From Prevotella sp. (lineage in GTDB: Bacteria > Bacteroidota > Bacteroidia > Bacteroidales > Bacteroidaceae): a stretch of DNA of 41,915 nucleotides. The translations under genes were made by a program, and so were the position numbers. Location of the stretch: assembly GCA_017410365.1 (NCBI GenBank), contig JAFQQY010000027.1, forward strand, positions 1 through 41,915, read 5' to 3'. Below, piece after piece: positions 1 through 41,915 of this stretch. The number at the start of each line of letters is the position of its first letter. Position 1 is the first letter of the stretch. A model generated the notes under the pieces. It did no database searches and had not been told where the DNA came from. It saw only the letters and a list, made by a program, of their open reading frames with translations.

Positions 1-360
1 GCCGACACCTTCATGCAGCTGATGCAGTCGCTGATGGCGGGCACTCCATACGAACTGATTCGTGAACTGGAGAATCATTATCAGAACGTGATGTATATCA
101 TTACAAAGTTGATGGGATTCTATATCCAGGCGGAATACCGTACATCAAACGGACGCATAGACTTGATGATTGGCACGGACAAGTATGTGTATATCATAGA
201 GCTGAAGTTTAACGGCACGGCAGAAGAGGCACTGAAGCAGATTGAAGAAAAGAACTATGCCTTGCCGTTCAATATAGATGACCGACAAGTTGTCAAAATC
301 GGAGCAAATGTTTCTGGTGAAACAAGAAATATAGAGGAATGGAGAATCATTAGGGAATAA
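1..360 (+). CDS. PD-(D/E)XK nuclease domain of an AAA-ATPase-like protein, C-terminal part
   Basis: The reading frame is open from the first base, so only the C-terminus of a longer gene is present. It carries the signature of the PD-(D/E)XK nuclease domain found at the end of Bacteroidales AAA-ATPase-like proteins (PF09820/PF08011 type): an Asp in GRIDLMI, then Glu and Lys in IIELKF, then a helix with Q and Y (KQIEEKNYA). These proteins are abundant, often multicopy, and of unresolved cellular role; a mobile or defence-related origin has been suspected for them. The visible ATG at 13 is probably internal. The family call rests on motif reading only. Confidence 0.75.
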   Translation, partial: ADTFMQLMQSLMAGTPYELIRELENHYQNVMYIITKLMGFYIQAEYRTSNGRIDLMIGTDKYVYIIELKFNGTAEEALKQIEEKNYALPFNIDDRQVVKIGANVSGETRNIEEWRIIRE

Positions 361-424
361 CAGGCATTGTCATTTTTCAGAACAAGAAAAAGACACCAAC
401 CCTAATGAACATATTTTAAAATAA

Positions 425-535
425 AGGCTGTAATTTAAAGCATAATTAACGTCATAGCATTTGGAGTACTTATTCCGAAATGTTATGACATTATTGGTAT
501 TTCATTTATTAATACCTATTCTCAAAAGAAATACA
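425..535. repeat. Imperfect inverted repeats in the gap before the chimeric ORF
   Basis: The 197-bp gap 361-557 holds an imperfect dyad. GTCATAGCATTT at about 451 pairs with AAATGTTATGAC ending at about 490. A shorter GGTATT/AATACC pair follows. No T-run or clear promoter box accompanies them, so their role is unknown. Confidence 0.35.
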
Positions 536-557
536 TAAATCCATAAAATAAGACATT

Positions 558-1226
558 ATGCAAAAAAGAATTTATTTATGTCTGGCTCACATGAGTGAGG
601 CTGGACTGGAACAGAAGTATATACAGGAGGCGTTCGACACTAACTGGGTGGTGCCTCTGGGTCCTTTCTACCAGAAAATACTTGAAAAGTACATCGAGAG
701 TGTTAGAAAGAAACAGTTTCTGAATATGAGGAACCTCAACGGGCATGGAGAGGTGGCGGTGCCGACGGATGATTTCAACAGGATATTCCAATTGTGCCAT
801 ATCAAGAGTCATTTCTTTGTAGAGGGTATCGGACTGCGACAGCTTATAGACTATTTTTATCTTTTGAAACAGTCGACTGGTAGTATCGAAGAAGTGGAAA
901 CGCTAAAGCACCTGGGATTGTACAAGTTTGCACAGGGCATAATGTGGATTCAGAAATATGTATTAGGTTTAGATGATAAGTACCTAATGGTCAAGGCGAA
1001 CGAAAAGGTGGGTAAAGTGATATTTGAAGACATCATTGAGGCTGGAAATTTCGGTCATCATGATGAAAGATATGCCAGCAGGAAAGGGAATCTATTAATG
1101 AGAGGGTTGACTGATTCGTGGCGACTGGTAACTTTAATCGGTGCGTTCCCTGACGACGTTTCTTGGAAACTCATTCAGAAAATAACAAACCAGAGGTGGA
1201 AGATAGTAAGATTATGGAAAAAATGA
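558..1226 (+). pseudogene. Chimeric remnant: DegT/PglE aminotransferase N-terminus joined to a nucleotidyltransferase-family C-terminus
   Basis: The 222-residue ORF reads as two gene pieces. Residues 1-36 (KRIYL...HMS...EQKYIQEAFDTNWVVPLGP) match the start of DegT/DnrJ/EryC1/StrS sugar aminotransferases, without the PLP-lysine part. From about residue 37 it switches to the C-terminal half of a Bacteroidetes uncharacterised nucleotidyltransferase (PF14907-like), with HIKSHFFVEGIGLRQLIDYF and the IIEAGNFGHHDERY signature, and a natural-looking C-terminus. The N-terminal nucleotidyltransferase half with its metal-binding aspartates is absent. A deletion fusing two polysaccharide-locus genes at about nt 666 explains this. 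A stop codon at 549 closes the frame upstream. Neither enzyme activity is expected; expression is unknown. Confidence 0.6.
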
Positions 1227-1238
1227 CAAACATCTGAA

Positions 1239-1304
1239 TTTGGTATACTGCCTATATACCATCGGTATACGCCGTGTATACCAAAAGTATACAGGCTGTA
1301 TACC
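1239..1304. repeat. Array A: three tandem 22-nt units, each a GGTATAC-N5-GTATACC dyad
   Basis: Units lie at 1239-1260, 1261-1282 and 1283-1304, each ending in TATACC. The middle unit is perfect (GGTATACgccgtGTATACC); the outer two carry one or two changes. The whole block is also an imperfect inverted repeat, 1237-1270 against 1276-1309, with a 5-nt centre. It sits between the chimeric ORF and the capD-like promoter. It could be a stack of operator sites on one DNA face (22 bp is about two turns) or a large hairpin ending the upstream transcript. No T-run follows, which weakens the terminator reading. Confidence 0.75.
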
Positions 1305-1413
1305 AAATTTAAGTAACTACTTTATTGTTCACTTTGATAGAACCCAAAGGACCTGTTTTGAAAAAGGACAAAAATAAATTATACATTTCTTTTTATATCA
1401 AAAAAATAATTAC

Positions 1414-1421
1414 TACTTTTG
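1414..1421 (+). promoter_or_regulatory. Bacteroidetes -7 promoter box (TACTTTTG) for the capD-like gene
   Basis: TACTTTTG fits TAnnTTTG and lies about 98 bp before the ATG at 1519. No good -33 TTTG is seen at the usual 19-20 nt distance. Confidence 0.45.
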
Positions 1422-1518
1422 CAAAACAAAGTATAGTTGAGGGAGTTATAGATTATAACATATATCCTAATTCTATGACCATGTAAAAGTAGAAATTTAT
1501 AATAAAGAAACGCAAGAA

Positions 1519-3528
1519 ATGAGTCCACTTAAAAGGTTACTTAGTTGGTATTTTTCAAGAAAATCTCTGCCATATTGGTGCATCTTGATTTTCGATTGTA
1601 TAATAGTATTATTTTCTGGCTTTATTGTATATTGGCTTTTCAACCATACGCAGATGGTTATAGACCATCGTTTCGAGATTCTACATACGCTTTTATTCTA
1701 CGTGATAATCAGCATTGTAGGATTCAGGTTGTGTCGCACTTACTCCGGAATAATGAGATATTCTTCGTTTGTGGATCTGCAGAAAATAGCAGAAGCAAAC
1801 TTTGTATCTGTTGTTATTGCTTATGTGTTCCAGTACATTGTAAAATTCTTGCCTGAAGGTATTTTCACACCGTTTACAGGCAGAATGCTTTTGTCTATGT
1901 TCCTCATGGCTACATTATTGATGTGGGGAGCGAGAATTTTAGTTAAAGTACTATACGACATTTCATTCATAAGCGAGAAAGCTACAAGAGTATTGATTTA
2001 TGGAGTGAAAGACGGTGGTGTAGGACTGGCAAAAAACATCAGAAGTCAAAAGCCATCAAAATACTCACTGAAGGGATTCATTGCGCATGAAAGACATTAC
2101 AAGCATCACGTACTGATGGGCGAAAGGGTGTATCAGGTAAACTCTGAACTGCCAAAAGTAATTGATGACCTCAGAATTCAGGCTGTGCTCGTTTCACCTC
2201 TGAGAAACAAAGAGATACGTGAAGATCAGGAGTTGCAGGACATACTGATAAGTGCAGGAGTAAAGATATTCATGGCCAAGGACATCGAGGAATGGAATGG
2301 CAAGGATGAGTTTACTACCACACAACTTAAGGAAGTTAGCGTAGAGGATTTGCTGCCACGCGATGAGATAAAGGTTGACATGAAGTCTATCGGCGACTTG
2401 CTCACAGGAAAGAAGATTCTGATAACAGGTGCAGCAGGTAGTATCGGTAGCGAAATGGTCAGACAAGTGGCACAGTTTAAGCCAGAAGCCATGATGCTGA
2501 TAGACCAGGCAGAAACACCGAGCCACGACATTCGAATCATGATGGCGAAAAGATGGCCGGAGATAAAGGCGGAAACGGTAGTATCGTCAATCGCTAACGA
2601 GGGACACATGAGAAAGATCTTCTCTACTTTCAGACCTGATTATGTATTCCATGCTGCAGCATATAAGCATGTGCCGATGATGGAGGACAATCCAAGTGAG
2701 GCTGTACAGAACAACATCTATGGAACAAAAGTAATTGCAGACTTGTCTGTGGAGTTTGGCGTGAAGAAGTTTGTCATGGTGTCTACCGACAAGGCTGTAA
2801 ACCCAACGAACGTTATGGGATGTTCAAAGCGTATATGTGAGATTTACGTGCAGTCACTGAATAAACATCTAGAGGTCGCTTCGCTACAAGGTAATGAGGT
2901 ACAAGGTTGTAAGGTTCAAGAGAGTGATGAGCAAAGTCGTGAGAACCTCAAAACCTCAAAACCTCAAAACCTTAAATCCTCAAATACCCAATTTGTTACA
3001 ACACGCTTTGGTAATGTTTTGGGAAGCAACGGTTCTGTGATTCCATTGTTTAAGGAACAGATAAAGAGGGGCGGCCCTGTAACCGTGACACATCCTAACA
3101 TCATTCGTTTCTTCATGCTGATTCCTGAGGCTTGCAAGCTGGTGCTTGAGGCTGGAACAAAGGGTAACGGCGGTGAGATTTTCGTATTTGACATGGGTAA
3201 GCCTGTGAAGATTGCTGACCTCGCAGAAAGAATGATAAGACTGAGTGGCGCTAAGGATGTAAAGGTGGAATTCACTGGTTTGCGTGCCGGCGAAAAACTA
3301 TACGAAGAGGTACTGAACGAGGAAGAGAACACCAAGCCTTCTTTCCACGAAAAGATAAGAATTGCGAGTGTGCGTGAATACGACTACGCTGCTGTTAGCA
3401 AGGATATAAATGAACTGATTGAGATATCATATAATTATAATGATATGGAAACAGTAAAGAAGATGAAGGAGATTGTTCCTGAGTTCAAGAGCAACAACTC
3501 TGTTTATGAGAAACTGGATAAGAGTTAG
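1519..3528 (+). CDS. Membrane-anchored nucleoside-diphosphate-sugar epimerase/dehydratase (FlaA1/WbpM/PglF/CapD family)
   Basis: This is a polysaccharide biosynthesis enzyme expected to act on UDP-N-acetylhexosamines as a 4,6-dehydratase or epimerase at the inner membrane. Four N-terminal membrane segments lie near residues 18-38, 55-75, 93-110 and 122-145. A CoA-binding-like region follows, then the extended SDR domain with the NAD motif GAAGSIG (304-310) and the family's modified active site, S422-TDK and M433-G-C-S-K437. At residues ~451-491 there is a ~40-residue, Ser/Gln/Asn/Lys-rich stretch encoded by short DNA repeats, between EIYVQSLNK and FVTTRFGNVLG; relatives normally have a short loop there. 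The stop codon falls inside another repeat tract. A truncated PglE-like aminotransferase start lies just upstream, fitting a former diamino-sugar pathway. Confidence 0.9.
   Translation: MSPLKRLLSWYFSRKSLPYWCILIFDCIIVLFSGFIVYWLFNHTQMVIDHRFEILHTLLFYVIISIVGFRLCRTYSGIMRYSSFVDLQKIAEANFVSVVIAYVFQYIVKFLPEGIFTPFTGRMLLSMFLMATLLMWGARILVKVLYDISFISEKATRVLIYGVKDGGVGLAKNIRSQKPSKYSLKGFIAHERHYKHHVLMGERVYQVNSELPKVIDDLRIQAVLVSPLRNKEIREDQELQDILISAGVKIFMAKDIEEWNGKDEFTTTQLKEVSVEDLLPRDEIKVDMKSIGDLLTGKKILITGAAGSIGSEMVRQVAQFKPEAMMLIDQAETPSHDIRIMMAKRWPEIKAETVVSSIANEGHMRKIFSTFRPDYVFHAAAYKHVPMMEDNPSEAVQNNIYGTKVIADLSVEFGVKKFVMVSTDKAVNPTNVMGCSKRICEIYVQSLNKHLEVASLQGNEVQGCKVQESDEQSRENLKTSKPQNLKSSNTQFVTTRFGNVLGSNGSVIPLFKEQIKRGGPVTVTHPNIIRFFMLIPEACKLVLEAGTKGNGGEIFVFDMGKPVKIADLAERMIRLSGAKDVKVEFTGLRAGEKLYEEVLNEEENTKPSFHEKIRIASVREYDYAAVSKDINELIEISYNYNDMETVKKMKEIVPEFKSNNSVYEKLDKS
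2870..2990. repeat. In-frame low-complexity repeat insertion inside the capD-like gene
   Basis: About 120 nt begin with AAGGTT-type units on one strand (2887-2920) and end with three CCTCAAAA units (2945-2970), roughly the complement of the first type. The length keeps the reading frame, adding ~40 residues. Its composition differs from the flanking catalytic-domain codons. Confidence 0.65.
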
Positions 3529-3586
3529 GAGTTAGGAATGAGGAGTTAGGAGTGAGGAGTTAGGAGTGAGGAGTTAGGAGTTGAAG
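3522..3586. repeat. GAGTTAGGAGT(G/T)AG degenerate tandem repeat overlapping the capD-like stop codon
   Basis: The tract is built of GGAGTTAGGAGTGA-like units of about 15 nt. It starts within the last codons of the capD-like gene and supplies its TAG stop (3526-3528). It is a simple-sequence tract of a kind common between Prevotella and Bacteroides genes; no function is evident. Confidence 0.7.
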
Positions 3587-3602
3587 AAGCTCTTTTAGAT
3601 AG

Positions 3603-3648
3603 ATAATCCCCGCAAGATTTTGAATTCTTGTGGGGATTATTTTATTGT
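3603..3648. terminator. Bidirectional terminator hairpin between convergent genes
   Basis: ATAATCCCC (3603-3611) pairs with GGGGATTAT (3632-3640), with inner CAAGA/TCTTG pairing. TTTATTG follows on the plus strand. It separates the capD-like gene from the convergent zinc-ribbon gene. Confidence 0.8.
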
Positions 3649-4763
3649 TGTATGCGTTGCATATTCAGTTCAGTTATCTTGCCCTTATGGTTCACCTTTG
3701 AATCTACATTGTATGTATGGAAGGACTGCTTGGTAAGATTTGTTCGGGAAATCTTATGGTCGACTGTGAAGCTGACACTATAAAGAGGTTTTTCGTCGAC
3801 AATCTCTTTGGTTATAACCCAATCTTCTAGCGGAGTCATTGTTACAGACAATATATCCTTGGGGGCGTGAAGGCGTTTCATATAGGCAACGACATCGGCC
3901 AAAGTGGAGTTTGGCTTGTGAAGGAAACTGACTATACGATTGGTAAATAATGGTTTGAGCTGTTCTGCATCTTGCACAGACAAGGCTTGAAAGTAGTTTG
4001 TAAGGACTGTTACAGCCATAAGACTATCAGCAGGCGGGATGGTCTCGGAATCCAACTGATGATAAACAGCTCGAGCCTCATCTATATAAATACCACTAGA
4101 ATGATTGTCTATATATTTCTTATATGACTGTAATGTGTTTGCCTTTGTGGCTTCATGCCAATCCAAGGAATCGATAATGACCTTGGCCTCTGTGACATAC
4201 GTACTTTTAGGATATTTATATATGAACGATTCTAATGATGATTTTGTTGGTTGGGCTATTGCCTTCTGCCATGCATCATTCATGGAATCATAGTCGGCAA
4301 GAATCTTTTCAACAATCGTGCGATGTTCTTCTGGAGCATAACTGCCGTATTTGTCAAGATAGGTGCGAAGCACTGGTGGGAGTTTGCTGGCCATAGCGCT
4401 GTTATAAGCCTCTTCCTCATTCTGGCTGCGTAAGTAAAAATAACCGAAGATACTGGCAGAAACAAACAGAACGGCTACTACCAAACTAAAAACTGTTGTC
4501 TTGCTTATACGGAAACTCTTCTTTGGCGACGGCGCTTCCTTTGATGAGCCGTCATGGGCGTTCTCCTGAATTGATTCAGATGTATTGGAGACTGGAACAG
4601 AAGCAGATTCACAATATGGGCATTGGGGCTCGTCGATGAATCTAACACGTCCACATTGAGGACATTCTATAATATTGCCGGCTATATCAACGCCACAACC
4701 AGGACAGGTGCGAGCACGATTGCTTACCTGATGGCCGCATTCAGGACATACGATTAATGACAT
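3642..4763 (-). CDS. Zinc-ribbon membrane protein with extracytoplasmic helical and NTF2-like region
   Basis: Function is not recognised. Two tandem zinc ribbons open the protein: Cys6/Cys9 with Cys20/Cys23, and Cys34/Cys37 with Cys48/Cys51. A Ser-rich linker follows, then one membrane helix at about 90-111. The rest should lie outside the cytoplasm. Residues ~115-245 contain repeated helical segments with spaced YPKS..Y..EA motifs resembling degenerate TPRs. The last ~125 residues (from about NYFQALSVQDAEQLKPLF) resemble an NTF2/SnoaL-like fold; this is inferred from pattern. The layout (cytoplasmic metal site, helix, outer domain) suggests sensing or scaffolding, but that is only inference. 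It is monocistronic and divergent from the C11-peptidase gene. Confidence 0.75.
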   Translation of the reverse strand: MSLIVCPECGHQVSNRARTCPGCGVDIAGNIIECPQCGRVRFIDEPQCPYCESASVPVSNTSESIQENAHDGSSKEAPSPKKSFRISKTTVFSLVVAVLFVSASIFGYFYLRSQNEEEAYNSAMASKLPPVLRTYLDKYGSYAPEEHRTIVEKILADYDSMNDAWQKAIAQPTKSSLESFIYKYPKSTYVTEAKVIIDSLDWHEATKANTLQSYKKYIDNHSSGIYIDEARAVYHQLDSETIPPADSLMAVTVLTNYFQALSVQDAEQLKPLFTNRIVSFLHKPNSTLADVVAYMKRLHAPKDILSVTMTPLEDWVITKEIVDEKPLYSVSFTVDHKISRTNLTKQSFHTYNVDSKVNHKGKITELNMQRIQQ

Positions 4764-4816
4764 CTTTATTAATAATTGGATTTAATTATTTTATAGTATA
4801 TAGAATAAAATTAATG

Positions 4817-4824
4817 CAAAGATA
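4817..4824 (-). promoter_or_regulatory. -7 box (TATCTTTG, minus strand) for the zinc-ribbon gene
   Basis: CAAAGATA on the plus strand reads TATCTTTG on the minus strand, 53 bp before the start codon. The -33 element is not obvious. Confidence 0.5.
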
Positions 4825-4846
4825 CAAACTATTAATAAAAAAAGTG

Positions 4847-4854
4847 TAACTTTG
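4847..4854 (+). promoter_or_regulatory. -7 box (TAACTTTG) for the C11-peptidase lipoprotein gene
   Basis: TAACTTTG lies 20 bp before the ATG at 4875, giving a short leader. It is back to back with the minus-strand box at 4817. Confidence 0.55.
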
Positions 4855-4874
4855 CAGAAAATAAAAGCAAAACA

Positions 4875-6056
4875 ATGAAATATTTATTAGGTATTTTATG
4901 CTCTGTCGTGTTGTTTGCCGCTTGTTCTGACGACGAAAAAGATAAAGCGGAAGAACTAGACAAACGCACTGTAATTGTTTACGTCTCAGCAGAAAACAAC
5001 CTACACACTTTTATAGAAAGTGATTTGGCAGAAATGACAGAGGGTTCCAAGAGCATTCCAGAGAAGATGAATCTGGTGGCTTTCGTGGATAATGCCGACA
5101 AGAATACCCTACCCTATATTATAAACATAAAGAACGGGGAAAGAATCGTAGACACTGATTATAGCATAACTGAGGACTTTTATGCCTCAGACCCTGCGAA
5201 GATGCATGAAACAATTAGTTGGATTATGAAGAAATATCCTTCAGAAAGTTATGGTCTTGTGCTTTGGGGACATGCTAGCGGATGGCTTATTACTAATGAC
5301 ACTATCAGCTATAATAACCAGAAAAAGGTTATGAAAAGAGCATACGGTATAGATAATGGCAAAAACTCACAAAACGGCTTTGGGAAGTGGATTAACATAC
5401 CGTCAATGGCAGACATACTTGAAAGATTGCCAATGAAGTTGGACTTCATTCTGGCAGACTGCTGTAACTTTATGGGAACGGAAACTGCTTACGAATTGAG
5501 AAATGCTACAAACTATATCATTGGTTCACCAGCAGAAATACCAGGCAATGGTGCCCCATACGACAAGGTAGTACCAAAACTGTTTAATCTTGGCAATGAT
5601 TTCTACAAAGGTATTGTTGACGAGTATTATAATGGTTATGTTGACAATGTGGTACTATCTGTGGTTAAGACTTCTGCAATGGAAGAACTGGCTAAGGCGA
5701 CAAAGAATGTTATGCCGGAACTGCTGGACGAAGAGATTGATACAGAAGGGCTGATATACTACTATGGCGGAAACATGAAAATCATGTTTGATGCCAAAGG
5801 CTTGATGAAACAAAATATTTCACAGGAAAGTTATGCCAACTGGCAAATGGCTCTTGACAAAGCCGTAGTATACAAAAAAATGTCAAGTAAATGGGACACC
5901 ATGGGCAATGTTAACTTCTATGAATTTAAGGTAAGTGAAGACAATTACGGTGGAATAAATATGTTTGTCCCTATGGATATCTATGACAGATATGGGACAT
6001 ATAACAGCGACATACAGAAAATGGAATGGTACTACGCTACAGGAATGAACAAATAA
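4875..6056 (+). CDS. Clostripain-like (family C11) cysteine peptidase lipoprotein
   Basis: The start has a lipoprotein signal peptide with a lipobox ending at Cys17 (VLFAAC), so the protein should be anchored outside the cytoplasm. The two C11 hallmarks are present. The catalytic His is in LVLWGHASGW (H133), and the catalytic Cys is in LADCCNFMGTETAYEL, where C197 aligns with the Cys of the family pattern DxC and C196 is extra. SPAEIPGNGAPYDKV also matches the family. C11 peptidases usually cleave after Arg or Lys. The length, 393 residues, is usual for Bacteroidales members. It is followed 15 bp later by glnS. The physiological substrate is unknown. Confidence 0.88.
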   Translation: MKYLLGILCSVVLFAACSDDEKDKAEELDKRTVIVYVSAENNLHTFIESDLAEMTEGSKSIPEKMNLVAFVDNADKNTLPYIINIKNGERIVDTDYSITEDFYASDPAKMHETISWIMKKYPSESYGLVLWGHASGWLITNDTISYNNQKKVMKRAYGIDNGKNSQNGFGKWINIPSMADILERLPMKLDFILADCCNFMGTETAYELRNATNYIIGSPAEIPGNGAPYDKVVPKLFNLGNDFYKGIVDEYYNGYVDNVVLSVVKTSAMEELAKATKNVMPELLDEEIDTEGLIYYYGGNMKIMFDAKGLMKQNISQESYANWQMALDKAVVYKKMSSKWDTMGNVNFYEFKVSEDNYGGINMFVPMDIYDRYGTYNSDIQKMEWYYATGMNK

Positions 6057-6071
6057 AAACAATATAAATCA

Positions 6072-7787
6072 ATGACTGAGATAATTGTAAACGAAAACGA
6101 AGAGAAAAAGAGTTTGAGCTTCGTTGAACAGATGGTAGAGGGGGATTTGGCTAAGGGAAAAAATGGAGGAAGAATACAAACACGATTTCCACCTGAGCCA
6201 AACGGATATATACATATAGGACATGCAAAGGCTATTTGCATGGATTTTGGCGTTGCTGACAACTATAACGGTGTTTGCAACCTGAGATTTGATGACACGA
6301 ACCCGTCAAAAGAGAATACAGAGTATGTTGACTCTATACTGAACGACATCAAATGGCTTGGTTTTAAATGGGGTAATGTGTATTATGCCTCTGATTACTT
6401 CAAACAGTTATGGGATTTTGCCATATGGCTCATCAAGCAAGGATATGCCTATATCGACGAACAGAGTTCTGAAGAAATAGCAGCACAAAAGGGTACACCA
6501 ACAGTCCCAGGAACAGCAAGTCCATATCGCGACAGACCTGTTGAAGAGAGTCTGGAACTGTTTAACAAGATGAATACACCGGAAGCCGTTGAGGGTTCAA
6601 TGGTACTCAGAGCCAAGCTTGATATGGCTAATCCAAACATGCACTTCCGTGACCCAGTAATATACCGTATCATACATACACCGCATCATCGCACTGGAAC
6701 ACAGTGGCATGCATATCCTATGTATGACTTTGCACATGGACAGAGCGACTATTTCGAAGGGGTGACACACTCTATATGCACATTGGAGTTCGTGCCTCAT
6801 CGCCCACTGTACGACAAGTTTATTGACTTGCTGAAAGAATATGAGGGCAAGACAGAGGATATTGCAGACAACAGACCAAGACAGATTGAGTTTAACCGTC
6901 TGAACCTGACATATACCGTGATGAGCAAAAGAAAACTGCACACACTGGTAGATGAAAAACTTGTAAACGGATGGGACGACCCACGTATGCCTACTGTTTG
7001 CGGTATGAGAAGAAGAGGATATTCAGCTCAGAGCATTAGAAACTTCATCAACTCAATTGGCTACACAAAGTTTGACGCTCTTAACGACTATGCACTGCTT
7101 GAGGCTGCTGTCAGAGACGATTTGAACAAGAAGTCATGCCGTGTATCTGCTGTGTTGAACCCAGTGAAACTGATTATCACCAACTATCCTGAAGGCAAAA
7201 CAGAAGAGTTGGAGGCTATAAACAACCCAGAGAATGAGGCTGATGGCACACATACCATTACATTCAGTCGCGAACTATGGATTGAACGCGAGGACTTTAT
7301 GGAGGATGCACCAAAGAAATTCTTCCGTCTCAGTCCAGGCAAGGAGGTAAGACTAAAGAACGCATATATAATAATGTGCACCGGATGCAAGAAAAACGAA
7401 AACGGTGAAATAGAAGAGATATATGCGGAATATGATGAGAACAGCAAGAGTGGCATGGAAGGTGCCAACAGAAAGGTGAAGGGAACGCTGCACTGGCTTA
7501 GCGCTAACCATTGTTTGCCAGCAGAGGTGAGACTTTATGACAGACTGTTCAACGTAGAGAACCCATCAGCAGACGAACGTGATTTCAGAGAATTGCTTAA
7601 CCCTGAATCTCTTACGGTGCTGAACAACTGTTACGTTGAAAAATTTCTGACAGAAAAGAAACCTGGTGACTTCCTGCAGTTCCAACGTATTGGATATTTT
7701 ACTCCAGACATGGATTCTACACCTGAGAAGCTGGTGTTCAACAGAACCGTTGGCCTGAAGGATACATGGGCTAAGATGAATAAATAA
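6072..7787 (+). CDS. glnS: Glutaminyl-tRNA synthetase
   Basis: A class I synthetase that charges tRNA-Gln in the cytoplasm. The nucleotide-binding motif HIGH is at 48-51 (PPEPNGYIHIGHAKAI), and the second motif, VMSKRKL, is at 283-289. PEPNG and VMSKR are typical of GlnRS rather than GluRS. The 571-residue length is near that of the Bacteroidetes and E. coli enzymes, with the anticodon-binding beta-barrels in the C-terminal ~230 residues. The stop overlaps the next start by one base (TAATG), so translation is probably coupled to the TPR gene. Confidence 0.97.
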   Translation: MTEIIVNENEEKKSLSFVEQMVEGDLAKGKNGGRIQTRFPPEPNGYIHIGHAKAICMDFGVADNYNGVCNLRFDDTNPSKENTEYVDSILNDIKWLGFKWGNVYYASDYFKQLWDFAIWLIKQGYAYIDEQSSEEIAAQKGTPTVPGTASPYRDRPVEESLELFNKMNTPEAVEGSMVLRAKLDMANPNMHFRDPVIYRIIHTPHHRTGTQWHAYPMYDFAHGQSDYFEGVTHSICTLEFVPHRPLYDKFIDLLKEYEGKTEDIADNRPRQIEFNRLNLTYTVMSKRKLHTLVDEKLVNGWDDPRMPTVCGMRRRGYSAQSIRNFINSIGYTKFDALNDYALLEAAVRDDLNKKSCRVSAVLNPVKLIITNYPEGKTEELEAINNPENEADGTHTITFSRELWIEREDFMEDAPKKFFRLSPGKEVRLKNAYIIMCTGCKKNENGEIEEIYAEYDENSKSGMEGANRKVKGTLHWLSANHCLPAEVRLYDRLFNVENPSADERDFRELLNPESLTVLNNCYVEKFLTEKKPGDFLQFQRIGYFTPDMDSTPEKLVFNRTVGLKDTWAKMNK

Positions 7788-9214
7788 TGCTTACTGGAGA
7801 CAGATATTTTGACAGCAAGGATTTTAAAGACATATTAATGTCGTATGAGAAATCGGTCATGTCGGGGCATCGCATATTTATGGATGTCGACGACTTGACC
7901 GACATTGCTGACTACTATAATATGATAGGAGAAAAAGATAAGGCAGACGAAGCTATCGATTATGCCCTTGATATTTCTCCGAATGCCACACTACCACTGG
8001 TATATAAGGCCAGAGAGGCACTCGCAAATGGTGACCACGAAAAAGCAGAAGAATTTGCAGAAAGAATAGGAGACAAGGATGACCCTGACTGTAAATACCT
8101 GACTGCAGAACTGCTTATAGCAAGAAAGAAAACGGAGGAGGCAGAAAACTACTTAAAAGGCTACTATAACGAAATTGATTACGAAGAGCATGAAGACTTC
8201 ATACTAGATGTTGCAAATCTCTATGTTGACTATGGACTGAACGACAAAGCCTTTGAATGGATGTGCAAAGGAAAAAGAAAAAGCGCTGAATACAAAGAGC
8301 TTATGGCGAGAGTCTTCTTTGGAATGGAAAGGTATGAGGAAAGCGAAAAGGTTTTCAACGAACTTATAGACAAAGACCCTTATTCAAAAAGATATTGGAC
8401 GGCACTTGCAAGCGCTCAGTTCATGAGCGAAAAGTATAACGATGCAATAACAAGCAGTGAATATGCAATAGCTATTGACCCCGATGATGCTGAAGCTATT
8501 CTCGTAAAGGCAAACTCACTGTATAAAATGGAGAACTACGAGGACGCTCTGACATTCTACAAGCGATATTGTGAAAGAATACCGCTAGATGAGATGGGTG
8601 AACTTAACGTCGCCACATGCCTAATCAACATGGATATGTTCGGTGAGGCCATTAAGCATCTGGAAAAGGCTAAAGAAATAGCACCTCAGAACTCTGCCTA
8701 TTTAAATTCAATATACAGAGAACTGGCTTTCTCATATAGTGCGATAAAGATGTCGGACAAAGCTTTGGAATATCTGGAAAAAGCAGAAGAGGCAAACGGG
8801 GACGTTGCCGACATAATGGTGCTGAAAGGACATGTACTGCTGGAGAATGAAAGATACCAAGAGGCAGAGAAAATGTTCAGAATGGCAATGGACAATGCGA
8901 ACAAAGATCCAAGAATTGTCTTAAGGATTATTGTTTCTTTCTATGACAACAAGCATCTGGATATGGCATACAGCATGTTCAAAAGTCTGCTGACAAATGT
9001 ATATGAGGGGTTTAATGAGGGATATTCATATATGGCTCTATGCTGTTGGGATTTGAAACTTGTAGATGAGTTTATGAAATACATGAACATTGCAGTTCAA
9101 AAGAATCCCAAGGAGGCTAAGAAGGTTTTAGGACACCTATTCCCAAAGAACATTGAGCCAGAAGAGTATTACAACTATATAATCAATAATATAAACAAGA
9201 AGAAGGAAATTTAA
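7787..9214 (+). CDS. Tetratricopeptide repeat protein
   Basis: The 475 residues are almost entirely TPR-type helix pairs, for example YEESEKVFNELIDKDPYSKRYW, YNDAITSSEYAIAIDPDDAEAI and YQEAEKMFRMAMDNANKDP. No signal peptide or membrane segment is visible, so it is probably a cytoplasmic scaffold. The start overlaps the glnS stop by 1 nt and manC begins 28 bp later, so it may belong to one long transcript. The partner is unknown. A role in translation or in nucleotide-sugar synthesis is only suggested by position. Confidence 0.85.
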   Translation: MLTGDRYFDSKDFKDILMSYEKSVMSGHRIFMDVDDLTDIADYYNMIGEKDKADEAIDYALDISPNATLPLVYKAREALANGDHEKAEEFAERIGDKDDPDCKYLTAELLIARKKTEEAENYLKGYYNEIDYEEHEDFILDVANLYVDYGLNDKAFEWMCKGKRKSAEYKELMARVFFGMERYEESEKVFNELIDKDPYSKRYWTALASAQFMSEKYNDAITSSEYAIAIDPDDAEAILVKANSLYKMENYEDALTFYKRYCERIPLDEMGELNVATCLINMDMFGEAIKHLEKAKEIAPQNSAYLNSIYRELAFSYSAIKMSDKALEYLEKAEEANGDVADIMVLKGHVLLENERYQEAEKMFRMAMDNANKDPRIVLRIIVSFYDNKHLDMAYSMFKSLLTNVYEGFNEGYSYMALCCWDLKLVDEFMKYMNIAVQKNPKEAKKVLGHLFPKNIEPEEYYNYIINNINKKKEI

Positions 9215-9242
9215 CCATATTAATTTATTAATAAAATCATCT

Positions 9243-10313
9243 ATGGTAAAGAATAACAACAACCTGGTTATTATGGCAGGTGGTGTGGGCAGCAGATTCT
9301 GGCCCATGAGCACAGCAGAGAAGCCAAAGCAGTTTATTGATGTACTCGGTGTAGGAAAATCATTATTACAACTGACAGCTGAGAGATTCAGTTCTGTTTG
9401 TAATAGAGAAAACATCTATGTGGTTACAAATAAAAACTATGTAGACATCGTTAAAGAACAATTGCCTGACATTCCTGAAGGAAATATTTTGTGCGAACCT
9501 TGCAGACGCAACACAGCACCGTGTATTGCTTATGTAAGTTGGAAAATCAAGAGCAAGAACCCAAAGGCGAATATTGTAGTTACACCAAGTGACCATATTG
9601 TTATGAACACGCAAGAATTTGCCAGAGTAATTGGTGATTGCATGGACTTTACTATGGGCACAGATGCTATCGTTACGATTGGTATCAAACCATCAAGACC
9701 AGAAACCGGCTACGGATATATTCAGGCTGACTTAGCCTCTAACTCACTAAGAAACAAAGAGGTGTTCAGAGTGGACTCATTTAAGGAGAAACCTGATCTT
9801 GAAACAGCCAAACAATATATTCAAAAGAGCTATTATTTCTGGAATGCCGGTATATTTGTATGGAATGTAAATACTATAATTAATGCATTCCGTATCTATC
9901 AACCAGGTCTGGCAAAGATATTCGAGTCAATGAATGATGTATATGGTACAGACAAGGAACAAGAAGTGATAGACGAAAGATTCCCTGATTGTGAGAATAT
10001 ATCTGTTGACTATGCCATCATGGAAAAAGCCGAAGAGATATATGTTTGCCCGGCAGACTTCGGTTGGAGTGACCTTGGCACATGGGGCTCTTTGCTTGCA
10101 CAGACAAAAAAAGACCTTTACGGAAACAGTTGCATAGGTAACAATATTAACGTGTATGAAACAACCAACTGTATGATTCATACTACTCAAGAGAAGAAAG
10201 TGGTTATACAAGGACTTGACGGATATATTGTAGCAGAAAATGACAACACGTTATTAATATGCAAACTTTCTGAAGAACAGAAAATTAAACAATTCTCAGG
10301 ACAAGATAAATAA
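9243..10313 (+). CDS. manC: Mannose-1-phosphate guanylyltransferase
   Basis: Makes GDP-mannose from mannose-1-phosphate and GTP. The nucleotidyltransferase signature [15 protein letters not shown]...KPKQF opens the protein at about residue 10. VTPSDHIV and [10 protein letters not shown], typical of GDP-mannose pyrophosphorylases, follow, as do WNAGIFVW and FGWSDLGTW. At 356 residues it is the short, single-domain form without a fused phosphomannose isomerase domain. It is the first gene of the GDP-L-fucose set: gmd starts 20 bp later and fcl overlaps gmd. Confidence 0.95.
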
Positions 10314-10333
10314 TTTTAAAATATTCATTAAAT

Positions 10334-11425
10334 ATGGAAAAAAAAGTTGCTCTAATTACTGGTATCACTGGTCAAGACGGTTCGTACTTGGCTGAGTTTT
10401 TAATTGAAAAAGGCTATGAGGTTCATGGCTTGTTGCGTCGTTCATCTTCGTTCAATACAGGAAGAATTGAACACCTGTATCTTGACGAGTGGGTTCGCGA
10501 CATGAAGAAGTCACGTCTGGTGAACTTGCACTGGGCTGACATGACTGACTCTTCATCTCTGATTAGAATCATAGCAGAGACGAAGCCTACAGAAATATAC
10601 AACCTTGCAGCACAGAGCCACGTAAAGGTATCGTTCGATGTACCTGAATATACAGCTGAAACAGATGCTGTAGGTACATTAAGACTGCTTGAGGCTGTGC
10701 GTATATGCGGTTTGGAGAAGAGCTGTCGCATATATCAAGCCTCAACATCAGAACTCTACGGAAAGGTTCAGGAGGTTCCACAAAAAGAGACTACCCCATT
10801 CTACCCTCGTTCTCCATACGCTGTAGCAAAGCTCTATGGTTTCTGGATAATGAAGAACTATCGTGAATCATACAATATGTACTGCTGCAATGGTATTCTT
10901 TTCAATCATGAGAGTGAGCGTCGAGGCGAGAACTTCGTAACAAGAAAGATTACTTTGGCTGCAGCACGTATAGCACAAGGTTATCAGGATAAACTGTATC
11001 TTGGTAACTTGAACTCGCTGCGTGACTGGGGATATGCCAAGGATTATGTTGAGTGTATGTGGCTGATATTGCAACAGCCAGAACCAGACGACTTCGTAAT
11101 TGCAACTGGTGAATACCATACTGTACGTGAGTTTGCAACATTAGCATTCAAAGAAGTTGGCATAGAATTGGAATGGAAAGGCGAAGGCGTTGACGAAAAG
11201 GGTTACGACAAGGCTACAGGCAAACCGATTGTTGAGGTTGATCCGAAGTATTTCCGCCCTGCAGAAGTTGACCAGTTGCTGGGCGACCCAACAAAAGCAA
11301 AGAAGACACTCGGCTGGAACCCATGCAAGACACCATTCCCTGAACTGGTGCGCATAATGGTTCAGCACGACATGAAGTTTGTTAAGAAGCTATTCCTTAA
11401 AGCACAAATTGAAAAAGAAGGATGA
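10334..11425 (+). CDS. gmd: GDP-mannose 4,6-dehydratase
   Basis: Converts GDP-D-mannose to GDP-4-keto-6-deoxy-D-mannose, the first committed step to GDP-L-fucose. An extended SDR enzyme with the NADP motif [18 protein letters not shown], the [15 protein letters not shown] segment typical of Gmd, [10 protein letters not shown], and catalytic YAVAK in [30 protein letters not shown] is also a Gmd signature. The length of 363 matches the family. The last bases overlap the fcl start (ATGA), showing translational coupling. Confidence 0.97.
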
Positions 11426-12594
11426 GTTTAAGCAAAGAAAGTAAGATCTATGTAGCGGGACACAACGGACTTGTTGGTTCCGCTATATGGAAAAACCTGA
11501 AGGAAAGAGGCTATAACAACCTGATTGGAAGGAGTCATAAGGAACTTGACCTAACCAACCAACAGGATGTGAAGAACTTCTTTGAACAGGAAAGGCCAGA
11601 CGCTGTGGTGCTGGCTGCAGCATTTGTGGGAGGCATAATGGCAAACTCCCTGTATAGGGCCGACTTCATTATGCAGAACATGCTAATGCAATGCAATGTG
11701 ATTGGGTCTGCCTATGCAACAGGAGTAAAGAAATTGCTATTCCTCGGTTCTACATGTATTTATCCGAAAGATGCTCCGCAACCAATGAAAGAGGATGCTT
11801 TGCTTACATCACCATTGGAGTATAGTAATGAGGAGTATGCCATTGCAAAAATAGCAGGACTGAAGATGTGCGAGAGCTACAACTTGCAGTATGGCACCAA
11901 CTATATTGCCGTGATGCCAACAAACCTTTATGGTCCGAACGACAACTTCCATCTTGAGAACAGTCATGTAATGCCAGCCATGATGAGAAAAATTTATCTG
12001 GCGAAACTTATACATGATGACAACTGGCAAGCTATAAAGACAGACATGAACAAGCGTCCTGTTGAAGGCATTACCGGTGAATCTTCTAAAGAAGAGATTA
12101 TAAATGTTCTGGCAAAGTATGGAATAGAAAACAATAAGGTTACGCTATGGGGAACAGGTAGTCCGCTAAGAGAATTCTTGTGGAGCGAAGATATGGCAGA
12201 TGCCAGCGTACACGTTCTCTTGAATGTTGACTTCAAGGATATTATCGGAATTGAAAAGTATTCATCTGTAATGTACGGAGCAAAAGCAGATGGACTTGTT
12301 GACAGAAATCATTCTGCAGGAAGAGGCGGAGCAATCCCTGCTCTTGGTGAAATAAGAAACTGTCATATTAATGTTGGAACAGGTAAAGAGTTGACGATAA
12401 AAGAATTATCACAACTCGTTGTAAAAGCCGTTGATTTCAAAGGTCTTATTGAATTTGACTCAAGCAAACCTGATGGAACACCAAGAAAACTTATCGATGT
12501 GTCTAAACTTCATTCTTTGGGATGGAAGCACAAGATTGAAATAGAAGAAGGAGTACAGAAACTATTTGAATGGTATAAGAGCAGCCTTAATTAA
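11422..12594 (+). CDS. fcl: GDP-L-fucose synthase
   Basis: Epimerises and reduces GDP-4-keto-6-deoxymannose to GDP-L-fucose. The NADP motif is in [14 protein letters not shown]. The active site contains Ser and Cys of [16 protein letters not shown] and the Tyr-x3-Lys of [33 protein letters not shown] is characteristic. The protein has 390 residues, about 70 more than the E. coli enzyme. The extra residues lie mostly between MMRKIYLAK and [20 protein letters not shown], and in a second insert after the conserved Asp-Met-Ala. This longer form is usual in Bacteroidales as far as I know. It completes manC-gmd-fcl. Confidence 0.96.
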
Positions 12595-12650
12595 ATGGCT
12601 GCACTTATATCATAAGCTATAATAATTACTAACTAACACTAATATACAAT

Positions 12651-15600
12651 ATGAAAATAGGAAACATCTTTCTTGCATCGGCATTAGCTGCCATTTTTTC
12701 AGTAGCAGCAAATGCAACAGACTATTACGACATTACGTCGTCATATCTAAAAAACAGTAATTTCGACAGTAATTATCACTATCCTGCATCGGCCACAGGA
12801 AACGTCAAGCAAGAGATTCTTGAAATTGACGGATGGACAAAGGACATTAAAGTGGACTATACCATTACTGGCGTTTACCAGTTTGGTACAGCCAAGACCT
12901 TCAACGGAGTGGCTGTTCCTGCAACAGGCCAAAACGGAAAAGCCGAAGGAGGTTGTCTTGCATTAAGTACCGGTTGGGGTGAATCATTGCTATATTACCA
13001 AGATGCTGTTCTACCTGCTGGTAAGTATGCGTTGGTAACTGCAATATATAACTGTTGCGACAAGACTCCTGGTGTAAGCAAAGTTGGATGGCTACCTACA
13101 GGAAAGACAGCAAGCATGTCGTCCATCAACTCGTTTGCAGGATATACATGGATTGTTGATACTATAAAATTCGAACTGACTGAAGCGACTAAAGGAAAGA
13201 TACAAATAGGCTATACAGCAGGTAGCGGAGGTTCTGCAAACTCTGCAAAAATAGTTGTTGATTATGTCAAACTATTAAGAGATACTCCATACGGCAAAGC
13301 AGATATTGATGTATTCAAAATTGAATTGGAATCAATTATCAATCAGGCAAAGGAGCTTTATGGTGAAGGCAATGGCAATGGAGCTTCTGAATTGAATGAA
13401 GCAATCCAAGTTGCCAATGCTATCATTAGCAATGAAGAAGCAACAAAAGAAATCATACAAAACGCCATTGAAGAACTTAAAAAGGCTATTGACAAGTATC
13501 AATGGGCAAATCCGACAGGTCCTATTCCTACTGTGAAAACAGATGAAAGATTTGTGCGTGGTGCAACTATGGCATTTGCCAGAATAACTGCAACAGGTAC
13601 AGGCATAACGGAGAGAGGCGTTTGTTGGTCAGAGAATCCAGAGCCAACTGTAAACGACAATCGTACTACCACATACCTTGTTAATAACGGAAATATTTAT
13701 TGGCTAAAAGAACTTAAGCCTGCTACAAAATACTATATGCGTGCCTACGCAATCACAAGCGGAAGACAGGTTGGATATGGAGAAACGATTAAGTTCTACA
13801 CTATTCCAATGGGTAATGTAGGATATACAATCCGTCAAGACGGCGATGCAGCAACCATTCAGAGAATAACAAATGCTGTCCAAACAGCTGCATACTGGTG
13901 GAACAACCTAACAGAAATCAAGCACTATCATAGTAGTGTCGGCTTTGTGGACGGCACACCAACAGCAGATTGTTCTTATGGCGGATGGGTTAGAGTTGGC
14001 AGTAACCAGTCATATCAAAAAGCCGGTACCATCATGCACGAATGGCTTCATGGCGTTGGAGTTATTCCATGGGCTGATACCGAATGGTCTCGCCATAATT
14101 TAAGAGCGAGCGTGAATGGCGACGGTTTTGGTACTGGAACATGGTTGGGAGACCGTGTTACTGAAGTAATACGTTTCTGGGACAATAATACAAATGGAGT
14201 TCTTAGCGGTGATTACCAGCACATGTGGCCATACGGCATAAACGGAGCACATGAGGACAATGGTTCTGACATCCTTTACATCGGCAATTCATTGGTATGC
14301 CAAGCATTAGGTGAAGACGGTTTGCAGCATACTTACAAAGAATTTGCACAACCCTACTATGCTTTAGACCAAGAAGATGACGTGAAGTATTATATAAAGA
14401 GCGAATCAGCTGACCACGGAATGTACAGTTCGTTCCTTACCATTGACAAGGCAGGCAATCTTATATGGAAGGCTATGTCAACAAACGATGCCTTGAGCAA
14501 CGATAGCGCTGCATGGTATTTCTCATTCACTCCTGACAATCAATATTATCAAGTGCGTAATGCGTCAACAAACAGATTTATCACTTATACAGGAAATGGA
14601 ACAAACGGTTTCAAGACTGCAGTCAGAACAACTTTGACAGACAATGAAAATCTGCACATAATGCGCAGTCGCATAAATGTACAGTCAGGAACATCAACGT
14701 TAAGTCACCGCGGTTATTGGCTAATACATCCTACAGACAACTGGACACCGCCATGTCTCGCACCTATAGCAAACGGAGCAACAGGTACTGAAACATTTAA
14801 TATTGCAAATACTGCAACGGCTCAAAGATGGATGATACTTACTGCTGATGACGTAAGTAAATTTGCAGATGCTGCTGTTGGCGGAATAAAGACAGAGGTG
14901 CAAACAGCTTTGGAACACCTAAAGACTCTTTATGCTGTTCCTCATATTGAGGATGCAGAGGGCTTGAACAAGCAGACTGAAGACGTTATAAGCAAAGCAG
15001 AACTTCTGATAAAAGAATCTACATCGTCAACAGAAATGCAAAATGCATTAAATGAAATACGTGACATTACAATGTATTTCTTATGCAATGCCACTCCTAG
15101 TGACATAACCCAGCCATTCGACTTGACATCACTAATGCAGAATACAGGTATGGATGTTAATACCGGTTGGACAGTAAGTCCGTCTATAGATTATTCAACT
15201 GGAGAATTCTATCAGGCAACATTCGACATGAATCAGGTGTTAACCAACATGCCTGCAGGTACATATCAGTTCTGTGCACAAGCATTCCACCGTCCAGGAA
15301 CTTACACCAATGCATATAATGACTATTTACAAGGCAAAAATAATGTATCTGCATTTATCTATGCATATACAAAGAGTCAGAAGATAATGCATATAGCAGA
15401 GGAAGCCAGAACCTCAAAGCTCAACAAAGGCAATGAGTCAGCCGTTGGTACACCGACAAAATATATACCAAACGACAGGCAGAGTGCACGGGCTTATTTT
15501 GACCAAGGTCTATACGAGAACAGAATAGCTTGCTCTTTGGATAAAGACGGCAGCAGTTTTAAGGTTGGTATAAGAGCTGGCAATATGCCTACAAGCTATT

Positions 15601-15818
15601 GGTGCTGTTTTGATAATTTCCGTCTCTACTTCTATGGCAACATCGACATAGATGCTGTAACAGACATTGACGGCATTGTTTCTGAGAAAACAGCGGCCAT
15701 CAGGAAGGGCATCTATAGTCTTGACGGAAGATTGCTTAGCAACGACAATGCAGATGCCGTTCTCTTAGACAAAGGCATTTATATCATAGATGGCAAGAAG
15801 GTTATCATCTCAAAATAG
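12651..15818 (+). CDS. Large secreted multidomain protein with HExxHxxG putative metallopeptidase motif
   Basis: A signal peptide covers residues 1-22. In order I read: a beta-rich carbohydrate-binding-like region (25-210); a helical FIVAR-like segment (211-285); a fibronectin-III-like domain (286-380) with GITERGVCWS and PATKYYMRAYA; a region with HEWLHGVG (463-470), the zinc-binding HExxH pattern; a ricin/beta-trefoil-like region (566-728); a second FIVAR-like helix pair (728-805); another carbohydrate-binding-like domain (808-998); and a tail ending KGIYIIDGKKVIISK. The tail resembles secretion-system C-terminal domains of Prevotella. The third metal ligand is uncertain: the metzincin position is Pro. 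A glycan- or glycoprotein-targeting peptidase is a reasonable guess, not shown. Confidence 0.75.
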   Translation: MKIGNIFLASALAAIFSVAANATDYYDITSSYLKNSNFDSNYHYPASATGNVKQEILEIDGWTKDIKVDYTITGVYQFGTAKTFNGVAVPATGQNGKAEGGCLALSTGWGESLLYYQDAVLPAGKYALVTAIYNCCDKTPGVSKVGWLPTGKTASMSSINSFAGYTWIVDTIKFELTEATKGKIQIGYTAGSGGSANSAKIVVDYVKLLRDTPYGKADIDVFKIELESIINQAKELYGEGNGNGASELNEAIQVANAIISNEEATKEIIQNAIEELKKAIDKYQWANPTGPIPTVKTDERFVRGATMAFARITATGTGITERGVCWSENPEPTVNDNRTTTYLVNNGNIYWLKELKPATKYYMRAYAITSGRQVGYGETIKFYTIPMGNVGYTIRQDGDAATIQRITNAVQTAAYWWNNLTEIKHYHSSVGFVDGTPTADCSYGGWVRVGSNQSYQKAGTIMHEWLHGVGVIPWADTEWSRHNLRASVNGDGFGTGTWLGDRVTEVIRFWDNNTNGVLSGDYQHMWPYGINGAHEDNGSDILYIGNSLVCQALGEDGLQHTYKEFAQPYYALDQEDDVKYYIKSESADHGMYSSFLTIDKAGNLIWKAMSTNDALSNDSAAWYFSFTPDNQYYQVRNASTNRFITYTGNGTNGFKTAVRTTLTDNENLHIMRSRINVQSGTSTLSHRGYWLIHPTDNWTPPCLAPIANGATGTETFNIANTATAQRWMILTADDVSKFADAAVGGIKTEVQTALEHLKTLYAVPHIEDAEGLNKQTEDVISKAELLIKESTSSTEMQNALNEIRDITMYFLCNATPSDITQPFDLTSLMQNTGMDVNTGWTVSPSIDYSTGEFYQATFDMNQVLTNMPAGTYQFCAQAFHRPGTYTNAYNDYLQGKNNVSAFIYAYTKSQKIMHIAEEARTSKLNKGNESAVGTPTKYIPNDRQSARAYFDQGLYENRIACSLDKDGSSFKVGIRAGNMPTSYWCCFDNFRLYFYGNIDIDAVTDIDGIVSEKTAAIRKGIYSLDGRLLSNDNADAVLLDKGIYIIDGKKVIISK

Positions 15819-15843
15819 AGATATCTATTAGCACTATAAAACA

Positions 15844-15882
15844 AGCGGGGTTAATCTTTATGATTGCCCCGCTGTTTTTTTG
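15844..15882 (+). terminator. Rho-independent terminator after the metallopeptidase-like gene
   Basis: AGCGGGG (15844-15850) pairs with CCCCGCT (15867-15873), with inner AATC/GATT pairing, followed by GTTTTTTT. Nearly the same stem recurs at 18745-18779 on the other strand. Confidence 0.9.
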
Positions 15883-15888
15883 TTATCA

Positions 15889-15925
15889 GTTAAACCCAAA
15901 TCGGTCATTTAGATTTGGGTTTAAC
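15889..15925. repeat. Perfect 14-bp inverted repeat
   Basis: GTTAAACCCAAATC (15889-15902) is repeated inverted at 15912-15925 around a 9-nt centre. No T-run follows. It directly precedes repeat array B by 8 nt. Confidence 0.85.
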
Positions 15926-15933
15926 ATCAAAAG

Positions 15934-15999
15934 TGGTACAGTTACGATAGCTAACCGATACAGTTAAGTGTGCTAACTGGCACTGTTACGATTGCCAAA
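15934..15999. repeat. Array B: three tandem degenerate 22-nt units
   Basis: Units at 15934-15955, 15956-15977 and 15978-15999 follow the pattern (T/C)GG(T/C)ACAGTTA-N7-TAAC. The middle unit holds the dyad CAGTTA-N7-TAACTG; unit 1 keeps GTTA-N7-TAAC and unit 3 only the left half. The period (22) and dyad length (19) are the same as in array A, with a different sequence. Confidence 0.65.
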
Positions 16000-16149
16000 G
16001 GGCCGTAGTAATATTTTGATGAGGGGTTTAATTGTATAAGAACCATAAAACAGACAACATCATCACCTTGATTTGTAAAGATTTTTCATCATTTTAAGCC
16101 TAAAATCACAACGTCTTGATATTCAACATGTTGTAGATAACCTTATAGC

Positions 16150-16230
16150 GAAATGCCAGATTACGCATCAAGAAGTGCCAGATTACTAGTCGAGAAGTGC
16201 CAGTTTTCTATGCGCAATCTGGCATTTCTT
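16150..16230. repeat. Array C: three direct 22-nt units plus one inverted partial copy
   Basis: Direct units at 16150-16171, 16172-16193 and 16194-16215 share GAAGTGCCAGATTA at their start and vary in the last ~8 nt. GCGCAATCTGGCATTTC (16212-16228) is an inverted copy of the beginning of unit 1 with one mismatch, so the block can fold into a long hairpin. The period is again 22 nt. Confidence 0.75.
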
Positions 16231-16449
16231 GGTAGTAGGAAATCAGTTTGTCAAAAAATTTCATACATTTTCAGGTTCTAGTAATTGACAAGTCTGCTTG
16301 ATATTTAGTTTTACAAGTCCCTCTCTTTCTACGAGAGATATGGGGGCCACCCTTTTTCCTTGCTAGAAGAAGTTAGTTTGGATTACTACTCCTAAGGATT
16401 CTTGGGATTTAGGGAAATAAAGAAATAATTCGCAAAATTTGTTTAATTC
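16231..16449. other. Gene-free stretch with short dyads only
   Basis: No convincing ORF or RNA gene is seen. A TTTGTCAA...TTGACAAG dyad spans about 16247-16293, and a CTCTC/GAGAG hairpin lies at 16321-16337. The stretch 16000-16149 before array C is likewise empty except for a short CAACATGTTG palindrome. Confidence 0.4.
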
Positions 16450-16481
16450 GTTGTAGTTTAAAATATAATTTGTTACCTTTG
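16450..16481 (+). promoter_or_regulatory. Promoter of the structured RNA/leader
   Basis: TACCTTTG (16474-16481) is a full match to the -7 consensus. GTTG (16450-16453) stands 20 nt upstream as a near-match to the -33 TTTG. Transcription should begin near 16488, over 320 nt before the downstream ATG. Confidence 0.6.
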
Positions 16482-16487
16482 CCGTTG

Positions 16488-16767
16488 ACTTAGTCATTCT
16501 TTCGTGGACGGGCGGGTCAAGACATTTTGTATAACAATTTAAAACAATTTTGCCTATGGCATAAACAACAGACTTTTAATTAAGGACATACATATAGACA
16601 GAACTGTCGACTTTTGATTCTTGCTTTCTAAATTCGCCAAAATAAAGCTATCAAGAACTGAAGTAGATTAGTTCACGCTGTTAGCGTGGGCTTTTTACTC
16701 GTATAGGATAGCAAGGTGTTTGGCGATACCTAGAAAGCGTAGACGATGTAATTTGTCCACGTTTTTT
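16488..16767 (+). ncRNA. Candidate structured RNA or cis-acting leader of about 280 nt
   Basis: Nested pairings can be read directly. P1 is CGTGGAC (16503-16509) with GTCCACG (16755-16761). P2 is GCTTTCTA and CGCCAAA (16623-16641) with TTTGGCG and TAGAAAGC (16719-16738). P3 is GCTATC (16647-16652) with GATAGC (16707-16712). P4 is GTTCACGCT-GTT-AGCGTGGGC (16671-16691), followed by TTTTTA. P1's 3' strand can instead pair locally with CGTAGAC (16738-16744), forming a hairpin before TTTTTT (16762-16767). Two terminator-like hairpins and a competing pairing suggest an attenuating leader for the BspA-like gene, or an independent small RNA. I see no tmRNA, RNase P, SRP or known riboswitch core; an Rfam family I do not recognise is possible. 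Confidence 0.55.
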
Positions 16768-16814
16768 ATTTGTATTTTCGAGTAAACATTAACAATTTAA
16801 ATATAGAAAAAATT

Positions 16815-18449
16815 ATGAAGAAATTTATTTCATTATTAGCACTATTAATAACTAGTAGTTATTTATATGCGTATGATTTTGAAGTGGATGGAATCTTTTA
16901 TAACATCACCTCTATTGAGAACAAAACTGTTGAGGTTACCTATTCAACGGATTTGAATTATCAGCAAAACCGTGTGGTGATACCATCAGAAGTCACATGG
17001 GGCAACTATAACTTTACAGTTAAAGGGATTGGCCCCTGTGCTTTTGATGGGTTCAATTACCCAAACAGAGTTGATACAATCATTATTTCTAAGGGAATCG
17101 AGTATATTGGAAGTTTGGCTTTTCAAAGTTCAAATCTAAAAATGATTCGTATACCTAATACAATCAAGAATATAGGTGATAATGCTTTTTCTCCTGGCAA
17201 TAAACACGACCAATCAATAGATTGGTATGTGGATGATTTTGAATGGCTTTGCACAATTGGACATCACTTTAGCTCATATACAATAAAGAATATATATGTG
17301 AATAATGTAAAATTGGAAGGGGATATTATTATTTCTAATGGTGTTCCATTTATTAGTTCAATTTTTAATGGCTTTGAGTGGATAAAGACTTTAACTATAG
17401 CCTCATCGGTTTCGTACATAACAACATATGCATTTCAAAATAGTAAAAAAATGGAGTCTGTTACATTTATGGAAGGTGTTAAAAGAATAGGATCCGTTGC
17501 CTTTAGAAATTGTACTAGCCTTAGAAATATATCATTACCTAATAGCTTAACTTGTATTGATGGCGGAGCCTTTGAGAACTGTCCAGCCCTTATGGATGTT
17601 CAGAGTTATATTACAGAACCATTCCCTACAGATGGTTTTACTAATGGACAATATCTTAGTGCCACATTGACGGTACCACATGGAACAAAAGCAAAATACA
17701 TGGCTGTTGATGGATGGAAGAACTTCGCTAATATACAGGAACGTGATGGGTGTTCATATACTATAGATTTGTCTGTTATAGGAAATGGGACATTGAAAAT
17801 GAACGAAGAGACGCTCGGAGATTTTATAATAGCTGACAAAAATTCAAATATTTCAATACGATGTGTACCAAATGAAGGATACAAACTAGAAAAAGTCACT
17901 ATAGATGATATAGATATCACAAACAATGTTATTAATAATGTTATTACAATAGAAGGAATAAAGAAGAATTGCAAATTAGAAGTAACCTTTGCTAAGATCC
18001 CCATTTCATTGACTATTCAGCACGCAGAGAACGGCTACCTGAAGCAGTTCGTTGAGCGAGGTGCAAACATTAAATTTGCAATTGTGCCAGCAGACGGGTG
18101 GAAGATAAATACCATAGTCTATAATGGCTATGACGTAACGTCAGAATTGAACGACGACAAAGAATACACCACTCCTGCTATTAACGCAGATGCCATGTTA
18201 TCTATATCATTCGAGTCAACTCAGAGCGCAATTAATTCAGCACGAATAACCTATGCGAAGGTCTATGGTTCCAATGGAGAGATTGTGATTTCAGGCACTG
18301 GAAAAGGTGACGCAATATATGTTTACGATGATTGTGGTAAAATAATTGCCCAAACCGTTGCAAATAGCACAGAACAGAGAATTGCTATTCAAGCGAAAGG
18401 CATTTATATCGTCAAAGTAGGCGGAAAGACAGTGAAGGTATGTCTATAG
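16815..18449 (+). CDS. BspA-like leucine-rich repeat secreted protein with C-terminal sorting-type domain
   Basis: I start at the ATG at 16815, because the in-frame TTG at 16770 precedes a signal peptide by 15 unlikely residues. The signal peptide is MKKFISLLALLITSSYLYA. Residues ~55-310 hold LRR_5/BspA-type repeats such as VDTIIISKGIEYIGSLAFQSS and MESVTFMEGVKRIGSVAFRNC. Two InlB B-repeat-like beta modules follow (about 311-470). The tail (about 475-544) with GDAIYVYDDCGKIIAQ and KGIYIVKVGGKTVKV looks like a type IX secretion C-terminal domain. BspA-like proteins are surface adhesins. Its long leader contains the structured RNA. Confidence 0.85.
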   Translation: MKKFISLLALLITSSYLYAYDFEVDGIFYNITSIENKTVEVTYSTDLNYQQNRVVIPSEVTWGNYNFTVKGIGPCAFDGFNYPNRVDTIIISKGIEYIGSLAFQSSNLKMIRIPNTIKNIGDNAFSPGNKHDQSIDWYVDDFEWLCTIGHHFSSYTIKNIYVNNVKLEGDIIISNGVPFISSIFNGFEWIKTLTIASSVSYITTYAFQNSKKMESVTFMEGVKRIGSVAFRNCTSLRNISLPNSLTCIDGGAFENCPALMDVQSYITEPFPTDGFTNGQYLSATLTVPHGTKAKYMAVDGWKNFANIQERDGCSYTIDLSVIGNGTLKMNEETLGDFIIADKNSNISIRCVPNEGYKLEKVTIDDIDITNNVINNVITIEGIKKNCKLEVTFAKIPISLTIQHAENGYLKQFVERGANIKFAIVPADGWKINTIVYNGYDVTSELNDDKEYTTPAINADAMLSISFESTQSAINSARITYAKVYGSNGEIVISGTGKGDAIYVYDDCGKIIAQTVANSTEQRIAIQAKGIYIVKVGGKTVKVCL

Positions 18450-18489
18450 CAATCGCAAAATAAATAGTCGTTCCTTAAAAAACAATTTT

Positions 18490-18531
18490 CAGAGAAATTC
18501 TATCAGCAATTAGGATTTCTCTGATTTTTTG
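18490..18531 (+). terminator. Terminator after the BspA-like gene
   Basis: CAGAGAAAT (18490-18498) pairs with ATTTCTCTG (18515-18523), and ATTTTTTG follows. Confidence 0.85.
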
Positions 18532-18730
18532 TATAAGAAACAAAAGAACTCTCATAGCTCTTTTGAAGTTATATGCAACAGCTACTAGAATAACATTCAC
18601 GGAATCTCCTTCTTCTGTCCTTCTGTCATGAAAAACTAATGCGACTTATAGTTACTTCTGCCATTAAAAAGTCCTCCCGTCAAAGAGTTGAAAAATTAAA
18701 GTCCTCCTGTACTCCTGTCTAAAAAGTACT
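18531..18730. other. Gene-free stretch with degenerate AAAGTCCTCC repeats
   Basis: There is no plausible gene. Copies of AAAGTCCTCC(C/T)GT or AAAGTACTCCC occur at about 18669, 18699 and 18724, preceded by CTTCTGTCCTTCTGTC. They look like a decayed simple-sequence tract. Confidence 0.45.
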
Positions 18731-18779
18731 CCCAACAAAAAAAACAAGCGGGGCAAATCATTTAGATTAACCCCGCTTG
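18731..18779 (-). terminator. Terminator of the DUF3127 gene
   Basis: CAAGCGGGG (18745-18753) pairs with CCCCGCTTG (18771-18779), with inner AAATC/GATT pairing. The minus-strand transcript then runs into TTTTTTTTG (18736-18744). Confidence 0.9.
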
Positions 18780-18803
18780 ATTTAATAATAAACAGATTTT
18801 TGT

Positions 18804-19193
18804 TTAGAACGGCAGGTCATCTGCACTACCCTCGCCTGCTGGTTCTGCTGCAGGAGGGAATGTTGCTGCAGGCTGTGCAAATGGAGCGGCAGGTTCTTCA
18901 ACTGGAACTGCTGGCTGCTGAACATTACGATTAACAGCCCATGCATTAATACGATTGAACCAACGACCTTGCCACTCACTAGCATCAATGTCGAAAGACA
19001 CCGTAAGTTCTTCACCACTCTGTATATTAAACTGCTTTATCTTATCTTCACCAAACACTCTGAAACAACACTTACGTGGATACTGGTCATGAGTTTCCAA
19101 TACAAACTCCTGTGACATCCAAGGGTTTCCTGTGCGACCAGACACACCACTCTGTGGAGGCAATACTGCAATTATTTTTCCTGTTAATTCCAT
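18804..19193 (-). CDS. DUF3127 protein, SSB-like with an SSB-type C-terminal tip
   Basis: Residues 1-88 match DUF3127, a Bacteroidetes family with an OB-fold-like pattern (MELTGKIIAVLPPQSGVSG, GNPWMSQEFVLET, CCFRVFGEDKIKQFNI, VSFDIDASEWQGRWFNRINAW). A Pro/Ala-rich flexible linker (about 92-122) leads to the end SADDLPF. This acidic tip with a final Phe is the arrangement used by single-stranded DNA-binding protein to recruit repair and replication proteins. A role in DNA binding is therefore inferred from the fold, the tail and the neighbouring dnaN; DUF3127 has no established function that I know of. It is divergent from dnaN and followed by a strong terminator. Confidence 0.85.
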   Translation of the reverse strand: MELTGKIIAVLPPQSGVSGRTGNPWMSQEFVLETHDQYPRKCCFRVFGEDKIKQFNIQSGEELTVSFDIDASEWQGRWFNRINAWAVNRNVQQPAVPVEEPAAPFAQPAATFPPAAEPAGEGSADDLPF

Positions 19194-19281
19194 AATATTA
19201 TATAACTTTTATTATTGTTTTCAATAAATCGTTTGCGAAATTACAAAATAGTTTTAATTTGAACAATTTTTCGTTGAATAT

Positions 19282-19314
19282 TTTTGTCTTAACGACAGTA
19301 ATTTTGTATTTTTG
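19282..19314 (+). promoter_or_regulatory. Promoter of the dnaN operon
   Basis: TTTTG (19282-19286) is followed after 20 nt by TATTTTTG (19307-19314), fitting both Bacteroidetes boxes. TAATTTTG (19299-19306) offers a second possible -7 box. Confidence 0.7.
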
Positions 19315-19350
19315 TAGTCTAGAAAATTAATAAATACAAACGATATACTC

Positions 19351-20475
19351 ATGAGATTTACATTATCAAGTTCTGCGCTAACCAACAAACTGGTTGCACT
19401 ATCGAAAGTTATAAACAGCAAGAACTCGCTACCTATTCTTGCAGACTTCGTTTTTGAAATAGAAAACAACACGCTTAGACTGACCGCATCGGACAGCGAA
19501 AATACAATGAAGACTTCATTGGAGCTTAACGAGAGTGACTCTAATGGCGTTTTTGCTATAGGTAATCATGATTTGATAGAAGCAGTAAAGGGTATTTCTG
19601 AGCAACCTATCACATTCGACGTAAACTTGCAGGACAATATAGCTAAAATAAGTTATCTGAACGGTTTGTTCTCTCTTCCTATAGACAGTGCCGACGAGTT
19701 CCCTATAGCTCAAGAAATCAGTGCCGGAGCAAATGTAATCAACATAAACAGCAATGTGCTCGCTGAAAATATCAACCGCTCATTGTTTGCTACTGGCCAG
19801 GACGAGATTAGACCTGTTATGAACGGTATATTCTTTGATTTATCTCCAGAAAGCCTTTCTATAGTTGCTACAGACGGACACAAGCTTGTAAGAAACAAGA
19901 TTCTTAATATCAACAACGAGATTCCTGCATCTTTTATCTTGCCGAAAAAGCCTGCTAATCTACTTAGAAGCATGTTGTCGAAAGATGGCGGTGATGTTAC
20001 GATAAAATTTGACGACCGAAATGCTGAGATTAATTTTGGTGACGGAATGATAAAATGCAGACTGATAGAAGGACGTTACCCTAACTATAATTCTGTTATT
20101 CCACAGTCTAACCCAAATCAGTTAAGTGTTGACAGAGCAGCCTTGTTAAGTGCATTAAGACGAGTACAGCCTTTTGCTAATGGCTCTAGCAACCTCATAC
20201 GTTTCCATATTGAAAATGGTATATTGCAACTTGACGCTGAGGATTACGACTTCTCTAAAACTGCAACAGAAAGAATGTCTTGCGAATATAACGGCATGCC
20301 AATGAGCATCGGATTCAAGGGAGCGTCGTTCATTGAGATATTAAGCAATATTGACAGTCAGGATGTGATTATACAACTAGCAGATCCTAGCAGAGCTGGA
20401 GTTGTAATACCATCTGAACAACCAGAAAATCAAGATGTGCTCATGCTTATGATGCCAATGCTTCTTAACGACTAA
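19351..20475 (+). CDS. dnaN: DNA polymerase III subunit beta (sliding clamp)
   Basis: Forms the ring clamp that tethers DNA polymerases and other factors to DNA. The protein has the usual 374 residues and family hallmarks: KVINSKNSLPILADF near the start, ATDGHKLVRN in the middle domain, KPANLLRSML, IEGRYPNYNSVIP, and the end VLMLMMPMLLND, which corresponds to the MPMR-like C-terminus near the protein-binding cleft. It heads an operon; the exonuclease gene starts 17 bp downstream. Confidence 0.97.
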   Translation: MRFTLSSSALTNKLVALSKVINSKNSLPILADFVFEIENNTLRLTASDSENTMKTSLELNESDSNGVFAIGNHDLIEAVKGISEQPITFDVNLQDNIAKISYLNGLFSLPIDSADEFPIAQEISAGANVININSNVLAENINRSLFATGQDEIRPVMNGIFFDLSPESLSIVATDGHKLVRNKILNINNEIPASFILPKKPANLLRSMLSKDGGDVTIKFDDRNAEINFGDGMIKCRLIEGRYPNYNSVIPQSNPNQLSVDRAALLSALRRVQPFANGSSNLIRFHIENGILQLDAEDYDFSKTATERMSCEYNGMPMSIGFKGASFIEILSNIDSQDVIIQLADPSRAGVVIPSEQPENQDVLMLMMPMLLND

Positions 20476-20492
20476 GGACTGCAAAAGAAGAT

Positions 20493-21347
20493 ATGAAGCT
20501 GAATTTACAAAAGCCTTTAGTCATCTTTGACCTGGAGACTACTGGCCTTGACTTGGTAAAAGACAGAATAATACAGATTTCCTATATAAAAGTCTATCCA
20601 GACGGAAAAGAAACTAGAGGAAACGAAATAATAAATCCGGAGAAACCAATTAGCGCAGATATTACTGCGCTAACTGGTTTTTCTAATGAAGATGTAAAAG
20701 ACAAACCCACATTTAAAAACATCGCATCAAAGCTAAACGAGGAATTTAAAGGATGTGACTTTGCCGGATTCAACTCCAATCATTTCGACATTCCGCTTTT
20801 GGCAGAGGAATTCTTGCGTGCAGGCATAGATTTTGACTTCTCAAAATGTAGGCTTATAGACATCCAAACGATATTCCATAAGATGGAAAGAAGAAATCTT
20901 GCAGCTGCATATAAGTTCTATTGCGGCAGAAAGATGGAGGACGACTTTGAAGCTCATCGTGCAGACCAAGACACAGAAGCAACATATAGGGTCCTATTAG
21001 GGCAATTAGACAAGTATAATCCTGAAACTGAACCAGAAGTTGAAAGGCAGCTAAAAAATGACATGGGTTTCTTGGCTGACTTCTCCAAGCAAAACAATAA
21101 CGTTGATTTTGCAGGAAGAATTGTCTGGGCTGAACTAAAGGACAAAAACGGGAATACCATTAAAGACAAAGAAGGGAATCCAGTTTTAACTGAGGTCTTT
21201 AATTTCGGCAAACATAAGGGAGAGTCTGTTGCTGATGTACTGAAATATGATTCTGGATATTATAGTTGGATACTCGGGGGTGACTTTACATATAACACCA
21301 AGCAGGTGCTGACAAGAATTAGATTGAGAGAAAGTAAACTATTATAA
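20493..21347 (+). CDS. DnaQ-type 3'-5' exonuclease with C-terminal extension
   Basis: A DEDDh exonuclease: ExoI motif FDLETTGLD (D15, E17 region), ExoII GFNSNHFDIPLL, and ExoIII HRADQDTEAT with the catalytic His and Asp. It could proofread, as the epsilon subunit of polymerase III, or process DNA or RNA. The domain ends at about residue 175. A further ~100 residues hold FNFGKHKGESVADVLKYDSGYYSWILGG, a small domain also found fused to or beside exonucleases in Bacteroidetes. Placement directly after dnaN favours a replication-linked role. coaBC follows after 4 bp. Confidence 0.88.
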   Translation: MKLNLQKPLVIFDLETTGLDLVKDRIIQISYIKVYPDGKETRGNEIINPEKPISADITALTGFSNEDVKDKPTFKNIASKLNEEFKGCDFAGFNSNHFDIPLLAEEFLRAGIDFDFSKCRLIDIQTIFHKMERRNLAAAYKFYCGRKMEDDFEAHRADQDTEATYRVLLGQLDKYNPETEPEVERQLKNDMGFLADFSKQNNNVDFAGRIVWAELKDKNGNTIKDKEGNPVLTEVFNFGKHKGESVADVLKYDSGYYSWILGGDFTYNTKQVLTRIRLRESKLL

Positions 21348-21351
21348 CATT

Positions 21352-22548
21352 ATGCTTAAAGGCAAAAAAATTGTATTAGGAATAACTGGGTCTATTGCTG
21401 CATATAAAGCTTGCTATATTATAAGAGGACTTATGAAGAAGGGAGCTGAAGTACAAGTAGTGATAACACCTGCAGGTAAAGAGTTCATCACTCCTATCAC
21501 CTTATCAGCACTCACACAGAAACCTGTTATCAGCGACTTCTTCTCGCAGCGTGACGGTACATGGCACAGTCATGTAGCATTGGGACTATGGGCTGATGCC
21601 ATGATTATTGCTCCTTGTACAGCATCTTCATTAGGCAAAATGGCTAATGGCATTGCAGACAACATGCTGATAACAACCTATCTGTCGATGAAGGCTCCTG
21701 TTTTCATTGCGCCAGCCATGGATTTGGACATGTATGCCCACCCTACTACACAGCAAAATATTGAAAAGCTAAAATCATTCGGTAATATGTTTATCGAACC
21801 GCAAAGCGGTTATTTGGCAAGTGGCTTGGAGGGCAAAGGCAGAATGGAGGAGCCTGATGTTATAGTAAATAGAATTGAAAGTTATTTCCGTGGAGGCGAA
21901 AAGGACCTTGAAGGGAAAAACATTATGATAACAGCAGGTCCAACTTATGAAAAAATAGATCCTGTGAGGTTTATTGGAAATTATTCAAGCGGGAAAATGG
22001 GATTTGCACTGGCTGAGGAATGTGCACGACGTGGAGCAAAGGTAACATTAATTGCCGGTCCTGTTAGTATCAGCACAAACAGTACAAACATAAAACGTAT
22101 TGATGTTGAAAGTTGTGAAGAGATGTACAACACCGCTATCGAATGTTTTAAAGATATGGATGCTGCTATACTTTGCGCTGCTGTGGCAGACTTTAAACCT
22201 GAGTTTATTGCAGACAACAAGATAAAGAGAGAAAAAGAAGACCTCACGATTACGCTCAAACCTACGCATGACATAGCTGCAGAATTAGGCAGAAACAAGA
22301 AAGGCAATCAAAAACTAATTGGATTTGCACTTGAGACAAACAACGAGGTGACTAATGCCCAAGGCAAACTGAAGCGTAAGAATCTAGATTTTATTGTTCT
22401 TAACTCTCTTAGAACAGAAGGAACTTGTTTCCGCTCTGATGATAATAAGATTAGTATAATATCTGAGAATGGCCAAAAGGATTTCGAAAAGAAAAACAAA
22501 CAGGCTGTTGCTGAAGATATCATAAACGAAATGGTTAGTATTCTATAG
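21352..22548 (+). CDS. coaBC: Bifunctional phosphopantothenoylcysteine decarboxylase / phosphopantothenate-cysteine ligase
   Basis: Carries out two steps of coenzyme A synthesis. The N-terminal flavoprotein CoaC domain has GSIAAYKA, the active-site His region WHSHVALG, PCTASSLGKMANGIADNML and PAMDLDMY. The C-terminal CoaB domain begins near residue 183 with IMITAGPTYEKIDPVRFIGNYSSGKMG and includes AAVADFKP and KIKREK with the conserved Lys. The length of 398 is standard. It lies 4 bp after the exonuclease gene and 8 bp before the DUF4835 gene, in one operon. Confidence 0.97.
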   Translation: MLKGKKIVLGITGSIAAYKACYIIRGLMKKGAEVQVVITPAGKEFITPITLSALTQKPVISDFFSQRDGTWHSHVALGLWADAMIIAPCTASSLGKMANGIADNMLITTYLSMKAPVFIAPAMDLDMYAHPTTQQNIEKLKSFGNMFIEPQSGYLASGLEGKGRMEEPDVIVNRIESYFRGGEKDLEGKNIMITAGPTYEKIDPVRFIGNYSSGKMGFALAEECARRGAKVTLIAGPVSISTNSTNIKRIDVESCEEMYNTAIECFKDMDAAILCAAVADFKPEFIADNKIKREKEDLTITLKPTHDIAAELGRNKKGNQKLIGFALETNNEVTNAQGKLKRKNLDFIVLNSLRTEGTCFRSDDNKISIISENGQKDFEKKNKQAVAEDIINEMVSIL

Positions 22549-22556
22549 ATTCAAAT

Positions 22557-23462
22557 ATGAAAAGATTCATTGGCATAATTGTTTTTACTATAGTAACAGT
22601 TTTAGCGGCGACAGCCCAAGAACTGCAAGCGAAGATAAACATTAATCACAGTAAAGTGGGAGCAACTGATGTTAGTGTTTTTGAAAACTTAAAGCAAACT
22701 CTTGAACAGTTTGTCAACGAACGCCAATGGACTGAACTACAATTTCAAGAGAACGAAAGAATACAATGCAACTTTAATATTACTGTTGATAAATATGACA
22801 AAACAAACAATTCTTTTGAATGTACTGCCATAATTCAGGCAAACAGACCTGTTTATAATTCACAGTATACAACAACCATTTATAATAACAGAGACGCTAA
22901 TTTCAATTTCGAATATGCACAATTCGACCAGTTGAATTATAACGACGAGACTGTCGACAACCAACTGACTGCATTATTTGCATATTACGCTTATTTAATT
23001 ATTGGTCTGGATCTGGATACATTCTCGCCAATGGGGGGGACTGATGTTTTGCAACGTTGCATGAACTTAGTAAACAATGCACAAAATCTAAACTTTACAG
23101 GTTGGAAGTCATTCGATGACAGCAAAAACAGATTTGCTATCATTAATGATTATCTTGACGAGGCTATGAAACCATTCAGACAATTGCAGTATGATTACTA
23201 CAGAAAAGGATTGGACGAAATGGCGAGCAATGTTGAAAGAGGAAGAACAAACATAACGACATGCTTGGAAAACAATTTGAAAAAAGCGCATGAAGATAAG
23301 CCTTTAAGTCTTTTACCGCAAATATGGACGGATTATAAAAAAGATGAATTAGCGAATATATACAAAGGCAAGGGTACACAGAAAGAAAAAGAAAAAGTAT
23401 ATGAAATACTTTTTTCGATAAATGCCTCACAAAGTAATTCATGGAATAAAATAAAGCAATAA
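22557..23462 (+). CDS. DUF4835 family exported protein
   Basis: A signal peptide of about 20 residues (ends VLAATAQ) is followed by the DUF4835 pattern: LQAKININHSKVG, VFENLKQTLEQFVNERQWT, NRPVYNSQYTTTIYN, ALFAYYAYLIIGLDLDTFSPMGG and GWKSFDDSKNRFAIINDYLD. DUF4835 proteins are widespread in Bacteroidetes and are often found next to coaBC and recN. Their function is unknown; export suggests an envelope role. recN starts 2 bp after the stop. The length of 301 is normal. Confidence 0.92.
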   Translation: MKRFIGIIVFTIVTVLAATAQELQAKININHSKVGATDVSVFENLKQTLEQFVNERQWTELQFQENERIQCNFNITVDKYDKTNNSFECTAIIQANRPVYNSQYTTTIYNNRDANFNFEYAQFDQLNYNDETVDNQLTALFAYYAYLIIGLDLDTFSPMGGTDVLQRCMNLVNNAQNLNFTGWKSFDDSKNRFAIINDYLDEAMKPFRQLQYDYYRKGLDEMASNVERGRTNITTCLENNLKKAHEDKPLSLLPQIWTDYKKDELANIYKGKGTQKEKEKVYEILFSINASQSNSWNKIKQ

Positions 23463-23464
23463 GA

Positions 23465-25123
23465 ATGCTAAAACAACTATACATTCGCAATTTCACGCTA
23501 ATAGATACACTTGATATAGAACTTAAGCCTGGTTTCTCTGTAATTACTGGTGAAACGGGTGCCGGAAAGAGTATCATATTAGGAGCTATTGGTTTACTAC
23601 TTGGACAGAGAGCCGATGCTAAGAATATCAAGCAGGGTGCTGACAAATGTATTATTGAAGCGCATTTCGATCTGTCTAAGTACTCACTGGAAGTTTTTTT
23701 CGAGAACAACGATATTGAATATGATGCTCATGACACTATTATTCGTCGTGAACTGACTAGTGCCGGTAAAAGCAGGGCTTTTATTAATGATACGCCTGTA
23801 TCTTTGGCTATACTTAAGGAACTGGGTGAACAACTGGTTGATATTCATAGTCAGCATCAGAATTTACTCTTGAACAAACAGGATTTCCAACTAAATGTAG
23901 TTGACATCATAGCCAATAATAATGATTTATTATCACAATATAGAACAGCATACAATAAATATCAGGAAACAAAAAAGAAATTAGAAAACCTTATTCTGGA
24001 GATAGAACAGAATAGGAGTAATTCTGATTTCCTAAGATTCCAATATGAAGAACTTTGCAATGCAAAGCTTTATGATGGCGAACAAGAAGAACTGGAGCAG
24101 AAACAAGCGACAATGAGCCATGCCGAGGAAATAAAAAGTGCATTGTATGAGGCGGACAATTCGATTAATGCAGAGATTGGCGGTGTTCTTTCTAATGTCA
24201 AGAATGCCAAAAATGCACTAAAAGGCATTATGGATTTATATCCAGTTGCTCAAGAATTGCAGCAAAGATTAGATAGTTGCTATATTGAGTTAGATGATAT
24301 TTCTCATGAAATCAGTACCCAACTGCAAGATATTGATTTTGATCCTGCAGAACTCGAGTATATAAACAACAGATTAGACAAAATATACGAGTTGGAGAAG
24401 AAATATCACTGTGAAACAATCAATGAACTATTATGCAAAATTGAAGAACTGAAACAACAGTTAGATTATGTGGACAATAGTGATATTGTTCTTAATGAAC
24501 TGAAAGAACAGTTGGATATTCATAAGAAGGAATGCGAAACAAAAGCAAGCAAGCTGAGCCAAACTAGAAAGAAATCTGCTTTAAGCATAGAAAAGGAAAT
24601 TTCTGAAAAGTTAGTTGTATTGGGTATGCCTAATATTAACTTCAAGGTAAACATAGAAAAAAAAGAACTTGGACTATTTGGCGCAGATAATGTTTCATTT
24701 ATGTTTAGCGCTAACAAGAATAATCCACTACAGGCTGTGACTCAAGTTGCTTCAGGAGGTGAGATAGCCAGACTGATGCTTTCGTTAAAGGCTATGATTA
24801 GTGGCGCCGTGAAACTCCCTACCATTATTTTTGATGAAATCGACACTGGTGTAAGTGGTAAGATAGCAGAGAAAATGGCAAATATAATGAAAGAGATGGG
24901 AGATAATGACAGACAAGTAATTAGTATCACCCACTTGCCACAGATTGCGGCTTTAGGCACAACCCACTATAAAGTTTATAAAGAAGACACATCAGAAGCA
25001 ACAATAAGCAAGATGACTATTCTTAATGAAGAAGAACGAATAAAGGAAATAGCACAGATGTTAAGCGGCAGCGACATTTCTGATGCAGCAATTAATAACG
25101 CTAAAGAACTTCTAAGATTATGA
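23465..25123 (+). CDS. recN: DNA repair protein RecN
   Basis: An SMC-like ATPase for double-strand break repair. Walker A is GETGAGKS with Lys35. The ABC signature-like segment VASGGEIARLMLSLK and Walker B TIIFDEIDTGVSG lie in the C-terminal part, and the His switch is in QVISITHLPQIAA. Coiled-coil stretches (about 155-385) lie between. SQHQNLLL, typical of RecN, is present. The length of 552 is normal. The last four bases overlap the next gene (ATGA). Confidence 0.97.
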   Translation: MLKQLYIRNFTLIDTLDIELKPGFSVITGETGAGKSIILGAIGLLLGQRADAKNIKQGADKCIIEAHFDLSKYSLEVFFENNDIEYDAHDTIIRRELTSAGKSRAFINDTPVSLAILKELGEQLVDIHSQHQNLLLNKQDFQLNVVDIIANNNDLLSQYRTAYNKYQETKKKLENLILEIEQNRSNSDFLRFQYEELCNAKLYDGEQEELEQKQATMSHAEEIKSALYEADNSINAEIGGVLSNVKNAKNALKGIMDLYPVAQELQQRLDSCYIELDDISHEISTQLQDIDFDPAELEYINNRLDKIYELEKKYHCETINELLCKIEELKQQLDYVDNSDIVLNELKEQLDIHKKECETKASKLSQTRKKSALSIEKEISEKLVVLGMPNINFKVNIEKKELGLFGADNVSFMFSANKNNPLQAVTQVASGGEIARLMLSLKAMISGAVKLPTIIFDEIDTGVSGKIAEKMANIMKEMGDNDRQVISITHLPQIAALGTTHYKVYKEDTSEATISKMTILNEEERIKEIAQMLSGSDISDAAINNAKELLRL

Positions 25124-26790
25124 GACGAATAATATTTTCTATTTGTTTATTATTATGTTTGAATATTGCAGCACAACCTGCATGGGTGAAGAAGGCTGCT
25201 AAATCAATATTTACTATCAAGACCTTCGCTGATGACGGTTCAATGATAGCAAGCAGTAATGGTTTTTTTATAAATGAGTCAGGTGATGCCATTAGTGGAT
25301 TCACTCCATTTAAAGGAGCGTCAAAAGCTATTGTTATTGATGCACAAGGGAAAGAGTATGAAGTTGAATATATCTTAGGTGCTAATGAGACTTATGACGT
25401 TGTAAAGTTTAAAACCAACAATAAAAAATCTATTCCTCTATCAATATGTGCAACTGAAGCAGATGATAGCACTACTGTTTGGCTGCTACCCTACTCTGCA
25501 AAGAAGACTCCATTATGCCATAAGGGAGTTATCAACAAGGCAGAAGTTATCTCAACTGAATATAAGTATTATACCATATCAGCAAATGTGACAGATAACG
25601 TAATATGTTGTCCTTTCCTTAATGAGAATGGAGAGGTGATAGGAATAATGCAAGAGTCATCAAAAAGCGATGAGGGTATTTGTTATGCAGTAAGTGCCAG
25701 ATTTGCAAATGACCTGAAATTATCAGGTCTAAGCATCAATGACCCTGTACTGAAAAGCACTAATATTAAGAAGTCATTGCCTGAAGATGTTGATCAGGCT
25801 ATATTAACACTATATATCGCAAATGGTTCACTTGATAGTGTAGCATACAGAAATCTTGTTGAGGATTTTATTGAAAAGTTCCCAAACTCAGCTGACGGAT
25901 ATATTTATCGTGCACAAATAGAATGGGATGAAAATAACTTTGGAAATGTAGACAAAGACATAGAAAAAGCATTTGAAATTACTGACAAGAAAGATGATGT
26001 GCACTTTACATATGCAAGACTTATTTTCAGTAAAGAAATTTATAAAAACAATATTGAGTATAGTAATTGGAATATAGAAAAGGCTATCAGCGAAACAGAC
26101 ATGGCTTATTCTATTAATCCTTTACCAACGTATAAGCAACTAAAAGCTCAGATTTTATTCTACAAGAAAGACTATCAAGGAGCTTATGATATTTACAAAC
26201 AAATAACCGATAATGGTAATAAAACGCCTGAGTTATTCTTTGAACAAGCTAAATGTAAAGAGTTATTAAATGATACTTTAACTACTATTGCATTATTAGA
26301 CAGTGCATTGAATACATTTAACAAGCCATACCTAAAAGAAGCTGCACCATACTTATTTGCGCGTGCACAAACTTTATTTTCTGCTGGACAATATCGCAAA
26401 GCTGTATTCGACTATAACGAATATGAAAAACTAATTGCAACAGGTTTAAATGACCGTTTTTATTACATCAGATTTCAGGCAGAAGTAAATGGCAACCTTT
26501 TTCAGCAGGCTTTGAACGATATAAACAAAGCAATCGAAATTAATCCGAATAATACCATTTATTATGCAGAAAAAGCATCGCTTGAAGTTAGGGTAAACTT
26601 ATATGATGATGCAATAAACACTGCAAAGGAATGTATAAAAGTTGATCCAAACAACAGTGATGGTTATCTATTCCTTGGATTAGCATTATGCTTGAAGGGT
26701 GAAAAAGTTGAAGGAACAAAGAATCTGGAAAAAGCAAAAGAGCTTGGCGATAACCAAGCTCAGGGATTAATTGAAAAGTATGGCAAATGA
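25120..26790 (+). CDS. Exported protein: degenerate trypsin-like domain plus TPR repeats
   Basis: A signal peptide ends at about residue 18 (NIAAQP). Residues ~20-205 follow the HtrA/S1C layout: IASSNGFFINESGDAISGFTPFKGASKAIVID, then LGANETYDVVKFK, then NVICCPFLNENGEVIGIMQ. The Asp-like position is kept (YDVVKFK), but the usual His of TNNHV is replaced by sequence without His, and the GNSGGP segment has become ICCPF without Ser-Gly-Gly. This suggests an inactive protease fold. Residues ~225-550 are TPR-like, ending with FQQALNDINKAIEINPNN and YDDAINTAKECIKVDPNNSDG. It is the last gene of the dnaN operon and overlaps recN by 4 nt. Confidence 0.8.
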   Translation: MRRIIFSICLLLCLNIAAQPAWVKKAAKSIFTIKTFADDGSMIASSNGFFINESGDAISGFTPFKGASKAIVIDAQGKEYEVEYILGANETYDVVKFKTNNKKSIPLSICATEADDSTTVWLLPYSAKKTPLCHKGVINKAEVISTEYKYYTISANVTDNVICCPFLNENGEVIGIMQESSKSDEGICYAVSARFANDLKLSGLSINDPVLKSTNIKKSLPEDVDQAILTLYIANGSLDSVAYRNLVEDFIEKFPNSADGYIYRAQIEWDENNFGNVDKDIEKAFEITDKKDDVHFTYARLIFSKEIYKNNIEYSNWNIEKAISETDMAYSINPLPTYKQLKAQILFYKKDYQGAYDIYKQITDNGNKTPELFFEQAKCKELLNDTLTTIALLDSALNTFNKPYLKEAAPYLFARAQTLFSAGQYRKAVFDYNEYEKLIATGLNDRFYYIRFQAEVNGNLFQQALNDINKAIEINPNNTIYYAEKASLEVRVNLYDDAINTAKECIKVDPNNSDGYLFLGLALCLKGEKVEGTKNLEKAKELGDNQAQGLIEKYGK

Positions 26791-26794
26791 TTCA

Positions 26795-28324
26795 TCAATA
26801 AGGTACCGAACCAAATGAATCATAACCTTCTGGTAATGGCGGGATAAAATCATTATCTTCGCCATTTACTTTTGAACCTAATATTTCACCTTCTGGAGAA
26901 CCTGATGGTTTAGAGGCTTTGCGATCATCAGGATTCTCAAATCTAGTAAATTCACCTCGGAATGTTAATAGGACATCTCCAGTTGCTCCCTTACGATGTT
27001 TGGCAATGATAATCTGTGCCATACCGCGTAAATCTCGTCCATTGTCATCTTGCAATATATGATAATACTCTGGACGATGAACAAAAAGCACCATGTCGGC
27101 ATCTTGCTCAATTGCACCAGACTCACGCAAATCACTTAATTGTGGACGCTTACCATCGGCTCCTTCACGAGATTCTACTCCACGGTTCAACTGACTCAAT
27201 GCCAAAATCGGAATATCCAGTTCCTTTGCCAAACCTTTAAGAGAACGAGATATTGTAGAAACTTCTTCCTGACGACTGCTAAAACGCATACCATTTGCAT
27301 TCATCAGCTGCAAATAGTCAATCATAATAATCTTGACACCATGCTCTCTCACCAATCTACGAGCCTTGGTTCGTAATTCAAAAACAGATAGACCAGGGGT
27401 ATCGTCTACGTATAATGGTGCACCGTAGAGATTTACAATTCTCTTGTCTAACCTTTCCCACTCGTCTGGTTGTAACTGTCCATTAAGAATTTTACTTCCT
27501 TGTATTTCACAACAGTTGGATATCAATCTATTAACCAATTGCACATTGCTCATCTCAAGAGAGAAAAAGGCCATTGGCACTTTGAAATCAGCAGCTATAT
27601 TCTTAGCCATAGACAAAGCAAATGATGTCTTACCCATCGCTGGGCGACCTGCAATGATAACCAAATCACTTGCCTGCCAACCACTGGTAATATCGTCTAA
27701 TTTATGATAGCCTGTAGGAACACCTGTTAATCCATCTTTATTTTGGGATGCTTTGGTTATGACTTCAAAAGCATTTTTAATTACAGGATCTATCTGGGTG
27801 TAGTCCTTTTTCATATTACGTTGAGAAAGTTCAAAAAGAGAACCTTCAGCTTCTTGCATCAACTCGTCTACATCAACAGTATCATCAAAAGCTTTTGTCT
27901 CTATAACACTAGCAAACGAAATAATCTGGCGAGCTAGAGATTTCTGAGCTATAATACGGGCATGATACTCTATGTTTGCGGAAGAAGCAACGCGAGAACT
28001 AAGCTCTGAAATATATACAGGACCACCTATTTCCTCTAGTTTACCATTTTTTGCTAACTGATCTGTTACTGTAATAACATCTACAGGTTTTTCTTCTAGA
28101 CTTAAGTCCCTAATTGCCTCATAAACGATTTGGTTACGGGGTTCATAAAAACTATCTGGACGAAGGATTTCACATACTACAGCGTAAGCATCCTTGTCTA
28201 TCATCAGGGCACCTAAAACTACCTTTTCAACCTCTAACGCTTGAGGTTGAAGATGTGCATAAGATTTGTCTACTGTCTGCTGACTTTTTGACCTACGTGG
28301 TCTTGTATTATTTTGTTCTGCCAT
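26795..28324 (-). CDS. dnaB: Replicative DNA helicase
   Basis: The hexameric helicase unwinding DNA at the fork. The N-terminal domain starts LQPQALEVEKVVLGALMIDKDAY. Walker A is AGRPAMGKTS with Lys232, Walker B is IIMIDYLQLM, and the arginine-finger region is VLFVHRPEYY...IIAKHRKGATGDV. The length of 509 is typical of Bacteroidetes DnaB with a short tail (FGSVPY). Its stop is only 4 bp from that of the convergent operon, with no terminator between, so transcripts must overlap. No intein is present. Confidence 0.97.
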   Translation of the reverse strand: MAEQNNTRPRRSKSQQTVDKSYAHLQPQALEVEKVVLGALMIDKDAYAVVCEILRPDSFYEPRNQIVYEAIRDLSLEEKPVDVITVTDQLAKNGKLEEIGGPVYISELSSRVASSANIEYHARIIAQKSLARQIISFASVIETKAFDDTVDVDELMQEAEGSLFELSQRNMKKDYTQIDPVIKNAFEVITKASQNKDGLTGVPTGYHKLDDITSGWQASDLVIIAGRPAMGKTSFALSMAKNIAADFKVPMAFFSLEMSNVQLVNRLISNCCEIQGSKILNGQLQPDEWERLDKRIVNLYGAPLYVDDTPGLSVFELRTKARRLVREHGVKIIMIDYLQLMNANGMRFSSRQEEVSTISRSLKGLAKELDIPILALSQLNRGVESREGADGKRPQLSDLRESGAIEQDADMVLFVHRPEYYHILQDDNGRDLRGMAQIIIAKHRKGATGDVLLTFRGEFTRFENPDDRKASKPSGSPEGEILGSKVNGEDNDFIPPLPEGYDSFGSVPY

Positions 28325-28355
28325 TAATCTTTAGTTATTTTCAAGAAGATGAATG

Positions 28356-28363
28356 CAAAGTTA
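28356..28363 (-). promoter_or_regulatory. -7 box (TAACTTTG, minus strand) for dnaB
   Basis: Plus-strand CAAAGTTA, 32 bp before the dnaB start. No clear -33 box. Confidence 0.55.
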
Positions 28364-28408
28364 ATGAATTTATTCATTAATCTTCACTCTCGATTATTCA
28401 TTTTTTAC

Positions 28409-28416
28409 TATCTTTG
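28409..28416 (+). promoter_or_regulatory. -7 box (TATCTTTG) for ispE
   Basis: TATCTTTG lies 16 bp before the ATG at 28432. An in-frame TTG at 28414 falls inside the box and so cannot be the start. Confidence 0.6.
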
Positions 28417-28431
28417 CAAAAAAGTATATTT

Positions 28432-29277
28432 ATGATAACATTTCCTATTGCCAAAATAAACTTAGGTTTAAATATAGTTGAAAAACGTGAAGATGGTTAC
28501 CACAATCTTGAGACGGTATTTTACCCGATAAACATAAATGATGCGATCGAAATATATCCTATGCATGATGATTTTCCATCTGAAGTAGATTGTGACCTGA
28601 AAATCAGCAATATCTGTATAGAAGGGAACGAACAAAACAACTTAGTTGTTAGAGCTTATAGCATGTTGAAAAATGCAGGATATGATCTACCACGTATTCA
28701 CACACATCTATACAAAGGTATACCAACTCAAGCTGGAATGGGTGGAGGTTCAAGTGATTGCGCATATATGCTTAAACTATTGAATGAAGAATTTAAACTC
28801 AATATTCCAAAAGAGGACTTAATAAGATTATCTGCTAAGTTAGGTGCAGATTGCCCATTCTTTATACTAAGCAAACCTGCATATGCTGAAGGCATTGGAG
28901 AAGTTTTAACACCTATAAGTCTTGATTTAAGTAACTATTATATTGCTATTGTAAGACCAGATATTCCTGTATCAACACGTGAAGCCTTTTCATTAATCAC
29001 ACCAAAACCGACAAGTAAAAAGTGTAAAGACATCGTTAAGCAACCAATAGAAACCTGGAGAAATGAATTAATAAACGATTTTGAGTATAGTGTTTTCAAC
29101 ATTCATCCTGAATTATCTGAAATAAAAAACAAGTTATACGAGATGGGGGCATTGTATGCTGCTATGAGTGGAAGTGGAAGTAGTATATTTGGAATATTTG
29201 AAAAACCTATAAACATAAATGAACAATTCCCAAATATGTTTACTTACACTAGCAAATTACAGAATATTTACTTTTAA
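28432..29277 (+). CDS. ispE: 4-(cytidine 5'-diphospho)-2-C-methyl-D-erythritol kinase
   Basis: A GHMP kinase of the non-mevalonate isoprenoid pathway. The start is set at ATG 28432 (MITFPIAKINLGLNIVEKREDGYHNLETVF), since the upstream TTG lies in the promoter. The ATP-binding motif is in IPTQAGMGGGSSDCAYMLK, the conserved GADCPFF follows, and the C-terminal AAMSGSGSSIFGIF is present. The ~281-residue length is normal. It is divergent from dnaB. Confidence 0.95.
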   Translation: MITFPIAKINLGLNIVEKREDGYHNLETVFYPININDAIEIYPMHDDFPSEVDCDLKISNICIEGNEQNNLVVRAYSMLKNAGYDLPRIHTHLYKGIPTQAGMGGGSSDCAYMLKLLNEEFKLNIPKEDLIRLSAKLGADCPFFILSKPAYAEGIGEVLTPISLDLSNYYIAIVRPDIPVSTREAFSLITPKPTSKKCKDIVKQPIETWRNELINDFEYSVFNIHPELSEIKNKLYEMGALYAAMSGSGSSIFGIFEKPININEQFPNMFTYTSKLQNIYF

Positions 29278-29289
29278 TAGATACATAAT

Positions 29290-29360
29290 TATTTCCTACA
29301 AAATAAGGGAATCTATTTTCAATTAGAGTTTTCTAGATCTTCCTAGGTTCTCCTAGAAAA
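29290..29360. repeat. Copy 1 of a dispersed element with 10-nt CTAGA-type periodicity
   Basis: ATTTCCTACAAAATAAGG is followed by a spacer and then TTCTAGATCTTCCTAGGTTCTCCTAG, where CTAG recurs every 10 nt. The same arrangement occurs in longer form at 41637-41761. It lies in the gap after ispE. Confidence 0.7.
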
Positions 29361-29468
29361 ACCACTAAAGAGGAAAATAGAATTGTGTTAACAAGAATAA
29401 CCAGAAATCCAAAGTTTATAATGGAATCAAACTTAGCATCTGCGACAAATAGAGGCAAACGAAAATTT

Positions 29469-29523
29469 TGAAGTGAACCTCGAAAGTATTTAGTCTAACA
29501 TTCGAGGTTCACTTCATTTTTAT
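29469..29523. terminator. Perfect 15-bp stem, terminator between ispE and ssb
   Basis: TGAAGTGAACCTCGA (29469-29483) is repeated inverted at 29502-29516, followed by TTTTTA on the plus strand. On the minus strand it is followed by a weak AAAATTTT, so it may serve both sides. Confidence 0.8.
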
Positions 29524-29559
29524 AATAATTCTTTATTTCACTACCACAATACACGAACC

Positions 29560-29988
29560 TTAAAAAGGCATGTCTGTATTAGGGTCGTCAAAACCTATTG
29601 GATCTGCTGTTTGCTGTTCTTCCTTTGGCTGTTCTGGCTGTGCAGTTGCAGGAGCAGCAGACTTTGGACTGAGTAGTTCGAGATTATCTGCCCAAATCTC
29701 TGTTACATTGTGCCTAACACCTCGCTTGTCATCGTATGTGGTATAACGTACTCTACCCTCAATGTAAAGTTTGTCGCCTTTATGAACATACTTCTCCACA
29801 ACCTCTGCCAAACGGCGCCATAGTATAACGTTATGCCAATCAGTATGGTCGGGCACTTGAGTGCCATTTGACAGGGTATATCCGCGTTCTGTGGTAGCAA
29901 GAGACAGACGTGCTACTGCCACCCCTTGTTCTACGTATCGAACTTCTGGTTCGCGACCAACGTTTCCAATAAGCATTATCTTGTTCAT
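29560..29988 (-). CDS. ssb: Single-stranded DNA-binding protein
   Basis: Binds and protects single-stranded DNA. The OB-fold spans residues 1-108 (MNKIMLIGNVGREPEVRYVE, ARLSLATTER, DWHNVILWRRLAEVVEKYVHKGDKLYIEGRVRYTTY). A Pro/Gln/Ala-rich linker leads to the tip DDPNTDMPF, the partner-binding acidic tail ending in Phe. The length of 142 is normal. It is preceded by a conserved unknown gene 13 bp upstream, likely in the same operon. Confidence 0.96.
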   Translation of the reverse strand: MNKIMLIGNVGREPEVRYVEQGVAVARLSLATTERGYTLSNGTQVPDHTDWHNVILWRRLAEVVEKYVHKGDKLYIEGRVRYTTYDDKRGVRHNVTEIWADNLELLSPKSAAPATAQPEQPKEEQQTADPIGFDDPNTDMPF

Positions 29989-30001
29989 AAACTATGGTAT
30001 T

Positions 30002-30544
30002 TTATTTGAATCCACCTAAATATGTAAACTTGAAATTCTTTCCTTTGGCTGATGGGAACTGACTGCGTGGGTCTACACGCTGACGAAGGTGGTCGATGAT
30101 GCGGTTGTAGCAGTCCTGCCCTGACATTGCCTTGCACTGTGCAGCAAAACGAGTATCGCGATACTGGAACTTGCCCGTACCAGGAACTTGCTGTACACGT
30201 TTGAAATCAATAACGCCCTCGTACCAGCCTGGTTTTTCTTCATTTAGCTTGACGAGCACTGGCGATGCGGCATCTTTCTCTATAGAAGAGACAGGCGTAT
30301 GAACAGCCTTCTTTTCCTTAAAGTCTTGCATCGTAGCTGCCTCTGTCTTTATAATGATAAAGTATATTCTTGGACGGATTTTATATCGCTTTGGATAATA
30401 CACATCACTTGCTGCATACTCACGTATGTCATGCTCCAACATCGGGTTCATACCTATTTCATCAATGTCGGCAAGAAATGATATAGCATCATCTACATTA
30501 GTTACTAATACTTCACGGTCAAAGTATCTTAAATATAAATTCAT
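30002..30544 (-). CDS. Conserved hypothetical protein in an operon with ssb
   Basis: I do not recognise a function. The 180-residue protein has no signal peptide or membrane helix. It contains EYAASDVYYPKRYKIRPRIYFIIIKT, a variable charged middle, and a strongly patterned end: GWYEGVIDFKRVQQVPGTGKFQYRDT, SGQDCYNRIIDHLRQR and RSQFPSAKG. Such local conservation-like composition suggests an intracellular nucleic-acid or protein-binding role, but this is a guess. It looks like a protein I have seen as hypothetical in Bacteroidales. ssb starts 13 bp downstream. A weak promoter-like TTTTG-N19-TACTTTTT lies just upstream, overlapping the tRNA terminator. Confidence 0.75.
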   Translation of the reverse strand: MNLYLRYFDREVLVTNVDDAISFLADIDEIGMNPMLEHDIREYAASDVYYPKRYKIRPRIYFIIIKTEAATMQDFKEKKAVHTPVSSIEKDAASPVLVKLNEEKPGWYEGVIDFKRVQQVPGTGKFQYRDTRFAAQCKAMSGQDCYNRIIDHLRQRVDPRSQFPSAKGKNFKFTYLGGFK

Positions 30545-30582
30545 CGAAAAAAAATTGTTGTTGTTTTCCTAAAAAGTATCTT

Positions 30583-30606
30583 AAAAAATCTTCTTCACAA
30601 AAGAAG
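30583..30606 (-). terminator. Terminator of the tRNA operon
   Basis: On the minus strand CTTCTT-TTGTG-AAGAAG (30590-30606) is followed by ATTTTTT. It begins one base after the last tRNA. Confidence 0.75.
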
Positions 30607-30679
30607 AGCGGAAAACGAGGCTCGAACTCGCGACCCCAACCTTGGCAAGGTTGTGCTCTACCAACTGAGCTATTTCCGC
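30607..30679 (-). tRNA. tRNA-Gly (GCC)
   Basis: A full cloverleaf on the minus strand: acceptor GCGGAAA with TTTCCGC, D arm GCTC...GAGC, anticodon stem CAACC-TTGCCAA-GGTTG giving GCC, and T loop TTCGAGC. The discriminator is U and CCA is not encoded. The 72-nt body is identical to the copy at 30942. Confidence 0.97.
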
Positions 30680-30693
30680 AATTCTTAATGTTG

Positions 30694-30777
30694 TGAAGGG
30701 AATGAGACTCGAACTCACACGTCACAATTGACACTACCCCCTCAAAGTAGCGCGTCTACCAATTCCGCCATCCCTCC
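30694..30777 (-). tRNA. tRNA-Leu (GAG)
   Basis: A class II tRNA with a long variable arm. It has acceptor GGAGGGA with TCCCTTC, anticodon stem-loop CTACT-TTGAGGG-GGTAG reading GAG, T loop TTCGAGT and discriminator A. CCA is not encoded. Confidence 0.96.
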
Positions 30778-30806
30778 AACATATAAAAATGTTGAATAAA
30801 AAAGAG

Positions 30807-30888
30807 TGCCCAGAACAGGACTCGAACCTGCACACCTCTCGGCACACGCACCTGAAACGTGCGCGTCTACCAATTCCGCCACCTGGGC
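30807..30888 (-). tRNA. tRNA-Leu (CAG)
   Basis: A class II tRNA. It has acceptor GCCCAGG with TCTGGGC, anticodon stem-loop CACGT-TTCAGGT-GCGTG reading CAG, variable arm TGCCGAGAGGTG, T loop TTCGAGT and discriminator A. Confidence 0.96.
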
Positions 30889-30940
30889 ATTTTAAATCAT
30901 AAAGACCAACTCTTTATGCTCTTTTTTGTTCATTATGTTG

Positions 30941-31013
30941 AGCGGAAAACGAGGCTCGAACTCGCGACCCCAACCTTGGCAAGGTTGTGCTCTACCAACT
31001 GAGCTATTTCCGC
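30941..31013 (-). tRNA. tRNA-Gly (GCC), second identical copy
   Basis: The same 72-nt body and U discriminator as the tRNA at 30607, placed first in the operon. The two copies bracket the two leucine tRNAs. Confidence 0.97.
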
Positions 31014-31054
31014 TTGTAATCCTGTTGCCAGAAGCATTTCTCTTAATGCGGTTG

Positions 31055-31085
31055 CAAAGGTAATGCTTTTTTCCGAACCTGCAAA
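31055..31085 (-). promoter_or_regulatory. Promoter of the tRNA operon
   Basis: On the minus strand TTTG (31082-31085) is followed after exactly 19 nt by TACCTTTG (31055-31062). It is the best match to the Bacteroidetes consensus in the window, about 42 bp before the first tRNA. Confidence 0.85.
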
Positions 31086-31115
31086 CTTTTTTGTGACTTT
31101 TTTCTAAAAAATCAA

Positions 31116-32252
31116 TCAATTCATTCGATTTTTATAGTCTTCATAGCCATATTCGCGTAAAATTTCCAGTTTTCCGTCTGCGTGAAGCATACCAATAGAA
31201 GGATGAGTGATACCATTAAAGGTATTGGTCTTTACGGTTGTGTAGTGTATCATGTCTTCAAAAATCACCGTATCGCCAATGTTCAAAGGTTTGTTGAATA
31301 ACCAAGAACCCATAAAGTCGCCAGAAAGACAACTATTGCCTCCAAAGCGATAGGTACATGGCTGCGTTGCTTGTTCTATTTCTACCGACTGCGCCCCTCT
31401 TACCTCGGGTTGATAGGGCATTTCTAAGCAATCGGGCATGTGGCAAGTGAAACTTACATCAAGAATGGCAGTCTTGATACCTTTGTCTTCAACTATGTCT
31501 ACGACGTGCGACTTTAGAAATCCGGTCTGCCATGCAAAAGCACTTCCGGGTTCGAGCACTACCTTTAAATGTGGGTATCGCCTATGGAAGCCTTGCATGA
31601 TATCTATTAGCAGTTCCACGTCATAATCCTTGCGGGTCATGAGGTGACCTCCACCGAAGTTTATCCATCTTAACTGGTTGAACCATTTGCCAAACTTTTC
31701 TTCAATATGTTTTAATGTGCGCTGGAAAACATCTGCCCCACTCTCGCAATGGCAATGGCAATGAAAACCTTCGATGGCAGATGGCAATCGGTCGGGCAAC
31801 TTATCTGCGGTTACGCCAAAGCGAGTTCCTGGTGCGCATGGATTATATAATAGCGTGCCAACTTCGGAGTATTCGGGATTCACACGCAAACCTAGTGACA
31901 ACAAAGGGTTCTGTCTTTTTACCCTTTCGGAATAAGCGTCAAACTGTGTAAGCGAGTTGAAGGTCAAATGGCTGGAGCATCTGGCAATGTCGTCTATTTC
32001 CCAATCTGTATATGCCGGGGAATAGGTATGGGCAGGCGAACCAAACTCTTCATAAGCCAAGCGGGCTTCGCTCAGCGAACTGGCTGTTGTAGACCGTATG
32101 TATTCGCGAAAAACAGGGAATGTCTTCCACAAGGCAAACGCCTTGAAAGCAAGTATAATCTCTACATCTGCACGGCTTGCAACACGAGAAATAAGTTCAA
32201 GATTTCTGCGCAGCAACTTTTCTTCTATAATATAAATAGGTGGTTTCGGCAT
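31116..32252 (-). CDS. nspC: Carboxynorspermidine decarboxylase
   Basis: A PLP-dependent fold III decarboxylase making norspermidine or spermidine from the carboxylated precursor. The PLP lysine is in ILAFKAFALW, the glycine-rich phosphate site in WINFGGGHLMTRKDYD, and the acidic VLEPGSAFAW and NSCLSGDFMGSW are also present. The length of 378 is normal. The usual partner, carboxynorspermidine synthase/dehydrogenase, is not in this window. It is transcribed alone, with the tRNA promoter just past its stop. Confidence 0.95.
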   Translation of the reverse strand: MPKPPIYIIEEKLLRRNLELISRVASRADVEIILAFKAFALWKTFPVFREYIRSTTASSLSEARLAYEEFGSPAHTYSPAYTDWEIDDIARCSSHLTFNSLTQFDAYSERVKRQNPLLSLGLRVNPEYSEVGTLLYNPCAPGTRFGVTADKLPDRLPSAIEGFHCHCHCESGADVFQRTLKHIEEKFGKWFNQLRWINFGGGHLMTRKDYDVELLIDIMQGFHRRYPHLKVVLEPGSAFAWQTGFLKSHVVDIVEDKGIKTAILDVSFTCHMPDCLEMPYQPEVRGAQSVEIEQATQPCTYRFGGNSCLSGDFMGSWLFNKPLNIGDTVIFEDMIHYTTVKTNTFNGITHPSIGMLHADGKLEILREYGYEDYKNRMN

Positions 32253-32284
32253 CCTTTATATACTTTATTAATAATTACACCGCG

Positions 32285-32292
32285 CAAAGGTA
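32285..32292 (-). promoter_or_regulatory. -7 box (TACCTTTG, minus strand) for nspC
   Basis: Plus-strand CAAAGGTA, 32 bp before the nspC start. No -33 box is obvious. Confidence 0.55.
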
Positions 32293-32428
32293 ATATAAAA
32301 AACAGAAACATCGTCGTTCGGGATGAAGAATAATGCCTTTTTAAAGAATGACCCGTGGAAAGAATCAAAAGAATGAGCAAATAAAACACTTTTTTGGCAA
32401 AACTATCCGTTAAATGGAAAATTTTGTG

Positions 32429-32436
32429 TAAGTTTG
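32429..32436 (+). promoter_or_regulatory. -7 box (TAAGTTTG) for the thiE-like gene
   Basis: TAAGTTTG lies 26 bp before the ATG at 32463, fitting a short leader. Confidence 0.55.
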
Positions 32437-32462
32437 CAATTTAGAAAAGATATTGTCGAAAA

Positions 32463-33071
32463 ATGAAACTCATTATAATGACAAAACCCACGTTTTTCGT
32501 GGAAGAAGACAAGATTCTAACGGCCTTATTCGAAGAGGGGCTGGACAATTTGCATTTGTATAAGCCAGACTCGTCGCCTATGTATTCTGAAAGACTACTT
32601 ACACTACTCGACGACAGTTGCAGAAAAAAGATTACAGTGCACGAGCATCCATACCTCAAAGAAGAATACAGACTAAAAGGCATACACATAGACAGCGCAG
32701 AAGGCAATGTCCCTATGGGATATAAAGGTCACGTGACCCGCACATGCAGACAACTGGATGAACTGAAATTGGCAAAGCGCAATTCCGACTATGTGTTTTT
32801 GAGAAACATCTTTGACAGCCAAACTAATGCTAACGAAAAGTCCACATTCAGCATGAGCGAGCTGGAAGAGGCCGCTAAGCACGGACTTATAGACAAGCAC
32901 GTGTATGCTCAGGGCGGTATAAACATGGACAACATACGAGCAATCAAAGATTTGGGATTCGGTGGTGTTGTTATATGTGGCGACCTATGGAACCGCTTCA
33001 ATATACACCAAGGAATGGACTACAAGGAAGTGATAGCTGAGTTTGAAAAACTGAAAAAGGTGGTTGGATAA
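32463..33071 (+). CDS. Thiamine phosphate synthase-like (ThiE/TenI family) protein
   Basis: A TIM-barrel protein of the ThiE/TenI superfamily by pattern: GLDNLHLYKPDSS, a histidine-containing strand KITVHEHP, LKGIHIDSAEG, the substrate-loop region YVFLRNIFDSQTN, and the phosphate-binding VYAQGGINMDNIRAIKDLGFGGVVICGDLW. It lacks the usual QLR and GQ(D/E)D signatures of true ThiE, and no other thiamine genes are nearby. It may therefore be a divergent paralogue with another activity. The length of 202 is normal. prs starts 37 bp downstream. Confidence 0.75.
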   Translation: MKLIIMTKPTFFVEEDKILTALFEEGLDNLHLYKPDSSPMYSERLLTLLDDSCRKKITVHEHPYLKEEYRLKGIHIDSAEGNVPMGYKGHVTRTCRQLDELKLAKRNSDYVFLRNIFDSQTNANEKSTFSMSELEEAAKHGLIDKHVYAQGGINMDNIRAIKDLGFGGVVICGDLWNRFNIHQGMDYKEVIAEFEKLKKVVG

Positions 33072-33108
33072 TAAGTAATAACTGACATTAAACAAATCAT
33101 AGAAAAAA

Positions 33109-34047
33109 ATGAGTGCACAAAACTCTTACATGGTTTTCTCGGGAACTAGCACGAGATATTTGGCTGAAAAGATATGCCAAAGCTTAGACTGCCCGCTGGG
33201 TAACCTTCAAATCACAAAATTCTCTGACGGCGAATTTGCCGTTTCTTATGAAGAATCTATCCGTGGCAGGGACGTATTCTTAGTTCAAAGCACATTCCCA
33301 AACAGCGACAACCTGATGGAGCTGCTGCTGATGATTGACGCAGCAAAGCGAGCTTCGGCACGCACCATTAACGCCGTGATTCCATACTTCGGATGGGCAC
33401 GTCAAGACCGAAAGGACAAGCCAAGAGTAAGCATTGGCGCAAAACTCATTGCCGACTTGCTGAGCGTTGCTGGTATAGACCGACTTATTACCATGGACTT
33501 ACATGCCGACCAGATACAGGGTTTCTTCGATGTTCCTGTTGACCATCTCTATGCGTCGGGGGTTATTCTGCCATATTTGCAGAGCTTGAAACTGAAAGAC
33601 ATGGTTATTGCATCGCCTGACGTAGGCGGTTCAAAGCGTGCCAACACTTATGCCAAGTATCTTGGTTGCCCACTGGTTTTGTGCAACAAGACAAGAGCAC
33701 GTGCCAACGTCATTGAAAGCATGCAGATAATAGGAGACGTTAAGGATAAGAATGTGATTATCATAGACGATATGGTTGACACTGCCGGAACTATAGCAAA
33801 GGCTGCAGACATCATGAAGGAGGCTGGTGCCCTTACTGTTCGTGCATGCGCATCCCATTGCGTGATGAGTGGACCTGCAAGCGAAAGAGTACAGAACTCT
33901 TCACTCGAAGAGATTGTTTTCACCGACTCTATCCCCTACTCTAACCGCTGTGCAAAGGTTAAGCAGCTTAGCGTGGCTGATATGTTTGCCGAAACAATAC
34001 GTCGAGTGATAAACAACGAGAGTATCAGTAGCCAGTATCTTGTATAA
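33109..34047 (+). CDS. prs: Ribose-phosphate pyrophosphokinase
   Basis: Makes PRPP from ribose-5-phosphate and ATP for nucleotide, His and Trp synthesis. It shows FSGTSTRYLAEKI, the KFSDGE segment, YFGWARQDRKDKPRVSIGAKL, DLHADQIQGFFDVPVDHL and the PRPP loop IIDDMVDTAGTI. The length of 312 is standard. The lipoprotein gene's ATG is 16 bp past the stop. Confidence 0.96.
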   Translation: MSAQNSYMVFSGTSTRYLAEKICQSLDCPLGNLQITKFSDGEFAVSYEESIRGRDVFLVQSTFPNSDNLMELLLMIDAAKRASARTINAVIPYFGWARQDRKDKPRVSIGAKLIADLLSVAGIDRLITMDLHADQIQGFFDVPVDHLYASGVILPYLQSLKLKDMVIASPDVGGSKRANTYAKYLGCPLVLCNKTRARANVIESMQIIGDVKDKNVIIIDDMVDTAGTIAKAADIMKEAGALTVRACASHCVMSGPASERVQNSSLEEIVFTDSIPYSNRCAKVKQLSVADMFAETIRRVINNESISSQYLV

Positions 34048-34063
34048 AAAACATTATCAAACA

Positions 34064-34627
34064 ATGAGAAAATTATCTGTAATCGCAATATTCGCAGCGG
34101 GTCTGATGCTTGCTTCTTGCCAACAGAAGAAGGATAAGGCTCCTGCTGACAACACACAAGAGGCAACCCTGACGGAACAGAACGATTCTACTGCAGAAGA
34201 AGATAGTATTGCAGAAAACATATTGACCGACTTTACCATGAACGATGTAAAGGGAAATCCTGTGAGCGTAATGGACGAGGTCGCTAAATACAAGATTACT
34301 ATAATCGACTTCTGGGCTTCATGGTGCGGACCATGCCGTGCGGAGATGCCGAATCTTGTTAGACTTTATGCCGAGCAGAAGGACAACGGACTGGGCATTA
34401 TTGGTGTTTCGCTTGACAACGACCAGAGCAATTGGGAAAATGCCATCGAAAAAGACGGCATCACTTGGCTTCAGCTTTCAGACCTGCAGGGTTGGGAAAA
34501 CGCTGCTGCAAGAATGTACAACGTGAACTCAATTCCTCATACTATCGTTGTTGACGCCAACGGAACCATTCTGGCAGAAGGACTTAGAGGTGAACAACTT
34601 GACGCGTTTATCAAAGAGAACTTATAA
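34064..34627 (+). CDS. TlpA/ResA-like thioredoxin-family lipoprotein
   Basis: The start is taken at ATG 34064; an upstream in-frame TTG lies inside the prs end. A lipoprotein signal ends at Cys19 (LMLASC), followed by an acidic Glu/Asp/Thr-rich linker. A thioredoxin fold follows, with the redox pair C88-G-P-C91 in DFWASWCGPCRAEMPNLVRLY, and IPHTIVVDANGTILAEGLRG with the cis-Pro. It probably reduces disulfides or helps cytochrome maturation in the periplasm. It is likely cotranscribed with prs and ends before a terminator. Confidence 0.9.
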   Translation: MRKLSVIAIFAAGLMLASCQQKKDKAPADNTQEATLTEQNDSTAEEDSIAENILTDFTMNDVKGNPVSVMDEVAKYKITIIDFWASWCGPCRAEMPNLVRLYAEQKDNGLGIIGVSLDNDQSNWENAIEKDGITWLQLSDLQGWENAAARMYNVNSIPHTIVVDANGTILAEGLRGEQLDAFIKENL

Positions 34628-34743
34628 AACTTATATTTTTGATAAAAAACTTGCGAAAAGTCACATTGTAGCAAAAGTTGTTATGGTTCTTTAAACAAAC
34701 TAGTTAAAGGTCAAACACTGATTTTGAAATAGACAATAAAAAT

Positions 34744-34843
34744 GAGGCTGTCTAACAACAAAAGTTGGGCTGTCTCTTTTTTTTAGGGGCACAAATAACT
34801 AAAAGAGGCTGACTAAACTTGTTAGACAGCCTCTTCTTTTTTT
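34744..34843. terminator. Terminator region with nested inverted repeats
   Basis: AGAGGCTGACTAA (34804-34816) pairs with TTAGACAGCCTCT (34822-34834) with one mismatch, followed by TCTTTTTTTAT. GAGGCTGTCTAACAA (34744-34758) is also perfectly inverted at 34819-34833. The hairpin ends the prs/TlpA transcript and can act for the convergent phosphorylase gene. Confidence 0.75.
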
Positions 34844-34854
34844 ATACTTATGCC

Positions 34855-37425
34855 TTACGCATTAGGAAGTTCAATCCACTTGATGTAGCAGAAATCCTGA
34901 CGGTGTGGCAGTTTGTCGCACTTAGGATACATACGAACTGCGCTCTTGAATGTACCGGCATTGTTTGGTTCATACTTGCCCTCGAAGGTGTAGTTGTTAC
35001 CTTCCTTGCCTGTTACTGTCAGAGGAACAATGCTGAAGATACGCTCTTCGCCTTCCTTATTCTTATATACATTAACAAGTTCAAGACCTACAGCATCGTC
35101 GAGACCCTGCTCGTTGATGACATACTTGAGTGTGTATTCCTTACCTGTCTCTGCACCTGTTGAAGGAACATCCCAAGAAGCTGATACTACGTTGATAGAA
35201 TCCCAACGCTCTGCAACAGTTTCCTTCCAAAGAGCGATGTCCTTAGCAAGTTTGTTGTTGTCGGCAGAAATCTCGGCAAAACGCTTAGCCTGCTTGCAAT
35301 AGAACTTGCTATAGTAGTCGTCAAGCTGACGCTTCATTGTATAGTGAGGAGCAATCTGTGCGATAGAGTTCTTCACAACCTTAATCCACTCTTCGCTATA
35401 GCCCTTCTCGTTCTTGTTGTAGTAAAGAGGAACAATCTCGTTCTCAAGCAATGAGTAGATTGTAGCAGCATCGAGCTGATCCTGATAACCCTGGTTCTGG
35501 TATGTGCGCTTTTCTGTAAGTGCCCAACCAGCACCCTCACGATAGCCTTCAAGCCACCATCCGTCGAGTACTGAGAGGTTTACAACACCGTTCATCTCGG
35601 CCTTTTCGCCAGATGTACCAGATGCTTCCAATGGACGTGTTGGTGTGTTCATCCAGATATCAACACCTGAAACAAGACGACGAGCAAGCAGGAAGTCGTA
35701 GTCCTCAAGGAAGATAATCTTGCCAAGGAACTCTGGACGCTGGCTGATCTCATAAATCTTCTTGATAAGTCCCTGACCTGCACCGTCTGCTGGGTGAGCC
35801 TTACCTGCAAAGAGGAACTGAACAGGACGCTCAGGATTGTTGACAATCTTTGAAAGACGCTCAAGGTCGGTGAACAGCAAGTGTGCACGCTTGTATGTAG
35901 CAAAGCGGCGGCAGAAACCGATGATGAGGGCGTTTGGTGTAATCTTCTCAAGGAGAGAAACTACGCGTGATGGGTCGCCCTGGTTCTTCAGCCATGTGTC
36001 ACGGAACTGCATACGGATATAGTCAACGAGCTTCTGCTTCAATGCCATACGTGTTGACCAGATTTCCTCGTCTGGAGTATTGTAGATGCCATGCCAGATG
36101 CTTTCATTGCTCTGGTCGTTCATGAAGTTCTTGTCGAAGTACTGAGAATAAACACGGCGCCACTCTGTTGCTGCCCATGTTGGGAAGTGAACACCATTGG
36201 TTACATAGCCAACATGGTTTTCCTCTGGATAATAGCCGTTCCAAATTGGAGCGAACATCTTCTGGCTAACCCAACCGTGAAGCTTTGACACACCGTTAAC
36301 TTCCTGACAAGTGTTGCATGCAAATGTTGACATACAGAACTTCTCATTGTGGTCGTCTGGATTGATGCGACCCATTCCGATGAACTCGTCCCATGTAATG
36401 CCAAGGCGTGATGGATAACCACCCATGTACTTGCCAAAGAGACCTTCGTCGAAGTAGTCGTGACCAGCTGGAACTGGAGTGTGAACAGTATAGAGTGAAG
36501 ACGCACGAACAAGCTCAAGAGCCTGGTTGAATGTCAAGCCGCTCTCGATATAATCGCAAAGACGCTGGAGGTTGCAGAGTGCAGCATGACCCTCGTTGCA
36601 GTGGTAAACGTCTTTCTTGATGCCTAGCTTCTTGAGCAGCAGCATACCACCGATACCGAGAAGAATCTCCTGCTTCAGACGGTTTTCCCAGTCACCACCA
36701 TAGAGTGAGTGTGTGATTGGCTTGTCGAACTCTGAGTTCATCTCGTTATCTGTATCAAGCAGATAGAGCTTAACGCGACCAACATTTACACGCCATACGT
36801 ATGCGTGTACCATATAGTTTGTGTAAGGTACGTCAATAACCATCGGATTGCCGTCCTTGTCAAGCTGACGCTCTATTGGAAGTGAGTTGAAGTTCTGTGC
36901 CTCATAGTTGGCAATCTGCTGACCGTCCATGCTGAGTGACTGTGTGAAGTATCCAAAACGATACAAGAAACCTACAGCGCACATGTCAACATTTGAGTCT
37001 GATGCTTCCTTTACATAGTCACCGGCAAGCATACCCAAACCGCCTGAGTAGATTTTCAGAGCAGAGTGGATACCGTATTCCATACAGAAATATGCTACTG
37101 ATGGACGTGTTGAATCTGGCTTAACATCCATATATGCACGGAAAAGGTCATAAACGCCATTAATGCGTTTCATAAGGGCCTTATCCTTTACAATTTCTTC
37201 CTTTCTATCGAAACTAAGGCGCTCTAACAACATAACAGGATTGTGACGAACCTCGCGATAGAGTTCAGGGTCAAGGTCACGGAACAAGTCGCGTGCCTCA
37301 TAGTTCCATACCCACCACATGTTGTGGGCAATCTCATCCAAGCACTTCAGTTCTGCTGGAAGACTTGATTTCACGGTAATCTCCTTCCATGCAGGAGCAT
37401 TTGTGTAATCTGCTTTAATTTTCAT
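34855..37425 (-). CDS. glgP: Alpha-glucan (glycogen) phosphorylase
   Basis: A GT35 enzyme that releases glucose-1-phosphate from glycogen or maltodextrin. The N-terminal part (from [22 protein letters not shown]) is the DUF3417-type start of the short alpha-glucan phosphorylase family. [26 protein letters not shown] and CNEGHAAL are family motifs. The PLP site is [14 protein letters not shown] with Lys608. The last ~110 residues are an extra beta-rich segment usual for this subfamily. The length is 856. It lies 14 bp after the glycogen synthase gene in one operon. Confidence 0.93.
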
Positions 37426-37439
37426 AATCTGATTATTGT

Positions 37440-39119
37440 TTATTTAAGTTTCAATTCTTTTATACGATTGTCTGCTTTTGTCAAAGCTATATGATAGGCT
37501 TCATTATAATACTTGATAAACTCACTCCAAAGAGCCTTTTTTGACAGCATATCTGCCTTTTTACGGGCAGAATCAACCTGTTTCTTGTCGTATGAAGAGA
37601 ATTCGACAATAGTATCCTTTATTGCATCAGCCACTTCTGAATAGTTATAGTCAGTACGTTTAATTACTTTCACACCATCGGAAATCTCGCCATACTTGCC
37701 TATGATGCTGTTTGCCCAAAGACCAAAACCAGCCAAATCTGTAGTAATGCATGGCACCTTGAAAGCAACGGCTTCAAGTGGCGTATAGCCCCATGGTTCA
37801 TAATATGAAGGATATACACATAGGTCGTTGCCGAGAACGACATCGTAGTATTCAAGGTTAAGTACACCGTCGTTACCATCAAGATAACATGGCAGGAATA
37901 TTACTTTGACATTGTCTTCCTTACGGTTGTGCATATCATAATATTTCATCATGCTGAGCACGTTGTCATGACTCATTTCGTGCAACCAATGAGTAATCTG
38001 AGGAACACTCAGAGGTGTATCATATTGCTTGCCGCTTTCCAATCGGTCAACCAAATCTTTACGTGGTTCACCAACCCAACCAGGAACTTCTATGAAAGCA
38101 AGAACCTTTTTCTTCAACTCCTTGGCTCTCAAGAGTCTATTCATCGCCTCAATATACACATCAACACCCTTGTTACGGAACTCATAACGACCGCTTGTTG
38201 ACACTATCAGTGTATCATCATCAAGGGTTTCACCTAGCAATGCATTGGCAACTTCCAACAGACGTTTACGTGCATGTTTGCGTTTCTTTGTGAATGTGGC
38301 TGCCTTTGGTACGAAACTGTTATCAAAACCATTTGGCAATACTACATCAACAGGTTTGTCTAGAAGTTCGAGACATTCCTTTGCTGTGATATCGCTAACA
38401 GTTGTAAAGCAATCTACATGCAGCGCTGTCTGTTTTTCAATAGAATGCTTGCTCTGCATATTCAACTCTCCTGCCATCTGATCGCCATTGTATGCAAAAA
38501 GATAGTCGTAGAGTGGTTTCATGTTGCCGGCAATACTACGTCCAATGCTTGTAGCATGAGTGGTAAAGAGAGTGCCTATCTGTGGCAACTTTTTGTTTAT
38601 ATATAATACTCCAAGTCCTGTCATCCACTCATTGCCATGGTAAATGACGCGCTTGGAAGAATCAAGATAGTGATTATAAAAACTTTCAGTTACCAAAGCG
38701 GCTGCATATGAGAACATAGAGGCTTCATCATAATCACCATAGGCATGAAGACTATCTACCTGATAGTTTTCCCACAGCCATCCATAAAGTTCATCCTTTT
38801 TCTCGAAGTAGGGATTGAAATCTACCAAAATAGCTATTGGCTCACTGGGAATGTCCCAACGGCCAACTCGTACTTTCAAACCATTATCTATGGCTGATTG
38901 CCTCCAATCTGAAAAAAGTTGTTTGTCTTCTTTAAAATAAGGACTTTCGTTTTCCTTCCAAAAATCAGGTCCTATAAATATTATTCTGTCATGCATTGCC
39001 TCTTGCAATGTCTTTGCTCTAGTAGATAAAACAGTATAAATACCACCAACTTTGTTACAAACCTCCCAACTAGATTCGAAAATATAGTCGGGAATCAACA
39101 TCTCTTTAACCATATTCAT
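37440..39119 (-). CDS. Glycogen synthase, GT3 (eukaryote-like) type
   Basis: Extends glycogen from a sugar nucleotide. The sequence matches family GT3 rather than GlgA/GT5: [78 protein letters not shown] and [10 protein letters not shown]. The catalytic E-x7-E is in [16 protein letters not shown]3 enzymes in animals and yeast use UDP-glucose; the donor here is not determined. I start at ATG 39119 (MNMVKEML), since an in-frame GTG at 39134 lies in the -7 promoter box. It precedes glgP in the operon. Confidence 0.9.
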
Positions 39120-39133
39120 AATATATAACGCCA

Positions 39134-39141
39134 CAAAGTTA
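39134..39141 (-). promoter_or_regulatory. -7 box (TAACTTTG, minus strand) for the glycogen operon
   Basis: Plus-strand CAAAGTTA, 15 bp before the chosen start at 39119. It overlaps the in-frame GTG and so argues against that start. Confidence 0.6.
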
Positions 39142-39217
39142 CCGAAAAAAAAAGAAAAAGCAAATAAAAGAATGTATAAATTTCATAAATTCAGTTATTT
39201 AATTGATTTATATTTAG

Positions 39218-39225
39218 TACATTTG
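39218..39225 (+). promoter_or_regulatory. -7 box (TACATTTG) for the small exported protein
   Basis: TACATTTG lies 27 bp before the ATG at 39253. Confidence 0.5.
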
Positions 39226-39252
39226 CATTGATTAAATAATATTCGTTTTCAT

Positions 39253-39690
39253 ATGAAATATCTCATAATACTCGTATTTTCATCCATATGGCAAATTGCC
39301 ACAGCACAAAATGAAGAAAAATCATTTAAGGGTTATTTTTTCAACAATGAATACGAAGTATATATAAGAATGAATTTATATGAAAAGAACATGTCTGTTC
39401 CTGGACATGAAATCTTAGGCGAACTGCCAGGGTATTTAGGAAAGCAACGCAACAATTTCTTCTGGCTGATAGTTGACGGCAGCATCAAAAGCAACCAAAA
39501 GGCTGAATTGCAATTTGTAAATGATTATGGTAGCGAGGATTTTGAGGCAGAACTAATAAAAAAGAACGACTCAACTTTCATTCTGAAACACAAAGACGGT
39601 AGTCCGCTGAAAGTTCCAAACAAAGGGAAATGGCAGAAATTACCAAAAGAGATCCAACTAAATAAAAACATTACGAAACAAAAAACATAA
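39253..39690 (+). CDS. Small exported protein of unknown function
   Basis: The 145-residue protein starts with a clear signal peptide (MKYLIILVFSSIWQIATAQ). The mature part is beta-rich and polar: SFKGYFFNNEYEVYIRMNLYEKN, a segment around GELPGYLGKQRNNFFWLIVDG, and DSTFILKHKDGSPLKV. It has no Cys, no lipobox and no recognised domain. It has its own promoter between the glycogen operon and the phosphomutase gene, and a terminator-like hairpin follows on the opposite strand. I cannot assign a role. Confidence 0.75.
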   Translation: MKYLIILVFSSIWQIATAQNEEKSFKGYFFNNEYEVYIRMNLYEKNMSVPGHEILGELPGYLGKQRNNFFWLIVDGSIKSNQKAELQFVNDYGSEDFEAELIKKNDSTFILKHKDGSPLKVPNKGKWQKLPKEIQLNKNITKQKT

Positions 39691-39703
39691 TTGTTTCTTC
39701 AAT

Positions 39704-39756
39704 AAAAAAAATACAGGCTTCAACAGGTATGTAAACCCATCAAAGCCTGCTTGTAT
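39704..39756 (-). terminator. Terminator of the phosphohexomutase gene
   Basis: On the minus strand CAGGCTT (39743-39749) pairs with AAGCCTG (39714-39720), followed by TATTTTTTTT. Confidence 0.75.
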
Positions 39757-39768
39757 TATAAATAGTTA

Positions 39769-41517
39769 TTAAAGATTCAGACTATTCTTTATTGCAACGA
39801 CTTTCTCTTTAGCATTGTTGGTACAACGCTCATAGCAGCCTGCACACTTCATAGTACTATCCTTTATCTCAATATAGAACTTAATCTTAGGTTCTGTGCC
39901 AGAAGGACGAACACTTATCTTTGTTCCATCTTCGCAGAACCACTGCAGAACGTTGCTTGTATCGGGCATGTCGAGCTTGCTCTTAACACCAGTTGCATCG
40001 GTCTTCTCTAGTGTCTGATAGTCTTTCCAAACAACAACCTTGCTTCCACCTATTTCTTGTGGAGGATTGTTACGGAAATCTGTCATCATCTGCTTAATCT
40101 CATCAGCACCACTCTTACCTGGCTTTACAACATTGATTGTTGTCTCCATAGAGAATCCATACTCTGTATAGATGTCCATCAAGAGGTCATAAAGTGTCTT
40201 GCCGTTGTCTTTAGCCCAAGCCGCAATTTCACAAATCAAGCAGATAGATGCTGGCGAATCCTTGTCACGAACTTTATCAAATGGCAAGAAACCAAAGCTT
40301 TCTTCTCCTCCACCGATGTATTTCTTAACACCTTCGTTCTCACGTATACGATATGCAATCCACTTGAAGCCTGTGTATTCGTCATAGAGTTCTACATTGT
40401 TCTTCTTTGCTATATCAGCAATAAGTTCCGAGGTAACAATTGTCTTTACCATAAATTCATTACCCTTCAACTGACCAAGCTTTTTCTTATTGGTAATGAT
40501 ATACCAAGAGAACATCATTGCAGTCTGATTACCATTAAGAATTTCCCATTCGCCCTTATCATTACGGCAGACAATAGCCAAACGGTCTGCATCTGGGTCA
40601 CTTGCTATCACAAGATCAGCATTAAGCTTGGTACCAAGGTTCATACCCATTGTCATCGCTTCTGAATTCTCAGGATTTGGAGATACTACGGTTGGGAAGT
40701 TTCCATCGATAACCATCTGTTCTGCAACAACATGAATGTTCTGGAACCCCCAAGTGCGCAGTGCTGCTGGAATAATCACCCTACCTGTACCATGCAATGG
40801 CGAATATACAATATTCAAATCTTTCTGGCGATTAATAACTTCTTGGTCAACCATTGCTTCCTTAACTGCCATAAGGTAATCAACGTCCATCTCACCACCA
40901 ATAATCTCAATCAAATCTTTGTTTGGTGTAAACTTAACATCATCGATGGTTACCTTATTCACTTCTTCAATAATGCCGGTATCATGTGGTGCTAATACTT
41001 GTGCGCCATCATCCCAATAAGCCTTATAACCGTTATATTCCTTTGGATTATGTGATGCAGTTACGTTTACTCCTGCCTGTGCACCTAACTGGCGAATGGC
41101 AAAAGAAATTTCTGGTGTTGGACGAAGACTTTCAAATAAATAAGCCTTAATACCATTTGCAGAGAATATATTAGCAACAGTTTCCGCAAACAAACGGCCA
41201 TTATTACGACAATCATGCCCTACAACTACAGATAGGTCTGTACGGCCAGGGAAAGCCTTTAGGATATAGTTAGCAAAACCTTGTGTTGCCATTCCTACAA
41301 TATAAACATTCATGCGGTTAGTACCTGCACCCATAATTCCACGCAAACCACCGGTACCAAACTCTAGATTCTTGTAGAAAGCATCGATAAGATCTGTCTT
41401 ATCATCATTTTCGAGCATTTCCTTTACTGCCTTCTGAGTTTCCTCATCAAATGCAGGTGTTAGCCATTGTTGTGCTTTTGCTTCACATTGAGCAATCAAC
41501 TGTGCGTTATTTTCCAT
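39769..41517 (-). CDS. Phospho-sugar mutase (phosphoglucomutase/phosphomannomutase, PgcA-like)
   Basis: Interconverts hexose-1- and hexose-6-phosphates. The four family sites are visible: the start motif GTGGLRGIMGAGTNRMN; the active-site Ser155 in TASHNPKEYNGYK; the metal-binding DPDADRLAIV; and GGGEESFGFLPFDKVRDKD for sugar binding. The phosphate-binding end is VRPSGTEPKIKFYIE. The length of 582 fits the long PgcA/PGM2-like subgroup, which usually works on glucose phosphates. The glycogen operon nearby supports glucose-1-phosphate as substrate, and the enzyme could also feed GDP-mannose synthesis. Confidence 0.93.
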   Translation of the reverse strand: MENNAQLIAQCEAKAQQWLTPAFDEETQKAVKEMLENDDKTDLIDAFYKNLEFGTGGLRGIMGAGTNRMNVYIVGMATQGFANYILKAFPGRTDLSVVVGHDCRNNGRLFAETVANIFSANGIKAYLFESLRPTPEISFAIRQLGAQAGVNVTASHNPKEYNGYKAYWDDGAQVLAPHDTGIIEEVNKVTIDDVKFTPNKDLIEIIGGEMDVDYLMAVKEAMVDQEVINRQKDLNIVYSPLHGTGRVIIPAALRTWGFQNIHVVAEQMVIDGNFPTVVSPNPENSEAMTMGMNLGTKLNADLVIASDPDADRLAIVCRNDKGEWEILNGNQTAMMFSWYIITNKKKLGQLKGNEFMVKTIVTSELIADIAKKNNVELYDEYTGFKWIAYRIRENEGVKKYIGGGEESFGFLPFDKVRDKDSPASICLICEIAAWAKDNGKTLYDLLMDIYTEYGFSMETTINVVKPGKSGADEIKQMMTDFRNNPPQEIGGSKVVVWKDYQTLEKTDATGVKSKLDMPDTSNVLQWFCEDGTKISVRPSGTEPKIKFYIEIKDSTMKCAGCYERCTNNAKEKVVAIKNSLNL

Positions 41518-41551
41518 AATTAAAAATTATTAGTTCGTAATATTATATTCA

Positions 41552-41559
41552 CAAAGGTA
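41552..41559 (-). promoter_or_regulatory. -7 box (TACCTTTG, minus strand) for the phosphohexomutase gene
   Basis: Plus-strand CAAAGGTA, 34 bp before the start codon. Confidence 0.55.
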
Positions 41560-41636
41560 ATAAAAATAACTGAATACTATAATAAAAACTCGTCAAATTT
41601 TATTTTTTTCACAAAACCATGAAAAGCAATTACAAT

Positions 41637-41761
41637 ATTTCCTACAAAATAAGGAAATCAACATTCATTTTCCTTTCCTACTAAATAAGGAAATCCATTT
41701 ACATTTAGAGTTTCCTAGATCTTCCTAGATCTTCCTAGGTTCTCCTAGATTCTCCTAGAAA
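41637..41761. repeat. Copy 2 of the dispersed element with 10-nt CTAGA-type periodicity
   Basis: Two TTTCCTAC(A/T)AAATAAGGAAATC dyads (about 41638 and 41674) precede five CTAG repeats spaced exactly 10 nt (41714-41758). Each TTTCCTA...TAAGGAAA block is itself an inverted repeat. It fills most of the gap between the phosphomutase gene and the rRNA operon. Confidence 0.75.
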
Positions 41762-41769
41762 GCCCACAT

Positions 41770-41807
41770 AAACAAAAAGACCCCGCGGATATTGTATCCG
41801 CAGGGTC
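41770..41807 (-). terminator. Terminator of the rRNA operon
   Basis: GACCCTGCGGAT and ATCCGCGGGGTC (minus strand; 41796-41807 with 41779-41790) form a 12-bp stem with one G-U pair, followed by TTTTTGTTT. It lies about 18 bp past the 5S end. Confidence 0.9.
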
Positions 41808-41824
41808 CTCGTCTGAAAAAAGAA

Positions 41825-41915
<91 letters not shown>

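Follow-up and report, generated by a model that had tools for sequence, protein, structure and literature searches.

The Bacteroidota are abundant in the gut and the rumen and, to our knowledge, few cis-regulatory RNAs have been described in this phylum. In riboswitch-type transcription attenuators, a compact pseudoknotted domain can decide whether a terminator or an antiterminator forms. The tetQ leader of the Bacteroides element CTnDOT contains a very short upstream open reading frame (uORF), four codons long according to PMC12121999, together with an attenuator that lies upstream of the gene and is listed as translational in the accessible text of two papers (PMC12121999; PMC5418344). The ToiL uORF of Escherichia coli topAI-yjhQ senses ribosomes stalled at its start codon and alters the downstream fold (excerpts of PMC12121999), and short ORFs reminiscent of leader peptides have been noted in long 5' UTRs of Bacteroides thetaiotaomicron (excerpts of PMC7366714). 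Neither the literature, subscription papers aside, nor Rfam yielded a system matching the element described below, and the accessible portions of four further papers (PMC8040213, PMC7160235, PMC8632094 and PMC5972666) contain nothing that matches it.

The window, by which we mean the whole 41,915-nucleotide stretch of Prevotella sp. DNA analysed here, carries such an element in front of a gene for a BspA-type protein (Table 1). Its structured RNA core (16600-16767, 168 nt) is one of eight copies found in its own genome by covariance model R1, which was built from 29 aligned copies; DNA similarity alone recovers two close copies there, each before a BspA-like gene, and one remote copy. As lower bounds, given the stricter filters applied to searches of more than 40 genomes, and counting the source genome each time, R1 hits 95 of 151 family genomes, which span 23 of 30 genera, and 48 of 149 from the order; with the broader model R2 the tally for the phylum is 23 of 198, five of them beyond the class. 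A DNA match is present in at least 85 of 200 genomes of the same genus, again including the source genome, a lower bound because three candidates were scored per genome. Among the matches listed, named carriers of the motif include numerous assemblies of ruminant-gut Prevotella as well as Prevotella ruminicola KHT3. The first-pass annotation recognised no named RNA here and Rfam 15 agrees: no family matches the window leader above its gathering threshold (the best sub-threshold matches include L20_leader, with 20 and 17.9 bits against the 58.7 needed), four divergent copies from the same genome have no match up to E 0.5, and eight copies from beyond the order have none either. The window leader exemplifies an RNA element that is absent from Rfam and extends, through related copies, to other classes of the phylum. 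For the comparisons that follow, 222 matches were pooled and one antisense match (L140) and duplicate cores were removed, giving 206 distinct copies that are mostly best-scoring matches rather than random draws; 55 loci of the pool came via one DNA pattern (55 of at least 80 loci with the pattern were searched).

Table 1. Features of the leader and presumed target gene in the window
Feature	Position	Strand	Basis
Promoter element TACCTTTG	16474-16481	+	read in sequence
Minimal uORF ATG GCA TAA (Met-Ala-stop), context GCCTATG	16556-16564	+	
Segment a, 5' arm of alternative helix a-a'	16601-16623	+	cognate duplex test, pair counts
P1, 5' strand (partner 16732-16738)	16623-16629	+	covariation
Segment c (partner c', 16719-16726)	16634-16641	+	covariation
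P2, 5' strand (partner 16707-16712)	16647-16652	+	covariation
Segment a' (partner a, 16601-16623, or g, 16693-16702; overlapping)	16652-16674	+	cognate duplex test
Segment f, 5' strand of hairpin f-f' (antiterminator in preferred model)	16670-16679	+	covariation
Segment f' (partner f or h)	16683-16692	+	cognate duplex test
Segment g (partner a' or h)	16693-16702	+	cognate duplex test
P2, 3' strand	16707-16712	+	covariation
AGGT (16714-16717)/ACCT (16728-16731) stem around c', pseudoknot with c-c'	16714-16731	+	covariation
Segment c'	16719-16726	+	covariation
P1, 3' strand	16732-16738	+	covariation
Local hairpin CGTAGAC/GTCCACG with A.C mismatch	16738-16761	+	3' part is strand h
Strand h, can pair with f'g instead of forming the local hairpin	16743-16761	+	
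U run (T6) of presumed intrinsic terminator	16762-16767	+	
BspA-type leucine-rich-repeat protein gene, presumed regulated	16815-18449	+	Pfam

An attenuator-type leader with two alternative folds had been proposed in the first-pass annotation, which suggested folding and covariation in homologues as checks. The leader stretch has a predicted energy of -76.4 kcal/mol (z -3.5) and beats all 200 dinucleotide shuffles, and RNAalifold finds 39 pairs in 29 aligned copies, 18 of them with compensatory changes. In alignment A3 (105 copies, 101 distinct rows), which like A8 was fitted to the main fold, here called state 2, and so favours it in the pair counts and in the tests outside the order, all 42 main-fold pairs, pseudoknot included, show two-sided changes; 96.9% of cells are paired, against 36-47% in slid controls, and none of 500 shuffles does as well. 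By helix, two-sided changes occur in 7/7 pairs of P1 (99.1% of cells paired), 7/7 of c-c' (99.6%), 6/6 of P2, 9/9 of hairpin f-f' (98.9%) and all three core pairs of the AGGT/ACCT stem (96.0%). Helix c-c' comes in three sequence types in the 29-copy alignment, and the pseudoknotted core also contains conserved unpaired letters. A MAFFT alignment of the 206 copies, made free of any model, places the strongest covariation in P1, c-c' and P2 and also recovers the AGGT/ACCT pseudoknot (columns 129-140, one pair) and one pair of a-a'. The first-pass pairings of 16623-16641 with 16719-16738 and of 16647-16652 with 16707-16712 are thus both present and covary in homologues.

Further pairings, above all that of 16601-16623 with 16652-16674 (a-a'), compete with this fold and were not in the first-pass annotation. 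They were assessed by a cognate test, likewise independent of a model-fitted alignment, in which the duplex energy of two segments taken from one copy is compared with that of segments taken from different copies. Across the 206 copies the cognate pairing wins for a-a' (t=18.8), f'g-h (t=7.9) and a'-g (t=5.1), and the local hairpin at 16738-16761 gives t=5.4; P1, c-c' and P2, which served as positive controls, give 25.5-43.6 and four negative controls -2.1 to -0.1. Segments vary little within the window's own subclade of 67 copies, where support is weak for a-a' (t=2.3) and the local hairpin (3.0) and nil for a'-g (0.1) and f'g-h (0.2). In the 27 copies from beyond the order the cognate pairing is better for a-a' in 25, for f-f' in 27 and for f'g-h in 27 (t=9.2), with negative controls near zero, and a'-g is not significant (t=1.7, 14/27). 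In the competing fold, state 1, 92.0% of cells are paired, whereas shuffles give 87.9% and none of 500 is as high; 14 of its 20 pairs show two-sided changes, three of the 20 belonging to the pseudoknot stem that it has in common with state 2. The leader is therefore best described, as far as comparison of homologues can tell, by two mutually exclusive folds, one of which would end in a stem beside the U run.

Folding predictions suggest how the two states might relate. Folding with the helices of state 2 disallowed yields both helices of state 1 in 182 of 206 copies, and as the leader RNA of the window is lengthened stepwise, a-a' is predicted to form first and to be replaced later. RNAfold makes state 2 more stable than state 1 by a mean of 11.3 kcal/mol over the 206 copies, and in their minimum-energy folds strand h has arm a as its partner in 139, lies in the local hairpin in 59, pairs with f'g in just 3 and stays largely unpaired in 5; state 1 would therefore have to be kinetic or assisted. 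The pairing of arm a with h, at the extreme 5' and 3' ends, was set aside despite its frequency in these folds because its covariation is weak (t=3.9). The sequence GTCCACG (16755-16761), which precedes the last T6, had been credited with two upstream partners and read as the mark of a switch. A switch between two partners is supported; one of the partners named then, 16503-16509, is not conserved. It pairs with GTCCACG in the predicted minimum-energy fold of the full leader transcript, the fold of the core containing the local hairpin instead, but of three close copies the window copy alone has it, the sister copies L002 and L003 having no CGTGGAC between promoter and core, and it was rejected as a conserved partner. 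The conserved alternative partner is 16684-16691 (GCGTGGGC).

The element ends in at least six T in 8 nt in 194 of 206 copies against 30 of 205 in the control. Which stem serves this U run is a matter of interpretation. The first-pass annotation had taken the hairpin at 16671-16691 and the T5 behind it as terminator-like, and a simple terminator scan of the window likewise flags a hairpin at 16670-16692 with its T run and not 16738-16761. The hairpin is present and conserved. Its T5 is not, most rows of the 29-copy alignment having T3 to T4 before ACTCG, and for this reason we reject it as a terminator and read it as an antiterminator. In the model that we prefer, f'g-h would be the ancestral terminator and f-f' the antiterminator; the terminator loop would be long, at about 40-60 nt. 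Among the 202 of 206 copies scored, the f'g-h duplex averages between -15.4 and -17.4 kcal/mol in the window-like, intermediate and distant groups alike, and a local hairpin of -4 kcal/mol or better that touches the U run is found in 88/114, 23/48 and 10/40, respectively. Since this local hairpin would be compatible with state 2 in the window-like copies, ON and OFF could be reversed, with state 2 terminating through 16738-16761 and state 1 (a-a' plus f'g-h) acting as the antiterminator. Such a reversal would fit the covariation of the hairpin, its contact with the U run in most window-like copies and its formation when the core of the window copy is folded to minimum energy. We nevertheless consider it the less likely sign, though one that may apply to the window's type, as the hairpin is found in just a quarter of the distant copies and holds h in fewer minimum-energy folds than arm a does, whereas f'g-h beside the U run is strong on average in every group and favoured in all 27 outside copies.

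Placement also bears on function. The window element lies between a promoter and a start codon, on the same strand as the gene, as expected of an attenuator. The promoter identified in the first-pass annotation, TACCTTTG, can be read in the sequence and is what we take to be a Bacteroidota-type -7 element; transcription would probably start near 16488, and the start codon of the gene lies 47 nt past the U run. The encoded protein has an N-terminal signal-like stretch, LRR_5 repeats (Pfam, E=7.2e-26) and a C-terminal DUF6383 domain (E=2.9e-7). Sufficient sequence is available for 196 copies; 173 of these are followed within 120 nt, and 189 within 300 nt, by an ATG ORF of 60 codons or more on the same strand, against 38 of 199 within 120 nt in a mirror control on the opposite strand. 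By a crude hydrophobicity rule, 134 of these 173 ORFs have an exported-like N-terminus, compared with 19 of 89 control ORFs. In Pfam scans of the A3 and A4 copies (119 of 128 downstream and 62 of 86 upstream ORFs), the 119 downstream proteins match 79 families, LRR_5 accounting for 23; as the copies precede unrelated genes, it is the leader and not the gene that is shared. The six downstream proteins scanned from beyond the order comprise four TonB-dependent receptors (plug plus carboxypeptidase-regulatory-like domain) and two sigma-70-like factors. Toxin-antitoxin-like genes occur upstream of several copies, some copies are close to contig ends, and one paralogous BspA leader in the same genome (L004) is without the element.

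One explanation for an RNA with a promoter-like sequence at one end and a U run at the other is a small RNA that acts in trans and lies near genes by chance. In 129 of 201 copies TAnnTTTG occurs no more than 260 nt upstream (45 of 201 in the reverse-strand control), and beyond the order an ORF follows within 120 nt in just 12 of 27 copies, at 137-275 nt in nine and not within 300 nt in six, which would suit such an RNA. It is improbable, however, in view of the close same-strand ORFs within the order, the conservation of competing folds at the 3' end, and the 69 of 201 copies that have no TAnnTTTG after an upstream gene ending no more than 220 nt away. Much less probable still is a mobile repeat, MITE-like or an attC-like cassette site, carried as DNA and structured only as a by-product. 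The multiplicity of the element would agree with this, as would the contig ends, the toxin-antitoxin-like neighbours and the L004 leader; the orientation, which is mostly gene-forward, and the compensatory changes that preserve RNA pairs of two competing folds would not. A blastn search with the window leader as query found no match among phages and plasmids, so that an origin there was rejected, and integron- or AID-like cassette sites were rejected because the array-like pairs look like leaders of separate genes.

The leader had been described as free of ORFs. No long ORF does occur before the ATG at 16815, but a minimal uORF is present at 16556-16564. Within the order, a start codon in a GCCTATG-like context precedes the core by 24-65 nt, in most cases by 28-48 nt. 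Of the 146 copies with this context, 137 have a stop in its frame after 0-2 codons, compared with 15 and 28 in the other two frames; 136 of 1033 control ATGs are followed by a stop at that distance. Counting only distinct 12-mers, an in-frame stop is found in 95 of 103 and stops in the other frames in 7 and 5, a comparison in which frame 0 offers three codon slots and the others two. Without regard to context, AUG plus 0-2 codons plus stop is found in 163 of 206 copies against 32 of 402 control windows. Grouped by likeness to the window, the counts are 100/117, 42/49 and, for the most divergent copies within the order, 21/40; beyond the order it is 1/27. The 176 frames with a stop end in TAA (105), TGA (36) or TAG (35) and would encode MG (33), M (24), MT (18), MVT (10), MDR (8), MR (8) and other peptides, with no conserved control codons or arrest peptide among them. 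As the second codon varies, it is the reading frame and not the peptide that is kept, and a uORF of this size, conserved within an order, is an unusual regulatory feature. A hairpin that would mask the uORF start codon through a GACATA box was rejected, its cognate pairing being no better than chance (t=-2.1), and a longer uORF from the upstream ATGTNNAACC box was set aside by eye.

Another possibility is that the element is a metabolite or ion riboswitch, with the P1/c-c'/P2/pseudoknot domain as aptamer and a uORF that was added later, or is incidental, within the order. The pseudoknotted core is strongly conserved, unpaired letters included, matches occur in other classes of the phylum, and 26 of 27 copies from beyond the order have the core but no minimal uORF. 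Most metabolite riboswitches, however, have targets that share a pathway, and no common pathway is apparent among the 79 Pfam families seen downstream. We regard this reading as a serious rival, with a probability of somewhat more than one in three.

With a probability of about 0.75, and on the strength of sequence comparison, we propose that this leader RNA acts in cis and switches between two states, serving as a transcription attenuator mostly before genes for exported proteins and perhaps in addition as a riboswitch. Covariation, the 3' U run and placement upstream of same-strand genes together support the unnamed, attenuator-type switch of the first-pass annotation, which had missed the minimal uORF, the spread through the phylum and the link to exported proteins. 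Because the two mutually exclusive folds lie just before a U run, the RNA probably decides whether the next gene is transcribed. In state 1, arm a would pair early with a' and so free g and f', which would pair with h beside the U run as a terminator and stop transcription near 16767. In state 2, a' would pair with g and hairpin f-f' would form, both locked by P1, c-c', P2 and the AGGT/ACCT pseudoknot into a long compact fold; f' would then be unavailable to h and the polymerase would continue into the gene. Strand h, if held by arm a as in most minimum-energy folds, would also be kept from f'g in state 2. Premature termination at the U run, the identity of the ON state and the signal are parts of this model that we infer.

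Within the order, ribosome loading at the uORF, or stalling there of initiating or terminating ribosomes, may bias the choice of fold. Ribosomes stalled by tetracycline are reported at +16 to +18 from start codons in the accessible text of PMC12121999. A ribosome stalled that far from the uORF start would leave arm a uncovered, since the uORF ends upstream of it. A broader suggestion, which we offer tentatively and think rather less than evenly likely, is that these leaders form an ancient, phylum-wide class of switch that places many unrelated exported-protein genes per genome under one signal, read within the order through the start-stop-like uORF. If so, the surface repertoire would be opened or closed by translation status, that is, by initiating or terminating ribosomes. 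With its two covarying folds, several copies per genome and strong bias towards surface and secreted proteins, the leader family offers a directly testable handle on surface regulation.

The element resembles several described systems in part. Like the FopS/GibS small RNAs of Bacteroides, it is a conserved multi-copy RNA of Bacteroidaceae that ends in a terminator, here a presumed one, but FopS, in the available description, has a single-stranded 5' stretch and one terminator hairpin and acts on other mRNAs, whereas the element here is a long pseudoknotted RNA placed as a leader (PMC11697453). Membership of that family was rejected, as 42 nested and pseudoknotted pairs contrast with the unpaired 5' seed and single hairpin described there (excerpts of PMC11697453). 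From riboswitch-type attenuators it differs in targets without a common pathway and, within the order, in the uORF in front. ToiL is similar in that a uORF alters a downstream fold, but it exerts translational control over a Shine-Dalgarno site, and the accessible text describes neither a pseudoknotted core nor a U run (PMC12121999). The tetQ leader is closest in spirit, coming from the same phylum and having a very short uORF and an attenuator before the gene. As far as the accessible accounts of it go, tetQ is one resistance gene, whereas the element described here occurs in many copies before unrelated, mostly exported-protein genes, ends in a U run and has a uORF whose coded dipeptide is not conserved.

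One paralogous BspA-like leader in the window's own genome (locus L004, positions 180-300, on contig C52) is without the entire RNA element. The sequence on the promoter side and that on the start-codon side are both present at this locus, and the leader looks as if the element had been lost from it or had never been acquired.

Two short boxes recur around the minimal uORF and the core (see table). The first, [A/T]TGTNNAACC, was recognized by eye about 30 nt 5' of the uORF in many window-type copies of the element. Within the order, copies repeatedly carry the second, GGACATA/GACATAT, directly 5' of the core, and no covarying partner was found for it.

Features of the window, in order of position
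Feature	Position	Strand	Remarks
Imperfect short repeats	15930-16240		Gap preceding the leader; e.g. ACAGTTAAGTGTGCTAACTGGC and GCCAGATTACGCATCAAGAAGTGCCAGATTACTAGTCGAGAAGTGCCAG; by eye
Box [A/T]TGTNNAACC	around 16529-16537		Followed by an A-rich stretch, then the GCCTATG uORF; by eye
GGACATA/GACATAT box	around 16590-16598		Between uORF and core
Four-gene tRNA cluster	30606-31013	minus	Two tRNA-Gly(GCC) flanking two tRNA-Leu
5S rRNA gene	41821-41915		Incomplete, extends past window end

Toxin-antitoxin-like genes appear frequent directly 5' of element copies, as judged from raw counts in a scan of 62 of the 86 upstream neighbours in alignment A7. Among these 62, and with families that overlap, we counted HepT-like (5), nucleotidyltransferase (4), PIN (4), HEPN (3), DUF2442 (3), ParE (2) and Zeta toxin (2) genes. 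Downstream, copies from outside the order lie 227-228 nt 5' of TonB-dependent receptor genes (L287, L290, L305 and L310) or 100-137 nt 5' of sigma-70-like genes (L295 and L309), and most of these six copies have a TTTGCGATTCTTC-like promoter region.
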